DNA of 64,000 nt, taken from Flavivirga amylovorans (GTDB lineage: Bacteria > Bacteroidota > Bacteroidia > Flavobacteriales > Flavobacteriaceae). The notes under the pieces are model-generated. The model saw only the letters and a program-made list of their open reading frames with translations, searched no databases and had not been told where the DNA came from. Made by a program: the position numbers and the translations under genes. This document shows positions 1-64,000 of this stretch, one piece after another; the first letter of the stretch is position 1, and each line of letters opens with the position of its first letter. Where the stretch lies: assembly GCF_030540875.1 (NCBI RefSeq), contig NZ_JAUOEM010000011.1:1-64000 (forward strand), given 5' to 3'.

Positions 1-2
1 TG

Positions 3-89
3 AAAATGGAAATTAGGAACCTTGCAATTGCAATAATTATAACTCATACTGGAGGTGATCCCAATATGATTTTTAAAAAAGAAACATAA
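3..89 (+). CDS. C-terminal end of an unidentified protein (cut by window start)
   Basis: An open frame runs in from the left edge and stops at TAA 87-89, giving a 28-residue tail that ends in THTGGDPNMIFKKET. A good hairpin terminator follows within 5 bases, which supports this as the true 3' end of a gene. The tail is too short for me to assign a family. Gene order in flavobacteria upstream of ruvX is variable enough that I do not infer identity from context. Confidence 0.5.
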   Translation, partial: KMEIRNLAIAIIITHTGGDPNMIFKKET

Positions 90-93
90 AAAA

Positions 94-125
94 AGTGGTC
101 AGAATTTCTTCCGACCACTACTATC
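94..125 (+). terminator. Rho-independent-type terminator after the partial CDS
   Basis: AGTGGTC (94-100) pairs with GACCACT (113-119) around a short, partly paired interior (GAA/TTC). It lies 4 bases after the stop codon of the partial gene. There is no strong T-run directly after the stem on this strand, but an A-run precedes it, so it may also serve the opposite strand. Confidence 0.6.
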
Positions 126-149
126 TGAAAAGACAGCCTTTTTTGTTTT

Positions 150-319
150 AACCCAGATTATGTATTAGAACTTTGGCATGAAGGTTGAAAATGCAATAAA
201 ATCTATATATTATTAATTTCAGCATAGCACCGCTATGGTCAAATTAAAAAATACAGTAAAACGTTAGATTTTGCAGTAGTTTTAATCTGTAATAGATTTT
301 CTAATGCTTAATACGGGTT
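150..319. repeat. Long-hairpin intergenic repeat, copy 1
   Basis: This is an imperfect inverted repeat of about 170 bp. The left arm AACCCAGATTATGTATTAG (150-168) pairs with CTAATGCTTAATACGGGTT (301-319) at 15 of 19 positions. The 17-mer GCATAGCACCGCTATGG (222-238) lies at the exact centre of symmetry. Two other elements in this window (12120-12277 and 16788-16947) share the centre and the overall size but not the arm sequence. This copy ends nine bases before the ruvX -7 element. I do not recognise it as a named family. Confidence 0.75.
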
Positions 320-327
320 TAATAAAC

Positions 328-335
328 TATTTTTG
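328..335 (+). promoter_or_regulatory. Bacteroidota -7 element (TAnnTTTG) of ruvX
   Basis: TATTTTTG matches the Bacteroidota sigma-A consensus TAnnTTTG and ends 14 bases before the ruvX ATG, implying a very short leader. The expected TTG -33 element would fall inside the right half of hairpin repeat copy 1. Confidence 0.5.
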
Positions 336-349
336 TACAAAATAGATAT

Positions 350-760
350 ATGGGACGCATTTTAGCAATAGATTATGGTACTAAGAGAACTGGTATAGCG
401 GTAACAGATGAGTTACAAATTATAGCCTCTGGGCTTACTACTGTTAATACAAAAGAACTTTTAAAGTTTTTAAAAGACTATTCTACTAAAGAACAGGTTG
501 AATTGTTTTTAGTAGGAGAACCAAAACAAATGGATAATACCGTTTCGGAAAGTGAAATTCACATTCTTCCATTTATAGAGAATTTAAAAAAGGAATTCCC
601 TAATATACCAGTTAAGAGAGTTGATGAGCGATTTACTTCTAAAATGGCTTTTCAAACGATGATTGATAGTGGTTTAAAAAAGAATCAGCGAAAAAATAAA
701 GCATTAATAGACGAAATTAGCGCCACACTTATTTTACAAAGTTATTTGTATTCCAAGTAA
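350..760 (+). CDS. ruvX: RuvX/YqgF-type pre-16S rRNA processing / Holliday junction resolvase-like nuclease
   Basis: 136 residues, normal for YqgF/RuvX. The N-terminal RILAIDYGTKRTGIAVTD carries the RNase H-fold first strand with its catalytic Asp, and LFLVGEPKQMD is the typical second motif. VDERFTS and the C-terminal DEISATLILQSYL complete the family signature. In bacteria this cytoplasmic protein is linked to 16S rRNA 5' maturation, and RuvX homologues have resolvase-type activity in vitro. It heads the ruvX-def-DUF5606 cluster seen in many Flavobacteriaceae. The ATG follows a TAnnTTTG promoter by 14 bases. Confidence 0.93.
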   Translation: MGRILAIDYGTKRTGIAVTDELQIIASGLTTVNTKELLKFLKDYSTKEQVELFLVGEPKQMDNTVSESEIHILPFIENLKKEFPNIPVKRVDERFTSKMAFQTMIDSGLKKNQRKNKALIDEISATLILQSYLYSK

Positions 761-817
761 GTAGGCTTCATTTAGAATAAATCTTATATAAATTATACCA
801 GTAAATTATAGTATTAG

Positions 818-825
818 TATTTTTG
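818..825 (+). promoter_or_regulatory. -7 element (TAnnTTTG) of def
   Basis: TATTTTTG lies 24 bases before the def ATG in the 89-base gap after ruvX, so def probably has its own promoter rather than depending on read-through. Confidence 0.45.
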
Positions 826-849
826 CAAATATAAAACACTGAGCAAATA

Positions 850-1440
850 ATGATTTTACCAATAGTAGCCTATGGCGACCCAGTCTTAAAAAAGAAAGGA
901 AAGGACATAACGAAAGAGTATCCAAAACTTGACACGCTTTTAGATAATATGTTTGAAACTATGTATAATGCCTATGGTGTTGGTTTAGCAGCTCCTCAAA
1001 TAGGGTTACCAATTAGATTATTTTTGGTTGATACGACACCTTTTGCTGAAGATGAAGATTTAACTGAGGAAGAACAAAAGGTATTGAAAGGCTTTAAACG
1101 CGTTTTTATTAATGCCAAAATAACCAAGGAAGAAGGGGATGAATGGGCTTTTAATGAAGGTTGCTTAAGCATTCCAGATGTTAGAGAAGATGTTTTTAGA
1201 AAGCCAAAAATAACTGTTGAGTATGTAGATGAAAATTTTAAGCCGCACACAGAAGTTTTTGATGGATTGATAGCCAGAGTTATACAACATGAATATGATC
1301 ATATTGAGGGTGTTTTATTTACAGATAAACTGTCTAGTTTAAAAAAACGATTAATAAAGGGAAGGCTTACTAACATATCTAAAGGGAAGATTAGTGTTGA
1401 TTATAGAATGCGTTTTCCCGATCAAAAAAAGAAGCGATAA
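850..1440 (+). CDS. def: Peptide deformylase
   Basis: 196 residues with all three deformylase motifs: GVGLAAPQIG (residues 43-52), EGCLSIPD with metal-binding Cys105, and QHEYDHIEG with metal ligands His147 and His151 and catalytic Glu148. It removes the formyl group from nascent chains in the cytoplasm. An acidic insert after residue 63 (AEDEDLTEEEQ) between motifs 1 and 2 is typical of Bacteroidota deformylases. It is followed after 57 bases by the DUF5606 gene. Confidence 0.97.
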   Translation: MILPIVAYGDPVLKKKGKDITKEYPKLDTLLDNMFETMYNAYGVGLAAPQIGLPIRLFLVDTTPFAEDEDLTEEEQKVLKGFKRVFINAKITKEEGDEWAFNEGCLSIPDVREDVFRKPKITVEYVDENFKPHTEVFDGLIARVIQHEYDHIEGVLFTDKLSSLKKRLIKGRLTNISKGKISVDYRMRFPDQKKKR

Positions 1441-1497
1441 TATTTGCAAGCAATTAATAAACAGCAGATATTTGCTCCTCTCTTTTAATAAATAATT

Positions 1498-1929
1498 ATG
1501 AGTTTAGATAAAGTACTATCAATTGGTGGAAAACCAGGATTATATAAATTAATAGCGCAAACACGAGGAGGTTTTGTTGCAGAGTCGTTAATAGACAATA
1601 AGCGTATTTCTGTAAGTGTACAAAACAATATTAGCATTTTAAGTGAAATTGCAATCTACACTTTAACAGAAGAAATACCATTAAAGCAAGTTCTTAAAAG
1701 TATTAAGGAAAAAGAAAATGGCGAACAAGCTTCTGTAAAGCCGAAAGATAGTAAAGACAAATTAGAAGAATACTTCTTTAATGTGTTACCAGATTATGAT
1801 GAAGATAGGGTATATGCAAGTGATATTAAAAAAATAATACAATGGTATAATTTATTACAAAAACACGATATGTTGGACTTTTCAGATTCTGAAGAAGAAC
1901 CCGAAACAGTATCAGACGAAGAAGAATAA
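1498..1929 (+). CDS. DUF5606 domain protein
   Basis: 143 residues. The N-terminal half (SLDKVLSIGGKPGLYKLIAQ onward) is the DUF5606 domain, a small basic beta-rich domain found beside def in Bacteroidota. The C-terminus is very acidic (SDSEEEPETVSDEEE). No catalytic motif is visible and the function is unknown; a role linked to translation or RNA is only suggested by the neighbourhood. A strong terminator directly downstream closes the ruvX-def-DUF5606 group. Confidence 0.88.
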   Translation: MSLDKVLSIGGKPGLYKLIAQTRGGFVAESLIDNKRISVSVQNNISILSEIAIYTLTEEIPLKQVLKSIKEKENGEQASVKPKDSKDKLEEYFFNVLPDYDEDRVYASDIKKIIQWYNLLQKHDMLDFSDSEEEPETVSDEEE

Positions 1930-1935
1930 CATTTT

Positions 1936-1961
1936 AAACCTCCAATTTGGAGGTTTTTTTA
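1936..1961 (+). terminator. Terminator after the DUF5606 gene
   Basis: AAACCTCC and GGAGGTTT form an 8-bp stem with a 5-base AATTT loop followed by a T-run, six bases after the stop codon. Confidence 0.85.
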
Positions 1962-2025
1962 TACTTATCTGTAAGCTTTTTTAGTCTCTTTCGACTGTAA
2001 CCGAGATAACAAAAAGAATAAAATA

Positions 2026-2697
2026 ATGAAATCACTTTGGTTTTTTGATGATGTCAATCTTTTCAAGGTGCTTTGTCCCCACAAATTTAAAGCTTACAAA
2101 TCAAATCACGATTTTGATGCTTACAAAAAGAAAGACTATATATACTTTGAAGAAGACTCTGCAAACAAAGTATATCTTATAGAAAAGGGAAAAGTTAAAA
2201 TAGGATATTACAGCGAAGAAGGAGACGAAGTTGTTAAAGCTATTTTAACTCGTGGCGAGCTATTTGGTGAAACGGCTATTCTTGGAGAATCTAAGCGAGA
2301 AGAATTCGCCCAATCGATTGACAATACTACAAGTATTTGCCCTATAGGTGTAGATACTATGCATGATTTAATGCGAAACAATCAGACCTTCAGTTTTAAA
2401 GTGTATAAAGTAATTGGTTTTAAATTAAAAAAATTAGAACGACGATTGCAGTTATTACTATTTAAAGATACCAAAACACGTCTTATAGAATTTTTAGATG
2501 AGTTATGTTCTGATTATGGATACGATTGTGAAAAAACGGGAGATAAAGTGATTCATCATCCATATACACAAAAAGATATAGCTTCTTTAATTGGTACTTC
2601 TAGGCCTACATTAAATATACTTTTAAACGAATTAAAGGAGGAAAAAGTAATTCAATTTACTAGAAAAGAAATAAGAATCCATAAAAATATTGCTTAA
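2026..2697 (+). CDS. Crp/Fnr-family transcriptional regulator
   Basis: 223 residues. A cyclic-nucleotide-binding-type beta-roll covers roughly residues 15-125 (GKVKIGYYSEEGDEVVKAIL, GELFGETAILGE). A C-terminal HTH_Crp domain covers about residues 145-220 with the recognition segment YTQKDIASLIGTSRPTLNILLNELKEE written here only by its ends. There are no Fnr-type clustered cysteines, so an oxygen-sensing Fe-S cluster is unlikely. The effector is unknown. The gene stands alone between a terminator and a lipoprotein gene 73 bases downstream. Confidence 0.9.
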   Translation: MKSLWFFDDVNLFKVLCPHKFKAYKSNHDFDAYKKKDYIYFEEDSANKVYLIEKGKVKIGYYSEEGDEVVKAILTRGELFGETAILGESKREEFAQSIDNTTSICPIGVDTMHDLMRNNQTFSFKVYKVIGFKLKKLERRLQLLLFKDTKTRLIEFLDELCSDYGYDCEKTGDKVIHHPYTQKDIASLIGTSRPTLNILLNELKEEKVIQFTRKEIRIHKNIA

Positions 2698-2734
2698 TGT
2701 TAGATGGCTAACATTTTATAAAATCTGTGTGCTT

Positions 2735-2742
2735 TAATTTTG
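2735..2742 (+). promoter_or_regulatory. -7 element of the duplicated-domain lipoprotein gene
   Basis: TAATTTTG fits TAnnTTTG and lies 28 bases before the ATG at 2771. Confidence 0.4.
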
Positions 2743-2770
2743 AAGTATTAAAAACTTTAAAAAAAACACA

Positions 2771-3664
2771 ATGATTAAGAAAATGTTTATAGTTACAGTA
2801 TTAGCAATAGGATTATTGGCTAGTTCTTGTAGCAACGATGATGATAATGCACCATCGACTGCCAGTTTAAGTTTAGATTTGAATGGTTTAGAAGCATTAG
2901 GTAGCGATTATGTTTACGAAGGCTGGATAATCGTAGACGGCGCACCAGTTTCAACAGGAACGTTTAGCTCGGTTACATTCCCACAATCTTTTACAGTAGA
3001 TGCTACTCAATTAGAAAATGCAACAAGATTTGTATTATCAATTGAACCAGCAGGAGAAACTGGAACAGCTGCAGCAACACCAGCAGATACAAAAATTTTA
3101 GTAGGTGATTTTTCAGGAGATAGAGCACCTGTTAATACAGCTGTTGTAGGTGATTTTAGTGCCTCTTGGGGAAAAGCTTTTCTAAGAACCCCAACAGATG
3201 AAGTGCCAGGAAGTGGTAATAACGGTAATGATGAAAACGGTATTTGGTTTGGAACACCACAAATGACAGGCCCTCCAACAGCTGGTCTAGGATTACCTGT
3301 TTTGCCTGCTGGATGGAAATATGAAGGATGGGTTGTTGTAGATGGTGTTGGGCCATTAACAACAGGAACGTTTACGAGCTTTACAGCTGTAGATGATTCT
3401 AATGATTTTAGTGGAACAGAAAATAATGCTGGACCTCCAGTACCAGGAGAGGATTTCTTCAACAATGAACCTGCTGGATTTACATTTCCATTAGATGTAA
3501 GAGGTCTTACGGCTGTTATTTCTGTAGAACCAGATCCAGATAATTCTCCTGCACCTTTTACTCTAAAACCTTTAGTTGGTACTATAGGTCAAGATACAGC
3601 TCCGGCTACTCACGATCTTACATATAGCTCAGCTTCATTTCCAACAGGATGGGCTATTAGATAA
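2771..3664 (+). CDS. Lipoprotein with internally duplicated domain
   Basis: 297 residues. Signal peptide with lipobox LASSC (Cys20) followed by an Asp/Asn-rich linker, so the mature protein is a lipoprotein. The body is two related halves: YEGWIIVDGAPVSTGTFSS (about residues 49-67) recurs as YEGWVVVDGVGPLTTGTFTS (about 184-203), each followed by a segment ending in VxSxEPxxxx. The YEGW-VVDG-STGTF pattern resembles the C-terminal domain of anti-sigma-K-like proteins, but no membrane anchor or anti-sigma region is present. Function unknown. It is rich in Gly, Pro, Thr and Ser. Confidence 0.8.
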   Translation: MIKKMFIVTVLAIGLLASSCSNDDDNAPSTASLSLDLNGLEALGSDYVYEGWIIVDGAPVSTGTFSSVTFPQSFTVDATQLENATRFVLSIEPAGETGTAAATPADTKILVGDFSGDRAPVNTAVVGDFSASWGKAFLRTPTDEVPGSGNNGNDENGIWFGTPQMTGPPTAGLGLPVLPAGWKYEGWVVVDGVGPLTTGTFTSFTAVDDSNDFSGTENNAGPPVPGEDFFNNEPAGFTFPLDVRGLTAVISVEPDPDNSPAPFTLKPLVGTIGQDTAPATHDLTYSSASFPTGWAIR

Positions 3665-3696
3665 GTTAATTAATTTTATACTTTTGTTAGATTTCA

Positions 3697-3730
3697 GGCA
3701 TAGTTTCGACATAGAAACTATGCCTTTTAA
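3697..3730 (+). terminator. Terminator after the lipoprotein gene
   Basis: GGCATAGTTTC and GAAACTATGCC form a perfect 11-bp stem with a GACATA loop, followed by TTTT. It separates the lipoprotein gene from the thioredoxin-like gene. Confidence 0.85.
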
Positions 3731-3739
3731 TTTATATAT

Positions 3740-4303
3740 ATGTTAAGAAGAAAAAAAATTAGTTTAAAGAATATTGTGTATCTAGTTGTAATTGCCGTTT
3801 TAATTATTCCACAAACCCGACAACCTATACAAATACTTTTGCATAAAGGGCTGGCACTTTTTAGTCCATCAGTAATCAGTCAAGAGAAACAAACAAGTTT
3901 AGTAAACTATGATTGGATGCTTAAAGATAATCAAGGTGGAAATTTAGATTTTGAAGAAGTAAAAGGACGTGTTGTTTTAGTGAATTTTTGGGCAACGTGG
4001 TGTCCGCCATGCATTGCGGAAATGCCCAGTATGCAAGCGCTTTATAATGATTATAAAGATCGCGTAGAATTTGTTTTTGTTTCTAATGAAGATCACGCTG
4101 TAATCGATCCATTTTTAAATAAAAACAGTTATACTTTTAAAGTGTATAACCCATTAACCAAGTATCCAGAATCTTTTGATATTACTAGTATTCCACGAAC
4201 GTTTTTAATAAATACAGAAGGAGATATTATAATTGATAAAAATGGCGCTGCGAATTGGAATAGTGATACCGTTAGAAAAACTATTGATGATTTATTGAAT
4301 TAG
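3740..4303 (+). CDS. TlpA-like membrane-anchored thioredoxin-fold protein
   Basis: 187 residues. An N-terminal hydrophobic segment (about residues 11-24) follows a basic start, so the protein is anchored in the inner membrane with the thioredoxin fold in the periplasm. The redox motif is WATWCPPC with Cys88 and Cys91, and the cis-proline region is TSIPRTFLI. This is the ResA/TlpA class that reduces exported disulfides, for example in cytochrome c maturation. Its last 23 bases overlap the convergent carotenoid cyclase gene on the other strand. Confidence 0.9.
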   Translation: MLRRKKISLKNIVYLVVIAVLIIPQTRQPIQILLHKGLALFSPSVISQEKQTSLVNYDWMLKDNQGGNLDFEEVKGRVVLVNFWATWCPPCIAEMPSMQALYNDYKDRVEFVFVSNEDHAVIDPFLNKNSYTFKVYNPLTKYPESFDITSIPRTFLINTEGDIIIDKNGAANWNSDTVRKTIDDLLN

Positions 4304-4991
4304 CACGTTTTCTTTTGGATTCATAATGGGTCATGATAAATAAATTCATAAGAATAAGCGTAAAAGCATATACGGTATCTTCAATTGGAATTGTAAACAA
4401 CCTAATATTCAAATTTTCTGAATTATTATACCAAACAACTTCGTCTGTAATAAAACTACCAGTCAATACCCCATTTACTATGAAAAAAGGGATAAGCATG
4501 ACTAAAAATGTTAAGTAGAAGTTACTTAATAAATTAGGATTCCTTTTTATAACAAAGGCAATTAAAATAGTTGCTAATACAAAATTTATAAATGTATACC
4601 ATTTGCTACTATTATAAACGGAAAGGATTACTAGCAGAAATATGAGCAAGTAGCTAATAGTTTTAGTCGTAGCTCGCGATAATTTCAAATTTGGAAAATA
4701 ATATAATAATGCAAAATGTGTGAAAGTACATGCATAAGGTATGCATATAAAAAAGAGCCATTCTTCTATAGGTAAAGAAAACAATTTGAAACCTAAAAAA
4801 TAATCTTGATTAAATCCCCAAATACCATTTATTGTAAAAATAATATCCCAGGGAATAAATATAGCCATACTTATTAAGAGGCCTATGAGTAAAGATTTCC
4901 AGCGCTTGTAAAATTTTAATTTAGGATGAAAACTAAACAAAAAGGGAATTGATAAAGATCCCAAGTTTAATAGCAGATATAAATAATCCAT
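4281..4991 (-). CDS. Lycopene beta-cyclase, fused CrtYc-CrtYd (integral membrane type)
   Basis: 236 residues, almost entirely hydrophobic with about seven predicted membrane helices. It contains two copies of the lycopene-cyclase-domain signature: PIEEWLFF near residue 75 and PIEDTVYAF near residue 200. These correspond to the separate CrtYc and CrtYd subunits of actinobacteria and the fused fungal and archaeal domains. It would convert lycopene to beta-carotene in the membrane. It is the last gene of the carotenoid operon, 3 bases after crtZ, and takes the place of the FAD-type CrtY found in many other flavobacteria. Confidence 0.85.
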   Translation of the reverse strand: MDYLYLLLNLGSLSIPFLFSFHPKLKFYKRWKSLLIGLLISMAIFIPWDIIFTINGIWGFNQDYFLGFKLFSLPIEEWLFFICIPYACTFTHFALLYYFPNLKLSRATTKTISYLLIFLLVILSVYNSSKWYTFINFVLATILIAFVIKRNPNLLSNFYLTFLVMLIPFFIVNGVLTGSFITDEVVWYNNSENLNIRLFTIPIEDTVYAFTLILMNLFIMTHYESKRKRANSINHQ

Positions 4992-4994
4992 CTG

Positions 4995-5444
4995 TTATTT
5001 TTTAAAGTATTTAAAGGGGACAAATAACATTCCAAAACATTCTCCATCTTTTTTACCCAAATGTTTATGATGTATTTTATGAGCACGTCTTACGCCTTTA
5101 GCATACCAATTATTGGCATTTCTAAATAATTTAAAACGTTGATGTATAAAAATATCATGTACCATAAAATAAGATAGACCATAAGCAAATATGCCTATAC
5201 CTATTGGTAAACCAGCCCAAAAACTTGTATATTTCCATAGTAAGAAAAAAACAATGCTAACTACAGCATAAAATATGAAGAAAGCATCGTTACGCTCAAA
5301 CCAACTCTCGTGATCTTTTTGGTGATGATCCTTGTGTAAAGACCATAAAAAACCATGCATCACATATTTATGCGTAAACCAAGCCATAAACTCCATAAAG
5401 CAATAAGTTCCTAAAAAAATCAATATCCAAAATACTGTATGCAT
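4995..5444 (-). CDS. crtZ: Beta-carotene hydroxylase
   Basis: 149 residues. Di-iron membrane hydroxylase with histidine clusters HKYVMH, HKDHH, the central HD..HQRF and C-terminal HKIHHKH. It adds 3,3'-hydroxyl groups to beta-carotene to give zeaxanthin. It lies 9 bases after crtB and 3 bases before the cyclase gene in the same operon. Confidence 0.93.
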   Translation of the reverse strand: MHTVFWILIFLGTYCFMEFMAWFTHKYVMHGFLWSLHKDHHQKDHESWFERNDAFFIFYAVVSIVFFLLWKYTSFWAGLPIGIGIFAYGLSYFMVHDIFIHQRFKLFRNANNWYAKGVRRAHKIHHKHLGKKDGECFGMLFVPFKYFKK

Positions 5445-5453
5445 CCTATAAAA

Positions 5454-6293
5454 TTACATTAAATTTAATTGATATTTTACATAACTGCGCATTAAGATTT
5501 CTATTTTTTTAGGATTAGAAACTCGTATTCTGGTATTTTTTATTTGAAGAGCTGGTGTCTTTTTTAGCTTCTTTAATAGTTGGTGATAGTACCTGTATGC
5601 CATAAAAACACCAAATTTGGCTTCTATTGGTAGTTTTTTAATACCACTTAAACCTTTTGCAAAATCTGCTTCAATATCATCTATAATGCTTTGTTTAGAA
5701 GCTTCATCTAAATTGTTTAGATCTGTTTTAGGAAAATAAGTTCTGTTTAAATCATCATGGTCAGTTTTTAAGTCTCTTAAAAAGTTTACTTTTTGAAAAG
5801 CAGAGCCTAAGGACATGGCAGTATCTTTAAGCGTTTCATACTTAACATGGTCTCCTTTTACAAATACTTTTAAGCACATAAGTCCTACTACATCGGCAGA
5901 TCCATAAATATAAGCTTTGAATTCTTCTTCTGTAAGATATTTTGTTTTGTGCAAGTCCATGCGCATACTTTTCATAAAAGCATCTACTAAATTTTTATCT
6001 AAACTATATTTATGAAATGTATGTTGAAAAGAATTGAGTATAGGGTTTAAGCTAATTTTATCTTTTAATGCAAGTTCTAAATCTTCAGAAAATTTATTAA
6101 ATAAATGCTCTTTATTGTAATCATGAAAAGAATCAACAATCTCATCAGCGAAACGAACAAAGCCATAGATGTTATAAATATCCATTCTAATAGATTTAGA
6201 AAGCATTTTTGTCGCTAACGAAAAAGACGTGCTATAGGTCTTAGTGACAAGTTTGCTACAATTATAAGAGACTGTATCAAATAGTAATTTCAT
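5454..6293 (-). CDS. crtB: Phytoene synthase
   Basis: 279 residues. Squalene/phytoene synthase fold with the first Asp-rich motif around YGFVRFADEIVD and the second around NFLRDLKTDHDD, which bind the Mg2+-diphosphate. It condenses two geranylgeranyl diphosphates to phytoene. The start lies 2 bases after the crtI stop, implying translational coupling. Confidence 0.95.
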   Translation of the reverse strand: MKLLFDTVSYNCSKLVTKTYSTSFSLATKMLSKSIRMDIYNIYGFVRFADEIVDSFHDYNKEHLFNKFSEDLELALKDKISLNPILNSFQHTFHKYSLDKNLVDAFMKSMRMDLHKTKYLTEEEFKAYIYGSADVVGLMCLKVFVKGDHVKYETLKDTAMSLGSAFQKVNFLRDLKTDHDDLNRTYFPKTDLNNLDEASKQSIIDDIEADFAKGLSGIKKLPIEAKFGVFMAYRYYHQLLKKLKKTPALQIKNTRIRVSNPKKIEILMRSYVKYQLNLM

Positions 6294-6295
6294 AA

Positions 6296-7759
6296 TTAAT
6301 TATGGTGTTTTGTTACTAAATCTGCTACTAATTTCCCCGAAATTAACGAAGGAGGAACGCCAGGTCCAGGAACTGTTAATTGGCCAGTAAAAAATAAATT
6401 TTTTACTTTTTTACTTTTTAATTTTGGTCTTAAAAAAGCGGTTTGCGTTAATGTATTTGCCATTCCGTATGCATTTCCTTTATACGAATTGTAATCATTA
6501 ATAAAATCGTTAATACAAAAACTTTCTTTAAATATAACATGTTTTTTTACATTTTGAGAGGTTAAACTTTCAAAACGACTCATTATTTTATCAAAATAAG
6601 CTTCTCTTAACTCTGGAGTATCTTCTAATCCTGGAGCCAAAGGAATTAAAAAAATACCCGCCTCTTTTCCTTCTGGAGCAGAGTTTATATCTGTTTTACT
6701 TGGGAAACTAGCATAAAATAATGGGTTTTCTGGCCACTTCGGATCGTCATAAATGGCTTCGGCATGAATATCAAAATCTACATCAAAAAACAAGGTATGA
6801 TGGTTTACGTTTTTCAATTTTTTATCAAATCCGATATAAAATAGGAGCGAGGATGGTGCAAATGTTTTTTTGGTCCAATAATTTTCAGAATATTGTCTGT
6901 ATGGCTTTTCTAAAAGGGTTTCGGTATGATGGTAATCGGCACCACTTACAACAATGTTAGACGTATATGTTTTTCCATTTGAAATAAGGCCTTTATACTC
7001 CCCATTTTCTACAACAATTTTTTCTATTGGAGCATCTGTCTTAATAGTAACGCCTAATTCTTTTGCCAATTTTTCCATGGCTAAAATCACTTCATACATA
7101 CCTTTTTTAGGGTGAAATGTACCCAGTCCAAAATCAGCATAATTCATAAAACTGTAAAAAGAAGGCGTATCACTTGGTTTTGCTCCTAAAAACAAAACAG
7201 GAAATTCAAGAATCTTAATAAGTTTATCACTTTTAAATTCTTTTCTAACATCCCTTTTTATATTACTGAAAAATTGATCAAATTTCTTAATAGTTGAAAA
7301 GGTTACTAATTCTAAAGGTGAGACTCCTGGATTATAGACCAAATCTTTAATAGCTATATCGTAATTGCTCTTTGCTTGATTAATGAACTTTTTAAGCTTT
7401 TTAGAGCTTCCTGGTTCTTCATTTTCAAAAGCAATAGTTATTTTTTCTAGGGTATCTTCTATGGTTATTTGGTCATCTTTACCAAAATAAACACTGTAAG
7501 CGGGGTTTAGTTTTTCTAAGGAATAATAATCTTCAGGAGATTTATTGAAGTCTGAAAAAAAACGCTCAAACACGTCTGGCATCCAATACCAGGTTGGACC
7601 AATATCAAAAGTAAAGCCCTCTTTTATAAGTTGTCTAGCCCGACCTCCAATGGTTTTGTTCTTTTCAAAAATTGTTACATCGTATCCTGCTTTTGCTAAG
7701 TAGCATGAAGCAGCTAAAGACGAAAATCCAGAACCTATTATATTTACAGTTGATTTCAT
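6296..7759 (-). CDS. crtI: Phytoene desaturase (lycopene-forming type)
   Basis: 487 residues from the ATG at 7759. The N-terminal dinucleotide-binding motif is VNIIGSGFSSLAASCYLAKAG and the C-terminal carotenoid-oxidase motif contains GQLTVPGPGVPPSLISG. It is a FAD-dependent desaturase that turns phytoene into lycopene. A TTG four codons upstream is in frame, but it lies within two bases of the TATATTTG -7 element, so I prefer the ATG. It is the first enzyme gene of the operon, downstream of a CarH-like repressor gene. Confidence 0.94.
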   Translation of the reverse strand: MKSTVNIIGSGFSSLAASCYLAKAGYDVTIFEKNKTIGGRARQLIKEGFTFDIGPTWYWMPDVFERFFSDFNKSPEDYYSLEKLNPAYSVYFGKDDQITIEDTLEKITIAFENEEPGSSKKLKKFINQAKSNYDIAIKDLVYNPGVSPLELVTFSTIKKFDQFFSNIKRDVRKEFKSDKLIKILEFPVLFLGAKPSDTPSFYSFMNYADFGLGTFHPKKGMYEVILAMEKLAKELGVTIKTDAPIEKIVVENGEYKGLISNGKTYTSNIVVSGADYHHTETLLEKPYRQYSENYWTKKTFAPSSLLFYIGFDKKLKNVNHHTLFFDVDFDIHAEAIYDDPKWPENPLFYASFPSKTDINSAPEGKEAGIFLIPLAPGLEDTPELREAYFDKIMSRFESLTSQNVKKHVIFKESFCINDFINDYNSYKGNAYGMANTLTQTAFLRPKLKSKKVKNLFFTGQLTVPGPGVPPSLISGKLVADLVTKHHN

Positions 7760-7762
7760 ATT

Positions 7763-7790
7763 GTTTAACAAATATAGTTAAAAGTTAAAC
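7763..7790 (-). promoter_or_regulatory. crtI promoter with GTTAAAC operator-like repeats
   Basis: Read on the minus strand, TATATTTG (7776-7769) fits TAnnTTTG and lies 9 bases before the crtI ATG. It is overlapped by an inverted pair GTTTAAC (7763-7769) and GTTAAAC (7784-7790), plus a near copy GTTAAAA (7777-7783). GTTAAAC recurs at the same place relative to the promoter of the MerR-type regulator gene (8719-8725). These are candidate binding sites for that regulator; the assignment is inference. Confidence 0.5.
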
Positions 7791-7803
7791 AAAATAAAAA
7801 TAT

Positions 7804-8703
7804 TTATAAATCATTAACCAAACTTTCAATCGAATTGAAGATACTTATTTTTTTGGGAAGGTTAGAAACGTTATACTCTGATACCTTTTTTCCTAGTAAT
7901 AAAAGTTTTGTGCTTTCTCTTTTTAGTAAGGTCTCATTAAATTTGTTAATATAATCTGGAATCTCTTGTTCAGGAGGATAAACGGTGAAATAAGAAATAA
8001 AAGTAATTTCTTCAAAAAAGTCTAATAAATCTGTAAGACTTTCCATTGGAACACTTTCTCCAAGAAAAATAGTATGATATCCTTTGCTTCTTAATTGATA
8101 ATTAATGAATAGAAGTCCAATATCATGAATTTCATTATCTGGTAAAAACAACACATACGTTTTAGAAACAGGTTTAGGCTCTAAAATTTGTAGCCTTTCA
8201 GTATTTAAAAGAATCTTTTGTTTAATATGAATGGATAAAAAATGTTCATGGGCAGGCGTAATAGTGTTGGTTTGCCATAAAACCCCAATTTCATTTAATA
8301 GTGGTAAAAAAACCGTATAGAAAATTTCACTAAAAGATTTAGTTTCTAGTAAATTATTATAGGTACTGTAGAATAACACTTGATCAAAGTTTATCATTGC
8401 CATTTTGAGAGCATTGATGGCATGATCTTCAACTTTAGCTCTAGAGGCTATTTCTCTAACTTTAATAGGAATTTCTTCTTCTTTGAGGTTAGCAATTTTT
8501 GATATTTTTAAGCCATTATTATTTAAGTACGATATGTTTAGCAATTTTTGAAAGCTAGCTAAACTATAGTTTCTTATGTTCGTGTCCGATCGATTTGGGC
8601 GTAATAAATCATAACGCTTTTCCCAAATACGTATAGTGTGAGCTTTGATCCCTGTAAGGTTTTCTAAGTCTTTAATACTAAAGTTAACCTTAATGTTGTT
8701 CAT
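7804..8703 (-). CDS. CarH/LitR-like MerR regulator with B12-binding domain
   Basis: 299 residues. N-terminal MerR winged helix (about 8-75; IKAHTIRIWEKRYDLLRPNR), then a helical cobalamin-cap domain with W143-x9-E153-H154, then a Rossmann-type B12-binding domain with E191-x-H193-x-x-G196. Both motifs define CarH-type photoreceptors, in which adenosylcobalamin holds a tetramer on DNA in the dark and light breaks it, releasing carotenoid genes. It lies upstream of crtI in the same orientation and has its own promoter. Light and B12 dependence are inferred from the motifs; the B12 His is present, so it is not one of the motif-lacking variants. Confidence 0.9.
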   Translation of the reverse strand: MNNIKVNFSIKDLENLTGIKAHTIRIWEKRYDLLRPNRSDTNIRNYSLASFQKLLNISYLNNNGLKISKIANLKEEEIPIKVREIASRAKVEDHAINALKMAMINFDQVLFYSTYNNLLETKSFSEIFYTVFLPLLNEIGVLWQTNTITPAHEHFLSIHIKQKILLNTERLQILEPKPVSKTYVLFLPDNEIHDIGLLFINYQLRSKGYHTIFLGESVPMESLTDLLDFFEEITFISYFTVYPPEQEIPDYINKFNETLLKRESTKLLLLGKKVSEYNVSNLPKKISIFNSIESLVNDL

Positions 8704-8718
8704 TGTTTTTTTATTTTA

Positions 8719-8732
8719 GTTAAACAAAATTA
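8719..8732 (-). promoter_or_regulatory. Promoter of the CarH-like gene with GTTAAAC site
   Basis: On the minus strand TAATTTTG (8732-8725) fits TAnnTTTG, 21 bases before the ATG, and runs straight into GTTTAAC (8725-8719), the same heptamer found at the crtI promoter. This suggests autoregulation. A further GTTTAAC lies at 8822-8828. Confidence 0.45.
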
Positions 8733-8971
8733 CATAAATAAATCGATAAAACGTAAAAAAACTATAAAACTATTGATATTTAGGTATAAAGTATGGGGAG
8801 GTGTATGCAATTATTGATGCTGTTTAACCAAAAATATACTAGTAATTAATGGCATGAAATTCAAATCATTATTACTAATCTGCTTTTTATGTAGATAAAG
8901 GTTCAGGGAGCCATATTGAGTACACTTTAATTTTACTAGTCCTCTTTTTAATATTATTAGATTGGTTTGAC

Positions 8972-9130
8972 CTATTTGATTAAATGCCCAATATCATTTT
9001 CTATATGATTCTTTTTAGTAGAAAGATGTTTCGTTAAAACATCCTGGATGGCGTCTTTCACATCTTCAACAGATCCTAAAATATTATGAGCGTAAGGAAA
9101 TAATAAGTTTTGACAGTTTTTCAATTGTAA
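8972..9130 (-). pseudogene. Remnant of a SigJ-type ECF sigma factor gene (N-terminal end)
   Basis: The minus strand reads LKNCQNLLFPYAHNILGSVE followed by DVKDAIQDVLTKHLS and ends in a stop at 8972-8974. This is the region-2 start of SigJ-like sigma-70 factors (FPYAYNILGSxEDxxDxVQD). There is no ATG in frame and nothing recognisable after about 50 residues, so it is a truncated relic. It accounts for part of the 480-base gap 8704-9183; the rest shows no feature I can support beyond the promoter above. Confidence 0.65.
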
Positions 9131-9183
9131 ATTTTTTGAGTTCTATTGAAGTGACAAATTGAACAATAAAAACGTGACATTAA

Positions 9184-9630
9184 TTATTTGTCTGGTTTGT
9201 TTTTTAATTCAATTAAAGTAGTTTGCGAAGCTGCACAAAGCTTTTCTTTATCATTTTTTCTTATAAAAACCTCAGATCTACAAATGGTTAATGTACGTCC
9301 GTTTTTTAAAACGTTAGCTTTAGCGATTAAGAGGTCTCCATCTCCAGGAGACATAAGATTTAATTTAAATTCAACAGTTAACACGGAAGAATCTTCTTCC
9401 ATTAATGAAAAACTAGCATAACCAGCAGCATTATCTGCTATGGTACTTATTATACCAGCATGAAAAAAACCATGTTGTTGTGTTAGCGTTACATCATATG
9501 GTATTTGAATTTCGCAATATCCGGGTTTTACATCAATCAATTTAGCATTGATTAATGTCATGAACTGTTGCCTTTGAAAACTCTCTTCAACTTTCTTCCT
9601 GAAATCAGTAAATTTTGGTTTGAAATCCAT
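9184..9630 (-). CDS. PaaI-type hotdog-fold thioesterase
   Basis: 148 residues. Hotdog fold signature QQHGFFHAGIISTIADNAAGYASFS, listed here as QQHGFFHAG and STIADNAAGYA around residues 50-75, followed by VEFKLNLMSPGDGDLLIAKA. The HGG-like active-site segment is HGFFHAG. It probably hydrolyses an acyl- or aryl-CoA thioester in the cytoplasm. Substrate unknown. No operon partner is evident. Confidence 0.85.
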   Translation of the reverse strand: MDFKPKFTDFRKKVEESFQRQQFMTLINAKLIDVKPGYCEIQIPYDVTLTQQHGFFHAGIISTIADNAAGYASFSLMEEDSSVLTVEFKLNLMSPGDGDLLIAKANVLKNGRTLTICRSEVFIRKNDKEKLCAASQTTLIELKNKPDK

Positions 9631-9733
9631 TCTCTATATAAAATCTGCCTATGATAGCTAAGATACAAAAGGAAAGGATTATAATGAAAAGAGACACTAA
9701 CCAGTAGATACTATAAATGTTTTTATATTTCAT
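9605..9733 (-). CDS. Possible 42-residue single-pass membrane protein
   Basis: An ATG at 9733 opens a frame of 42 codons with one strong hydrophobic stretch (YWLVSLFIIILSFCILAIIG) flanked by charged residues, ending at 9605 inside the first codons of the thioesterase gene. The overlap would couple the two genes. No ribosome-binding evidence or homologue is known to me, so this could be chance in AT-rich DNA. Confidence 0.3.
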   Translation of the reverse strand: MKYKNIYSIYWLVSLFIIILSFCILAIIGRFYIENGFQTKIY

Positions 9734-9784
9734 GAAAGACAGTCTATCGAAAAAAAACGATATGGAATGGTAGTCTTGGTCAAA

Positions 9785-10019
9785 AAATCAAACATAATTT
9801 AGCACTATCAAATTTATAGATGGCTTGTGCAGAATTAAAAATTGATGCTTGTCCTATAGAGGTTTTGAACCTGAACTGTACAACGAGATTTTGAATCTTG
9901 AAGAGAAAGGTCTTAGTGAACCTGTATTAGCCAAGGTAGGGTATAGGTCTGCAGAAGATGTAGCACGGTTTAGATTAAAAGTTAGAAAACCCTTTGAGCG
10001 TTTATTTGTAGACATTTAA
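9785..10019 (+). pseudogene. Nitroreductase-family remnant (C-terminal part)
   Basis: The plus strand carries MACAELKIDACPIE, then after a one-base frameshift near 9860 the segment GFEPELYNEILNLEEKGLSE and VLAKVGYRSAEDVARFRLKVRKP, ending at TAA 10019. This matches the C-terminus of NfsB-type NAD(P)H-dependent nitroreductases (D-P-EGF-P...VGYRS-ED). A stop codon directly precedes the ATG, and the FMN-binding N-terminal half is missing. It is a clear relic. Confidence 0.75.
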
Positions 10020-10027
10020 TTTTAAAA

Positions 10028-10063
10028 AACCCTTCAATAATCGATGCATATTATTGAAGGGTT
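10028..10063. terminator. Bidirectional terminator between nitroreductase relic and tRNA-Leu
   Basis: AACCCTTCAATAAT (28-41 of this block) and ATTATTGAAGGGTT form a perfect 14-bp stem with an 8-base loop. It lies 9 bases after the relic's stop and 15 bases past the 3' end of the convergent tRNA gene. Confidence 0.8.
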
Positions 10064-10077
10064 ATAAAATATACTTG

Positions 10078-10163
10078 TGCGCACGAGAAGATTCGAACTT
10101 CCACATCCTAAAACGGATACTGGCCCCTCAAGCCAGCGCGTCTACCAATTCCGCCACGTGCGC
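10078..10163 (-). tRNA. tRNA-Leu (anticodon GAG)
   Basis: The minus-strand cloverleaf starts GCGCACGTGGCGGAATTGGT and has acceptor stem GCGCACG/CGTGCGC with discriminator A. Anticodon arm is CTGGC-TTGAGGG-GCCAG, giving GAG. The class II long variable arm and the TTCGAAT T-loop fit tRNA-Leu. CCA is not encoded. Length is 86 nt. Confidence 0.95.
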
Positions 10164-10568
10164 AAAATGAACTGTGCAAAAATAGAAAAAGTTAAGCAAT
10201 ATTACTTCATTCTTATTTACCAATTTTCTCTTATTTATAGAGTGAAACAGGTGGTTTTTAGATGCTATTTATTTAACTAATCTGGTTATTCCACTTATTT
10301 AGCTTTTCTATTTTATCAATTTATTTAAAATAAGAACCATCAGCTTTTGCTCTTTTAAGTATTCTAAATTTTATTAATATTATAATATTAAATATATGAT
10401 GTTTTGATTTACAGGTTTTTATGTTCTTATTAAAAGAGTTTTATTTTTCGCTTCAATTAAATCAAATAATATGAGTTATATGTTTTGTTTATGTATTTCA
10501 TAAAATATATAAATAAAAATTTATGATTTATAATTTAGACCTTTGCTTTAATCATAAAAAAAGTAAAG
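10164..10568. other. 405-base AT-rich gap upstream of icd
   Basis: I see no gene, hairpin repeat or convincing promoter match here. The stretch is unusually AT-rich even for this genome and presumably holds the icd promoter. Confidence 0.5.
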
Positions 10569-12083
10569 ATGAAAAACAACCTATTAGTTCAAGAATCGAA
10601 TGCAGAAATTACAGATAAAAAAGTAAAAGTTGCCATTGCAGAAGGTGACGGTATTGGTCCAGAAATAATGTCGGCTACTATGGATATTCTGAAAGCAGCA
10701 GGGGCCAATATTGAGACCGAACTTATCGAACTAGGAGAACAGGTTTATTTGTCGGGAAATACATCGGGTATTAAATCGGAATCATGGGATGTAATAAATC
10801 GTACTAAGCTTATCTTAAAAGCTCCAATAACTACACCACAAGGTAAAGGATATAAAAGTTTAAATGTAACACTTAGAAAGTCACTTGGATTATATGCAAA
10901 TGTTCGTCCTGTTAGTTCTTTATACCCATTTGTTAAGACACACTTTCCGAATATGGATGTGGTAATTATAAGAGAGAACGAGGAAGACCTCTATGCTGGA
11001 ATTGAACATCAACAGACACAAGATGTGGTACAATGTCTCAAACTTATTACAAGACCTGGTTGTGAACGAATTATTCGATATGCATTTGAATATGCGAGGG
11101 CCTATGGAAGAAAAAAAGTGACCTGTATGGTGAAAGATAATATCATGAAATTGACAGATGGGTTGTTTCATCAAGTTTTTAATGAGATAGCATTAGATTA
11201 TGATGACATTAAAAGTGACTCTCAGATTATAGACATAGGAGCTGCAAAACTTGCTGCACATCCAGAAAACTATGATGTTGTTGTTACTTCTAATTTATAT
11301 GGAGATATTATTTCAGATATAGCAGCTGAAATAGCTGGTTCAGTAGGGATGGCAGGTTCTGCAAATATTGGTGCTAATGTAGCTATGTTTGAAGCAATTC
11401 ACGGTTCAGCACCTGATATTGCAGGGAAAAATATAGCAAATCCTTCAGGGCTCATTAATGCTGCCGTATTGATGCTGGCTCACATTGGGCAAATAAAGAT
11501 TGCCGATAAAATTAAAAATGCCTGGTTAGCAACACTGGAGCAAGGTTACCATACATCAGATATTTATCAGGAAGGTATTAGTAAAAAGAAAGTCTCTACG
11601 GAAGAATTTGCAAATGAAGTAATATCCAGATTAGGAAACCTGCCAAAAAAACTATCTGTAAGCAAGTTAACTGAAGGGTCGGGAGTTATAAAAACTTTCG
11701 AGTACAAAAGAAAAGAAACAACTAAGGTATTAGTAGGAGTAGATGTTTTTATTCATTGGGAGGGGTCAAACCCAAAAGAAATAGGACAGTCTTTATCTAA
11801 GATTAATTCGTATAATCTAAAATTAAAAATGATTACAAACCGTGGCGTTAAAGTATATCCCAACGGTTTAAAAGAGACTTATTGTACTGATCATTGGAGG
11901 TGTCGATTTGTAGCTTTAGATTCAGAAATACAAAAAGCAGTTCCTGTTTACCATGCTGTCAACTATGAACAAATAATAGCACTTTTATCTAAGCTACAAA
12001 TTAAAGGGTTTGATTGTATAAAAACAGAAAATCTTTATGAGTTTGATGGAAAAAGAGGTTTTTCCCTTGGGCAGGGTGAATAA
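10569..12083 (+). CDS. icd: Isocitrate dehydrogenase, Thermus-type with C-terminal extension
   Basis: 504 residues. The first ~340 residues are the beta-decarboxylating dehydrogenase core: AEGDGIGPEI, the substrate loop SLNVTLRKSLGLYANVRP with catalytic-site arginines, IRENEEDLYAGIEH, and the metal site NLYGDIISDIAAEIAGSVG. The nucleotide region is FEAIHGSAPDIAGKNIANP. The remaining ~150 residues form the extra C-terminal domain seen in Thermus-type and many Bacteroidota enzymes. It oxidises isocitrate to 2-oxoglutarate in the TCA cycle. Cofactor preference cannot be fixed from reading alone. It is monocistronic. Confidence 0.92.
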   Translation: MKNNLLVQESNAEITDKKVKVAIAEGDGIGPEIMSATMDILKAAGANIETELIELGEQVYLSGNTSGIKSESWDVINRTKLILKAPITTPQGKGYKSLNVTLRKSLGLYANVRPVSSLYPFVKTHFPNMDVVIIRENEEDLYAGIEHQQTQDVVQCLKLITRPGCERIIRYAFEYARAYGRKKVTCMVKDNIMKLTDGLFHQVFNEIALDYDDIKSDSQIIDIGAAKLAAHPENYDVVVTSNLYGDIISDIAAEIAGSVGMAGSANIGANVAMFEAIHGSAPDIAGKNIANPSGLINAAVLMLAHIGQIKIADKIKNAWLATLEQGYHTSDIYQEGISKKKVSTEEFANEVISRLGNLPKKLSVSKLTEGSGVIKTFEYKRKETTKVLVGVDVFIHWEGSNPKEIGQSLSKINSYNLKLKMITNRGVKVYPNGLKETYCTDHWRCRFVALDSEIQKAVPVYHAVNYEQIIALLSKLQIKGFDCIKTENLYEFDGKRGFSLGQGE

Positions 12084-12119
12084 AAATAATCACTCCATGT
12101 CAGACTAGATTTATAATTG

Positions 12120-12277
12120 AACTCATCTTGACTTTTTATTTTTAACCGAAAATGAGGAAAAATTTCTTCAGATTAGGCACTTTTAGAAAGGCATAGCATC
12201 GCTACGGATGAAAAAAACAACGAAATATGAAGGAATTTGGACCATTTTTTAGGAAATAGAAAAAGTCAAGATGAGTT
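12120..12277. repeat. Long-hairpin intergenic repeat, copy 2 (best arms)
   Basis: The left arm AACTCATCTTGACTTTTT (12120-12137) is the perfect reverse complement of AAAAAGTCAAGATGAGTT (12260-12277). The interior is also partly complementary (AAAATGaGG..TTCTTCA against its mirror). GCATAGCATCGCTACGG (12191-12207) sits at the exact centre. The arm sequence differs from copies 1 and 3, yet pairing is kept. It fills most of the gap between icd and the 94-residue gene. Confidence 0.85.
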
Positions 12278-12308
12278 TATTAAAAAGAATTACGCAAAAA
12301 GATAACGA

Positions 12309-12593
12309 ATGAACTATATTTATAATAATATTAAATTGGTTGAAGGTATTTATTCCCCGGTTAATTCTGCCGATGTATTATTATCCCTGATAGCTGATAA
12401 AATGAAATTTCATAATCTTCAGATCTTAAATGCGAAGCACGAAAATGATCCAAAAATAGTCCACGCGAAAATGAGGATAGAGGATCTTAAAGCATCCCGA
12501 AAATTGATTACTGAGTTGATTATTAAAGCACGTGACGAAGGATATTATATGAAAATAGATGGGATAATAAATATTGAAATGATTAAAAAATAA
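12309..12593 (+). CDS. Small protein of unknown function (94 aa)
   Basis: 94 residues, begins MNYIYNNIKLVEGIYSPVNS and contains an amphipathic, lysine-rich helix-forming second half. No signal peptide, membrane segment or motif I recognise. It starts 31 bases after hairpin repeat copy 2. Codon use looks like that of its neighbours, so it is probably a real gene. Confidence 0.55.
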   Translation: MNYIYNNIKLVEGIYSPVNSADVLLSLIADKMKFHNLQILNAKHENDPKIVHAKMRIEDLKASRKLITELIIKARDEGYYMKIDGIINIEMIKK

Positions 12594-12748
12594 TAGAAGC
12601 AGGTATAATCTCCAAAGGCACGATCAATTACTTCCGGACGAATTAATCGACTTGCCAAATTTTAATTAATAAAAAAAAATCGGTCATTCTCTGAAGATTA
12701 CATAAATATAATAAAACTAAGAGTTATACTATATCATTATTATTTTTA

Positions 12749-13504
12749 TTATAAAAATTCCACTTCTCCTGTTTTCATATTATAAACAGCACCAACTATT
12801 TTTAGAATGTCGTTTTGTTCCATTTCTTTCATCTTAGGAGATTTTTCTCGAATATCTGCTATCGTTTTTTTTACATTTTGATGAATGATATGGTTGGTAA
12901 AGCTTTCATCCTTAGAATTCGCTATGACGCCTTCTTTGCTCTTAACAACTGGTCGAATCTCGTTTAATAAATCTTGTAGAGCGTCTAGTCCCAATGAGGC
13001 AGCGTCTGTATTATCTATGGCGTGTTTTACGGCACCACAAGCTGTATGTCCAAGTACTATAACTACTTTAGATCCAGCAACTACCGTGGCAAATTCCATA
13101 GATCCAATAATTTCTTTATTTTCGATATTTCCCGCAACTCTTGCTACAAAAATGTCTCCAATTCCCAGATCAAAAACATCCTCTACAGGTACACGGCTAT
13201 CCACACATGATAAAACAATGGCCTTTGGATATTGTCCAATGGCAGCAATACGCCTCTGCTCTGAATGATCTCTCTGAGTTAAGTTGTTATTAACAAAGTT
13301 TTCGTTTCCTTCTTGAAGTCTATTAATAATCTCTTCTGAAGACATCGAAGCTTGTTCTTTTGCTGTCAAGACACTTTTTACAACAACTTCTTTGGTGGGT
13401 TCGGTCTCGTCTTTTAAAATAGGTTTCTCCACTGATGTTTCTTTTTTACAAGAAATAAAAACCCCTAAGATTATAATTAACACAAAAATTACTTTTAATC
13501 TCAT
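12749..13504 (-). CDS. Exported beta-class carbonic anhydrase (lipoprotein)
   Basis: 251 residues from the ATG at 13504; an upstream in-frame ATG at 13558 would put 18 residues before the signal peptide, so I reject it. The signal peptide ends in lipobox VFISC followed by KK. The beta-CA zinc ligands are in CVDSRVPVEDVF (Cys, Asp-Arg dyad) and GHTACGAV (His, Cys). It interconverts CO2 and bicarbonate. Most beta-class enzymes are cytoplasmic; this one should be tethered to an envelope membrane. A YitT-family gene lies just upstream on the same strand. Confidence 0.9.
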   Translation of the reverse strand: MRLKVIFVLIIILGVFISCKKETSVEKPILKDETEPTKEVVVKSVLTAKEQASMSSEEIINRLQEGNENFVNNNLTQRDHSEQRRIAAIGQYPKAIVLSCVDSRVPVEDVFDLGIGDIFVARVAGNIENKEIIGSMEFATVVAGSKVVIVLGHTACGAVKHAIDNTDAASLGLDALQDLLNEIRPVVKSKEGVIANSKDESFTNHIIHQNVKKTIADIREKSPKMKEMEQNDILKIVGAVYNMKTGEVEFL

Positions 13505-13582
13505 AACGTGTGTTTTTACGGTATCTTGAAGCCGTATTTTATTTGATAATAATTTCATATTTATAAGTTTTTAATTAAATAG

Positions 13583-14497
13583 CTAAACTTTTAAGATTTT
13601 TAAAGCATGTTTCTCTTTGTTAGAAAGATATCTTCTTAAAACACCTCCTTTAATATGGTTAATATCATATTCTATAACAAAAGCATGAGGGTCAATTTGA
13701 TCAATGATTTTATTTATTTTACCAATTTCAATTCGGTTTATTATAGTATAAATTACTTCAAAATTTGTATTAACTCCTTGGTTTCCATATCCATAAATAC
13801 CATTAAATACGGTCATTCCTGATCTTAATTCAGAAGTAATAGCTTCCTTGACCTGTTCATATTTTTTTGATACAATCATTACTCCAATAAAATTCTCAAA
13901 TCCTTCTATAGTAAGATCTGTTATTTTTGCGGTTACCAAAAATGCCAAAATAGAATACATGGCAGTTTCTTTTGAAAAAATTATTGCTGTAATAGCAAAG
14001 AGTATAAAATTGAAAATTAAGATGACCTTTCCAATACTTATTCCAAAATGTCTATTGAGATATATTCCTAAAATCTCAGATCCGTCTAAAACTGCACCAT
14101 TTTTTATGGTAATTCCTATTCCCAATCCCAGAAAAAGCCCTCCGAATATAGAAATCAATAATTTATCATTAGTGATCACTTGAAAATTTTCAAAATGAAT
14201 AAAGACTGCTAAACTGATGATGCTTATCAAAGATTTAAAAAACATATATCTAGAAATCGTAAAATAAGCCAAGATCAGAAATGGAATACTAATAAGTAAC
14301 AAAATTAAAGACATATTAACATCAAACTGTGTATTGAGTAAAATAGCAATTCCTGTAACGCCTCCATCCAAAAAACCATTAGGCAAAAGAAAAGCCTTCA
14401 ATCCGATGCTAGCTAACAATACGCCTAAGGCAATTTTTAAGTATTCAAAAGTATTACGTATCATTCGATTTCTATCTTTGGTAGGCTGCTTGGTCAT
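13583..14497 (-). CDS. YitT family membrane protein (DUF161 + DUF2179)
   Basis: 304 residues. Five or six hydrophobic helices over residues ~12-190, including the family's FLDGGVTGIAILL segment near residue 40 and a second NGAVLDGSEILGIYL, followed by a soluble DUF2179 domain (about 215-295; GMTVFNGIYGYG). DUF2179 is a small ligand-binding-like domain of unknown role. The family is proposed to transport small solutes, but substrates are not established. It is followed on the same strand by the exported carbonic anhydrase 78 bases on. Confidence 0.88.
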   Translation of the reverse strand: MTKQPTKDRNRMIRNTFEYLKIALGVLLASIGLKAFLLPNGFLDGGVTGIAILLNTQFDVNMSLILLLISIPFLILAYFTISRYMFFKSLISIISLAVFIHFENFQVITNDKLLISIFGGLFLGLGIGITIKNGAVLDGSEILGIYLNRHFGISIGKVILIFNFILFAITAIIFSKETAMYSILAFLVTAKITDLTIEGFENFIGVMIVSKKYEQVKEAITSELRSGMTVFNGIYGYGNQGVNTNFEVIYTIINRIEIGKINKIIDQIDPHAFVIEYDINHIKGGVLRRYLSNKEKHALKILKV

Positions 14498-14507
14498 ATA
14501 AATCTTT

Positions 14508-14825
14508 TTAAAATACAGTTATATAGTTTGCAATGGCATCTGACTGCTGTGGATCCATCTGTATAATCGGAATCGAATATAAAATTGGCATATTAGAACG
14601 ATACATCTCTCTAAGCCTATCATTAAGATTGTTAAATTGTAAGTGTCTAATTATTCCAGAGATTACTATTTTTTTTAACCTAACTGTTCGGTTTTTTGTG
14701 CCTATTTTAGTCAATACACAGTTTTCCATAGATAAAACTGTTAAAAGATATTTACCTCTTAGTAAGAATTCGATGATTTCATCTTTTTGTGATTTATTTT
14801 TAGGGATGATGCATATTTTTACCAT
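14508..14825 (-). CDS. Unknown 105-residue protein in YitT operon
   Basis: 105 residues, starts MVKICIIPKNKSQKDEIIEF and ends in DPQQSDAIANYITVF. Gaps of only 10 bases to the YitT gene and 18 bases to the lipoprotein gene upstream suggest an operon, which favours this strand over an equally long frame on the opposite strand. Alternating hydrophobic strands and helices would fit a small alpha/beta domain, but I recognise no family. Confidence 0.55.
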   Translation of the reverse strand: MVKICIIPKNKSQKDEIIEFLLRGKYLLTVLSMENCVLTKIGTKNRTVRLKKIVISGIIRHLQFNNLNDRLREMYRSNMPILYSIPIIQMDPQQSDAIANYITVF

Positions 14826-14843
14826 AACTTTTTATTTTAAGAT

Positions 14844-15668
14844 TTAAAATAACATCTTTGATTTTTCTGTCAAAATGGGATATAGCTCTTCTATCTGCAT
14901 TTCCAGAAAATAGTTTCCAGAATATGTTGGGCATATTGTACAATCATCAAAATAAAACTTTATGTACTTTGAATTTATAACAAAGTTGTTCTTGAATACC
15001 TCAAATTTATCTTGAGTCAACTCCCAGCAATCAATAAAAGAATCTTGTTCTTCAATACGTGTTTGTAATTCTTTATTTAGTTTAGATAATAAGAACGTGT
15101 CACTGTTATTCTTAAATATATCTTTATAAGTAATAAATGTACCAGTTTTTACATCATAATTAAGACCCTTAAACATAAAAGAATTATGATCTGTATGATC
15201 GTAATAATTAGCTTTATGCAACAGAATACTTAGAAATTGATTGTTTTTAGTATAAATTTTATAATCAATATTTCTTCTGTTTCTTTCAGCATCAATAAAC
15301 AAAGGATCACAGGACAAATTATCGTTGTCAAGCACTTTCTGGATTGAATTTTCTGTTTTTAAATAAGTGTTTTTTATGTAAGAATTGAAATTGCTGAATA
15401 TGGGATTGTAATTTTCATCGAGATGCGGATATCTATAACTAAGAATCAATGAATTTTCTTTCTTATAAAATTTTCGAGTGCTAATATAATTATATGATAA
15501 TGTGTTTTGTTTTACCGTTAAAAAATCGGTTAATTCATCATGAGGCAAATCATTAAGGGTTTGTCTAACTTTTGAATCTTGATCGATCATTGCAATACGC
15601 TTATCATTTGGTATCATGTTGCATGATATAAAAGTAGCTACCAAAGAAATACAAATTATTTTTTTCAT
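14844..15668 (-). CDS. Lipoprotein resembling RsiV/DUF3298 proteins
   Basis: 274 residues. Signal peptide with lipobox TFISC (Cys16). The C-terminal half has the DUF3298/RsiV-like layout: a segment on the parameter TGTFITYKDIFKNNSDTFLL, then helices and a final FYFDDCTICPTYSGNYFLEM. In Bacillus RsiV this fold binds lysozyme, but here there is no membrane-anchored anti-sigma part, so I only claim the fold similarity. It heads the four-gene minus-strand group ending in the carbonic anhydrase. Confidence 0.6.
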   Translation of the reverse strand: MKKIICISLVATFISCNMIPNDKRIAMIDQDSKVRQTLNDLPHDELTDFLTVKQNTLSYNYISTRKFYKKENSLILSYRYPHLDENYNPIFSNFNSYIKNTYLKTENSIQKVLDNDNLSCDPLFIDAERNRRNIDYKIYTKNNQFLSILLHKANYYDHTDHNSFMFKGLNYDVKTGTFITYKDIFKNNSDTFLLSKLNKELQTRIEEQDSFIDCWELTQDKFEVFKNNFVINSKYIKFYFDDCTICPTYSGNYFLEMQIEELYPILTEKSKMLF

Positions 15669-15940
15669 CTTTTAAAGTTTTTATTTATCACAAATTTCAA
15701 TAAAATAATTCATATATTTTTATTTATATTTATAATGATTTGCATAAGAATATTTTATGCAAATGGTTTATATGAAAGTTAAATTCAAGAATGAATTATC
15801 GAGATGAATAATAGTGTTATTAAAAAAAAAAAATAATTTTAAATGACGATAAAATAGTATTTATCTGTTAATCAGATATTTAAAATAAAATATTGTATTT
15901 AAAAAAAGAATAAGCTTACAAGAGAATAGTAAACCATTAT

Positions 15941-16345
15941 TTATAAACTTTCGAATTTTTTTTCGATTATTACATTTGTTTCCTTTTTTAAATATTTAAG
16001 AAAAGCATTAGCAACAAGCGAGAATTTCTTGTCTTTAAGCCAAATAATATGCCAGTTAGATCTCACAGGAAAACCTTCTACTGGGATAATCTGTAAACGT
16101 TTTGTTTTAAGTTCATTTCGTATTCCGATAAGTGGCATAATAGAATATCCAAGCCCTGAAATTACTGCCTGTTTTTCCGCTTCGTTAGATGTAAGCTCCA
16201 TTTTTTTCTTACCGGAAGATTATTCTTTTCAATAAATTTTTCCATAGTATATCTAATTCCTGACCCTTGTTCACGTGAGTTGAAGCACTCTATTTTGAGA
16301 AGTCTGTTTTGTCGAGTTTACAGCTCCCTTCCTACTTATCCATAA
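15941..16345 (-). pseudogene. Frameshifted LysR-family regulator remnant
   Basis: The 3' part reads MELTSNEAEKQAVISGLGYS and continues through IMPLIGIRNELKTKRLQIIP to a stop, the C-terminal half of a LysR co-inducer-binding domain (CbbR/CysL-like). Upstream in another frame are FNSREQGSGIRYTMEKF and IEKNNLPVRKK, which join it directly once one base is added to the A7 run at 16201-16207. No N-terminal HTH can be found. I see nothing in 15669-15940 except AT-rich DNA. Confidence 0.75.
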
Positions 16346-16522
16346 TACAAAATTGCAGCTAGTAGCCAAGTTAGTCTGCTCGTAGAAGTCCGGGATGTAG
16401 GTTATTAAGAAATTGAAAAACATAATAACGGAACTAAATCAGATTCCGATAGTCTTTTAATGCAATAAAGTAGATTAATAATGCCTTTTTATTTGGTTTT
16501 TAGCATAGAAACTCAGGTTCAT

Positions 16523-16735
16523 CTAATCTTTTTGGGGTCTATATGATGAAGGCGATTTAGCCATAATGTTTTTAAACACTCTTGTAAAATAATAAGGGTC
16601 TTCATAACCTATGATTCTAGCTATTTCATTAATTCTTAGATTACTAAAATTTAATAGATGACAGGCTTTTGTATACTAAGAAATGTCAAATGTTCAATAG
16701 GCGAATGATCTCTATCCAACCTGCTCCTTTTATGC
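16523..16735 (-). pseudogene. AraC-family HTH remnant
   Basis: The minus strand encodes the C-terminal AraC/XylS double HTH: RDHSPIEHLTFLSIQK, then after a frameshift CHLLNFSNLRINEIARIIGY and EDPYYFTRVFKNIMAKSPSS ending YRPQKD and a stop at 16523-16525. The ligand-binding part is gone. AraC-type regulators often control sugar loci, so this may be a former PUL regulator. Confidence 0.8.
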
Positions 16736-16787
16736 AAAAAAATAAGAATATATTCAGAACAATTTTGATTTCTTTCTATATAATAAT

Positions 16788-16947
16788 GAAGTGATTTAAA
16801 CTTTTTGTGTTTAAGCGAAAATTAATCATTTTTTGAATCATTTGAAGGCTTTTTTAAGTTGCATAGCAGAGCTACGGAAGGCAAAAAAGACAAAAATGAA
16901 CTAAAAAGGGCAATTTTTTAGTAAATGGAAAAAGTTTAAATGACTTC
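16788..16947. repeat. Long-hairpin intergenic repeat, copy 3
   Basis: GAAGTGATTTAAACTTTTT (16788-16806) pairs with AAAAAGTTTAAATGACTTC (16929-16947) at 18 of 19 positions. GCATAGCAGAGCTACGG (16861-16877) lies at the centre. It differs from copy 2 in the arms but keeps the shared ACTTTTT/AAAAAGT inner end. Confidence 0.85.
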
Positions 16948-17050
16948 AATACTTCGCATTTGGAAAAAAAACAATGTCTATTATATATAAATTCTTAGTA
17001 AATTTATTTTTTTTAAGTTTTTGGTTTACTTTTTGGGAATTACTAATATT

Positions 17051-17174
17051 TTATCTCCTTTAAGACTGTCCTTTTTTCTCATTATGCATTTTTATTAAAA
17101 ATAGTAAAATAATCTATCTTTATCGTAAAAAAGTCTATTCCTATTTAGGTGACTACCTATTAATTTTATAAAAT
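17051..17174 (+). promoter_or_regulatory. Upstream block shared with the DUF5703 promoter region
   Basis: This stretch aligns with 36649-36770 at roughly three quarters identity with a few single-base gaps. The best-kept parts are GTCnTTTTTTCTCAnTAT, AAAATAATCTA and ATTAATTTTATA. It ends about 70 bases before the start of a DUF5107 relic. A common regulator-binding region for two transcription units of the locus is the simplest reading. Confidence 0.6.
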
Positions 17175-17241
17175 ATTGAGTTGTACTGTGTAATATCAAT
17201 AAATAATAGTCCAAAAAAATATAAATACGTCAGTCAATACG

Positions 17242-17530
17242 ATGAAAGCGAGAGTTAGATCAGAAAAGTTGTGATTCCCACGTATGAGATTGGTGAACCT
17301 GAAAAAAATCCAATTTTTTTTAGAAAAACGTGTGTATCAAGGCAGTAGTGGTAAAATGTATCCTAATCCTACTATTGAGAAAATTCATAATGAGAAAATA
17401 GATAAAGAATGGTTAGGTTGTTTTCTTGAAAATGACTTTTTGAAAATAATGATTTAGCCAGAATTGAGTGGACGGGTGCAAACGGCATAATGCATTTAAT
17501 AAGGATACCACAAGTACAACTAATAAAGAA
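17242..17530 (+). pseudogene. DUF5107 protein remnant (N-terminal end)
   Basis: Starting at ATG 17242 and needing frame changes, the plus strand reads VVIPTYEIGEPEKNPIF, then VYQGSSGKMYPNPTIEKI and WLGCFLENDFLKIMI-stop-PELSGRVQTA. This matches the start of DUF5107 proteins (ENDYIKVMILPELGGRV), which are common PUL members. Nothing of the rest remains before the GH95 gene. The remainder of the 16346-17552 gap shows no other gene. Confidence 0.7.
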
Positions 17531-17552
17531 ATAACAATAGGAATTATAAAAC

Positions 17553-20009
17553 ATGAAAATCAATATAATAAATAGACTAAGCGTGCTTGCTATGATTGTA
17601 ATGCTGATGTCGTGCTATACATCTGATGAAAGTCATGATATAGTATTGGTAAGTCATAAACCAGCACCTAAATGGCAAGATGGCCTTATTGCAGGGAATG
17701 GTATCCAAGGTATTATGGTTATGGGAGATCCACTTAATGAATCCATAGTACTCAATCATGAAAAACTTTGGGTGCCTGCTCAAGATGTTGCTTTTGATGT
17801 TCCGGATATGACTAAGGTTGTTGATGAAGTAAGAGCATTGGCAAAGAAAGGAGATTTTGGTGCTGCTGGTACCAGACTATACACTGCATTTGGAGAGGAG
17901 AATGCAAAAATGTTTCCAAAAGAAGCGTTTAAAAGATTAAAAGGGAAACAAAGTCCTCGTTTTGGACTGAACTATGTACACCCAGGAGCCAATCTTAATA
18001 TTAAAATGCCAAAAAATGGTGAGATCAAGGATTATGCTAGATCTGTTAATTTAAGTAACGGAGAAATAGCTGTTCGTTGGACTGATGACAAAGGTACTTG
18101 GAGTAGAAATTGTTTTGTATCTAGAAGTGAAGATGCCTTGATCATGAGCATTAAAAATGAGAATAATGCTAAAATTGATTGTGCTATTCTTGTTGAAGAA
18201 ATCCCCGGTTACGATATAAATGATATTAATAAACCTCAAGTGGTTGTTGATGCTGATGGCATTTATTTCCATACAAGTTATAAAAATAAATATTGGTTAG
18301 AAGAGCCAGAAGGTTATCATATCCTTACAAAAATTGATGCAAAAGGCGGAAATGTAACCTTTGATGACGGAGAAATTAAGATTGAAGGTGCTAATGAAGT
18401 AATTCTAAAAACAATCACCGATTTTCTTCCTAAATACTCTCAAAAATCAAGAGCACAATTGAGTGCTAAATTAGATGCTATTTCAGATTACGATAAAAGT
18501 TTAGCAAGTCACGATAAAATTCACAGAGCATTATTTGAACGTGTATCTTTCAGGTTAACAGATAAAGAACAACAAATATATGATACTGAAGCACTCATAA
18601 GTGAAGCGCAAAAGAATGGCCCTTCGCCAGCGTTTTTAGAGTGTATTTATGCGGTAGGTAGATATGCACTTATTTCTTCCTCTGGGGAATTGCCACCAAC
18701 TTTAATGGGGATTTGGGGAAAAACTTGGCAACCTGCTTGGTGGGGGCATTATACCAACGATTCTAATTTGAATTTGGCTGTGTCTCATGGGAATACAGGT
18801 AATTTGCCAGAGATGATGGAAGCTTATTTCTCTTGGGTCGAATCACTTTATCCATATTGGGAAAGAAATGCTAAAAGGCTCTACGGAGCAAGAGGCTATA
18901 TGGGTGGAATTGCACATGGTTGGAGACATGGATTAGCAATTGCTGGTTGGCATGAATGGACTGGTGCTGCAGGCTGGTTATCGGCATATTTTATTGAATA
19001 CTATGAAATTACAAATGATAAAGAGTTTTTGAAAAACAGGGTTGTGCCTTTACTTGAGAATATTGCTTTGTTTTACGAAGACTTTTTAGAAGGTATGGAA
19101 GGTGATGATGGACATTATTTAATATATCCTAGTGTATCTCCTGAAAATAGACCTTCTAATATGGATGGTATTCGTGAATTTAGAACCGCTCCTAATGCAG
19201 CGTCCGAGATTGCAATCATTAGACAAAGTCTAGTGAGTTTAATAGAAGCATATAGATTGTTAGACTTAAAGCAAGACCGAATAGGAGCGTTAAAATCTAT
19301 TATTGATAAATTACCACCATATCAAATAAATAAAGATGGAGCCATTGCTGAATGGATTCACCCTGATTTTGAAGACAATTATAATCATAGACACAATTCG
19401 CATCTATATGCTGTGTATCCTGGTATTGATATCAATCCTACGACTCCAGAATTGTACGATGCTTCAAAAATGGCCATTCAAAAGAGGCTGGCTACTGGTC
19501 AAGGAGACAGATCTGCTCATGGTTTTATGTATCAAGGCTTTTTTGGCGCACGCTTACAGGATCCATCTATTCCTTGGAATTCGTTTAACACCATAGCAAA
19601 AGAATCATTTTTGTATTCAAGCTTTATTACTTCACATAATCCTAAGCATAGAATTTACAATTTGGATGCTACGCTGTCAATGCCTGCTATTTTAAGTGAG
19701 ATGTGTATCTATTCTCGTCCTGGCGTATTGAATGTTTTACCTGGAATTCCCCTAGATAAATTACCTAAAGGTAAACTGACTGGAATTCTTGCTAGAAAAG
19801 CCATTGTTATTCATGAATTATCGTGGAATGATGAGACTAAAAAAATCAAAATGAAGTTGAGCAGCCATATAAATCAATCTATATCAATAGAGAGTAGATT
19901 AACAATTATCAATATCAAAGGCGATGGTGTATCAGATAATGAGGATAATAGGTTCCTTAAATTAAATAAAAATAAACCAACAGAAATTGAGATTTCATAT
20001 TCAAAGTAG
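17553..20009 (+). CDS. GH95 alpha-L-fucosidase / alpha-L-galactosidase, lipoprotein
   Basis: 818 residues. Lipobox LMSC (Cys21). The N-terminal beta-sandwich has the GH95 start PKWQDGLIAGNGIQGIMVMG and ESIVLNHEKLW. The (alpha/alpha)6 barrel contains the Asn-rich catalytic segment HYTNDSNLNLAVSHGNTGN (near 408-426), the acid region YPSVSPENRP, and HRHNSHLYAVYPG. The family inverts terminal alpha-1,2-L-fucose or alpha-L-galactose. The Asn segment is divergent from canonical TNINxQMNYWPA, so specificity may differ. Predicted at the cell surface or periplasmic face. A GH29 gene follows after 28 bases. Confidence 0.88.
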   Translation: MKINIINRLSVLAMIVMLMSCYTSDESHDIVLVSHKPAPKWQDGLIAGNGIQGIMVMGDPLNESIVLNHEKLWVPAQDVAFDVPDMTKVVDEVRALAKKGDFGAAGTRLYTAFGEENAKMFPKEAFKRLKGKQSPRFGLNYVHPGANLNIKMPKNGEIKDYARSVNLSNGEIAVRWTDDKGTWSRNCFVSRSEDALIMSIKNENNAKIDCAILVEEIPGYDINDINKPQVVVDADGIYFHTSYKNKYWLEEPEGYHILTKIDAKGGNVTFDDGEIKIEGANEVILKTITDFLPKYSQKSRAQLSAKLDAISDYDKSLASHDKIHRALFERVSFRLTDKEQQIYDTEALISEAQKNGPSPAFLECIYAVGRYALISSSGELPPTLMGIWGKTWQPAWWGHYTNDSNLNLAVSHGNTGNLPEMMEAYFSWVESLYPYWERNAKRLYGARGYMGGIAHGWRHGLAIAGWHEWTGAAGWLSAYFIEYYEITNDKEFLKNRVVPLLENIALFYEDFLEGMEGDDGHYLIYPSVSPENRPSNMDGIREFRTAPNAASEIAIIRQSLVSLIEAYRLLDLKQDRIGALKSIIDKLPPYQINKDGAIAEWIHPDFEDNYNHRHNSHLYAVYPGIDINPTTPELYDASKMAIQKRLATGQGDRSAHGFMYQGFFGARLQDPSIPWNSFNTIAKESFLYSSFITSHNPKHRIYNLDATLSMPAILSEMCIYSRPGVLNVLPGIPLDKLPKGKLTGILARKAIVIHELSWNDETKKIKMKLSSHINQSISIESRLTIINIKGDGVSDNEDNRFLKLNKNKPTEIEISYSK

Positions 20010-20037
20010 TAACAAAGCTAAAAAAATAGAATTTAAG

Positions 20038-21537
20038 ATGAGTTTTATAACAAAACGTATATTAACGATTGTAACATTTTTGATAGTAGGTCAGTTATCT
20101 GCTCAAGATAAATACCAACCAAATTGGGAGTCTTTGTCAAAACATAAGGCTGCACCTGAGTGGTTTGTAGACGCAAAATTGGGTATATATTTTCATTGGG
20201 GACCTTACAGTGTGCCAGCATATTTAAGCGAGTGGTATCCGCGTAAAATGTTTGTGAAAGGCGATAAGATATATAAGCATCATAAAGCGACTTATGGAGA
20301 TCCAAAAGAATTTGGCTATGATAAGTTTATACCTATGTTTAAAGCAGAAAAATTTGATCCTGAAGTATGGGCAAGCCTATTTCAAAAAGCAGGAGCCCGT
20401 TTTGCAGGACCCGTTGCGTTACATCATGATGGTTATGCTATGTGGGATAGTGATGTTAATCCGTGGAACAGTATGGATAAAGGACCTAAACGTGATATTT
20501 TAGGAGAACTTTTTAAAGCATTAGGAAAACGTGAGATGAAAACAATTGCGACTTTTCATCATTCTCGTACCGGACAACGCAATGCTAAAAAGCCTGAATA
20601 TTGGAATATTGGTTATGATAGTCATTATCCATATTCACCAGACTTACCCACTTCAACAACAGATCCGGAATTACGAAAGTTATATGGGAATTTTGAAACC
20701 ATGGATGGGTTTCATAAATATTGGTTAGATCAGGTAAATGAAGTAGTTGATAAATACGCCCCTGATATTATTTGGTATGATGCATGGTTAAATCTTATTC
20801 CTGAAAATTACAGACAAGAAATGGCCGCGCATTTTTTTAACAGCGGTATCAAAAATAATAAAGAAGTAGTTACCTGTCATAAACAAACCGATATGCCTAT
20901 GTCTTGTAGTGTATTAGACTTTGAGCAAGGTGGACGTAGAGAGATTCATCCAATGCCTTGGATGACTGATATTACTTTGAGTAATAAATCTTGGAGCTAT
21001 ATTGAAGGACAAACCTATAAAGAAGCGTCTTTGGTTGTTAGAAATATGATTGATGTTTGGAGTAAAAATGGTGTGGTATTGTTAAATATTTCACCTCGTG
21101 CTGATGGTATTATTCCTCAAGAACAGCAAAGTGTATTGTTAGAAATTGGAGACTGGTTAAAACAATATGGAGAAGCAGTTTATAATACCCGTCCATATTC
21201 AATTTATGGATATGGTACAGCGGCATCAGAAGCTGGTTCTCATGGAGGGCAATCAGCCAAAACAAAATACACGGCTAATGATGTTCGTTTCACTATTTCA
21301 AAAGACAATAAAACACTTTATGTATTCTTTTTAGGTAAACCAGAACCAGGAAAGCGTATAAAGATGGGGCCTTTGGGAAAGCATCAATACCATCCTGATT
21401 CGCCCATAAAACGTGTTACTTTATTAGGCACTAATACTGAAGTAGATTGGGAGTTGAATACAAGTGTTTTTTACCTAACAATGCCAAAGGTAGCAATGAG
21501 TAACATCGCTACGGTCTTTAAATTTGAATTGGAATAA
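20038..21537 (+). CDS. GH29 alpha-L-fucosidase
   Basis: 499 residues from ATG 20038; an in-frame ATG at 19987 overlaps the GH95 gene and would precede the signal peptide, so it is rejected. Signal peptide ends LSAQ. GH29 markers: KLGIYFHWGPYSVPAY, VALHHDGYAMWDS, GPKRDILGEL and the nucleophile Asp248 in DIIWYDAWL, then VLLNISPRADG. It hydrolyses alpha-L-fucosides with retention, in the periplasm or outside. Forms a fucosidase pair with the GH95 gene. The loop around ATFHHSRTGQRN differs from GH29-A enzymes that have a YYS-W-DW pattern. Confidence 0.9.
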   Translation: MSFITKRILTIVTFLIVGQLSAQDKYQPNWESLSKHKAAPEWFVDAKLGIYFHWGPYSVPAYLSEWYPRKMFVKGDKIYKHHKATYGDPKEFGYDKFIPMFKAEKFDPEVWASLFQKAGARFAGPVALHHDGYAMWDSDVNPWNSMDKGPKRDILGELFKALGKREMKTIATFHHSRTGQRNAKKPEYWNIGYDSHYPYSPDLPTSTTDPELRKLYGNFETMDGFHKYWLDQVNEVVDKYAPDIIWYDAWLNLIPENYRQEMAAHFFNSGIKNNKEVVTCHKQTDMPMSCSVLDFEQGGRREIHPMPWMTDITLSNKSWSYIEGQTYKEASLVVRNMIDVWSKNGVVLLNISPRADGIIPQEQQSVLLEIGDWLKQYGEAVYNTRPYSIYGYGTAASEAGSHGGQSAKTKYTANDVRFTISKDNKTLYVFFLGKPEPGKRIKMGPLGKHQYHPDSPIKRVTLLGTNTEVDWELNTSVFYLTMPKVAMSNIATVFKFELE

Positions 21538-21810
21538 AAAAGCTGAAAAATAAGAATATGAGCGTAAATCTTATGGTATTAGAGTTATAAAAGAAAAAAT
21601 GATAATAAAGAACCTTTACAGTATTTTCGAAACATATTAAAATATGATAATTCGTATTTGACGATGTTATAAGTGTAAAAAATCAAAATGCACAAAAAAT
21701 CCTCATATTAGGAGTGGTTAGAATACTATGGAATTAATTACAAAATTTATTAAAGTAAACCAGACAAAGGTTTTTATTATAAATATGAAATAACAAAATA
21801 TAGTATAAAT

Positions 21811-24021
21811 ATGAAAAGAAAAAAGAGTATAGTTATTGGTTTAATGCTTGCTTTTTTATCGATTTCACTAGTTTATGGTCATGAAATAGATAAAAAAAAC
21901 ATCAAATTTGGAATAAAAACTAAAAGTTTTCAGATAGACTATTCTGTAAAGAAAAATGGTACTTTATACCTGAGTAATATATTGCATGTTAATGGTTTAT
22001 GGAAAAGCCCTTTAAAGGGTGAGCGTTTTCCAAGTATTCATCGGGCACTAGGTTGGAGTGGAAATGGAGTTCGCTATCAGGGTGCTATTGAAATCCTTAC
22101 AAAAAATGGAGAAACTGCTATTGAACCGATTTATAAATCACATAGCATAAAACAAGAAAGTTCAGACGTAAAACACTTAATTATAAAATTAGAGGATAAA
22201 ACGTATCCAATTGAAGTAGAGTTGCATGTTAGAGCTTATAATTCTCAGGATGTATTTCAGCAATGGACCGTCATTAAAAATTCAACTGAGGAAGACATTA
22301 AAGTTCCACGACTTGATGCCATGTACTGGCAGGCAAATGCCAAAGACGGAATTTACTTAGAATGGTATGAAAGCGTTCAGGCTCATGAGGCAGAACGACG
22401 CTTACATGAAAAATTGACTTACGGAAAAAAATCTCTTGAAAGTAGAAATGGAAACCGACACAAAGAAGGTCCAATGCCGCATCTTGTATTTGGTTTTGGT
22501 GATTATCCAGACGAAAATTCAGTACCATGTATGCTAATGGCTTTTACCTGGTCGGGCAGTAGTCGTTTTTCATTTGAGATAAATAGTAAAGACGTTTTAG
22601 AAGCATCAATAGGAGTAAATCAATTAGGACAGCCGACATTGGAATCTGGTAAATCTTTTTCCACTCCAGAAGTAGTTTATGCTTTTAGTCTTAAAGGTAA
22701 AGGTTTAGCAAGTCGAAATTTACATAGATGGACTCGCAAGCATTTACTTCCTGGGAATGACCGTTTACGCTTGGTTGATAATAATTCATGGGAAGGTTGC
22801 CGTATGGATGTAGCCCAAGAAGATGTAACAAAAATGATGAAGCAAAGTGCTGGCTTAGGAATTGAATTATACGTACTGGACGATGGTTGGTTTGGGAATA
22901 AATTCCCTAGAGATAATGATAAAGTTGGTTTGGGAGATTGGCAAGTTAACAAGAAAAAAATACCTAATGGCATTGGTTACCTAGTGAAACGTGCTAAAAA
23001 GCTCGGTATTGACTTTGGTCTTTGGTTCGAACCGGAAATGGTGAGCCCCAAAAGTGAACTGGCTGAAAAACATCCAGAATGGTTAATGACTTTACCTGGT
23101 AAGAAAACATCATTACAAAGGGATCAATTGACACTTGATATTGCGAACCCAGAAGTTCAGAAATTTATGTTCAATTCAGTAAATAAAGTACTTATCAATA
23201 ATCCAGGTATAAGGTTTGTAAAATGGGATGCCAATGCAAATATCAATAATACATATTCTCCTTATTTGGGAGCAAGCAGGCAAGGTAATATGCTTAATGA
23301 ATACATGGCAGGTTACTATGGAGTAATAGATAGCTTGGTTAAAAACCATCCAAATGTTGATTTTCAGGCTTGTGCCTCTGGAGGTGGTCGTTCCGATTAT
23401 GGCGCTTTGCGCTACAGTCACACGCATTGGTTAAGTGACAATACAAGGCCTACTCACAGACTTGGTGCCCAATGGAACTTCTCTGTTTTTATGCCAGCTA
23501 TTGCAACAACAACACATGTTACTCATGCAGCCAATAAAGGAGATCATTTCAAGCCAAAATATCGTTTTGATGTTTCGATGATGGGACAATTGGGTATGGA
23601 AGTAGATACCAGAAAGTGCTCTAAAGAATATGTGGAAGCTTCCAAAGTTGGAATTGCAGCTTATAAATCGGTTCGTGATATAGTTCAGCATGGCGATTTG
23701 TATAGGCATTTAAGCCCATTTGATTCAGATACTCCATCACTGAATTATGTTTCAGAAGATAAGAAACGCTGCCTTGTTTTAGCTTATCAAAAAGGAGAAA
23801 TAGAAGCTCCGGTAAAATTCGTTACCGCAGTTTCAGGTCTTGATCCTAGCAAAACTTATCGTTTAAAAGAAATTAATCTGCCAGAAGGCGATACTCAGCA
23901 AAGATTTGTAAAGGAGGAGACTGTTAGTAAAAGTGGTGTCAGATGGATGAAAGAAGGAATTCCTTTAATTTTTACTAGGAAATTTGATAGTGCGGCCTTG
24001 GTATTAGAAGAAATTAAATAA
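21811..24021 (+). CDS. GH36 alpha-galactosidase
   Basis: 736 residues. Signal peptide ends VYG. GH36 signatures: LDDGWFGNKFPRDND, FGLWFEPEMVSPKSELAEKH with its Trp/Glu site, nucleophile Asp473 in KWDAN, CASGGGRSDYGALRY, and acid/base Asp543 in WLSDNTRPTHR. It removes terminal alpha-1,6 or related alpha-D-galactose with retention. Exported, so it acts in the periplasm or outside. The 273-base gap before it holds no recognisable gene. Confidence 0.93.
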   Translation: MKRKKSIVIGLMLAFLSISLVYGHEIDKKNIKFGIKTKSFQIDYSVKKNGTLYLSNILHVNGLWKSPLKGERFPSIHRALGWSGNGVRYQGAIEILTKNGETAIEPIYKSHSIKQESSDVKHLIIKLEDKTYPIEVELHVRAYNSQDVFQQWTVIKNSTEEDIKVPRLDAMYWQANAKDGIYLEWYESVQAHEAERRLHEKLTYGKKSLESRNGNRHKEGPMPHLVFGFGDYPDENSVPCMLMAFTWSGSSRFSFEINSKDVLEASIGVNQLGQPTLESGKSFSTPEVVYAFSLKGKGLASRNLHRWTRKHLLPGNDRLRLVDNNSWEGCRMDVAQEDVTKMMKQSAGLGIELYVLDDGWFGNKFPRDNDKVGLGDWQVNKKKIPNGIGYLVKRAKKLGIDFGLWFEPEMVSPKSELAEKHPEWLMTLPGKKTSLQRDQLTLDIANPEVQKFMFNSVNKVLINNPGIRFVKWDANANINNTYSPYLGASRQGNMLNEYMAGYYGVIDSLVKNHPNVDFQACASGGGRSDYGALRYSHTHWLSDNTRPTHRLGAQWNFSVFMPAIATTTHVTHAANKGDHFKPKYRFDVSMMGQLGMEVDTRKCSKEYVEASKVGIAAYKSVRDIVQHGDLYRHLSPFDSDTPSLNYVSEDKKRCLVLAYQKGEIEAPVKFVTAVSGLDPSKTYRLKEINLPEGDTQQRFVKEETVSKSGVRWMKEGIPLIFTRKFDSAALVLEEIK

Positions 24022-24117
24022 GAATTGAACGCTTAAAACTAATTATAAAGTCTTATTTATAGGCAGATGAAATGGATTTTAGTTAAGTGAAATATTAGAT
24101 TATAAAGATAAAAACAA

Positions 24118-24512
24118 TAAAAGGATTAAAATTAGTGTTTTATTGATAATTATAACAGTTTCTAACGGGCAATCGCTCAATTCAAACTTGAGTAATTACG
24201 ATATTACTTGGAATACCCAAAGTGAAAACCCTGGTGAATCCATGCCTTTGGGGGATGGAGATGTTGGATTGAATGCTTGGGTAGAAAAGACGAGTTATTA
24301 TCTTATGTTTCTCAGTCTGGGACATTCGATGAAAATAATCAAATGTTAAAGCACGATCTTGTACGCATAAATTTTAGCCCAAATCCTTTTAAAAAAGGCG
24401 ATTCTTTTTCTTGAAGATTGTTTTTAGAAGGTGGAAATGTATTATTGAAGCTAAAAAAGGAGCGCACACTATTAGTTTGAAATCGGTTGTAAAACCTGTT
24501 GAAATAAAATAG
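24118..24512 (+). pseudogene. Relic of a DUF5703 glycoside-hydrolase-like gene
   Basis: The plus strand reads ISVLLIIITVSNGQSLNSNL and YDITWNTQSENPGESMPLGD, then with a frameshift YVSQSGTFDENNQMLKHD and NFSPNPFKKGDSFS-stop. This parallels the first ~115 residues of the intact DUF5703 gene at 37025 almost word for word. The start codon is lost, and the fragment ends before the catalytic part. It is a decayed duplicate. Confidence 0.8.
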
Positions 24513-24585
24513 ATGGTTTTTTTTATTGTGAACCATATGAAAACTTGTAAACCATGTTGGTTAATTATTTAAAAAAATAAAAACA

Positions 24586-26805
24586 ATGTCATATTCTTAT
24601 AAATTAGTACTGCTCGTAATAGTTACATGCTTTTTATATAATTGCGATTCTCGTAACAAACAAACTATTGCCAAAAAAGAGATAAACTGGGCGGAGTGTT
24701 TAAAACAAAATGATATGCTCTGGAATAGTATTCCCCAAAATTGGAAAGAAGCACCACATTTAGGGAATGCAACTATAGGTTCTATGTTATATCAAGAAGG
24801 AAAAGCCATTAAATTACATTTGTTTCATGCAAATGCTAACGATCATAGAGATAATACTTTTGGTTGGACAGCCTATAGTAGAACCCGATTTGAAATAGGA
24901 TCTTTAAACTTGAATACTGTTGGTGATATATTGGATGGACAATGGCGTTTGGATATTTGGAATGCTGAACTCAATGGAATAGTTAAGACAAATCTTGGGG
25001 AGATTCGTTTTCGGCACTATGTACATGCAGAAGATATGGTAGTAGTAACTGAAGTATGGACAAGTAAAGGAGAGTCTAAAGCCAATTGGTCATGGCATCC
25101 AGAGAAGGCTGAAACAGAACGTGGAGGATACCCTAAAAAACCTGAAGAAATTAAGAAGTTTGCAAAAACATATGGTGAACACTATGTAAATACTTTAAAA
25201 GTATTTGAACCCAACCCAGAAGGGATACAAAAAAGAGAAGAAGATATTGAACTGTGGGAACAAAACTTAAGCTACGGAGGACAATATACTACTGCTTGGA
25301 CAGCTACAGAAGATGATGATGAGAAACGAACATTATATGTAAGTATAGCCAGCACATACCCTGAAAATACAGCTACAGCAGATGCGGTTTCATCTGTTCT
25401 AAATGCTAAAAAATCGAACGCTAAAGATTTAATAGATAGCCATAGAAAATGGTGGCACAATTACTACCCACAGAGTTTTGTGTCTATTCCAGATGCAGCA
25501 TTACAAAAGTTGTATTGGAATCAGATTTACCGTTATGGAGCTACGGCAAGACAAGGACGTTCTATAGTCAATACATCAGGGTTATGGTTTCAAGGCGGTC
25601 AATGGCCTTATATAACTAATGACTATAATACACAGACTTCCCATTGGGCATTACCAGCAGCTAATAGATTGGAACAATCAGGAGAATTGCTAGATGCATT
25701 ACACCGAGCTCAGGAAACTTTGATCAAAAACGTAAGGCCAGTAGAATGGCAAGATGATACCGCATTTTTAGCGCTTTCAACGGCACCAGATATGGTTGGT
25801 TCTCGTGATCAAGATATGCGTTATTGGAACTTAGTTGGGTGCCTTCCTTGGGCGCTACATAATTGTTGGTGGCAATACAAGTATAGTATGGACAAGAACA
25901 TGCTTAGAGAAAAGCTTTTTCCTTTATTAAGAAGAAGTATAAACTTGTATTTTAAAATGTTAGAAGAAAGAGAGGATGGGCGTTTAGGCCTGCCTCCAAC
26001 GTACAATCCAGAAACAGGCACACACCAAAACAACAATTTTGATTTGGGACTATTTAGATGGGGCTGCATGGCATTATTAGAAAGTTGTGAAACATTAGAA
26101 ATTGATGACCCACTAATTCCGAAATGGAAAGCTGTTTTGGAGAAGTTGGTAGATTACCCTAAGGATGAATATGGTTTTAGATTAGGAACCGATGCTAGTT
26201 CTCCAACTAATCATAGACATGGCTCACACTTGTTAATGATATATCCGTTCTATTTGGTAAATATTGATCAACCAAATACAAAAGAAGTATTAAACGCATC
26301 TGTAGAACGTTTTTTCTCAACACCTGGTCTTCCTGCAATGGTAATGACTCATGCGGTACCTTTAGCCGCTGCGATTGGGAGGAGCGATTTAGCTTTAGAA
26401 GGTTTGAAAAAGCAAGCTGGAGATTTACACCCCAATGGACTTTGGCATTCTCCGCCATGTATTGAGGCTTCTTTGTCCTTTGCTAACGGTCTTCAAACGA
26501 TGTTAATACAAGATTGGGAAAATACCATTAGAGTTTTCCCTTCAGTTCCTAACGAATGGAAAAATGTATCATTTCAAAGTTTACGAACTCAAGGTGCTTT
26601 TCTAATAGACGCTACAAGAGAAGATGGAAAAACAACATCAATTGGGATAAAAAGTTTGGCAGGTGAGCCTTGTTATCTTAAATCGGACATCGTTAATCCT
26701 ATAATAATTAAGGGGCAAGCTGAAATGAAGGCTTTAGGAAAAGGGTTGTGGGAGCTGAAATTGAAAAAGAATGACGAAATACTTTTAGTTTCTAAAGAGA
26801 ATTGA
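24586..26805 (+). CDS. GH95-like putative glycoside hydrolase, lipoprotein
   Basis: 739 residues. Signal peptide with lipobox-like LYNC (Cys20). N-terminal sandwich (LWNSIPQNWKEAPHLGNATI) and a helical barrel with NDYNTQTSHWALPAANRLEQ, which corresponds to the catalytic Asn/Gln/Trp segment of GH95, then LGLPPTYNPETG and NHRHGSHLLMIYPF. These place it in or near GH95/clan GH-L-like enzymes, but overall similarity to the GH95 gene at 17553 is low. Likely an inverting exo-alpha-L-glycosidase; substrate unknown. Confidence 0.72.
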   Translation: MSYSYKLVLLVIVTCFLYNCDSRNKQTIAKKEINWAECLKQNDMLWNSIPQNWKEAPHLGNATIGSMLYQEGKAIKLHLFHANANDHRDNTFGWTAYSRTRFEIGSLNLNTVGDILDGQWRLDIWNAELNGIVKTNLGEIRFRHYVHAEDMVVVTEVWTSKGESKANWSWHPEKAETERGGYPKKPEEIKKFAKTYGEHYVNTLKVFEPNPEGIQKREEDIELWEQNLSYGGQYTTAWTATEDDDEKRTLYVSIASTYPENTATADAVSSVLNAKKSNAKDLIDSHRKWWHNYYPQSFVSIPDAALQKLYWNQIYRYGATARQGRSIVNTSGLWFQGGQWPYITNDYNTQTSHWALPAANRLEQSGELLDALHRAQETLIKNVRPVEWQDDTAFLALSTAPDMVGSRDQDMRYWNLVGCLPWALHNCWWQYKYSMDKNMLREKLFPLLRRSINLYFKMLEEREDGRLGLPPTYNPETGTHQNNNFDLGLFRWGCMALLESCETLEIDDPLIPKWKAVLEKLVDYPKDEYGFRLGTDASSPTNHRHGSHLLMIYPFYLVNIDQPNTKEVLNASVERFFSTPGLPAMVMTHAVPLAAAIGRSDLALEGLKKQAGDLHPNGLWHSPPCIEASLSFANGLQTMLIQDWENTIRVFPSVPNEWKNVSFQSLRTQGAFLIDATREDGKTTSIGIKSLAGEPCYLKSDIVNPIIIKGQAEMKALGKGLWELKLKKNDEILLVSKEN

Positions 26806-26863
26806 TTTTAAGAATACCATTTGATAAAAGTATTAGGTAATAAACAGTTAATATTTTGATAGT

Positions 26864-27100
26864 ATGATTTATGGAGGTTTAATTTTCGTTTTTATTAGCG
26901 CATTTATATCATGTTTTGTATCAAAAACTAAGGATGTTTAGTGATAAGTAAAAAGCCCGCTAGGAAGTGGCAAGATGGGCCTATTGCTGGAAATGGAATA
27001 CAAGCTAATGGTAATGTGAGATCCTCTTAAGGAATCAATAGTGCTTAATCATGAAAAACTATAGGTTCCCGTTCAGGATGTTGCATTTAAAACTAAAAAT
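26864..27100 (+). pseudogene. GH95 relic (N-terminal end)
   Basis: ATG 26864 opens a lipoprotein-like signal (FISAFISCFVSKTKDV) that hits stops. In shifted frames come VISKKPARKWQDGPIAGNGI and DPLKESIVLNHEKL-stop-VPVQDVAF. These match residues ~30-85 of the intact GH95 at 17553. Confidence 0.8.
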
Positions 27101-27184
27101 TAGAAAAGACTCGAAAATAAGTAATAAAATCAAGATAGAAGAGATTGAATAAAGGGTTTAAACAAGATGTTCTTGTATCAACCG

Positions 27185-27262
27185 AAAAACATGATATAAG
27201 GATAATCGTTACTTTTCATTATTCTCGCATAGTGTAAAGAAATACTATAAAAACTTAATGTT
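27185..27262 (+). pseudogene. GH29 relic (short internal fragment)
   Basis: The plus strand reads KHDIRIIVTFHYSRIV-stop-RNTIKT, corresponding to the REMKTIATFHHSRTGQRNAKK stretch of the GH29 enzyme at 20038 (about residues 164-184). Together with the GH95 relic before it, it looks like a deleted second copy of the GH95-GH29 pair. No other feature is seen in 27101-27323. Confidence 0.6.
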
Positions 27263-27323
27263 TTTTCATTTTAATAAAATTTTGATAACCTAAAAATAAT
27301 TATTCATTTAAAATAAGAAGTCA

Positions 27324-28715
27324 ATGAAATATCAATTAGATACTTTAAAATTTCAAATTATTTTTTTTTTAATATTATTTGTTTTTAGTTGCTCTGAAAA
27401 TAAAAAAGATGATATTCCATGGGTATCATTATTTGATGGGGAGACATTAAATGGTTGGACTCAAAAAGGAGGTAAAGCTAATTATAAAATTAAAGATGGA
27501 ATGATAATAGGAAGTACGGTTTATAATACGCCTAATTCTTTTCTAACTACCAATAAAATGTATGGGGATTTTATTCTAGAGTTAGAGTATAAAGTAGATT
27601 CTACAATGAACTCAGGTATTCAGATACGAAGTAATAGTTTCCCAAATTACAGAAAAGGACAAGTTCATGGTTATCAAGTAGAGATTGATCCATCAGACCG
27701 TGCATGGAGTGGCGGTATTTATGAGGAAGGCAGAAGAGGTTGGTTGAATAATTTAAAAAATAATCCAAAGGCCCAAAGAGCTTTTAAGCAAAACGATTGG
27801 AACCATTATCGTATTGAAGCTATTGGAGATACTATAAAAACTTGGGTAAACAATGTACCAGCAGCCTATCTTATAGATGATAAAACAGCTAGAGGTTTTA
27901 TAGGGCTGCAAGTACATTTTATAACTAAAGACAAAAAAGAAGGAACAGAAATTAGTTGGAAAAACATTAACATACTTACAGAAAATGTATTAAAATATTC
28001 TAGAAAATCACCTTTAAGCCCAATTATCACTAAAAATAAATTAACAATTGATGAGCAGAAAAATGGTTGGAAATTGTTATGGGATGGTAAAACAACTCAT
28101 GGTTGGCGAGGAGCTAAATTAGATCATTTTCCTGAAAAAGGCTGGGTTATTGAAAACGGTGAGCTTTCAGTTTTGTCATCTGGTGGTGCAGAATCAAGAG
28201 CAGGAGGTGATATTGTAACTACTGAATTATATACTGATTTTGAACTAAAGGTAGACTTTAAAGTTCGGGAGGGAGGTAATAGTGGTATTAAATATTACGT
28301 AGATACTGAATTAAATAAAGGGGAAGGTTCTTCTATTGGATTAGAATATCAAATTCTTGATGATGCAAAACATCCAGATGCTAAACTTGGAAATCATGAA
28401 GGAAGTAGAACTATGGCGTCTCTTTACGACTTAATTAAAGCAGATCCAAATAAGCCAGTAAACCCAATAGGAGAATGGAATAGTGCTTATATTATTTCAA
28501 AAAATAACCACGTAGAGCACTGGCTAAATGGTATGAAAGTTTTAGAATATGAACGAAAAAGTGATAACTACCTCAAATTGGTGTCCGAAAGTAAATATCA
28601 TAAATGGCCAAATTTTGGAGAAGGAATTAGTGGACAAATATTATTACAAGATCATGGGGATTATGTGTCCTTTAAAAACATGAAAATACGTGCTATTAAT
28701 AACACTGAAAAATAA
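27324..28715 (+). CDS. Tandem 3-keto-disaccharide hydrolase (DUF1080 x2), lipoprotein
   Basis: 463 residues. Lipobox VFSC (Cys23). Two DUF1080/3-keto-disaccharide hydrolase domains: domain 1 (about 33-220; SLFDGETLNGWTQKG, VHGYQVEID) and domain 2 (about 245-458; LLWDGKTTHGWRGAK, GGNSGIKYYVD, GLEYQILDD). The fold is a concanavalin-like sandwich; characterised members cleave glycosides already oxidised at C3 by a Gfo/Idh/MocA-type enzyme. A broken Gfo/Idh/MocA gene lies directly downstream, so the oxidising partner may have been lost here or lie elsewhere. Confidence 0.88.
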   Translation: MKYQLDTLKFQIIFFLILFVFSCSENKKDDIPWVSLFDGETLNGWTQKGGKANYKIKDGMIIGSTVYNTPNSFLTTNKMYGDFILELEYKVDSTMNSGIQIRSNSFPNYRKGQVHGYQVEIDPSDRAWSGGIYEEGRRGWLNNLKNNPKAQRAFKQNDWNHYRIEAIGDTIKTWVNNVPAAYLIDDKTARGFIGLQVHFITKDKKEGTEISWKNINILTENVLKYSRKSPLSPIITKNKLTIDEQKNGWKLLWDGKTTHGWRGAKLDHFPEKGWVIENGELSVLSSGGAESRAGGDIVTTELYTDFELKVDFKVREGGNSGIKYYVDTELNKGEGSSIGLEYQILDDAKHPDAKLGNHEGSRTMASLYDLIKADPNKPVNPIGEWNSAYIISKNNHVEHWLNGMKVLEYERKSDNYLKLVSESKYHKWPNFGEGISGQILLQDHGDYVSFKNMKIRAINNTEK

Positions 28716-28721
28716 TAAAAT

Positions 28722-29045
28722 ATGGGTACTTATAGAAGAAATTTTATAAAAAAACAACGGTAAGAGCTATAGGAATTGCTTTTAGTAATAGTGTTATTGC
28801 CACATGTCCACAAAAAGTTATTCAAATATTATAGGAGCTAATAATCGTATTAATGTAGCAACCTAAGGATTAGGAGGAAGATATGGTGCTTTTATCGAGC
28901 CAATTATTAGAAAAAAAATAAGCAAGATAAGGTTGCAATAGAATTTGGTAAGAAAATTAATTATCAGCCCAAGCTAGAGAATGATATTCGTAAAATACTA
29001 GATGACAAAAATGTTGATACTGTTTTTATGATATGAAAAATAATA
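28722..29045 (+). pseudogene. Gfo/Idh/MocA oxidoreductase relic
   Basis: Six bases after the hydrolase gene, shifting frames read TYRRNFIKK, RAIGIAFSNSVIA, IIGANNRINVAT-stop-GLGGRYGAFIEPII and FGKKINYQPKLENDIRKIL then DDKNVDTVF. This is a Tat-type signal followed by the dinucleotide-binding start of a Gfo/Idh/MocA dehydrogenase. The catalytic C-terminal part is absent. The remaining bases to 29210 are AT-rich without other features. Confidence 0.78.
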
Positions 29046-29210
29046 AAGAGGTTTTAAAAGCTTCTAGTGTAAGATTAATTTTCATATTCTAAATTTATGC
29101 ACTATTTAATAAGATTAAAGCGTGTTTTTTTGTTAAATTTTTAAGAAAATATCATTTTTTTTTATAAATTCAACCTTTATAATTTGTATTCTTTTTAAAA
29201 AAATAATTAT

Positions 29211-29783
29211 ATGAATTTTTATGTTTCTCAATTAGAAAAAGGAGAAATAGTTGCATTTGAAGCCTTGTTTAAATTATACTATGATAAACTTGTGCACGTT
29301 GCAGGTGGTTATTTGGTGCGTACAGCAGATGCAGAAAATATTGTTCAGAACATTTTTTTAAAGTTATGGGAAGATAGAGCTATTTTGAAGCATGTATCAA
29401 ACATGAATTCTTACCTTTATAGAATGACCAAAAATGCGTGTTTAGACCAACTTAAACATGAAAAAATAAAAACTGAATACTTAGTCAATAGTTATCAAAA
29501 AAAGAATGCCATCCAAAAACAATTCTTAAAAGATGGAGCGGCATCCTTACTTTTAGAAAAAGAATTAGAACAAATTATTCAAAAGGCTATTGAGCAACTT
29601 CCTGAAAAATGCAAAAGAGTTTTTGTTAAAAGCAGATTTGAAGGTCTAAAGCATCATGAAATAGCCCATGAGTTAGGTATTTCAAAAAGAACGGTAGACA
29701 ATCATATTTCCAATGCTCTGAAATATCTTAGACTTCATCTTAAAGAGTTTATAACCATCTTTCTCTATTTTTTTATTTTTTAA
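29211..29783 (+). CDS. ECF RNA polymerase sigma factor, FecI-like
   Basis: 190 residues. Region 2 (about 14-80; FEALFKLYYDKLVHVAGGYL, ADAENIVQNIFLKLWE) and region 4 (about 125-180; AIEQLPEKCKRVFVKSRFEG, ISKRTVDNHISNALKYL). It belongs to the Bacteroidota sigma factors that pair with FecR anti-sigma proteins and STN-containing SusC transporters. It should switch on the PUL when the SusC partner binds its glycan. A hydrophobic C-terminal tail (FITIFLYFFIF) is typical of this group. Confidence 0.93.
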   Translation: MNFYVSQLEKGEIVAFEALFKLYYDKLVHVAGGYLVRTADAENIVQNIFLKLWEDRAILKHVSNMNSYLYRMTKNACLDQLKHEKIKTEYLVNSYQKKNAIQKQFLKDGAASLLLEKELEQIIQKAIEQLPEKCKRVFVKSRFEGLKHHEIAHELGISKRTVDNHISNALKYLRLHLKEFITIFLYFFIF

Positions 29784-29963
29784 ATAAATACTCCGAAATT
29801 TTTATATCTGAAACAGAAACCTCTATTTTAGTCGGTTTGCTTTTGTTTTTTTAATTTCAAAACAGGGTAAAAAATGCACATTTAATAAAATTTAGGCATT
29901 TTTTTTGCTTTTTAATTAGGTATAAGACCAATTTGAATCGTCTTACTTATATTAAGGTGTATT

Positions 29964-31103
29964 ATGAAAGATTATCAAATAATAAAATATTTAAAAGGGG
30001 AGACTACATCTGCAGAATCGGAAGCATTAGAAGATTGGGTTATAGCATCACCTCAAAATGCAAAAAAGTTTAATTTATTAAAAGCACAACATATTGCTTC
30101 TACATTTGACGAAACTTCTAAAAATATTAATGTAGATAAAGAATATATCAATTTTGTAAACAAACAAGGGGCTAAATCTGGTACTATGTATCATGTATTA
30201 AAACCTGTATTTAAGTATGCAGCATTATTATTGTTGTTTGTGATAGGATATGTAAGTACTAATGTGTTTTCAGGTCGTAATTTAGAGAGTTTGCAAACAA
30301 TTCCAGAAGATGCTATTACATTGCAATTGGAAGATGGTAGCTTTAAAGTTATATTAGAGAATGGTGTAGAAAATGTATTTGATTCTAATGGGAAATTAGT
30401 AGGATTACAAAAAGGAAGTAAAATTATTTATGATAAGGAAATGGCTGTTGATAAATTGGTTTACAATTCACTTATCGTTCCTTATGGTAAACGATTTGAT
30501 GTAGAACTATCTGATGGTACTCATATACTTTTAAATGCAGGGACAACTCTTAGATATCCAATTAAATTTTTACCAGGAAAAAATCGTGAAGTATTTTTAA
30601 CGGGAGAAGCATTTTTTGATGTAGCTAAAGATGCCAATCATCCCTTTATTGTAAATGCAGATAATATAGATGTAAAGGTTTTAGGAACAAAGTTCAATGT
30701 GTCATCATATCCAGAAGATGATGCTATAAATACAACTTTAGTAGAGGGTTCGGTAACTGTTAATGGTAGTGATAATAACTTAGAACCTTCATTTTTGAAA
30801 CCAGGATATAATGCTAAGTGGAACAAAACAGATAATCAGGTTTCTATAGGAAAGGTTAATATTTCCTTGTATACAGCTTGGGTGGAAGGTAAGATTGTTT
30901 TTAGGCATATGCGTTTCAAAAACATTAGAAAAAAATTAGAAAGACATTATAATGTCGTTATTAAAAATAACAGAAGTACTCTGGATCAAGAATTTTTTAC
31001 GGCAAGTTTTGATGGAGAAACCATTGAGCAAGTACTCCAAACTTTTGATAAAAATTATGGTATTGAATATACCTTTTTAAATAATGAAGTGATTATTAAC
31101 TAA
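29964..31103 (+). CDS. FecR-family anti-sigma factor
   Basis: 379 residues. N-terminal cytoplasmic helix bundle (about 1-70), one membrane helix at about 84-100 (KYAALLLLFVIGYVSTNVF), then the periplasmic FecR domain (about 170-270; VPYGKRFDVELSDGTHILLN, VFLTGEAFFDV, GTKFNVSSYPED) and a C-terminal DUF4974 domain (RHMRFKNIRKKLERHYNV). It relays the signal from the STN domain of SusC to the ECF sigma factor. It is 180 bases after the sigma gene. Confidence 0.93.
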   Translation: MKDYQIIKYLKGETTSAESEALEDWVIASPQNAKKFNLLKAQHIASTFDETSKNINVDKEYINFVNKQGAKSGTMYHVLKPVFKYAALLLLFVIGYVSTNVFSGRNLESLQTIPEDAITLQLEDGSFKVILENGVENVFDSNGKLVGLQKGSKIIYDKEMAVDKLVYNSLIVPYGKRFDVELSDGTHILLNAGTTLRYPIKFLPGKNREVFLTGEAFFDVAKDANHPFIVNADNIDVKVLGTKFNVSSYPEDDAINTTLVEGSVTVNGSDNNLEPSFLKPGYNAKWNKTDNQVSIGKVNISLYTAWVEGKIVFRHMRFKNIRKKLERHYNVVIKNNRSTLDQEFFTASFDGETIEQVLQTFDKNYGIEYTFLNNEVIIN

Positions 31104-31207
31104 CTAATAAACAACTAGTTGCCTATGTAAAAACTAAACTAAACTAAAAGAAACTAATCATAACTGATATAACCTCATTAATCTTAAATGTAAAGGGGTA
31201 TAAAAAA

Positions 31208-31236
31208 CCGGAAAATGCGCTAACATTTCCCGATTT
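31208..31236 (+). other. Hairpin in the fecR-susC gap
   Basis: CGGaAAATG and CATTTcCCG flank CGCTAA, making a short stem about 45 bases before the SusC start. There is no following T-run, so it may be a leader structure rather than a terminator. Confidence 0.3.
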
Positions 31237-31280
31237 AGGTGTGATTAAATTTAATTAACCACGAAAAACATAACAAAAGT

Positions 31281-34200
31281 ATGAAAAAATTAACTCGGTT
31301 GTTAAAGCCATGTGCTTTTATACCAAAATTTGACTTAAAAATGAGGCTTACAACATTTTTGCTGATTGTCTCCTTATTTCAAATCCATGCAAATACAACC
31401 TATGGTCAAAAGACTAAAATTACATTGAACGTTGAAAATGTATCTTTAGAAAATGCCTTGAATAGTATAGAGTCACTCACAGAATTCAAATTCATGTATA
31501 ATGATAGTGAAGTGAACTACCAAAGAATAGTTTCTGTACATGCCAAAAGAGAACGCGTTTCAAATATTCTAGAGAAACTCTTTTTAAATACAGATGTTGT
31601 TTTTGAAGTATTGGACAAACAAATTATATTAAAGCGTAGTAAATTTGAAGATATAGTATTACCTGAAAAGGTAGTTGATGAAGATGAAAATCAACAATTC
31701 ACTGTTAATGGTACTATTAAAGATGTGAATGGACAACCTCTGGCAGGTGCCAATGTCATAGAAAAAGGAACATCGAATGGTATTGTTACTGATTTTGACG
31801 GTAATTTCTCATTAAATGTTTCAAGCCAAAATGCTACTCTAGTCATATCTTATCTTGGTTTCACCTCAAAAGAGGTTTCTGTGGCTGGTCAATCTAGTTT
31901 GAATGTCACTTTAGAGGAAGATGCCGCAGCATTAGATGAGGTTGTAGTCATTGGTTACGGTTCTACAACAAAAAGAGATTTAACTGGTTCGGTAGCAAAT
32001 GCTAACCTTGAGACTGCTACAGAAACTTCAAATGTGTCAATTGTACAGGCACTACAAGGATCCATTGCGGGTTTAAACGTTGGTGCTGTTACTAGTGCAG
32101 GACAAAATCCTTCATTATCTATAAGAGGGCAAAACACCTTATCTAGTAATGGTGGTGATAATGCTCCATTAATAGTACTCGATGGTATTATATACAGAGG
32201 TAGTATTATTGATTTAAATCCTGACGATATTGCATCTATGGATATCCTTAAAGATATTAGTTCGACAGCTATTTATGGATCACAGGCTGCCAATGGTGTC
32301 ATTTTAATAACTAGTAAAACAGGAAGGACGTCTTCTAAACCTACGTTTAATTTCTCTAGTAGTTATACGGTTCAAACACCTTCCAATAGGTTTGAACCTA
32401 TGAATGCGGCTGAATATGAAGAATTTTATCCCGATATTTTTTGGGATAGAGGCGGTAGAATAGGACCAGATTTTTTACAGGTAGATCCCAGCTATGTTTG
32501 GCAAAATAATTTTAAGACTACCGAAATATCAGAAGGTTATGCTGCTGGATTAGATACACCATGGAATGATTTGTTAACAGGTAATGGTCATCAGCAAACG
32601 CATAACTTAAGTATAAGTGGTAGAGGTGAATCTGTAAGTTATTTTGTTTCAGGCGGTTTTACAGATCAGGAAGCATTCATAAAAAATGATACATATAGAA
32701 GGTATAATTTTAGAGTTAATCTAGATGCTAAACTAAATGATTGGTTGAATATAGGAACCCAGACTTTTGTTGCTGTTAGTGATTATTCAGGACAATCTGC
32801 GAATTATGATGCCACTCCATTAAATAATAGTAACAACAGCCAGCATGCTTATTATTATCTTCAACCTTGGGCACCTATAAGAGATGATCAAGATGTATTA
32901 ATTCCTAACCCAGAAGGCGGTTGGTTAAATCCTTTTTTAGCACTCGAAGTAGATAATTCAGATGTGCGTTTAAATCTATCTAGCGTATTGTATGCCAATA
33001 TTAAGCTACCTATAGAAGGACTTAGTTATAGAGCAAATTATTCAAATAACTATAGAACGAGAGATTTAGCTAATTTCGATCCTTCTGCCGCTAGTTTTCA
33101 AGGAGAAGCTTTTAAAACCCATTCATTAGCTTGGGATTGGTCATTCGATAATATTTTAACCTATAAAAAAACGTTTGCCGAAGACCATAACATTAATGCC
33201 ACTTTTGTATATGGTGTTGAAAAAAGACATTTTAATGGTACAGATGCTAGATCTAGTAATTTTGTAGTAAAAATTTTAGGATATAATAGGCTTGAAGCGG
33301 GCGATTCATCTCTTAATCAAGTCTTTTCAGGTAAAGAAGAAGAATCAAGTCTTTACCAGATGGGTAGATTATTGTACAATTACAAGAATAAGTATTTTTT
33401 TACAGGAACTGTTAGAAGGGATGGGTTTTCTGGTTTTGGTATTAATAATAAAACAGCTGTATTTCCTTCTGCTGCTATTGGGTGGGTTGTTACCGAAGAA
33501 TCTTTTGCAAACGATTCAAGCTGGTTAAATTATTTAAAATTCAGGTTTTCTTATGGGCAATCTGGCAGACGTGGCGTAGGTCGTTATGATACTTTAGCCC
33601 AAGTAGATTCTACACCAAGTGTTGTATTTGGCGATGGCGGTCAAACTTTTTTAGGGCAAGAGCCAACTACTTTAGCTAATAATTCTTTAGGATGGGAAAC
33701 CACCACAGGTGCTAACTATGGTCTCGATTTTACACTGTTTAATAACCGAATAAATGGAACCTTTGAATATTATTCTAATAAAACAGAAGATATACTTTTT
33801 GAAATTGATCTTCCAGTAATTACTGGGTTTGAAGATATCAATACTAATCTAGCAGAAGTGTCTAACTCTGGGATAGAATTAACATTATCAAGTAACATAG
33901 TAGATAAAGGGGATTGGAAATGGAATACTTCTGTCAATTTCAATAGGGTTCGTAACAAAGTAGAATCAATATTAGGAGTCGATAATGATGGTGATGGGAT
34001 TGAAGACGATTTAATTTCAAATAATAGAACTGATGGACTGTTTATAGGTGAGCCTCAAAGGGTTTATTATGATTATGAAATAATAGGCATGTGGCAGTTG
34101 GCAGATGCAGCAGATGGCTCTATTTGGCCCGGATTTTTACCTGGTACCTATAAATTGAATGATTTAGATGGTAGTGATGATATTTCATTGGCTAGCGATA

Positions 34201-34706
34201 GAAAAATTATTGGATATAGGGATCCGTCTTACCGATTTGGTATAGCAAATACAGTTTCTTATAAAAACCTAAGCATGTATGTTTTTCTAAATTCCATTCA
34301 AGGAGGTAAAGATTATTATTTTGGTGATGATGCTCCGCATAGTACTGGTAATTGGAACAAAGCAGACCAATTATCATATAGCAATGTTCCAAAGGGTGCT
34401 TGGGACTATTGGATGCCAGAAAACCCTAATGCGAAGTATCGTAGATTGGATGATGCTGGTCAATTTCCAGGAACACCATATACTCAAAGAAGTTTTGTTC
34501 GTTTGCAAGATGTTACGATTTCTTATAATTTTCCTAATAAGCTAATCGAAAAATTAAGCCTTAGCAACCTTAAATTATTTGTTAGTGGTAAAAACTTAGC
34601 TACTTGGACTAAATGGAATGGTAGTGACCCAGAAACTGGGGTTGGATTTCGACCAGATAACCCATTACTTAAAAGTTATACCATGGGTTTAAATGTTCAA
34701 TTTTAA
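31281..34706 (+). CDS. SusC/RagA TonB-linked outer membrane transporter with STN domain
   Basis: 1141 residues. Signal region to about 40 (IHANTTYG). STN domain about 45-115 (KITLNVENVSLENALNSIE), the part that contacts FecR. Carboxypeptidase-like regulatory domain about 138-212 (GTIKDVNGQPLAGANVIEKG, DGNFSL, LVISYLGF). Plug with the TonB-box-like DEVVVIGYGSTTKRDLTGSV near 219 and LIVLDGIIYRG, then a long beta-barrel ending FKLFVSGKNLATWTKW...GLNVQF. It imports oligosaccharides across the outer membrane with the SusD partner 12 bases downstream. Confidence 0.96.
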   Translation: MKKLTRLLKPCAFIPKFDLKMRLTTFLLIVSLFQIHANTTYGQKTKITLNVENVSLENALNSIESLTEFKFMYNDSEVNYQRIVSVHAKRERVSNILEKLFLNTDVVFEVLDKQIILKRSKFEDIVLPEKVVDEDENQQFTVNGTIKDVNGQPLAGANVIEKGTSNGIVTDFDGNFSLNVSSQNATLVISYLGFTSKEVSVAGQSSLNVTLEEDAAALDEVVVIGYGSTTKRDLTGSVANANLETATETSNVSIVQALQGSIAGLNVGAVTSAGQNPSLSIRGQNTLSSNGGDNAPLIVLDGIIYRGSIIDLNPDDIASMDILKDISSTAIYGSQAANGVILITSKTGRTSSKPTFNFSSSYTVQTPSNRFEPMNAAEYEEFYPDIFWDRGGRIGPDFLQVDPSYVWQNNFKTTEISEGYAAGLDTPWNDLLTGNGHQQTHNLSISGRGESVSYFVSGGFTDQEAFIKNDTYRRYNFRVNLDAKLNDWLNIGTQTFVAVSDYSGQSANYDATPLNNSNNSQHAYYYLQPWAPIRDDQDVLIPNPEGGWLNPFLALEVDNSDVRLNLSSVLYANIKLPIEGLSYRANYSNNYRTRDLANFDPSAASFQGEAFKTHSLAWDWSFDNILTYKKTFAEDHNINATFVYGVEKRHFNGTDARSSNFVVKILGYNRLEAGDSSLNQVFSGKEEESSLYQMGRLLYNYKNKYFFTGTVRRDGFSGFGINNKTAVFPSAAIGWVVTEESFANDSSWLNYLKFRFSYGQSGRRGVGRYDTLAQVDSTPSVVFGDGGQTFLGQEPTTLANNSLGWETTTGANYGLDFTLFNNRINGTFEYYSNKTEDILFEIDLPVITGFEDINTNLAEVSNSGIELTLSSNIVDKGDWKWNTSVNFNRVRNKVESILGVDNDGDGIEDDLISNNRTDGLFIGEPQRVYYDYEIIGMWQLADAADGSIWPGFLPGTYKLNDLDGSDDISLASDRKIIGYRDPSYRFGIANTVSYKNLSMYVFLNSIQGGKDYYFGDDAPHSTGNWNKADQLSYSNVPKGAWDYWMPENPNAKYRRLDDAGQFPGTPYTQRSFVRLQDVTISYNFPNKLIEKLSLSNLKLFVSGKNLATWTKWNGSDPETGVGFRPDNPLLKSYTMGLNVQF

Positions 34707-34718
34707 AAAAAAATAATT

Positions 34719-36395
34719 ATGAAAAATATAAGAGATATAGTAAAGGTGCTTTTTTTAGCTGTGATATTAGTATCCTGTAATGAAAAGGAATTTTTGGAAG
34801 AAACACCTTTTGATTTTTATTCGCCAGAAAACTCATATACAACACCAGATCAGATAGATTTGGCAATTGTAAGGTTGTATAAAGATAGCCAGACTGTGTT
34901 TGTTGGAGGTGTTGTAAATACTTTTGCTTTTTTTTATACTACAGATGTAGGGTACGATGCTATTGCGACGACACACCAGCTAAACTCATGGTCAGATAAA
35001 ATAACTCCAGAAACAGGTGAAGTAGAATGGATGTGGGAGAATTTATATAAAATAGTAGCCAATGCGAATACGATTCTATCAAGAATTGGTGCCGTAGAAT
35101 ACCCTTCTGAGGCTGCACGTAATGCTAAAATAGGAGAAGCTAAGTTTTTTAGGGCTTTAGCTTATAGAACTTTGGGGATTTTATATGGTGGAGTACCTCT
35201 ATCACTGGAAGAAATAACGGCTCCTAAGAGAGATTTTGTAAGAGATACCCAGGCTAATGTGTTTGCTCAGGTTATTAATGATCTTGAAGAAGCTGTTCTT
35301 AATTTACCGGATGCTGATGAAGTGGAACAAGATGGAAGAATATCTAAAGGAGCGGCTAATCATCTTTTAGCAGAGATGTACATTATTAATCAAGAGTATG
35401 ATAAGGCTATTGCTGCGGCTACGGCGGTTATCGATAATCCAAATTATGAATTAATGACACAACGTTTTGGGTCAAGAATCTCAGAACCAGGAGATGTATA
35501 TTGGGATCTGTTTAGAAGAGGTAATGTCAATAGAGGTAAAGAAGGAAGCTCAGTAAATAGAGAAGCCATTTGGGTTGCTCAATATGAACACCTTGCTCTA
35601 GGAGGAGGTGACCCAGATAATTTTGCCCGATTTTTAGCACCCTTGTATTGGCAGTTAAAGGATGATAATGGAGAAAATATATTTTTCAGCCATTCAAGTC
35701 AAAATGGTGGTCGTGGTATAGGTTGGTGGGCCGCTTCAGATTATATGTTGAATCAAGTTTGGGCAAACTCTAATAACGATATGCGAAATTCAGAATATAA
35801 TATTATTCGTGATGTGGTTGTAGATAATCCAAATTCCGCATACTTTGGACAAATGATGGTGGCTAGTGGAGCAATTGATAATTATCCTAATACAATTAAT
35901 AGGTGGTGGAGTGCGATTTTCGCAAAAAGTAACCCAATAGGTAATTTCCCTGACGATGTTATTGCAGACCCTGAAACAGGAGAAACAAATAATGGAGCGG
36001 GTAGTACATTTAATGATAGATATATGATGAGGCTTGCAGAAACTTATTTATTAAGAGCAGAGGCATATATATTAAAAGGAGATCAAGCAAGTGCAGCCAT
36101 TGATATTAATGCGGTTAGAGCTAGAGTTAATGCAGATCCTGTAATGGAAGCCGATGTAGATATGGATTATTTGTTAGATGAAAGGGCTAGAGAGCTTTTT
36201 ACTGAAGAATTCAGACTACTTACACTTATGAGAATGGGTAAAATAGTTGAAAGAGTAAGACAACATAACCCTATGCACAATGGGCAATATGAATCATTTA
36301 TAATTAATGATACTCAAAATTTATGGCCTATACCCATTAGTGAAATCATAACAAATACCGAAGCAGTTTTAGAACAAAACCCTGGGTATAATTAA
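34719..36395 (+). CDS. SusD/RagB glycan-binding lipoprotein
   Basis: 558 residues. Lipobox LVSC (Cys20). SusD N-terminal helices (FLEETPFDFYSPENSYTTPD; WENLYKIVANANTILSRIG; AKFFRALAYRTLGILYGGVP) and C-terminal RagB domain (MRLAETYLLRAEAYILKGD, LDERARELFTEEFRLLTLMR, LWPIPISEI). It sits on the cell surface as the lid of the SusC pore and binds the target oligosaccharide. A terminator lies about 75 bases downstream. Confidence 0.96.
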   Translation: MKNIRDIVKVLFLAVILVSCNEKEFLEETPFDFYSPENSYTTPDQIDLAIVRLYKDSQTVFVGGVVNTFAFFYTTDVGYDAIATTHQLNSWSDKITPETGEVEWMWENLYKIVANANTILSRIGAVEYPSEAARNAKIGEAKFFRALAYRTLGILYGGVPLSLEEITAPKRDFVRDTQANVFAQVINDLEEAVLNLPDADEVEQDGRISKGAANHLLAEMYIINQEYDKAIAAATAVIDNPNYELMTQRFGSRISEPGDVYWDLFRRGNVNRGKEGSSVNREAIWVAQYEHLALGGGDPDNFARFLAPLYWQLKDDNGENIFFSHSSQNGGRGIGWWAASDYMLNQVWANSNNDMRNSEYNIIRDVVVDNPNSAYFGQMMVASGAIDNYPNTINRWWSAIFAKSNPIGNFPDDVIADPETGETNNGAGSTFNDRYMMRLAETYLLRAEAYILKGDQASAAIDINAVRARVNADPVMEADVDMDYLLDERARELFTEEFRLLTLMRMGKIVERVRQHNPMHNGQYESFIINDTQNLWPIPISEIITNTEAVLEQNPGYN

Positions 36396-36468
36396 GAAGA
36401 TAAAACCATAATTTATTTTTTAAATAAAGAATTATTTAGTAGTTGTTAGTTTAGTTTGAGTTAGTTTA

Positions 36469-36503
36469 AAATGGGACCTGCTTCATAACAGGTCTCATTT
36501 TTA
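36469..36503 (+). terminator. Terminator after susD
   Basis: AAATGGGACCTG and CAGGTCTCATTT form a 12-bp stem with one G-T pair and an 8-base loop, then TT. It ends the sigma-FecR-SusC-SusD unit. Confidence 0.8.
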
Positions 36504-36648
36504 AAAATAGCTAGTTCATTTTTATTTTGTGATTAAGCTTTTTGTTTAAGTGATTTTAGGTATAAATTGTTAGGTAATATTGACTTTTCTAAAAAAACGA
36601 TAATTATTATAAAATCTAAATGGATCAATTGCGATTCCTTCGAGAATT

Positions 36649-36770
36649 TATTTCCTGTAAAGACAGTCATTTTTTCTCACTATAACTTTTTTAAACAAGA
36701 AAATAATCTAGTATTATAATAGGAAAATCTATTTGTCTTAGGAGTTTTGGATATTAATTTTATAGAATCA
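36649..36770 (+). promoter_or_regulatory. Upstream block shared with 17051-17174
   Basis: Aligns with the block before the DUF5107 relic; best-kept parts are GTCATTTTTTCTCACTAT, AAAATAATCTA and ATTAATTTTATA. It lies about 255 bases before the DUF5703 gene, in a 629-base gap that otherwise holds only the susD terminator. Confidence 0.6.
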
Positions 36771-37024
36771 TAAACCCCATTATACAGGATGGAAATCTGT
36801 GGAATTAGGCAGAATTAATTATGTTTTTATTGATCTAAATCCAAGCATGTATTACAGAAATTTTCTTGTGTGTAAAACACAGAAAAGTTATAAGAGATTA
36901 TAGAATTTGGTGATGCTAAATAACATCTGTCTTAAATATTTGAAATTAATGGTTAAATAGCTTAGATAAGGTAATTTAAATCATCAATTATGTTAAATAA
37001 TTACAAATAAAAACAATTATAAAT

Positions 37025-39376
37025 ATGAGAATATTTGGAATACTTAAAATTAGTATTTTGCTTTTAATTGTTACAGTATGTAGTGGGCAATCATCCAAGT
37101 TGAATTTGAGCAATTACAACATTATTTGGCATAGTCAAAGTAAAAACTCCAGCGAATCAATGCCTTTGGGAGGAGGTGATGTTGGACTTAATGTTTGGGT
37201 CGAAAATGGCGAATTATTGTTTTATGTTTCGCAATCCGGAACGTTTGATGAGAATAACCAAATGCTAAAACATGGTAGGGTACGTATGAATGTTGAGCCA
37301 AATCCGTTTGAAGACGGTGACTCGTTTTCTCAAAAATTAGTTTTAGAAGATGGAAACATAATAATTAAGGCTAAAAAAGGTGGCCATGAAATTACCATGA
37401 ATTTATGGGTTGATGTTTTTCATCCTGTAGTACATATTGAAACCGAAAGTACAATTCCTGTAGAAGTAACAGCAAGTTATGAATCTTGGAGAACAGAAGA
37501 TATCGTTGTTCCAAAAGGTATGCGTCATGCCAGTTTTAGTTTAACAAATTATCCTGGTGAAGTAAAAACCTATAAAGATGAAATTAAGGCAAATAATAAT
37601 CAAGTCATGTGGTTTCATTGCAATCGGGAAGATAGATTACTTTATGACTTCTGTGTTAAGCAACAAGGATTAGAAGGTGTAAAAGACCAGATTGTCAATA
37701 CCCAAAAAGGAAGAACTTTTGGAGGCATATTAAAAGGCGAAGGCATGGTTGATGCGGGTACTTCGAACGGTAAATATGTTTCAACAAACTTTAAGGCCTG
37801 GCATCTTAAAACTTCAGAAAAAACAACTTCAAATACTGTTCAGCTTTATTTACATACCGATATTTGCGATTCGGCAGATGAATGGAAAAAAGAGGTGCAA
37901 AATTTGGTTGAAAAAACCTCCAAAAATACAGCAGATGCCAAAAGAAAAACTAAGGAATGGTGGCATAAATACTGGGAAAGAAGCTACATTGGTATAAATA
38001 CGGAAAAAGCAGATACAGGTGATGCTGCATGGCAAGTAGGGCGTAACTATCAGTTATTTAGATATATGTTAGGTTGCAATGCATATGGTGATTATCCCAG
38101 TAAATTTAATGGTAGCTTGTTTACGGTAGATCCGGTTTTTGTTACTGAAAAAGAGTTTGACTGGACCCCGGATTTTAGGCAATGGGGAGGCGGAAGTTTT
38201 ACAGCACAAAATCAACGTTTGGTATATTGGCCCATGTTGAAAAGTGGTGATTTTGATATGATGCCACCTCAATTTAATTACTATGAAAGAATCCTTTCAA
38301 GTGCAGAGGCCCGTACCAAAGTATATTGGGGACACGAAGGCGCTTGTTTTACTGAGCAACTCGAAAACTTTGGTTTACCATTTGCGGGAGGTTGGGGATT
38401 TGAATCAGGAGCCAGAAAACGACAACCAGAAACAGAATTTGGAGTGCAAACCAACAAATATGTTAACCATCACTATGTAAACCAGCTTGAATTCTCTTTA
38501 ATGATTTTAGATTATTATCAGTTTTCAGGTGAAAATATTAACAAGTACTTGCCATTTATAAAAAGTTCGTTGAAATTTTTTGACGAGCACTATCAATACC
38601 GTCAAAAGCAAAGAACAGGTGAGACGTTGGATAAAGAGGGAAAATTAGTCTTTTACCCCTCAACAGCAGCTGAGATGTATAAAATTGCTAAAAATCCGGT
38701 CGATGTCATTTCCGCATTAAAAGCTATTTTGCCAAGAATGATAATGCTACCTGATGAATTGGTTGCTACAGACGAAAAGAAATATTATCAGTCATTTTTG
38801 GAAAGAGTACCCGAAATTACATTCGATGAAAAAGAAGGCCATAAGGTAATTAAACCAGCCGAAAGCTGGGAATATGTGGCCAATCAGGAGGTGCCGGAGT
38901 TATATACGGTTTATCCTTATAGTATTTATGGTATAAATAAACCCGATTTGGATGTGGCCATTAATACTTACTGGCACGGTGAATCTAAAGAAAAAAGAAA
39001 ATTTGAAGTGTGCTGGAGCCAAGTGGGAATTTTTGCGGCTCGTATGGGATTAACCGAAGAAGCCGAACGTTTGGTAAAAATCAAATTAGCAGATGCCCCA
39101 CGTCGTTTTCCCGCATTTTGGGGGCCTGGCCCGGATTGGGTACCGGATGTAGATCATGGAGGTTCAGGTATGGTCAATTTGCAAGAAATGTTGATGCAAA
39201 CAGATGGAAAAGAAATCCTGTTATTTCCATCATGGCCAAAAGATTGGGACGTGCACTTTAAAATGCATGCACCAAATAATACAGTTGTAGAAGCTGAATT
39301 AAAAGGAGGGAAGTTGGTGAGGTTAAATGTCACCCCAAAGAATAGGGAAAAAGATATTCAGGTTTTGATTAAGTAA
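37025..39376 (+). CDS. DUF5703 putative glycoside hydrolase
   Basis: 783 residues. Signal peptide ends VCSGQ. The N-terminal DUF5703 sandwich starts LSNYNIIWHSQSKNSSESMP with GGGDVGLNVWVENGELLFYV; the later part is a helical barrel (WQVGRNYQLFRYMLGCNAYG, WGHEGACFTEQL, LVFYPSTAAEMY). Overall layout is sandwich plus (alpha/alpha) barrel, as in GH65/GH95-type enzymes, but catalytic residues are not established. Exported. A decayed copy of its 5' end is at 24118. Confidence 0.8.
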   Translation: MRIFGILKISILLLIVTVCSGQSSKLNLSNYNIIWHSQSKNSSESMPLGGGDVGLNVWVENGELLFYVSQSGTFDENNQMLKHGRVRMNVEPNPFEDGDSFSQKLVLEDGNIIIKAKKGGHEITMNLWVDVFHPVVHIETESTIPVEVTASYESWRTEDIVVPKGMRHASFSLTNYPGEVKTYKDEIKANNNQVMWFHCNREDRLLYDFCVKQQGLEGVKDQIVNTQKGRTFGGILKGEGMVDAGTSNGKYVSTNFKAWHLKTSEKTTSNTVQLYLHTDICDSADEWKKEVQNLVEKTSKNTADAKRKTKEWWHKYWERSYIGINTEKADTGDAAWQVGRNYQLFRYMLGCNAYGDYPSKFNGSLFTVDPVFVTEKEFDWTPDFRQWGGGSFTAQNQRLVYWPMLKSGDFDMMPPQFNYYERILSSAEARTKVYWGHEGACFTEQLENFGLPFAGGWGFESGARKRQPETEFGVQTNKYVNHHYVNQLEFSLMILDYYQFSGENINKYLPFIKSSLKFFDEHYQYRQKQRTGETLDKEGKLVFYPSTAAEMYKIAKNPVDVISALKAILPRMIMLPDELVATDEKKYYQSFLERVPEITFDEKEGHKVIKPAESWEYVANQEVPELYTVYPYSIYGINKPDLDVAINTYWHGESKEKRKFEVCWSQVGIFAARMGLTEEAERLVKIKLADAPRRFPAFWGPGPDWVPDVDHGGSGMVNLQEMLMQTDGKEILLFPSWPKDWDVHFKMHAPNNTVVEAELKGGKLVRLNVTPKNREKDIQVLIK

Positions 39377-39442
39377 TTTTTTGTGTTATTCCTAGTGTAA
39401 GAGTACCGTAAATTCAAATTAAATATTGAGATAATATAAGAA

Positions 39443-39755
39443 TGTATGAAAGCTTTGGGACCCTCAGTCCGCAGCAGAACAAGGCAATTGGTACGCTAAA
39501 GGGATGTATATTCCTAAAGGTCAGCCAGGAAGTCGCGGACAATACGAATCCCATATCAAGAATTATGAACATCCTTCAGAGTTTGGATATAAAGATGTGA
39601 TTAAAACCTGGAAAGCAGAAAAGTTTACATCTGAGTATGCAGATTATTTAATATCTATTTATAAAAAGGGAGGAGCAAAGTTTTTCTTAACTACGGTTCA
39701 TCATCACGACAATTTCGACATGTGGAACATCCGTTTAATGAGGCATATTGTTTAA
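39443..39755 (+). pseudogene. GH29 alpha-L-fucosidase relic
   Basis: The frame ending at 39755 reads DPQSAAEQGNWYAKGMYIPK, then GQYESHIKNYEHPSEFGYKD, TWKAEKFTSEYADYLISIYKK and FFLTTVHHHDNFDMWN. These are the N-terminal third of a GH29 enzyme, without start codon, nucleophile region or C-terminus. It is more divergent from the two intact GH29 genes than they look from each other, so it is a separate lost gene. The gap 39377-39855 otherwise shows nothing. Confidence 0.8.
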
Positions 39756-39855
39756 AAATTCAATAGTCTAAATTGTTTTAAGAATAAATAGAAAGCGTAT
39801 AAAAAAAGTTTAGGTCTATTTAATATCAAAATTGATAATTAAAGTAATATATTTT

Positions 39856-42216
39856 ATGAAGCATATCATTTATATAATAGTGCTGGTTTTGTTAGCAAGC
39901 TGTGATTCTACAAAGAATGAAGTTAGCTATTCGATAGCACCCTATTCAACACCCGAAATAGATTCCTTAGTAGCACAAGTCATGGCAGATATGACCTTGG
40001 AGGAAAAAATTGTTCAGATTCGAGGTATCCGACCCAGTGAAATAATGGAAGATGGAAAGTTCTCTCCTGAAAAGGCAAAAGAGGCAATGCCACTTGGTAT
40101 GGGACATTTTTGTCAATTTTCGTCGCAACTTGTATTCACGCCTAACGAACTAAGAGATTTTGTACGTGAGGTACAAGATTGGTTAATGACAGAAACCCGA
40201 ACCGGAATTCCCGCTATTTTTCACGAAGAGGCGATCACCGGTTTTGCAACAAAAGGAGCCACCACATATCCTCAACAAATTGGTATGGGATGTACCTGGA
40301 ATCCAGAACTAATTGAAGAGTGCGCTAATACCACACGAATAAATATGCGAGCTGGTGGTGCAACTTATGCATTATCACCTATGGTAGATATTAGTAGGAC
40401 TGCACATTGGGAGCGTATTGAAGAAAGCTATGGTGAGGATGCCTATTTGACATCACGTATGGGGGTAGCCTTTGTTAATGGTCTACAGGGAAATGATTTT
40501 AGAACAGGAGTTGCAGCAACCACCAAACACTTTGCTGGATATGGGACACAAAATAGCAATCCTAAGGAGTTATATGAAGAGTATATTATGCCACATGAAG
40601 CTATAATAAAGTTAGCAGGATCCAAAAGTGTTATGCCATCTTATGGAAAATATAAAAATATACCTGTTGTAGCCAGTAAAGAGTTGCTTACTGATATTTT
40701 AAGGACATATATTGGGTTTGATGGTGTGGTAATAAGTGATTATGGTGCAATTCGTTTATTTCATGGAATAAGCGATTTAGCTAAAACAGAAAAAGAAGCA
40801 GCTGTTAAAGCTATGATGGCAGGAACAGATATTGAAGTGTCTTATGCTTGGGGATTTCCATTTTTACCTGAAGCAGTAGAAGAAGGAATGATTTCTATAG
40901 ATGTTATAGATGCAGCGGTAAAGCGTTCACTAATTATGAAAGCTAAGCTGGGATTGTTAGACGAAAATCCTCAAATTGGGAAAGATGGGGATTTAGATTT
41001 TGACCCACCAGCCTTTAGGGATTTAGCATACAAATCTGCAAGTCAGTCGATTGTGTTGCTAAAGAACAATGGCATATTACCATTAAAAGAAGATATTAAG
41101 AATATCGCTTTACTTGGTCCCAATGGATCAACACCGTATTGTCTTTTAGGTGATTATACTTATCAATCTATGATTTCATTTTGGTGGAGTAAAACCTTTG
41201 ACCCAGAAGATCCTAAATTGTTTACGTTACACGAAGGGTTGAGTTCTAGGTTAGGTAATGACGTTGAGATTATGCAAGAACGCGGTTGTGACTGGAGCGA
41301 GCCATTGGAGGCGGTAATAAAATCAGACGGTTTGGGTGATGATCGATTAAGTAAACTAAAGATGTACACCCTTAAAGGGTTACCACAACCAGATTTACAA
41401 CGTGCGTTAAAATTGGCAAACGAAAGTGATGTCATTATCGCTGCTGTGGGTGAAAACATATACCTCTGTGGCGAAGGCCGTTTGCGTAAAGGAATACGCT
41501 TACCCGGAGAACAAGAAGAATTTGTGCAAAAGCTTGTTGATACTGGTAAACCTGTAGTTCTGGTTGTTTTTGGAGGTCGTCAGCAACTTGTAAACAAATT
41601 TGAAGATAAATGTGCTGCAATTGTTCAAGCATGGTACCCGGGAGAAGAAGGTGGTAATGCGATTGCCGACATCTTAGTAGGAAATGTAAACCCTTCAGGT
41701 AAATTATGTGTTACCTACCCAGCTAATGAAAGTAAAACGGAAAATAATTATAAAAATGGATATGAAAACACAGAGATTCAATATCCTTTTGGTTATGGTC
41801 TTTCTTACACCAAATTTGAGTACAGCGATTTAAAAATTCAGAAAAAGGCCAAGGTAACAGATGAATATATAATGATTTCCTTGAAGGTTAAAAATATTGG
41901 AGAAATAGATGGAGCAGAAATTGTGCAGCTTTATGTATCTCCAGAAAATGAAGAACTGGGCTTAAAACCTATTCAACTAAAGGGTTTTAACAGAGTTGAC
42001 TTAAAAGCAAACGAAGAAAAACGTATCAGATTCAAAGTATCTCTTCAACAATTAACCCAATTCAAAAATGAAGAATGGATTATAAAACCAGGTATTTACG
42101 AGTTTAAAGTTGGAGCTTCCTGCATCGATATCCGTTTAAAAGGTAAGGTTGAAGTAAAAGGAGAAAAACGTGTACTTAAAAACGGAAGAGAAGTTTTCTT
42201 TTCAACAAATGAATAA
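39856..42216 (+). CDS. GH3 beta-glycosidase, lipoprotein
   Basis: 786 residues from ATG 39856, which gives a clean lipoprotein signal (LLASC, Cys16); an upstream ATG at 39832 would add eight residues. GH3 barrel: IFHEEAITGFATKGATTYPQ, ERIEESYGEDAYLTSRMGVA, TTKHFAGYG, nucleophile Asp295 in GVVISDYGAI. Second domain IVLLKNNGILPL...GENIYLCGEGR and a C-terminal FnIII-like domain (YPFGYGLSYTKFEYSDL). It releases terminal beta-linked sugars such as glucose or xylose with retention. It follows the GH29 relic and precedes an intact GH29 by 35 bases. Confidence 0.92.
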   Translation: MKHIIYIIVLVLLASCDSTKNEVSYSIAPYSTPEIDSLVAQVMADMTLEEKIVQIRGIRPSEIMEDGKFSPEKAKEAMPLGMGHFCQFSSQLVFTPNELRDFVREVQDWLMTETRTGIPAIFHEEAITGFATKGATTYPQQIGMGCTWNPELIEECANTTRINMRAGGATYALSPMVDISRTAHWERIEESYGEDAYLTSRMGVAFVNGLQGNDFRTGVAATTKHFAGYGTQNSNPKELYEEYIMPHEAIIKLAGSKSVMPSYGKYKNIPVVASKELLTDILRTYIGFDGVVISDYGAIRLFHGISDLAKTEKEAAVKAMMAGTDIEVSYAWGFPFLPEAVEEGMISIDVIDAAVKRSLIMKAKLGLLDENPQIGKDGDLDFDPPAFRDLAYKSASQSIVLLKNNGILPLKEDIKNIALLGPNGSTPYCLLGDYTYQSMISFWWSKTFDPEDPKLFTLHEGLSSRLGNDVEIMQERGCDWSEPLEAVIKSDGLGDDRLSKLKMYTLKGLPQPDLQRALKLANESDVIIAAVGENIYLCGEGRLRKGIRLPGEQEEFVQKLVDTGKPVVLVVFGGRQQLVNKFEDKCAAIVQAWYPGEEGGNAIADILVGNVNPSGKLCVTYPANESKTENNYKNGYENTEIQYPFGYGLSYTKFEYSDLKIQKKAKVTDEYIMISLKVKNIGEIDGAEIVQLYVSPENEELGLKPIQLKGFNRVDLKANEEKRIRFKVSLQQLTQFKNEEWIIKPGIYEFKVGASCIDIRLKGKVEVKGEKRVLKNGREVFFSTNE

Positions 42217-42251
42217 GTATTAAAGTTTAGCAATTAATAAAGAAATATAAA

Positions 42252-43835
42252 ATGAAAAAATTAACATTGATTATGCTTATTGTATTTGCTATGCAACAAA
42301 TTACAGCACAGAAAATATATGAAGCTACTTGGGAATCATTGGACAGCAGAAAAGACCCAGAATGGTTTAGCGATGCCAAGTTTGGCATATTTATTCACTG
42401 GGGGCTTTATTCAGTACCTGGCTACACGGCAAAAGGTAATTATGCAGAATGGTATGGAAATCATTTAAAGAAAGTGTTAAATGAAAAGTCAAGTAAACAT
42501 GACTCAATTCGACACTTAGCTGCAAAGTCCTATCAGGACAAGGTATATGGGGCGGATTTTAAGTATTCCGATTTCAGGGATTTATTTACCACCCATGAAT
42601 TTGATGCAAAACAGTGGGCTGGAGTTTTTAAGAAGTCGGGAGCCAAATATGTGGTACTTACCTCTAAACATCATGATGGGTATTGTTTGTGGCCAAGTAA
42701 GGAAGCAAGCAAAAGTTTCGGACTTCCTTGGAACTCCGTAGAAAGTGGTCCCAAAAGAGATTTGGTAGGTGAACTAACCAATGCGGTGCGTGCAGAAGGA
42801 ATTAAAATGGGCTTATACTATAGTATCTGGGATTGGTACAACCCGTATTGGTCTGCAGAACAGCAAGAAGCACTGAAATCTGGTACTTTGGCCGTTGATT
42901 TGAATAACATCGAAGCACACTCAAAGTCTAGTAATAAAGAAGTTAAAGAGTCAATGGATGGGTTGTCAAAATACATTCATGAAGTAATGTACCCTCAATT
43001 CAAAGAGATTGTAAATAATTATCAGCCTTCATTAATTTTTTCCGATGGTGATTGGTGGATGAATGATGATCTTTGGGAAACAAGACCACTGTTAGCTTGG
43101 TTATTCAATAATGCCCCAAATAAAGATGAAGTTGTAATTAATGATCGTTGGGGGCAAGTTAGAGGAGAGCATGGAGGATACTACACAACGGAGTATGGTT
43201 CTGGTTTTGACAATATAGATAAGCCCTGGGAGGAAAATCGTGGTATTGGGCATTCGTTTGGTTATAACCGCATTGAAAATCTCGAAGATTACAAAACCTC
43301 TCAAGAGCTGGTCTATGTATTGATTGATATTGTTAGTCGAGGCGGAAATCTCTTGCTAAATATAGGCCCAAGAGCCGATGGTTTAATTCCAGTTATTATG
43401 CAGCAACGTTTAATCGATATTGGAGATTGGCTTGATGTAAATGGAGAAGCCATATATGGCACTAAAACTTTTGGGAGAACTTGTCAGTGGAGTGCAGGTA
43501 AAAAGCCAAGTGAAGTTAGGGGGGGCTTTAAGGCAGAATATGATGTCATGGCTTTAACTGTAGAGCCTAAAGAAGGTATGGCTAGCAAAGAGGTTTTCTT
43601 TACCCAAAAGGAAAACGATTTATACTGTATTTGCCCTGTATATCCGAAGGGTAAATTGATAATAAAGGATTTGGATACAGAAATAGTTGAAGGTGTTGAA
43701 ATGTTAGGATACGATAAACCTCTTGAATGGAAAAAACAAGGGGGAAATATTGTTATCAATGTTCCTCCTTTGACAATATCAGAAGTCCCTTGCAATTTTG
43801 CTTGGACCTTTAAGATTAAGAATATTAGTCAATAA
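42252..43835 (+). CDS. GH29 alpha-L-fucosidase (GH29-A-like)
   Basis: 527 residues. Signal peptide ends QQITAQ. GH29 markers KFGIFIHWGLYSVPGYTAKG, VVLTSKHHDGYCLWPS, GPKRDLVGEL, MGLYYSIWDWYNP, nucleophile Asp265 in SLIFSDGDWW, and NLLLNIGPRADGLIP. The YYS-W-DW pattern is the broad-specificity GH29-A type. Exported. It differs clearly from the GH29 gene at 20038, so the two fucosidases probably cleave different linkages. Confidence 0.93.
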   Translation: MKKLTLIMLIVFAMQQITAQKIYEATWESLDSRKDPEWFSDAKFGIFIHWGLYSVPGYTAKGNYAEWYGNHLKKVLNEKSSKHDSIRHLAAKSYQDKVYGADFKYSDFRDLFTTHEFDAKQWAGVFKKSGAKYVVLTSKHHDGYCLWPSKEASKSFGLPWNSVESGPKRDLVGELTNAVRAEGIKMGLYYSIWDWYNPYWSAEQQEALKSGTLAVDLNNIEAHSKSSNKEVKESMDGLSKYIHEVMYPQFKEIVNNYQPSLIFSDGDWWMNDDLWETRPLLAWLFNNAPNKDEVVINDRWGQVRGEHGGYYTTEYGSGFDNIDKPWEENRGIGHSFGYNRIENLEDYKTSQELVYVLIDIVSRGGNLLLNIGPRADGLIPVIMQQRLIDIGDWLDVNGEAIYGTKTFGRTCQWSAGKKPSEVRGGFKAEYDVMALTVEPKEGMASKEVFFTQKENDLYCICPVYPKGKLIIKDLDTEIVEGVEMLGYDKPLEWKKQGGNIVINVPPLTISEVPCNFAWTFKIKNISQ

Positions 43836-43924
43836 TCAAAGAGTATTGATTGTCATTAAGGAATAAAGAGGCATGCCTCTGAACCGAACCCAAATGAAAA
43901 AAAATGATAGCAAATAGAATTAAA

Positions 43925-46180
43925 ATGAAGCTTAAATCGATAATTGTAGTTTTGATGCTTTCCATTCAGGTATTTGGTCAAGTAAATCAAACCCTTCATT
44001 CCGAACTTGGAAAATCCTTTTATGTATCCTTGAATGGAAATGACACTAATCCGGGTACTAAAGATAAACCAGTTGCTAGTTTTGAAGTAGCTAGGGACTT
44101 AATCCGTCATTATAAAACAACAAATCCTTATCCAGATAAAGGGTTTACAGTTTGGGTTTCAGGTGGGGAATATGAGTTTTCAGAATCTTTCGCTTTAAAT
44201 GAAAATGATTCTGGTCAACCAGGGCGTCCAGTGATATGGCGAGCAGTTGAAGGAGAAAAGGTTACGCTTTCAGGAGGAATACAAATTCCACAAAACCAGT
44301 TTAAAAAAGTTACTAACAAAAATATTAAAGCACGTTTCAGAAAGGAGGTTGCATCAAAAATTTATCAGGTAAATCTAAAAGAATTGGGTATCACTGATTA
44401 TGGAAGGCATCAACAATATGGGCATGCACTTTCTGTTTGTCCTGCTCCTTTAGAACTTTTTTATAATGAGGAAGCAATGACTTTGGCGCGTTATCCCAAC
44501 ACAGGTTATATTCAAATAGGAAATGTAATTGATGGTGGTTCAACACCACGTTCAGGAGACTACTCAGAACGAGGTGCTGTTTTTGAATATTCAGATGAAC
44601 GGCATGAAGTTTGGGCAGGACAAAAAGATATTTGGTTTCAGGGAACTTTTAAAAATGGATATGCTGATGATAAGATATTGGTAGAATCTATTAATGCTGA
44701 GAATAAACGAGTAAAACTAGCTTATCCGCATATGTACGGTGTAGGAAACAAAAAGCCTTACAATCATTATGTAGCCTTAAATATTCTAGATGAAATTGAT
44801 ATGCCTGGAGAATGGTATGTAGATAGAGAAGCAGGAATATTATATTTCTATCCTCCTTCCAATCTTAAGAATTCTAAAGTTGTAGTTTCTATGTTGGAAG
44901 ATCCTGTAGTAAGTATAGAAGGTTCAAGTCATATTGTGTTCAGAGGATTTACTGTAGAAGTGGGACGAGGAATGGGAATATATCTTGAGCGTGGACAAAA
45001 CAACCTAATTGCCGGTTGCACCGTTAGAAATATTGGTACAAGTGGAATTTTTATGGGGCAAGGAGCAAAACAAACGGTTCCATATATTACACACGAGCAT
45101 TATGAAGGTGTTCCAGTTTCTCGTAGAATCGGAAATTTACAAGGACATATTTATTCCAATACAACATGGGATAGAAAAGCAGGTAAAAATCATAAAATAT
45201 TGAGTTGTGATGTATATAATACAGGTAGTGGTGGTATTTATTTAAGTGGAGGAAATAAGCGAGATTTGATTCCTGGTAATAATGTGGTAGAAAACTGTAA
45301 GGTACATGACTATAACCGCCGTAATAAATTTCTTTGGTCAGGAATTAATATTGATGGTGTAGGAAACCGTATTGCACATTGCGAAATATATAATTCAAAC
45401 TTTCAGGCTATTTATGCACATGGCAATGAGCATATCTTTGAGTATAATCACATCCATCATGTAACGCTTCATGCAGATGATGTATCTGCTTGGTATATAG
45501 GTCGTGATCCAAGCGATAGGGGACATATTTTACGTTATAATTATTTTCATCATTGTGGAAATGCCGATATGGGCAACAATGGGATTTACTGTGATGACTC
45601 TTCATCTGGTATTACCGTGATTGGTAATGTGTTTTATAAAATGAACACTGTAGGAGGTATTTTGTACACTAATACAGGTTGGGATTTAACAATGAAAAAT
45701 AACATTATTATAGAACCACATTCCTATTCTGTCGTATTGAGTCAACATTATTATACATGGTATAAAGGAAGAGCTCCTATAGCATTTGGCAAAGGAAAGG
45801 TTTTTGAAAAACGACTGTTTAAAGATATAAATATACAGGAACCGCCCTATAGTGATCGATACCCTCAGCTTAGCAACTTCATGAATGAGATTATTCCAGG
45901 AGAAAAATGGGAAGGTATGAATGCAAGGCGCAATGTTTTCTCTACTAACATCATTTTTGGAGGAAGTAAAAATCCAATTAAAATTTCAAAAGGTGAATCT
46001 GGTATTTTTGAGAACATTAATAACTATCAAACAACTAAAGATCCTGGTTTTGTTAATATGGCAGAAGAGAATTTTATGCTAAAAGAAGATGCTGAAGTTT
46101 ATAAAAAATTAAAAGGCTTTAAACCAGTGCCCTTTGATAAAATGGGGCTCTATCGTGATGAGTTTAGAAAAGATAATTAG
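43925..46180 (+). CDS. Right-handed beta-helix glycoside hydrolase, GH141-like
   Basis: 751 residues from ATG 43925 (an in-frame ATG 21 bases upstream would precede the signal peptide). Signal peptide ends QVFGQ. N-terminus FYVSLNGNDTNPGTKDKP with GRPVIWRAVEGEKVTLSGG, then PbH1 repeats about 330-600 (SSHIVFRGFTVEVGRGMGIY, GNEHIFEYNHIHHVTLHADD, YIGRDPSDRGHILRYNYFHH). This layout fits GH141 (alpha-L-fucosidase BT1002 of the rhamnogalacturonan-II system, and a xylanase). Family assignment is by architecture; other beta-helix families remain possible. Confidence 0.72.
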   Translation: MKLKSIIVVLMLSIQVFGQVNQTLHSELGKSFYVSLNGNDTNPGTKDKPVASFEVARDLIRHYKTTNPYPDKGFTVWVSGGEYEFSESFALNENDSGQPGRPVIWRAVEGEKVTLSGGIQIPQNQFKKVTNKNIKARFRKEVASKIYQVNLKELGITDYGRHQQYGHALSVCPAPLELFYNEEAMTLARYPNTGYIQIGNVIDGGSTPRSGDYSERGAVFEYSDERHEVWAGQKDIWFQGTFKNGYADDKILVESINAENKRVKLAYPHMYGVGNKKPYNHYVALNILDEIDMPGEWYVDREAGILYFYPPSNLKNSKVVVSMLEDPVVSIEGSSHIVFRGFTVEVGRGMGIYLERGQNNLIAGCTVRNIGTSGIFMGQGAKQTVPYITHEHYEGVPVSRRIGNLQGHIYSNTTWDRKAGKNHKILSCDVYNTGSGGIYLSGGNKRDLIPGNNVVENCKVHDYNRRNKFLWSGINIDGVGNRIAHCEIYNSNFQAIYAHGNEHIFEYNHIHHVTLHADDVSAWYIGRDPSDRGHILRYNYFHHCGNADMGNNGIYCDDSSSGITVIGNVFYKMNTVGGILYTNTGWDLTMKNNIIIEPHSYSVVLSQHYYTWYKGRAPIAFGKGKVFEKRLFKDINIQEPPYSDRYPQLSNFMNEIIPGEKWEGMNARRNVFSTNIIFGGSKNPIKISKGESGIFENINNYQTTKDPGFVNMAEENFMLKEDAEVYKKLKGFKPVPFDKMGLYRDEFRKDN

Positions 46181-46278
46181 TAAGATGACTTTTCAAGGAA
46201 AAAGCGTATCAATTGGCAACACTTTATGATTGATTACGGGCATTTAAAAAATTATAAATTAATTATTATACTTAAATC

Positions 46279-46481
46279 ATGAAGTTCTATTTTTTGCCGA
46301 TATGTAATTTATTACTGCCATTTGTTTTTTTATTTGCACAAGAGAAAGTAACTTTTATCACTAATAGATAGGATAAGCATCCAAAAAAAATCCTTTTCAA
46401 AAGCTGGGTTTTGGGAAGTGTTAGATAGTGGTCGTTCAGTTTATAATTTTAATGTAGGTTGGAGATTTTTAAAAGGAAATG
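46279..46481 (+). pseudogene. GH2 relic truncated by an inserted element
   Basis: ATG 46279 gives a signal peptide (MKFYFLPICNLLLPFVFLFA) with EKVTFI; after stops and frameshifts comes SGRSVYNFNVGWRFLKGN, the classic start of GH2/DUF4982 beta-galactosidases. The homology stops exactly at the left inverted repeat at 46482, so the gene was interrupted there and the rest was lost. Confidence 0.75.
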
Positions 46482-47051
46482 GGATCATGCACAAAAGTTG
46501 TGTGTGATCCGTATTCTGTGTTTTACTTTCTCTTAATAAGCCTTATATTATTTATAAATACCTCCAAGGGTTCTTTATTAAACAGATTGCTTCGTCCTAT
46601 TGTCCTCGCAAAAACGGTGTCTTGCTGTTTACGATTAAAAGCACTCTGGTATTATCCTTCTTCTTGCGTTCTACAAGGCTTTAAGATAATCGTTAAGAAC
46701 AGACCAAAGAGGCTAGCCCAGACCCTTGGTAAGAATAAAGAACAAAATTTTGAAAACCAGGAGCATAGCATTGGGTAGAGCGATGGAGCGACGCAAAATT
46801 TTGGGCTTGGTTCTTCTTGAGCGACAGCAAAAGAAGAAATTCCTACGAAGGGGCGTCCTTTCTTTTGTTACTTTTCTTTGGACGAGCAAAGAAAAGTAAA
46901 TCATTAAACAGTATAATTAATTTAAAATGCGAAATTTTGAATTAATCATAAACACAACAATTAATCTTGATCCGAATTCTTCCTCTTTAGATTAACTAGA
47001 ATTTTTGCTTAAACACAACTATTAGGCATGATCCACTATTAGGCATGATCC
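46482..47051. mobile_element. MITE-like element with terminal inverted repeats, no transposase
   Basis: GGATCATGCACAAAAGTTGTGT (46482-46503) matches the reverse complement of 47013-47034 at 19 of 22 positions. The right end is followed by a perfect second copy of its last 17 bases (47018-47034 repeated at 47035-47051). No transposase fits. The interior (about 510 bp) contains two repeat types common in bacterial genomes: TTGCGAGGAC...GACGAAGCAATCTG on the minus strand (about 46589-46620) and the palindrome CTTTTCTTTGGACGAGCAAAGAAAAG (about 46871-46897). G+C is higher than the surroundings. Confidence 0.65.
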
Positions 47052-47086
47052 GTAACATTTGATATCAATTGAAAGTAAGGAAAACG

Positions 47087-47123
47087 AAAAAGCCTGAAAA
47101 CATTAATTTTTCAGGCTTTTTTT
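47087..47123. terminator. Strong bidirectional terminator
   Basis: AAAAAGCCTGAAAA and its mirror TTTTTCAGGCTTTTT form a long stem with A- and T-runs on both sides. On the minus strand it lies about 24 bases after the 3' end of the tRNA fragment, as expected of a tRNA terminator. Confidence 0.85.
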
Positions 47124-47146
47124 GAATAATCTATAAATTATTCCAG

Positions 47147-47168
47147 TGACCGGGCTGGGGCTCGAACC
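47147..47168 (-). pseudogene. tRNA 3'-end fragment (probable attachment-site scar)
   Basis: The minus strand reads GGTTCGAGCCCCAGCCCGGTCA, a T-loop (TTCGAGC) with its 3' T-stem strand CCCAG and an acceptor 3' strand CCCGGTCA, but no 5' part of a tRNA lies upstream. Integrases that use tRNA genes leave such 3' fragments, so it may be the edge of an integrated or lost element. The DNA to 47527 has no other gene; a small CGGC/GCCG hairpin near 47420 lies in the leader of the next gene. Confidence 0.5.
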
Positions 47169-47527
47169 TGTATTTCAATTATTTGATATTCAAAAGTTTA
47201 AACTATGCTTAGTGTTTAGGCGCACCGAATAACGCACCAAAAAGATTTCTAATAAATAATGAACTTAAATGAATGTATTTGCATTCAAAATTCAAATATA
47301 GTTAATGTTGATTGTAACTCCATTAAAATATGTAAAATATGGTAAAATAATATTAAGAGATATATTCATACAATATATTCGAAAAATAAACTCGTAAAAA
47401 CTCCCATCAAAAGACTTCGGCATAAAGCCGTTCCTACGTCTCTTTTTATTCCGATTCCTTTTGAGCTGAGATTTTAGCTTCCGTTTTGTTGATGCTCAAA
47501 TATTGTTTAATCTAAAATTTTTAAATT

Positions 47528-47935
47528 ATGGAAACAAAAGTGAAACAAAACGAAACTGTAAAAAGACAAAATGCCACAGTTAAAAAAGAAGTAAAGGGCA
47601 AATTGACAAAAGAAGCTATTGGGAAAACTGTTAATCCAGTCAAGAAGGCAATTACAGAAAAACCTGTAATTAATCTAGAAGACAGAATTCAGAAGTTTGA
47701 AAAGCTAAGAGGACTAGCAACCCAAAGAGAACGGTTAACACAAACCTTGAGTGAACTCACCAAATTCAATTACAATCAAGACGATTCAAGTTCTTTTTAC
47801 TTGAGAGATTCTCACAATTTGGAATTTAAGACTACTAATACCAATTTAATTAAGTTAGTAACTTCGCATTTACAATCCACGTTGGAGCAACGTAAATGTG
47901 AAATAGAAGAACAAATTGTACAGTTTCAACTCTAG
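47528..47935 (+). CDS. Lysine-rich protein of unknown function (135 aa)
   Basis: 135 residues. The first 45 are Lys/Thr/Val-rich and probably disordered (KQNETVKRQNATVKKEV); the rest is helical with heptad-like spacing (EDRIQKFEKLRGLATQRERL; TSHLQSTLEQRKCEIEEQI), so a coiled coil is likely. No signal peptide. It lies just inside the tRNA-fragment boundary, so it may have come with a mobile element. A terminator follows. Confidence 0.7.
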   Translation: METKVKQNETVKRQNATVKKEVKGKLTKEAIGKTVNPVKKAITEKPVINLEDRIQKFEKLRGLATQRERLTQTLSELTKFNYNQDDSSSFYLRDSHNLEFKTTNTNLIKLVTSHLQSTLEQRKCEIEEQIVQFQL

Positions 47936-47958
47936 TAATTTTAAATTCTTCAAATGTA

Positions 47959-47998
47959 AAAACCTGTTCTATAAAAAAGAGCAGGTTTTCTTTTTTAA
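47959..47998 (+). terminator. Terminator after the lysine-rich gene
   Basis: AAAACCTGTTC and GAGCAGGTTTT form an 11-bp stem with one G-T pair, then CTTTTTT. Confidence 0.85.
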
Positions 47999-48192
47999 TC
48001 ATACTCATGGCATACATTACATGTATAAAAATCAAATATTATGCATTTAAATAAATTACAACTAAGATGAAATTTTGTGTTTTCAGAAATAATACACTTT
48101 TTATTTTCAAACAAAATTATTTTAAACATAATTAATAATCAAAAGAGAATTTGATAATAAACTAATTCGTAAATTAGTTTTATTTTATCAAG

Positions 48193-48681
48193 ATGGATTT
48201 AAAAACAAAATTAGCATTAATATTATTGTTAATCGTAGTATTAACATTAGTCGTTTTCTTGACTAAGAAAGCACTTATAAGATTTTCTTTATTAAAATCT
48301 ATTGAACCTCACAGAAGAAAAATAGTTGGTGGGTTAATTTACTCTTCTTATTATCTAATTGCTTTATTTGTTATACTAATAATAGTAGGAGTGGATTTTA
48401 ACCAATTTGGTCTTTTTGCTTCCTCTGTTTTAGCTGTGCTTGGTATTAGTTTCTTTGCTCAATGGTCTATGCTATCTAATTTAACAGCTAGTGTTATTTT
48501 ATTTTTTTATCACCCATTGCGTATAGGTAGTAGAATTAAAATTTTAGATAGTGAAATAAATTTTTGTGGAACAGTGAAGGATATTACGGGGTTTTATGTA
48601 CTTATGAAAACTGATGACGAGCGAATTATCACTATACCTAATACAACAATTTTATACAAAGGAATAGAATTAATAAATTAA
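48193..48681 (+). CDS. Short MscS-family mechanosensitive channel protein
   Basis: 162 residues, about half of a minimal MscS. Three membrane helices (about 6-24, 45-67, 75-102), with the third leading into the pore-type segment FAQWSMLSNLTASVILFFYHP and the start of the beta domain (RIGSRIKILDSEINFCGTVK). The usual C-terminal alpha/beta cage domain is missing; it ends at ITIPNTTILYKGIELIN. Short forms like this are common in Bacteroidota, so I do not call it broken. It precedes corA by 5 bases, implying co-transcription for osmotic or ionic stress. Confidence 0.85.
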   Translation: MDLKTKLALILLLIVVLTLVVFLTKKALIRFSLLKSIEPHRRKIVGGLIYSSYYLIALFVILIIVGVDFNQFGLFASSVLAVLGISFFAQWSMLSNLTASVILFFYHPLRIGSRIKILDSEINFCGTVKDITGFYVLMKTDDERIITIPNTTILYKGIELIN

Positions 48682-48686
48682 AGAAA

Positions 48687-49751
48687 ATGAAATCTAGAAA
48701 ACCTTTAAAACGCAAAGACATTGGTCTAGCTCCTGGTACTGCTGTCTATATGGGCAAGAAAACAGAAAAGGATTTATATGTTGAAATTTTTGATTACAAC
48801 CATGAGACTTTAAAAGAAGAAAGAACAGATAATGTAAAAGATATATTTTCTTATGAAGACAAAAACAATGTTACTTGGATTAATATAAATGGTCTAAATA
48901 ACGTAGAAGATATAAAAGAACTTGGGAATCATTATGAATTGCACCCACTTTTAATCGAAGATATTGTTAACACCCATCAACGTCCAAAACTAGACGAATA
49001 TGAAGATTATGTTTTTGTTGTTTTAAAGATGCTTCACTTCGACAATCAAAACAATTTAAAAATTGAGCACGTAAGTTTTGTTTTAGGTAAAGATTATATG
49101 TTATCCTTTCAAGAGTCCGAAGGCGATGTCTTTGAACCTATTAGAGACCGTCTAAGGACTTCTAAAGGGGTGGTTAGAAAAATGGGCGCAGATTACCTTT
49201 TATATGCTTTAATCGATGTTATAGTAGATAATTATTTTGTTTTAATAGATAATTTGAGTGAAAAAACAGAAATATTAGAAGACAGTTTATTTAATACATC
49301 GAAAAATAACCAGACTGCTTTTGAAATTCAAAATTTTAAAAGAGAAATACTCAAAATTAGAAGAGCAGTTTACCCCTTGCGAGAAGTGGTTAGTGGATTA
49401 AATAAAGTAGATACTACTTTAGTAAAAGAAAAAACACATTTATACTTGGGAGACTTGCATGACCATATCATTCAAGTTTCAGAAAATATAGATATTTATA
49501 GAGAAATCATCTGGGGCTTAATGGATATGCATCTTACTACTTTGAGCAATAAAATGAACGAAGTCATGAAGGTATTAACTATTATAGCTACCATATTTAT
49601 CCCATTAACATTTATAGCTGGAATTTATGGGATGAACTTTGAAAATATTCCAGAGTTAAAATATAAATATGCCTATTATACCCTCTGGGGAGTTATGATT
49701 CTTATCTTTTTAGGGATGCTTTACTATTTTAAAAGGAAAAAGTGGTTGTAG
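48687..49751 (+). CDS. corA: CorA-family Mg2+/Co2+ transporter
   Basis: 354 residues. Cytoplasmic alpha/beta funnel, then two membrane helices at the C-terminus around the gating motif YGMN (GMN 315-317) and a basic end (FKRKKWL). It mediates passive divalent cation uptake at the inner membrane. Starts 5 bases after the MscS-like stop. Confidence 0.95.
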   Translation: MKSRKPLKRKDIGLAPGTAVYMGKKTEKDLYVEIFDYNHETLKEERTDNVKDIFSYEDKNNVTWININGLNNVEDIKELGNHYELHPLLIEDIVNTHQRPKLDEYEDYVFVVLKMLHFDNQNNLKIEHVSFVLGKDYMLSFQESEGDVFEPIRDRLRTSKGVVRKMGADYLLYALIDVIVDNYFVLIDNLSEKTEILEDSLFNTSKNNQTAFEIQNFKREILKIRRAVYPLREVVSGLNKVDTTLVKEKTHLYLGDLHDHIIQVSENIDIYREIIWGLMDMHLTTLSNKMNEVMKVLTIIATIFIPLTFIAGIYGMNFENIPELKYKYAYYTLWGVMILIFLGMLYYFKRKKWL

Positions 49752-49851
49752 AATATTGGTGTTTTGTTAGTGATAGAATACTTTTTACAAAAATAGATCT
49801 ATGCATACAAGACTTTTCCGGAATAGATTGAATTACTTCTGAGCTAAATTT

Positions 49852-50688
49852 TCAATTTACATCCTTATACTTAAATATGAGTATTGGAGATTCAATTTTA
49901 GTAATTAAATTTAATGTAGTACTAGGATCGAATATTCTTTGCCAAAAAGTTCTTTTACGAGTTGTTAAAGCTATACATCCATACTCTGGTGTTAAAATAT
50001 TAGACTCTCTTTTAATAAAATCTAAAAGCTTTTCATCTTTTCTATGATAGCTAATCAGATTATGCTCAATCTCAGATTTTAAAAATTTAATCCATTTCTC
50101 ATTTGAAATAGAATCTGGTTCTTTCGAAAAATGAATTAAATTAATTGGCGTTACGGGAAAACTCTTAGTCAGCCAATTTAAATTCTCATAATCCTTTTTC
50201 ATGAAGATTGAAAAATAGGCCATATTTTCAAATCTGCAATAGCTTTGATTTTCAGGAATAATCAAAGTAGGTGATTCAGAAACATTTAGTAGAACTTGTT
50301 TAAAAGCGTCATTATCTCCTACATTATTTTTAAACAAAGCTTGGCTGGTTAATAGTAAATCTATCTTTTCTGTATTTATAAATGTCTCCAATGCATGCTC
50401 TATATTTCCTTTTACCAGTTTGCAAGATACCCATTCAGAATCAATAAGGTTTTTAGTATGCTCATTTACAAAAGCCTCTAGCTCCTTTTTTTTCACAGAG
50501 TCATCTTGATTAAAAATGAAACCCGATTTATTATAGTAATAAGGTGATGAAATAAATATGGATTCATTACTTGGTGTTATCTGTAAAATATGTAATTTCA
50601 AATTTAAGTCTTTGCAGAATTTACCAGCGTATCGTAACAGATCTACAGACTTACCGTCTATATTTCCAATAAGCATAATGTGTTTCAT
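49852..50688 (-). CDS. Universal stress protein (UspA) family, two-domain
   Basis: 278 residues. The first Usp domain begins MKHIMLIGNIDGKSVDLLRYA with LHILQITPSNE; the second half has a degenerate Usp repeat (MAYFSIFMKKDYENLNWLTK). The ATP-binding G-2x-G-9x-G(S/T) motif is not clear in either half, so nucleotide binding is doubtful. The gene follows the TerB-like gene by 10 bases. Confidence 0.75.
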   Translation of the reverse strand: MKHIMLIGNIDGKSVDLLRYAGKFCKDLNLKLHILQITPSNESIFISSPYYYNKSGFIFNQDDSVKKKELEAFVNEHTKNLIDSEWVSCKLVKGNIEHALETFINTEKIDLLLTSQALFKNNVGDNDAFKQVLLNVSESPTLIIPENQSYCRFENMAYFSIFMKKDYENLNWLTKSFPVTPINLIHFSKEPDSISNEKWIKFLKSEIEHNLISYHRKDEKLLDFIKRESNILTPEYGCIALTTRKRTFWQRIFDPSTTLNLITKIESPILIFKYKDVN

Positions 50689-50698
50689 AATAACCTTT

Positions 50699-51130
50699 TT
50701 AATTGGGTTTTTTATTTACAAGGTACTGATAATCTTCAAAGCTAACATCTCCTCTAAATATTTTTATAGAATTTTCTACAATACTTTTGGCTATATCACT
50801 TGTATACCCTAATTCCATAGCATAACGTCTTACCAGTTTAATTTCCTCATCATCTATGTCATGGTCTGCAAAAACCATTTTAAATAGATCGAATAGATAT
50901 TCTAATCGTTCACTTTTAGAGTTTGGAGGAGTTATGGAGTATCCCTTTGGGTTGGCGATTAAATTTTTAAGCTGTTCTTCACTAATATCCAGCTTACTTG
51001 CAAATTTAGACAGTAGGTTAAATTCTTTTTCATTTATTCGTCCATCTACTGTAGCAATATTAGCTATAGCTGCAAAATAGGCTATATTATTTTTTTGAGT
51101 TTCTGATTCGTATAATTTTGAAATTGACAT
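50699..51130 (-). CDS. TerB-like protein
   Basis: 143 residues, all-helical. Two repeats of the TerB pattern: IANIATVDGRINEKEFNLLS and KMVFADHDIDDEEIKLVRRY, each with an acidic DG/DH-x-x-x-EE loop. TerB domains are linked to tellurite and other stress responses and often act as metal-binding scaffolds. It forms a two-gene unit with the Usp gene. Confidence 0.8.
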   Translation of the reverse strand: MSISKLYESETQKNNIAYFAAIANIATVDGRINEKEFNLLSKFASKLDISEEQLKNLIANPKGYSITPPNSKSERLEYLFDLFKMVFADHDIDDEEIKLVRRYAMELGYTSDIAKSIVENSIKIFRGDVSFEDYQYLVNKKPN

Positions 51131-51399
51131 AATCTTAATAGTTTATAATATTTTTATATTATGACTGTTTTTTAAGGTTTAGGTCACCTTTTTTTCATTT
51201 CTTATGTTTAAGGTTTTTAAGTATATTAGTCAAGGCATCATCTTGTACATTAGAAAAAATAGGATTTCTTTGAGAATTGTTTTAAGACGTTCAAATTTTT
51301 CTGTACCAGTAGTCATTATACTTTGGGTAAAATTTTGTTTTTTAAAGTAGAAATAAATTTGCAGAGAAACGTCGTATTATTACATATACTTTTATCATA

Positions 51400-51424
51400 A
51401 AAAAGCTTCCTGTTTAGGAAGCTC
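51400..51424 (-). terminator. Minus-strand terminator
   Basis: AGCTTCCT GTTT AGGAAGCT forms an 8-bp stem; on the minus strand it is followed by TTTTTTATG. It would end transcription coming from the DUF2807-like relic on its right. Confidence 0.65.
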
Positions 51425-51474
51425 CAAGTGAAAACAACTTTATTATTTAAAGTGCGATTCAACTTTATTTTTTA

Positions 51475-51563
51475 ATGATTTTTGATTTATCGGTTAAGCC
51501 CTTAACTTCTATTTTAGGGTCGCCATACACCAAAATATTACTTTTTTTTAAGTGACCTGTTAG
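51475..51563 (-). pseudogene. C-terminal relic of a DUF2807-like (GIN domain) protein
   Basis: The minus strand reads SNILVYGDPKIEVKGLTDKS then KIIKK and a stop. YGDP-I-VKG...S-I-KK is how DUF2807 beta-helix lipoproteins of Bacteroidota end. The rest would overlap the start of the dikinase-like gene and is absent. Only about 25 residues support this. Confidence 0.4.
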
Positions 51564-51600
51564 TTTTTTTTTGTCTAAACAGTTAACTAGACACGAGACA

Positions 51601-54513
51601 ATGAAAAAAAGAGTTTTAGAATTATTTATTTTGGTCATATTCTCATTTTGCGCACAAACAAATGCCCAAAAATTATCCCCTGAAAAGATTAAAGTCCAAT
51701 TAGAGGGGTATAAAAATGATATTAGAGGCCCTTATAAAATTATACAATGGTTTTGTAAAGATGGAACTATACGTGGAGCGAAAGACCCATGTCTGGATAC
51801 TGTAGGTGGGATACAACATGCAACTTACAAAGATGCCGTTGTTGCTCTGGGTAAATCTAATCATATTTATTTAGGGCAGATTCTAGCCTATACAGATAAA
51901 TCTGATTTTTGGGATGATTCAAAAAATCATTCTCGGTTAAAGCAGTATCAATTGGGTAAATATTTAGCACACATTGATGATGGTTGGGTTAATAGAAAAG
52001 GACAATACTACAGAGGGGCAATTCAAATAGAAGATGAAGAACAATGGGGTATTGACTTTTATAAATGGTTACTAAGCAAAGATGAAATTCTTGAAAAAAA
52101 CTATTTTCTTGTACTGCAATCTTTAAAGGATATTCCACACAAAGGAGATGATGACCTTTCGCAACGTATGAGAGCAGAATCTAAAGTATTGTCCGATCAG
52201 TATGGGAGGTTTATGGATTTACGAGTGAAAATACATAGCAATCCTGAACCATCTGATATTGAAAAAACCATGGCTTTTGTGAATACAAATGCTTCAAAAC
52301 TTACTGCGGCACAGTCTAAAAAGTTTCAAGCTTTAATACAAACAATGCAACAGTTTCACCAACCAGTTGATGTAAAGGGAATTGCCGTTAAAGCAAAAAG
52401 ACTCTCAATAACAAGTCCTGTTAAAAAGAACATTCAGAACTATATTAATAATAATGCTATTGGCATAGAGCATAATGCGTTTGTTTCGTCATCAGCCGAA
52501 CTTTTATTGTCAATTCGTAAACAAATAACCAAAGAAAAAAGCGCATCGCAGCGTATGTTGTTATTAGACATTGCTAACCAGTTACAGGGCATTGTTTTTA
52601 AAACATCCTTGCAATGGCAGCCTGAAACGCTGAAAGAGCAATTAGAAAAAGTTTACGCTTTAACTATGGCATCTGCTGGAAGTGGAAGTATTGAACTCTG
52701 GGAGTGGGGACAGGTACAGCCTATTTTAAATCCAGCTAGTTCCGATAAAATAACACTGGGTCAACTCAATCAAAAATTACAGACTGCCCGTAGTGTGGTG
52801 GAATGGAGTGCTGCAATGGTAAAAGCGACCTATCAAGATGTCGTTAACGAGTATAGTACTTTTGAGCCTAAAGCATATAGTTTTATAGACGATCGTATTC
52901 GTTCTTCTATAGCACTGCAACTTGGTAAAGCCGTAGGCGATTTAGGTGTTTTTATAGCCAAAGAATCAGCCATATCGAACAGTGTGTTTTCACTAAGTAA
53001 TCAAAGTAGTTTTCGTGGATTAAATCCGGGTTATGCTTTTGGTGAATTAGTGGTTATTTCTGAAAATCTTGATGCTGTAGAAGTTTCAAGTAGTAAGATA
53101 TATATTTTCGAGCGGGCACCATCAGATTTAAAACCGGTGGCAGGTATTGCTACGGTAAATGAAGGGAATCTGGTCTCCCATGTACAATTATTGGCTAGAA
53201 ACTTAGGTATTCCCAACGCAGCACTGTCCGACGAAAATTTAAACGACCTCAAAGCATTTAATGGTAAAGAGGTATTTTATGCGGTATCCAATAGAGGTAC
53301 TGTTATTTTGAAAGAAGCTTCAAAAATGACGGCAGACGAAAAGGCACTTTTTACAAAAAAGGTACGGAATGAAGAGAAAATTTTGGTACCCGTAAAAAAT
53401 CTAGAACTCAAACAATCTAAAATCGTAAATCTACGAGAGGTTGATGCAAAAGATTCGGGTAAGTTATGTGGCCCCAAAGCAGCAAATTTGGGTCAATTAA
53501 AAGCCATGTTTCCAGACAAGGTGATAGAAGGTTTTGTGATTCCTTTCGGGATTTTTAGAGCACATATGGACCAACCTATGTCTGGATATAATAAGAGTTA
53601 CTGGAATTTTTTAAATGATACGTTTGAAGCAGCAGCATCTAAGCGAAAACAAGGAATTTCGGAAAAAGAAGTAGAAAACTATCAGTTGCGACAATTGGAA
53701 ATTCTAAGGGCAGCTATCAAGACAATGCCTTTGCAAGCTGATTTTTTGAAGGAAATAGAGACCTCATTTCAAACGATTTTCGGAAAACCATTGGGTAGCG
53801 TTCCAGTCTTTTTAAGAAGCGATACCAATATGGAAGACCTTAAGGATTTTACGGGTGCAGGTTTGAACCTGACCATATTCAATGCCGTAATAAAAGAAAA
53901 GATTTTACAAGGGATTCGTGATGTATGGGCGTCACCATATTCTGAGCGTAGTTTTAAATGGCGACAAACCTATTTGTTAAATCCTGAGAATGTATTTCCG
54001 TCTATCCTTGTCATTCCATCAGTAGATGTAGATTATAGCGGTGTACTTATTACGAAAGGTATTGTTTCTGGAAATGATTCCGATTTAACCATTGCCTTTA
54101 GCCGTGGTGCTGGCGGTGCCGTAGATGGTCAAGCTGCAGAATCTTATACCATTAAAGCAGATGGAAGTTACCAACTCATTGCACCAGCACGTGAATCCTA
54201 TCACAATACTTTACCTTTAACAGGGGGAACAGGAAGAAAAATAGCTACTTTCGAAAAACCTATTCTCAATGCTAAAAATATAGAAGATATCATAACATTG
54301 TCAACAAGCATAAGAAAAACACTCGCTAAGAAAACCAAATCGGATTATAAAGGTGCTTACGATGTAGAATTGGGTTTTAAAAACAATGAGCTATGGTTGT
54401 TTCAAATACGTCCATTTGTAGAAAACAAGCATGCCCTAGGATCAGCATATTTACAATCCATTACCCCAAGCATAAATCTTAATCAAGAAATTGCGTTAAG
54501 CACAAAATTATAA
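51601..54513 (+). CDS. Exported dikinase-like protein: phosphohistidine swivel + ATP-grasp (glucan-water-dikinase order)
   Basis: 970 residues from ATG 51601, which gives a clean signal peptide (VIFSFCAQTNAQ); an ATG 30 bases upstream is less likely. After a ~450-residue helical N-terminal region come a phosphohistidine swivel (about 476-545; GELVVISENLD, EGNLVSHVQLLARNLGIPNA with His527) and then a PPDK/PEP-synthase-type ATP-grasp domain (about 620-940; GPKAANLGQLK, LRSDTNMEDL, AYDVELGF, LFQIRPF). Swivel-before-ATP-grasp matches plant glucan water dikinases, not PpsA. No PEP-utilising C-terminal barrel. Export of an ATP-grasp enzyme is odd. It precedes an exported serine hydrolase by 4 bases. 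Confidence 0.8.
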   Translation: MKKRVLELFILVIFSFCAQTNAQKLSPEKIKVQLEGYKNDIRGPYKIIQWFCKDGTIRGAKDPCLDTVGGIQHATYKDAVVALGKSNHIYLGQILAYTDKSDFWDDSKNHSRLKQYQLGKYLAHIDDGWVNRKGQYYRGAIQIEDEEQWGIDFYKWLLSKDEILEKNYFLVLQSLKDIPHKGDDDLSQRMRAESKVLSDQYGRFMDLRVKIHSNPEPSDIEKTMAFVNTNASKLTAAQSKKFQALIQTMQQFHQPVDVKGIAVKAKRLSITSPVKKNIQNYINNNAIGIEHNAFVSSSAELLLSIRKQITKEKSASQRMLLLDIANQLQGIVFKTSLQWQPETLKEQLEKVYALTMASAGSGSIELWEWGQVQPILNPASSDKITLGQLNQKLQTARSVVEWSAAMVKATYQDVVNEYSTFEPKAYSFIDDRIRSSIALQLGKAVGDLGVFIAKESAISNSVFSLSNQSSFRGLNPGYAFGELVVISENLDAVEVSSSKIYIFERAPSDLKPVAGIATVNEGNLVSHVQLLARNLGIPNAALSDENLNDLKAFNGKEVFYAVSNRGTVILKEASKMTADEKALFTKKVRNEEKILVPVKNLELKQSKIVNLREVDAKDSGKLCGPKAANLGQLKAMFPDKVIEGFVIPFGIFRAHMDQPMSGYNKSYWNFLNDTFEAAASKRKQGISEKEVENYQLRQLEILRAAIKTMPLQADFLKEIETSFQTIFGKPLGSVPVFLRSDTNMEDLKDFTGAGLNLTIFNAVIKEKILQGIRDVWASPYSERSFKWRQTYLLNPENVFPSILVIPSVDVDYSGVLITKGIVSGNDSDLTIAFSRGAGGAVDGQAAESYTIKADGSYQLIAPARESYHNTLPLTGGTGRKIATFEKPILNAKNIEDIITLSTSIRKTLAKKTKSDYKGAYDVELGFKNNELWLFQIRPFVENKHALGSAYLQSITPSINLNQEIALSTKL

Positions 54514-54517
54514 GAGA

Positions 54518-55786
54518 ATGAAACTTTTAAAAATCATCCCATTAGCACTTTTATGTATGGCGTTCACCATACCTGTAAACGATACTATATATCCCATAGA
54601 TGGGTATCAATATTCAGGTATTAAACGATTAAAACGTTTACAACTCGCTCTTTCCGGTGACCTGCCAGATGCTAAATTACCAGCAGGAGCATACAAAAGT
54701 ATCAATGATATAAAGTTGAATTTGCTTTCACAAAAGCAATACAGCTCCCAGGATGTTTTGGTAGAAGATGAAATGCTTCAAAAGAAAATAAATGCCTTAT
54801 TTCCCCGATTGGATAAAAGTTATTCTGTTACCGTACTTGATATCACTAATGCTGAAAAATTGCGCTACGCACAGCAAAACGAAACCAGAGGGTATCAACC
54901 TGGAAGTGTGGGGAAATTAGTAGTGGTTACTGCACTTTTTGACCAACTTGCTAAAATTTATCCTAATGATTACAATAAACGGGTGGAGCTATTAAAATCT
55001 AAAATGGTAAAAGGCGGTAATTGGGTATTAACTGATGAGCATACCATACCCGTTTTTGATATTGCCACCAATAAACTGGTAAAACGACAAGCTGTTGCGA
55101 GCGATGTGTTCTCTTTATTTGAATGGGCAGACCATGCCTTATCGGTAAGCAATAATGGAGCGGCGAGTGTGGTATGGCGTGAGGCACTTTTAATGGCAGC
55201 CTTTGGTGATAAATATCCTACAATGACTCAGGAAGATGCTGATGCCTATTTTAAAAAAGGTCCGAAAAACGACATTACCGACCTAGCTATTAAGGTTGCC
55301 AATGAGCCCTTGCGAAAATTAGGGATTACAGAAGACGAGTGGCGATTAGGTACATTTTTTACACGAGGTGTTAATCCATATGTAGGAAGTAAGGGCGGTA
55401 GTATAGGTTCGCCGTTAGGATTGATGAAGTGGATGTTGCAATTAGAACAAGGAAAGGTTGTAGATGAAAAATCAAGCCTGGAGATAAAACGCCTAATGTA
55501 TATGACCGATAGAAGAATTCGGTATGCCCAAGCTCCAGAATTGAGAGATGCAGCAGTATATTTCAAGTCTGGAAGTTTATACAAATGCGATAAAACTAAA
55601 GATGCTTCATGTGGCAAATACAAGGGCAATGTTTTTAATTATATGAATTCAGTTGCCATTGTAGAGCATTCAGATGGTTCTAATTATATGGTATGCTTGA
55701 TGAGTAATGTACTCAGTAAAAACTCAGCTGGAGATCATCTGGCACTGGCTAGTAAAATTGATAAAGCCATTAGAAGTATAAAATAA
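54518..55786 (+). CDS. Exported penicillin-binding-protein-like serine hydrolase
   Basis: 422 residues. N-terminal signal (LALLCMAFTIPV). All three motifs of the beta-lactamase/PBP fold are in place: Ser130-V-G-Lys133, Ser211-Asn-Asn213 and Lys350-Ser-Gly352. The first ~90 residues are extra. It could be a peptidase, esterase or beta-lactamase relative; the active site looks intact. Its gene is only 4 bases from the dikinase-like gene, so the two exported proteins are likely to act together. Confidence 0.82.
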   Translation: MKLLKIIPLALLCMAFTIPVNDTIYPIDGYQYSGIKRLKRLQLALSGDLPDAKLPAGAYKSINDIKLNLLSQKQYSSQDVLVEDEMLQKKINALFPRLDKSYSVTVLDITNAEKLRYAQQNETRGYQPGSVGKLVVVTALFDQLAKIYPNDYNKRVELLKSKMVKGGNWVLTDEHTIPVFDIATNKLVKRQAVASDVFSLFEWADHALSVSNNGAASVVWREALLMAAFGDKYPTMTQEDADAYFKKGPKNDITDLAIKVANEPLRKLGITEDEWRLGTFFTRGVNPYVGSKGGSIGSPLGLMKWMLQLEQGKVVDEKSSLEIKRLMYMTDRRIRYAQAPELRDAAVYFKSGSLYKCDKTKDASCGKYKGNVFNYMNSVAIVEHSDGSNYMVCLMSNVLSKNSAGDHLALASKIDKAIRSIK

Positions 55787-55900
55787 GATATTTAAACGTT
55801 AATTCTTTGCGAAAAAAAGTGAAGAAGATGAAATTTTCGATATCTTAATCAAAAGATTTTAAACGAGTTCATTATATAATCCTAAAAACCAAAAAGTACT

Positions 55901-57334
55901 ATGGCAAAAATAAATTTTGATAACTATAATACGTCTGGTTTTTATGATGAAATGTTTGATGAAAATAAAAATATACGTCCGTACTATAAATTGTTTCTTG
56001 AGCGCTTGCAGAAAATGGGCTGGAAAAAGCTAAACTTTCTCCAGCATTCTACCGACAGGGCTCAATTATCTCTTGGGATGACATTTAATGTATATAGTGA
56101 TAACGAGGGTGTAGAAAGAATACTGCACTTAGATATAATCCCTAGAATTATAAACAAGGAAGAATGGGATTATTTAGAAAGAGGCCTCAAACAAAGGGTA
56201 ACAGCTCTTAATATGTTTATTGATGATATTTATAACGATCAAAAAGTATTAAAGGATAATATAATTCCAAAGGAATTGGTATTGTCTAGTGCATCCTACT
56301 TAAAACAATGTATAGGGTTGAAACCTCCTAAAGGAGTTTGGTGTCATATTACGGGTAGTGATATGATTCGTGGGGCAGACGGTAAATACTATGTGCTGGA
56401 AGACAATTTGCGCTGCCCATCCGGAGTATCCTATATGTTGGAAAACAGGGAAATTCTTAAACGAACATTCCCCGAATTATTCGAAAAACTAAAAGTAAGA
56501 CCGGTTTCTAATTATTCACATGAGTTAAGGGATATGTTGGAATCCCTAACCAATAACACACCGGCCTCTATTGTGGTTCTAACCCCAGGTATTTATAACT
56601 CTGCATATTTTGAGCATGCCTATTTGGCACAACAAATGGGAGCAGATTTGGTAGAAGGTAGGGACCTTGTGGTAAAAGATGATGTTGTTTATAAAATTAC
56701 CACAAGGGGATTGCAACGGGTTGATGTGATATATAGAAGAATAGATGATGAATTTATAGACCCGTTAACGTTTAATAAAGAGTCTCTCTTAGGTACTCCA
56801 GGCTTGTTCAATGCCTATAGAAAAGGGAATGTGGTATTGGTGAATGCTCCGGGAACGGGGGTTGTAGATGATAAAGCAGTATATGCCTATATTCCCAGAA
56901 TTATAAAATATTATTTAGGGGAAGAGGCATTGTTAGCCAATGTGCCTACTTATATATGTGCAGAAGAAGAAGATTTGAAATATGTTCTTGAGAATATTGA
57001 TAAGTTAGTTATTAAACAGACCGATGCATCGGGAGGTTACGGCATGCTGATAGGTCCTAAATCGACAAAAGCAGAACAAGAGGCATTTATTTTAAAAATA
57101 AAAAATAACCCTAGAAACTATATCGCACAACCCATGATTAACCTATCAAGAGTGCCTACTCTAACAGATGATGCCATTGAAGGTAGGCACGTAGATTTAA
57201 GACCATATATTTTGTATGGAAAAGACATAAAAATAATACCAGGGGCATTAACACGTGTGGCGTTAAAAAAAGGATCAATTGTTGTGAATTCTTCACAAGG
57301 TGGCGGTAGTAAGGACACTTGGGTTTTAGCATAA
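55901..57334 (+). CDS. Circularly permuted ATP-grasp ligase (CP_ATPgrasp_2)
   Basis: 477 residues. Family signatures: FNVYSDNEGVERILHLDIIP, WCHITGSDMIRGADGKYYVL, EDNLRCPSGVSYMLENR, KQTDASGGYGMLIGPKS, GRHVDLRPYILYG and the closing SSQGGGSKDTWVL. Relatives are proposed to make amide or peptide bonds with ATP, in operons with alpha-E, transglutaminase and Anbu proteins. Cytoplasmic. First gene of a tight four-gene operon; 13 bases to the next gene. Confidence 0.93.
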   Translation: MAKINFDNYNTSGFYDEMFDENKNIRPYYKLFLERLQKMGWKKLNFLQHSTDRAQLSLGMTFNVYSDNEGVERILHLDIIPRIINKEEWDYLERGLKQRVTALNMFIDDIYNDQKVLKDNIIPKELVLSSASYLKQCIGLKPPKGVWCHITGSDMIRGADGKYYVLEDNLRCPSGVSYMLENREILKRTFPELFEKLKVRPVSNYSHELRDMLESLTNNTPASIVVLTPGIYNSAYFEHAYLAQQMGADLVEGRDLVVKDDVVYKITTRGLQRVDVIYRRIDDEFIDPLTFNKESLLGTPGLFNAYRKGNVVLVNAPGTGVVDDKAVYAYIPRIIKYYLGEEALLANVPTYICAEEEDLKYVLENIDKLVIKQTDASGGYGMLIGPKSTKAEQEAFILKIKNNPRNYIAQPMINLSRVPTLTDDAIEGRHVDLRPYILYGKDIKIIPGALTRVALKKGSIVVNSSQGGGSKDTWVLA

Positions 57335-57347
57335 AAAAATAGAAAAA

Positions 57348-58325
57348 ATGATAAGTAGAGTAGCAGATACCATGTATTGGATGAATCGATACATTGAAAG
57401 AGCAGAGAATTACGCCCGATTTATGGATGTAAATTTTAATCTTTCGTTAGAATTACCTCCCGAAGTTTCCGAACAATGGAAACCATTGGTAGATGCCACT
57501 GGAGATTGGGCATTGTATGAATCGTTGTATGGTGATGCAGAAAAGAGCAAAGTTATTTATTTTTTAGGTTTTGACATAGAAAATCAGAATTCGATATACA
57601 ACAGTATTGTAAAAGCAAGGGAAAATGCCCGTGCCATTAGGCCAGAGATTACTAAAGAATTATGGGAACAAATTAACTTTTTATATTATTTGGTGAAAGA
57701 GGGGCTAACCAAAAAACTATGGAAAAAAAACGATCCTAGAAAATTCTTTTTAAAAATTAGGAAGGGATGTCAGTTGTTTTATGGAATCATGGATACAACG
57801 ATTTCCAGAAATGATGGGTGGCACTTTGGAAGAATAGGGCAACTTATTGAAAGAGCCGATAAGACATCCAGGGTATTGGATGTAAAGTACCATATTCTTT
57901 TACCAACACAGGAGAGTATAGGGTCTCCATTGGATTTAATACAATGGACCGCACTTTTAAAATCTGTAAGTGCCTACGATATGTATCGAAAAAAGAATGG
58001 GAAACTAACCCCCATAGGGATTTCAGGATTTTTAATTCTTGATAGGGAATTTCCCAGATCAATGATGCAATGTTTAACTAGAGCTGAACAATCGTTGTAT
58101 AAAATTACTGGTAGTGACGATGGGTTTTCCAATGAAGCCGAAAAAAAACTGAAGATACTAAAGTCAAAATTAAATTATGCAGATATTAACGAGATATTTC
58201 AAACAGGGTTACATGAATATTTAGATACTTTTCAGAAAGAACTAAATCAGGTATCCACAGCTTTTTATAACTCCTTTTTCTGTTCAGAAAGTATTATAAA
58301 TCAAAACCAAAACACACAACAATAA
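57348..58325 (+). CDS. Alpha-E domain protein
   Basis: 325 residues, all-helical. Starts ISRVADTMYWMNRYIERAEN, the alpha-E hallmark, with PRSMMQCLTRAEQSLYKITG near residue 235. Function unknown; always found with circularly permuted ATP-grasp proteins, sometimes fused to them. Ends 1 base before the Anbu gene. Confidence 0.93.
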   Translation: MISRVADTMYWMNRYIERAENYARFMDVNFNLSLELPPEVSEQWKPLVDATGDWALYESLYGDAEKSKVIYFLGFDIENQNSIYNSIVKARENARAIRPEITKELWEQINFLYYLVKEGLTKKLWKKNDPRKFFLKIRKGCQLFYGIMDTTISRNDGWHFGRIGQLIERADKTSRVLDVKYHILLPTQESIGSPLDLIQWTALLKSVSAYDMYRKKNGKLTPIGISGFLILDREFPRSMMQCLTRAEQSLYKITGSDDGFSNEAEKKLKILKSKLNYADINEIFQTGLHEYLDTFQKELNQVSTAFYNSFFCSESIINQNQNTQQ

Positions 58326-58326
58326 G

Positions 58327-59112
58327 ATGACATATTGCTTAGGTATAAAATTAAAATCTGGTTTTGTTGGCATATCAGATACCAGAATAACCTCTGGAAG
58401 TGAAACTGCAAAAGCTAAAAAAGTATTCACGGTAAACAAGGAAAGGCATTCTTTTTTTATAATGACTTCAGGATTGCGATCTGTGAGGGATAAGGCTATG
58501 ACCTATTTTAAGGAGGACATCGAAAAAAGTGATGATTCTTATAATAAATTATACAAACTGGTAAATGCTTTTTCCGCTAAGGTAAAACAAGCTGCCAATG
58601 AAGACAAGGCTTCTCTAAAGGAATCGGGCCTTAGCTTTAATCTGTTTTCAATAATTGGCGGGCAATTACAAGATGATGATGAACATAAGATTTACTTATT
58701 ATACCCAGAAGGTAACTGGATTGAAGTTGTAGAAGGCTCTCCTTTTGTTATCATTGGGAACAATGGCTATGGTAAGCCTATTTTGGATAGGACGATACGA
58801 TATGGTTCTTCTATGAAGTTTGCATTACGGGCAGGTTTTCTGTCCTTTGATGCTACCCGTATTAGTGCCAATGATGTTGATTATCCCATCGATGTCGTGT
58901 GGTATGATAAAGATTCTTTCAATATTATTGAAAAGCATTATACAAAAAACGAACTCCAACCCATATCAAAGCTTTGGAATGAAAAATTGCGGGAGTCTAT
59001 TAATTACCTCCCTGAAAGTTGGATGGATAAGTTGATGGATAATGGTATAACTAAAGATTTAGAAGCCATTGAAAAGGAACACACGGATTTAATTAGTGAA
59101 GATGAGACTTAA
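58327..59112 (+). CDS. Anbu-type proteasome-like peptidase
   Basis: 261 residues. N-terminal Ntn-hydrolase fold: MTYCLGIKLKSGFVGISDTR, with Thr2 as candidate nucleophile after Met removal and no propeptide. The proteasome-type Asp (SDTR) and Lys (KAKKVF) follow. Anbu is an ancestral-beta-subunit paralogue forming open ring assemblies. Its presence in the ATP-grasp/alpha-E/transglutaminase operon suggests it processes the peptide-modified product. Proteolytic activity of Anbu proteins has been hard to show. Confidence 0.92.
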   Translation: MTYCLGIKLKSGFVGISDTRITSGSETAKAKKVFTVNKERHSFFIMTSGLRSVRDKAMTYFKEDIEKSDDSYNKLYKLVNAFSAKVKQAANEDKASLKESGLSFNLFSIIGGQLQDDDEHKIYLLYPEGNWIEVVEGSPFVIIGNNGYGKPILDRTIRYGSSMKFALRAGFLSFDATRISANDVDYPIDVVWYDKDSFNIIEKHYTKNELQPISKLWNEKLRESINYLPESWMDKLMDNGITKDLEAIEKEHTDLISEDET

Positions 59113-59941
59113 AATTATTCATGAAACTAAATATAATTTTAGCTCAGAAGTCTATTTAGAGCCACATCAATTAAGATTAAAACCAAAATCCACCTCATTT
59201 TGTGTTTTGGACTCCTTCGATTTGGAAATCCACCCAAATCCTATGGCCACTAGAGAGCAGATTGATCCTGAAAATAATACCATTCACTTTGTTTGGTTTC
59301 AGAATAAAACAAAAGAGCTTATTATACGCACTAATTCGCTAATCACAATTTCTGAATATAATCCGTTCACCTTTATCATTTTTCCTTCACAGTACCTTCA
59401 GGTTCCTTTTAATTATACAGAAGAATTGAAGACGGCATTATTTGCCTCTTTAAGAAACATGGATATCGATCAATCCTTAAAAGATTATTCAAGTAGCGTT
59501 CTGGAAAAATCAAATAATACCATCGATTTTCTTACTAATCTTACACAGCAAATCCATAATGATTTTGAATTATGTTATCGTCATGAAGGCTATCCTTTTG
59601 ATCCCAATAAAACGTTTAATTTAAAAAAAGGTTCCTGTAGGGATTTAGCTTGGATGCAAATTCATTTGTTTAGAAATTTAGGTATTGCTGCACGTTTTGT
59701 AAGTGGTTATTACTATATCAAGGTAGATAAGCCAAAATATGAATTGCACGCTTGGGGGGAATTGTTCATACCCGGAGCGGGATGGGTTGGCTTTGATCCC
59801 AGTTATGGAGTTGTAACAGGTAATGCGCATATTGCTCTTGTGTCGAGTTCACATTTTGATCAAACTATGCCCGTTACAGGTACAATACGGGGAGGCGGAA
59901 ATTCAATATTGAATACGACCCTTTATATAAACGAACTTTAG
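59102..59941 (+). CDS. Transglutaminase-like cysteine protease family protein
   Basis: 279 residues from ATG 59102 (overlaps Anbu by 11 bases); a GTG six bases earlier is also possible. N-terminal domain (MRLKIIHETKYNFSSEVYLE) typical of the bacterial transglutaminase partner of alpha-E/ATP-grasp operons, then the core with Cys179 in KKGSCRDLAW, His216 in ELHAWGE and Asp232 in GFDPS: an intact triad. Cytoplasmic. It would cut or cross-link amide bonds. Last gene of the operon. Confidence 0.93.
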   Translation: MRLKIIHETKYNFSSEVYLEPHQLRLKPKSTSFCVLDSFDLEIHPNPMATREQIDPENNTIHFVWFQNKTKELIIRTNSLITISEYNPFTFIIFPSQYLQVPFNYTEELKTALFASLRNMDIDQSLKDYSSSVLEKSNNTIDFLTNLTQQIHNDFELCYRHEGYPFDPNKTFNLKKGSCRDLAWMQIHLFRNLGIAARFVSGYYYIKVDKPKYELHAWGELFIPGAGWVGFDPSYGVVTGNAHIALVSSSHFDQTMPVTGTIRGGGNSILNTTLYINEL

Positions 59942-59969
59942 TTTCCTTTGTTTATCATTTTCATGGTTT

Positions 59970-61493
59970 CTACTCTATATTCTTATAGTGTTTAATACTA
60001 TTTATAGCAACATTTAGGGCTCTCAAAGAACTTTTCTTTTTAAAAGTATGGGCTTCCATTCTTAATAAGATTTTTTTCAATGTGCGAATGGCATCAACTA
60101 TAAACGGTCCTTTATTTAACATGACGCATTCTGCCTGAACACTATGGGCTGCATCTGTAATTTCGGCTCTGGTAGGTAATCCGGTTTTGGCTAAATTGTC
60201 CAGTACTTGTGTGGCCCAGATAACTGGAATATGAGCCGCTTCACAAATCCATAATATTTGATTTTGTATTTCGGATATTCTTTCAAAACCGACTTCGACT
60301 GCAAGATCACCTCTGGCAATCATAATACCAATATTTTTTCGTTTCATTCCCTCCATAAGTATTAGTGGTAAATTATCAAAAGCTTCGTTGTTTTCAATTT
60401 TAAAAACAACCCCAATAGTTGTGTTGTGATTCTTTTCGAGTTCTTTATATAACTTTTGAACATCGGCAACTGTTCTTACAAACGAATACCCAAGGATGTC
60501 CGCATTTTTACAAACAAATGGTAAAAGCTCAATATCCCTATCTGTTAGGGAAGGAAGACTTAGTTTTGTTAGGGGCAGATTTATGCCTTTACTGGACGAT
60601 AATTTTGATTTATACAGTTCGGTAATCTTTATTTCAACATCCTCGGATTTTTTTGAGATAACGACAGCTTTTATCATACCGTCGTCAAAATAAACAATAT
60701 CGTTTTCTTCCAGATCATTGATTATTTCCGGTAATAATACGCCAACTTCCGCTTTTTGAATTAACTGATTTGCTTTACCATAAATTGATTTTTTTCCTAA
60801 AGTATCGCGTTTTGTGAGGATTAAATGGTCCCCAACTTTTAGCCCAATGGATTCTTTTATTTTTCCATCACTTGTTTTTATTTCAATTTTAGACGTTCTT
60901 ATTTTGGGGCCGGAGAGATCCATATATACTTTAACGTTACTTCCTAGTTTTTTCTTTGCCTCATTGAGGTTTTGTATCATTTTAGACCAAACTTCTTCCG
61001 TTCCGTGACTAAGATTGATTCTTGCAATTTTCATCCCTTCCTTAATTAACCTTGAAAGAAGTTCGATATCATCGGCAGCTTCGTTTGGAAGGGTTACCAT
61101 AATTTCGGCTGAATTTTCCCCTTCTGCTTTTTTAAATAAATTTCTAGCGTGTTTTCGAATTAATTCTTTCGATCTCTTATAGCCTATAATTTCTGGATTA
61201 TCGGTATTGATATACGCTTTTCCTTGTAGCAGGTTAAGTAATTTTAAAACATTTGTAAGATTGCTAAGTACATAGGCTTCCGAAGTTCTTAATGAAGAGA
61301 TTCCGAGTTCTGATAAACTGTCGTGAAAGTCTCTTAAATCATAACTTCTTAATAACAAATACCGGTATAGGTTTTTTGAACTTAATCGATAATCTTTATG
61401 CGCATTTGAAGCAAGTTTTTCAGCAACTTCTTCTTCTCGAACAATATGGTCGTATATGTCACGTAATCTTTTTTCTAAAACAGTTACTTTCAT
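59970..61493 (-). CDS. Pyruvate-kinase homologue with N-terminal extension and no C-terminal domain
   Basis: 507 residues. The first ~130 are a helical extension unrelated to standard pyruvate kinase. The barrel starts at AEIMVTLPNEAADD, where the usual CTIGPAS is replaced. Active-site parts kept: ARINLSHGTEE, KGINLPLTKLSLPSLTDRD, KIENNEAFDNLP, MIARGDLAVEVG and ATQVLDNLAKTGLPTRAEI. The C-terminal allosteric domain is absent. It may be a divergent pyruvate kinase or have another substrate. It converges on the transglutaminase gene with a 28-base gap; the antiporter gene lies just upstream. Confidence 0.82.
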   Translation of the reverse strand: MKVTVLEKRLRDIYDHIVREEEVAEKLASNAHKDYRLSSKNLYRYLLLRSYDLRDFHDSLSELGISSLRTSEAYVLSNLTNVLKLLNLLQGKAYINTDNPEIIGYKRSKELIRKHARNLFKKAEGENSAEIMVTLPNEAADDIELLSRLIKEGMKIARINLSHGTEEVWSKMIQNLNEAKKKLGSNVKVYMDLSGPKIRTSKIEIKTSDGKIKESIGLKVGDHLILTKRDTLGKKSIYGKANQLIQKAEVGVLLPEIINDLEENDIVYFDDGMIKAVVISKKSEDVEIKITELYKSKLSSSKGINLPLTKLSLPSLTDRDIELLPFVCKNADILGYSFVRTVADVQKLYKELEKNHNTTIGVVFKIENNEAFDNLPLILMEGMKRKNIGIMIARGDLAVEVGFERISEIQNQILWICEAAHIPVIWATQVLDNLAKTGLPTRAEITDAAHSVQAECVMLNKGPFIVDAIRTLKKILLRMEAHTFKKKSSLRALNVAINSIKHYKNIE

Positions 61494-61503
61494 AATTTTG
61501 AGT

Positions 61504-62451
61504 TTATTTTCCTATTAAATAAGCGCTAAAAATAATGTATGCTATAAGTAATAGAGAAGCTTCCCATCTATCTAGTTTTAATCTTTTACCAGTAAACATA
61601 AAAAATAGCAAAAATACCGTACCACCTATAAAAAAGTAAATAGAATAGTCAAAGTTTGAAGTATAATCAAGAGGATAAATTAATGCGCTTGTGGATAAAA
61701 CAAATAAAATATTAAAAATATTAGATCCTATTACATTTCCTATAACCATATCACTATTCTTTTTCAAGGCAGCCACAACAGAGGTCACTAATTCTGGAAG
61801 TGAAGTGCCTGCTGCAATAATAGTTAGCCCAATAACCTTTTTACTAATACCTAAACTTGTCGCTAAATTCACGGCATTGTCTACTACAAGTTTTCCACCT
61901 ATCATTAAACCTATCAATCCAATTATTATTAGAAACCATATTCTAAGATTTGAGGTTAAAACCATATTAGAATCAGGTACTTTAGGATCATCTTTAGCCT
62001 GATTATAAATATAAAACAAAAAAAGCCCAAATAGCAATAAAAGAAAGATACTTTCCAATCTGGAAATACCATTAGAAGACGAAAAAAAATTACTTACCAA
62101 TATTAAAAGGAGTATTCCAGCAAGTAACGAAATAGGAATCTCATTTTTAACTACTTTTGATTGTACTGTAATAGGAAGTATTAGTCCAGAAATCCCCAAG
62201 ATGATGAAGAGATTAAAATTATTACTTCCTATAACATTTCCAAAAACAATTTCTGAATGCCCTTCAAAAGAAGCTATTATATTTACTATAACTTCGGGAG
62301 CAGAGGTTCCAAATGCCACAATGGTTAAACCAATGGCTAAATCTGAAATATTATTTTTCTTGGCGAGTAAGGTAGCTCCACGTATCATCCAGTCAGCTCC
62401 TTTTATAAGAAATAGAAAACCTAATATTATAAATACGATAGAAATTATCAT
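61504..62451 (-). CDS. Na+/Ca2+ exchanger-family antiporter (YrbG-like)
   Basis: 315 residues, about ten membrane helices in two halves. Each half has the CaCA alpha-repeat: IGLTIVAFGTSAPEVIVNII with GNVIGSN, and IGLTIIAAGTSLPELVTSVV with GNVIGSN. It exports Ca2+ or similar ions against a Na+ or proton gradient. It lies 10 bases upstream of the pyruvate-kinase-like gene on the same strand. Confidence 0.94.
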   Translation of the reverse strand: MIISIVFIILGFLFLIKGADWMIRGATLLAKKNNISDLAIGLTIVAFGTSAPEVIVNIIASFEGHSEIVFGNVIGSNNFNLFIILGISGLILPITVQSKVVKNEIPISLLAGILLLILVSNFFSSSNGISRLESIFLLLLFGLFLFYIYNQAKDDPKVPDSNMVLTSNLRIWFLIIIGLIGLMIGGKLVVDNAVNLATSLGISKKVIGLTIIAAGTSLPELVTSVVAALKKNSDMVIGNVIGSNIFNILFVLSTSALIYPLDYTSNFDYSIYFFIGGTVFLLFFMFTGKRLKLDRWEASLLLIAYIIFSAYLIGK

Positions 62452-62579
62452 TTCATTTTTTGCTGGGTTATCAAAGTTTTAATGACTTCCAAGATTAGAG
62501 GTTGTAATAATTAATTTGTTCTATAAAGAAAGGTCATAATACCACTTTTCATTAATGTCTTCATATGCCTAAATGCAAT

Positions 62580-64000
62580 TTATTTTAGGAGTTCTTGAGA
62601 GCTTATTTTATCCATTGCGTCTCTTGCAAAGCCCTGAACTTTGGAATCGTTATTTTCAATAAGAGTCTCCAGAATAGGTAAATATTTGGCATCCGCAATT
62701 TGCTGGATTAAATATAGAACAGCAAGTTTTAATTTTAAATCCCTTCCCTTTAATATAGAGGTAAAACAATCCATTTCGGTAACCTTATTCTTGTTTATCA
62801 TTTCAATCACTTCTTCTGAAGAGGTATCTAAAATAGAGGCCTCTACAATAGGAATCAGTACATTTTTTAATTTAGGGTTTAATAGGATATCCAAAAACTC
62901 AATCGCATTGGTTCGCTTTTCTTGTTCTTCGCTCAAAATACCTTGATAGGCGATCTGTATATCTTTTTTAGAATATTTAAGCTCTAAAAGTTTAAAAATA
63001 CGTTCCAGACCAGCATCTAGTCGCCGTTCTAACAACTCCATTAAGCTTTCTCTTGCATCTATCTCCTTTTCAGATAAAGCATGTTTTAATTTTTTTTTCT
63101 TAAAGTAATGCATTATAATTTGAGTATGCATTGCATTTAATGTAACATCATATAGTTTACATTCTTCCAGAATTAATTTTGCAATTTTATTTTTGTCGAA
63201 TGCCAATTCGCTTTTTTCCGATTTTAAATTTGATAAAGCTTTTAATGATTCTATTCTGATAGCAAGGTCGTCCGAGTTTATGAAAACAGAAAATAACACA
63301 TTTACAGATTGTTGGCTTTTAAATGCTGCAATGACTTGAGGTAGCAACTTTCGTATAGAAAGAGACATGTTTTTATCAACGATTTTAAGTTGTAAAGATT
63401 CCATTATAGCAGGGCCATAGTTAAGTAAGGCTGTTATTATTTGAGGTCTATATAACTTGTCTTCAATAAATTCTAATAATCGATCAATAAATTCTTCGTG
63501 CATCGTATAGCCAGCAGCTTTTATTGCATGATTCCTTACTTTGATATTGGGATTGTTTAGATTTCCGGAAATAAGAGAATATCCTTCTTTATGATCGCCG
63601 TATCCAATAATATCTAATAGTTTAACGATTTGAGTCTCTTTCTCTGTTTGATCAGACACGAACTCAATTTCCGATAGCTTTTTTTCGACTCTTGTAGAAA
63701 AATCATATTTGTCTTTTAATGTACTATTGCCCCTGGCTTCTTTTGATAGGCAAAGTAATGCGACATCTGCAATAAATTTGTTAGGATGATCCAAAAAAAT
63801 ATCAAAAATGAGGGTTTCATTATTTTCAGCATGTTTTAGTAAATATTCAAGTGAGGCCAGAACCACATTTTCATCATTGATTTCTAATAACTTTTTAATT
63901 TCGATAGCAATACTTTCATTGTTGAAAAAGTAAAAGTTCCTGATAGCTTCTGCTTTTATTTTATGAGAAGGGTGTGCTATTAAAGGTCTTATAAATGCTG
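62580..64000 (-). CDS. HEAT-repeat protein (partial, N-terminus beyond window)
   Basis: The minus frame is open from the window edge (AFIRPLIAHPSHKIKAEAIR) through about 470 residues to a stop at 62580. It is built of two-helix HEAT-type repeats (NPNIKVRNHAIKAAGYTMHE; SDDLAIRIESLKALSNLKSE; NDSKVQGFARDAMDKISSQE). An internal Met at 63866 is not the start, because repeat-like sequence continues upstream of it. In Bacteroidota such tails can be attached to nucleotide transporters or signalling domains, but that part is not visible. Confidence 0.8.
   Translation of the reverse strand, partial: AFIRPLIAHPSHKIKAEAIRNFYFFNNESIAIEIKKLLEINDENVVLASLEYLLKHAENNETLIFDIFLDHPNKFIADVALLCLSKEARGNSTLKDKYDFSTRVEKKLSEIEFVSDQTEKETQIVKLLDIIGYGDHKEGYSLISGNLNNPNIKVRNHAIKAAGYTMHEEFIDRLLEFIEDKLYRPQIITALLNYGPAIMESLQLKIVDKNMSLSIRKLLPQVIAAFKSQQSVNVLFSVFINSDDLAIRIESLKALSNLKSEKSELAFDKNKIAKLILEECKLYDVTLNAMHTQIIMHYFKKKKLKHALSEKEIDARESLMELLERRLDAGLERIFKLLELKYSKKDIQIAYQGILSEEQEKRTNAIEFLDILLNPKLKNVLIPIVEASILDTSSEEVIEMINKNKVTEMDCFTSILKGRDLKLKLAVLYLIQQIADAKYLPILETLIENNDSKVQGFARDAMDKISSQELLK

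Follow-up and report, generated by a model that had tools for sequence, protein, structure and literature searches.

What a group of intergenic hairpins with one centre and changing arms is for, and how it came to lie where it does, is the question raised by this locus. The window (the whole stretch of DNA analysed, 64,000 nucleotides of Flavivirga amylovorans) contains three such hairpins, which an initial annotation, made from the sequence alone, described as a single family with a fixed 17-base centre and self-complementary arms, pointing either to selection on folded RNA or single-stranded DNA, or else to a mobile palindrome processed as a hairpin.

Three insertions of two classes

All three elements were recovered, and the centre is as fixed as had been described: the pattern GCATAGCANNGCTAYGG matches each with 0 mismatches, and at up to 2 mismatches the window holds these 3 matches against 0.04 expected in shuffles. 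Their bounds had to be corrected to those in Table 1, at which every element has exact ends and perfect flanking duplications (TSDs), of 5, 3 and 3 bp for copies 1, 2 and 3 respectively, so that all three copies are to be read as insertions. A single family holds good for the common tip; by their ends the copies fall into two classes, copies 2 and 3 having IS5-type ends (class 1) and copy 1 IS1380-type ends (class 2). The window hairpins are small gene-less mobile DNA elements (MITEs), short and non-coding (160-166 bp), with a TSD of fixed length and with terminal inverted repeats (TIRs) that are common to autonomous transposons in relatives.

Each copy folds better than its dinucleotide shuffles do (z -3.9 for copy 1; Table 1 for the others), with 1/200 shuffles folding as well for copy 1 and 0/200 for each of copies 2 and 3. 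That arm sequence differs between copies is true between subfamilies and between genera; members of one subfamily have almost the same outer arms.

Table 1. Positions of the three elements, their flanking duplications, inverted repeats and tips in the window.
Feature	Position	Strand	Description and evidence
Copy 1, class 2 element	152..317 (166 bp)	+	IS1380-type ends CCCAGATTATGTATTAGAA / TTCTAATGCTTAATACGGG; exact ends, comparison with IS, class alignment, covariation
Copy 1, left TSD	147..151	.	TTTAA (5 bp), perfect duplication
Copy 1, right TSD	318..322	.	TTTAA, perfect duplication
Copy 1, conserved 17-nt hairpin tip	222..238	+	GCATAGCACCGCTATGG; pattern search, class alignment
Copy 2, class 1 element, subfamily C	12119..12278 (160 bp)	+	Ends GAACTCATCTTGACTTTTT / AAAAAGTCAAGATGAGTTT; TIR, TSD, fold z -5.9
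Copy 2, left TSD	12116..12118	.	ATT (3 bp), perfect duplication
Copy 2, right TSD	12279..12281	.	ATT, perfect duplication
Copy 2, left TIR	12119..12137	+	TIR pattern match
Copy 2, right TIR	12260..12278	-	TIR pattern, 1 mismatch
Copy 2, conserved 17-nt hairpin tip	12191..12207	+	GCATAGCATCGCTACGG; pattern search
Copy 3, class 1 element, subfamily B	16788..16947 (160 bp)	+	Ends GAAGTGATTTAAACTTTTT / AAAAAGTTTAAATGACTTC; TIR, TSD, BLAST, fold z -4.6
Copy 3, left TSD	16785..16787	.	AAT (3 bp), perfect duplication
Copy 3, right TSD	16948..16950	.	AAT, perfect duplication
Copy 3, left TIR	16788..16806	+	TIR pattern match
Copy 3, right TIR	16929..16947	-	TIR pattern match
Copy 3, conserved 17-nt hairpin tip	16861..16877	+	GCATAGCAGAGCTACGG; pattern search

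Copies in the Flavivirga amylovorans genome

The initial annotation had staked its family on further copies in this genome, and there are many. The looser pattern GCATAGCNNNGCTAYGG, allowing 2 mismatches, gives 75 matches in the 4.86-Mb genome and its reversed control 9, counts in which palindromic sites may appear on both strands. BLAST with one copy locates members of subfamilies A and B at 40 or more sites on the matching strand (6 of these sites recur on the opposite strand, and there is 1 short chance match); with 40 of 119 first-look candidates scored, this copy number is a lower bound. Pairing of ends yielded 57 pairs, and since 3 of these are second pairings of ends already counted, the genome contains at least 54 class 1 elements. 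A 3-bp TSD flanks 46 of the 57 pairs against 5.0 expected when flanks are swapped between elements, and among these pairs no other TSD width stands out.

Class 1 elements have 19-bp TIRs, and their ends distinguish three subfamilies in this genome: A (GAACTCATTTAGACTTTTT), B (that of copy 3, GAAGTGATTTAAACTTTTT) and C (that of copy 2, GAACTCATCTTGACTTTTT). Most are 160 bp long, with variants of 84, 95, 113, 181-182 and 256 bp. That copies which hardly differ lie, TSDs intact, in many unrelated places indicates recent spread. The 113-bp variant, whose left arm is 47 nt shorter, is present at 3 sites (L014, L030, L043), each with its own TSD, and the shortened-arm or tip-less variants as a whole (113, 95 and 84 bp) bear TSDs, from which it follows that the hairpin is inessential for transposition. 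The proposal of a mobile palindrome is thus borne out by TIRs, TSDs, copy number and transposons with the same ends (see below), and its other part, that the element is processed as a hairpin when it transposes, is not supported, given the 113-bp variant. Helical phasing of element length, which we considered by hand, was dropped because the length variants carry TSDs.

Smaller elements are found within some copies. Four of subfamily C (L053, L057, L060 and L061, on C8, C10, C1 and C6) have about 21 bp of additional sequence centred on a small palindrome of the CCCGCCTGCCGG type; its position within one arm is the same in all four, and every copy has its own TSD. Subfamily A copies L044 and L055 bear another small palindrome, TCCCGCAAATGCGGGA. 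The hairpin arm seems to receive insertions of small palindromes. Elsewhere, two class 1 left ends about 1.8 kb apart (C1:563985 and C1:565795; L050, 486 and 2296) have an identical upstream flank, TTGTTATTACTTGTATT, and a sulfatase-like ORF between them, an arrangement suggestive of a segmental duplication that began at a MITE.

Insertion sequences with the same ends

Transposase families were searched in 21 genomes with copies, and the flanks of the matches were then scanned for element ends. An IS5-family insertion sequence (IS) of 927-929 bp with ends GAAGTGATTTAAACTTTTT / GAACTCATTTAAACTTTTT was found at L299, L301 and L302, with close variants at L297/L300 (one locus, 927 bp) and L284 (917 bp), making five distinct loci in two genomes. 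Its transposase scores 119.8 bits against NCBIfam NF033580 (cut-off 110), and three of the five loci have TSDs (ATT at L302, ATT at L301, ATA at L297/L300), which are absent at L299 and L284. For class 2 the partner is one locus, an IS1380-family IS in genome G177, whose transposase scores 226 bits against NF033539 (cut-off 180) and which has the left end TTAAA-CCTGCATTATGCAATAGG, a right end in CAGG and the TSD TTAAA on both sides. The left end of copy 3 is identical to that of the IS5-family IS at 19/19 positions, and the left end of copy 1 to that of the IS1380-family IS at 16/24, against 4-8 positions when the wrong IS is used as a control. These comparisons show the outer ends to be those of DDE transposons of related genomes, an IS5-family IS for class 1 (copies 2 and 3) and an IS1380-family IS for class 2 (copy 1).

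The interiors are another matter. Element interiors resemble IS interiors no better than shuffles do in 15 of 16 comparisons, the sixteenth (copy 3 with L302) being matched by 4/100 shuffles, and no tip was found in the IS bodies, at up to 4 mismatches for the IS5 family and up to 3 for the IS1380 family. With interiors unlike either IS, one hairpin body goes with two transposase systems.

The genome of F. amylovorans itself gave 0 matches to PF13586, 0 to PF13701 and three to PF01609, of which two loci were inspected and have no class 1 or class 2 ends; without a PF13586 or PF13701 transposase the elements of this genome may no longer be able to move, unless a partner escaped the search. Lone TIRs in this genome and in 40 loci of relatives led to no transposase with these ends, many being decayed copies, and a generic scan of loci for ISs with a 3-bp TSD found none with these ends. 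A transposase-like fragment beside an end in L057, itself with no Pfam match, had raised the idea of IS982 (PF13612) as the class 1 partner, which was rejected on finding that the IS982-like elements of relatives with readable ends have other ends.

Two further features of these ISs are recorded here. In the IS5-family IS (L297-L302) the leader of the transposase gene has an inverted repeat of its own, GGGTTGC...GCAACCC, immediately internal to the left end. Another small element, with inverted repeats and the ends CAATGTC(A/G)TTAAGTTAA (L058 2064-2197; L308 about 1501-1637), sits inside a class 1 copy of F. amylovorans and in the right end of the G177 IS1380-family IS; it is a second MITE-like family common to these two genomes.

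Distribution among relatives and in other phyla

In the Flavobacteriaceae, where the initial annotation proposed to search, 42 of 397 genomes, belonging to 38 of 237 genera, contain the exact 17-mer, with as many as 36 copies in one genome, and 0 contain the reversed pattern. When named genome contigs were scanned, at least 115 stretches matched it; among the matches listed are Cyclobacteriaceae, Saprospiraceae, Lewinella, Algoriphagus, Roseivirga and Aquimarina, together with a few Proteobacteria, Planctomycetes and one actinobacterium. By their ends, 164 distinct matches (those of F. amylovorans included) divide into 82 of class 1, 41 of class 2, a group that contains some wrongly assigned elements, and 41 of neither; the last, without paired ends at the expected distance, comprise chance-like single matches in high-GC genomes and truncated or odd-length elements.

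Class 1 elements with IS5-type ends in other genomes, about 160 bp long, have a 3-bp TSD in 25 of 48 cases against 2.5 expected. In class 2 elements, which are roughly 162-167 bp long and whose ends are CCCGNATTATGCATTAGAA, a 5-bp TTNAA duplication is seen in 17 of 39 cases against 6.2 expected, in a set that contains some misassigned or spurious rows; as the middle 3 bp alone are duplicated in 21 of 39 against 9.2 expected, a 3-bp TSD is also a possible reading of class 2. Elements of a further end type, ATACCA, have TNA duplications in 5 of 8 cases (2.1 expected). In an uncultured Cyclobacteriaceae (L109 1306-2602), three class 2 centres follow one another in direct orientation at exactly 640-bp spacing, the class 2 element there being part of a tandem array.

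The 17-mer also reaches Gammaproteobacteria. It is present exactly in 2 of 274 genomes (reversed control, 1/274), one being the Lysobacter genome from which we started and the other containing it as a centred element (L366). In three genomes, one of them Lysobacter, it sits in multicopy elements: a longer core pattern, allowed up to 1 mismatch, is matched 7, 22 and 27 times there and 0 times in controls. The elements read have ends such as CTAG-TGTCCTGTCCCGG or CTAG-TGTGGTGA; a search for the CTAG-type partner among PF01609 loci of four Gammaproteobacteria genomes found no end pair, its one match being single-sided with 3 mismatches (L375). A plasmid collection contained no match to the Lysobacter element or to the class 1 element of F. 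amylovorans.

Covariation of the arms around a fixed tip

We aligned each class separately. Of 57 class 1 elements with distinct ends, alignment A1 contains 47, because six F. amylovorans elements and L073, L101, L138 and L175 were removed by hand; A2 contains 20 class 2 elements, namely the window copy, replacing L005, and 19 of the 38 other class 2 entries, leaving out misassigned class 1 elements (L009, L026, L084, L086, L117, L151, L182) and near-duplicates. The consensus fold of A1 has 27 pairs, 22 of them with double changes, in which 91.7% of cells are paired (66.1% shuffled, 50-59% with partners slid), 305 cells are double-changed (98 in shuffles) and the covariation score is 0.651 (0.193 shuffled). 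No shuffle was as high on these three measures; on one of the five measures, the number of pairs with any double change, the 22 observed compare with 19.8, and 35/500 shuffles were as high. In A2, 39 of 57 pairs have double changes against 22.8, and the score is 0.449 against 0.183 shuffled and at most 0.092 slid, the covariation here including the element ends. These scores agree in both classes with the earlier suggestion that the arms are selected to pair.

Would this pattern be expected of an ordinary MITE, its arms similar owing to the need of a transposase for two similar ends, and its middle conserved through common ancestry? Such a reading accounts for the TIRs, the TSDs and the transposons with the same ends, and transcripts of MITEs are in general said to form stem-loops (PMC10969869). 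The double changes of class 1, which are many, are found in helices 49-63/117-130 and 71-76/104-110 of A1, however, and since the counted pairs lie internal to the TIRs, end recognition cannot explain them. Nor does it fit that two classes differing in ends and TSDs have one tip, and it gives no reason for the strand asymmetry described below; we regard it as highly improbable.

Invariance of the tip in A1 and A2 is by construction, as the elements were fetched by the 17-mer. Selection by IS5-type TIRs alone (40 loci) gave 16 full-length elements, 13 of which have the tip within 4 mismatches and 9 a 3-bp TSD; orientation was ambiguous in 4 of the 16, which were left as read. Taken together, the data show the body to be a covarying hairpin with an almost fixed tip, GCATAGCANNGCTAYGG, common to both classes and to the elements of the three Gammaproteobacteria genomes. 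Two elements of genome G033 (L261 and L275) have class 1 ends and a different middle, in which the same short stem closes another loop (CATAGC...GCTATG around about four bases); this suggests that the tip stem can persist with a changed loop.

Strand asymmetry and orientation with respect to genes

Taking as the + strand that on which the tip reads GCATAGCANNGCTAYGG, we compared the mismatches that the arms retain. Class 1 arms have 280 G-T and 84 A-C mismatches, compared with 300 and 175 when right arms are dealt among elements (Fisher p 2e-5 on these counts, relatedness ignored), and the outer 22 nt have 90 and 12 compared with 108 and 57 for swapped arms. Purine-purine mismatches are kept more than pyrimidine-pyrimidine ones (591 and 137, against 782 and 348 swapped). 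In the class 2 set, which has some misassigned rows, the G-T and A-C counts are 219 and 87 against 237 and 145 swapped. The + strand also folds better, in 55 of 57 class 1 elements (mean 14.6 kcal/mol) and in 21 of 23 class 2 elements (mean 13.0 kcal/mol; 23 of 39 after 16 were removed), whereas in DNA flanking class 1 elements it does so in 56 of 108. Shuffled arms favour the + strand too (156/171, mean 6.6 kcal/mol), as this strand is richer in G than in C; that composition is itself strand-specific, and only the folding excess is due to arrangement.

When every ORF of 240 nt or longer that lies within 600 nt is taken as a gene, the + strand is the transcribed strand for 37 of the 48 class 1 elements with same-direction flanking genes (p 0.0002), a tendency seen both in F. 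amylovorans (14/19) and in other genomes (23/29). For class 2 the split is 11 to 7 (11/18), which is not significant, in a set with some misassigned rows.

These results bear on the choice, posed at the outset, between folded RNA and single-stranded DNA. If the palindrome acted as single-stranded or cruciform DNA, a strand would fold during transposition or replication, a recombinase would read the tip, and arm pairing would join the ends. Nearly full-length palindromes of fairly constant length (the class 1 and class 2 lengths given above) and strong covariation, in class 2 extending to the ends, are what such a process would leave, and the mismatch spectrum is compatible with it, G-T being better tolerated than A-C in single-stranded DNA too. 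It is at odds with the 3- and 5-bp duplications at precise inverted repeats, which match double-strand DDE integration, with the 113-bp variant lying at three sites with different TSDs, and with an orientation that follows flanking genes, which DNA processing does not predict. We therefore consider a DNA function unlikely, and of the two structures first proposed the strand evidence favours RNA over a DNA hairpin intermediate.

A transcribed hairpin could also be one that the host keeps as a terminator, attenuator or RNA-processing site and that derives from a MITE only incidentally. Its placement would suit this: of 28 F. amylovorans copies tested, 0 run into an ORF that reaches 240 nt (6 of 51 class 1 copies in other genomes do), their median position is 35 nt after a same-direction gene, and copy 2 itself is flanked by one ORF that ends at 12083 and another that starts at 12309. 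Scanning of either strand of copies 2 and 3 found no terminator-like site, however, and the recent spread of near-identical copies with intact TSDs over many unrelated sites speaks against a host element, so that we hold this origin to be very unlikely.

Proposed mechanism and implications

A selected RNA hairpin fits best among these readings of the sequence, and it is apparently the hairpin as such that evolution preserves. We consider it probable that the elements are MITEs with IS5- and IS1380-type ends whose hairpin body is kept as transcribed RNA. They would be, or would have been, moved in trans by IS5- and IS1380-family transposases, and the body would be retained because its + strand, transcribed within the RNA of neighbouring genes, folds compactly, as the strand evidence suggests. 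Thanks to the hairpin, an insertion into transcribed intergenic DNA is probably tolerated, the RNA being shielded or processed in the manner of ERIC and NEMIS hairpins, and the element can probably spread. The fixed tip and the purine-rich internal mismatches could form a putative binding site for a widely conserved RNA-binding protein or ribonuclease, which is a guess on our part.

A bolder extension, to which we give somewhat less than even chances, is that the hairpin is the unit of selection: an RNA module, read via its GCAUAGCANNGCUAYGG tip by a conserved protein or ribonuclease, that has repeatedly switched transposon ends. It would then constitute a family of mobile non-coding RNAs tied to no single transposase. 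Its vehicles would include ends of IS5-type, IS1380-type and further putative transposons (ATACCA..., AAGTACCGGGACTG..., CTAG-TGTCCTGTCCCGG...) in Bacteroidota and Gammaproteobacteria. The usual view of MITEs in bacteria is that of decayed insertion sequences with a leftover interior; here it is the interior that is conserved and the ends that can be exchanged, and the covariation and strand bias are of a kind by which functional RNAs are recognised. If this is true, the 17-nt tip hairpin would be a pull-down handle on an RNA-binding activity common to phyla, and the family would provide natural replicates, one RNA at dozens of sites per genome, showing how mobile hairpins change transcripts.

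Comparison with known families

The window elements have no Rfam 15 match at the gathering threshold, in keeping with the annotation, which knew of no named family with this centre. Copy 2 has only sub-threshold matches, mostly to eukaryotic miRNA hairpins, and the Lysobacter element has no match. A tRNA gene at 10078-10163 on the - strand is the only match in the window at that threshold. The 17-mer strings were not found printed in the literature searched, in which, by title and abstract and with subscription literature mostly outside, no paper describes the family.

Integron attC sites have conserved bases at their outer ends and a variable tip; the arrangement here is the reverse, a conserved tip with variable ends, which sets the elements outside that group. 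REP/REPIN palindromes, moved by a RAYT transposase, are not known to have a TIR or a TSD, whereas the present elements, 160 bp long, have both and do not belong with them. REP/REPIN units are 20-40 bp long, as given in the abstract of PMC3733652.

Closer likenesses are found among MITE-like repeats, described here from the accessible parts of the papers cited. MITECca01 of Cardinium (PMC9769881) is likewise short and without a transposase, has the TIRs of a resident IS and many mostly intergenic copies, and is thought to be moved in trans; it differs in keeping some IS sequence within its ends and in not having been found in other sequenced Cardinium strains, whereas the present body is unlike its partner IS, covaries, and is common to elements of different IS families and across phyla. 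Neither the accessible part of that paper nor that of a stem-loop survey (PMC2267715) mentions such a case. In our elements, mobilisation by IS5- and IS1380-family transposases would be the counterpart of movement by the resident IS, judging from the ends in common.

Other families resemble the elements in the RNA that they form. ERIC/IRU (RU-1), a 127-bp enterobacterial intergenic repeat, is co-transcribed and forms an RNA hairpin affecting mRNA stability, and is listed with 5'-TA termini rather than the 3- or 5-bp TSDs found here (PMC2229807, PMC10969869); by its description it is set apart further, as the present ends vary from one relative to another around an unchanging tip. Correia/NEMIS elements of Neisseria are MITEs of 107/155 bp whose transcript hairpins are processed by RNase III; unlike ours they have a 24-bp TIR and TA termini, and the accessible parts of the same two papers describe no tip common to transposon families. 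YPAL/RU-2 of Yersinia, a 168-bp palindromic intergenic element that might influence upstream transcripts, has internal inverted repeats and TSDs of 3-26 bp, whereas the repeats here are terminal and the TSD is fixed per class, and CIR of Caulobacter/Brucella, a repeat with a phylogenetically conserved GANTC motif at an RNA stem-loop tip, differs in having two arms with a linker and in not being tied to IS ends (both PMC2229807). By analogy, the elements may work like ERIC, NEMIS and YPAL, as MITE-like RNA-hairpin repeats affecting neighbouring transcripts (PMC2229807, PMC10969869); what differs from ERIC and NEMIS, going by their descriptions, is the TSD and the exchange of ends around a fixed tip.
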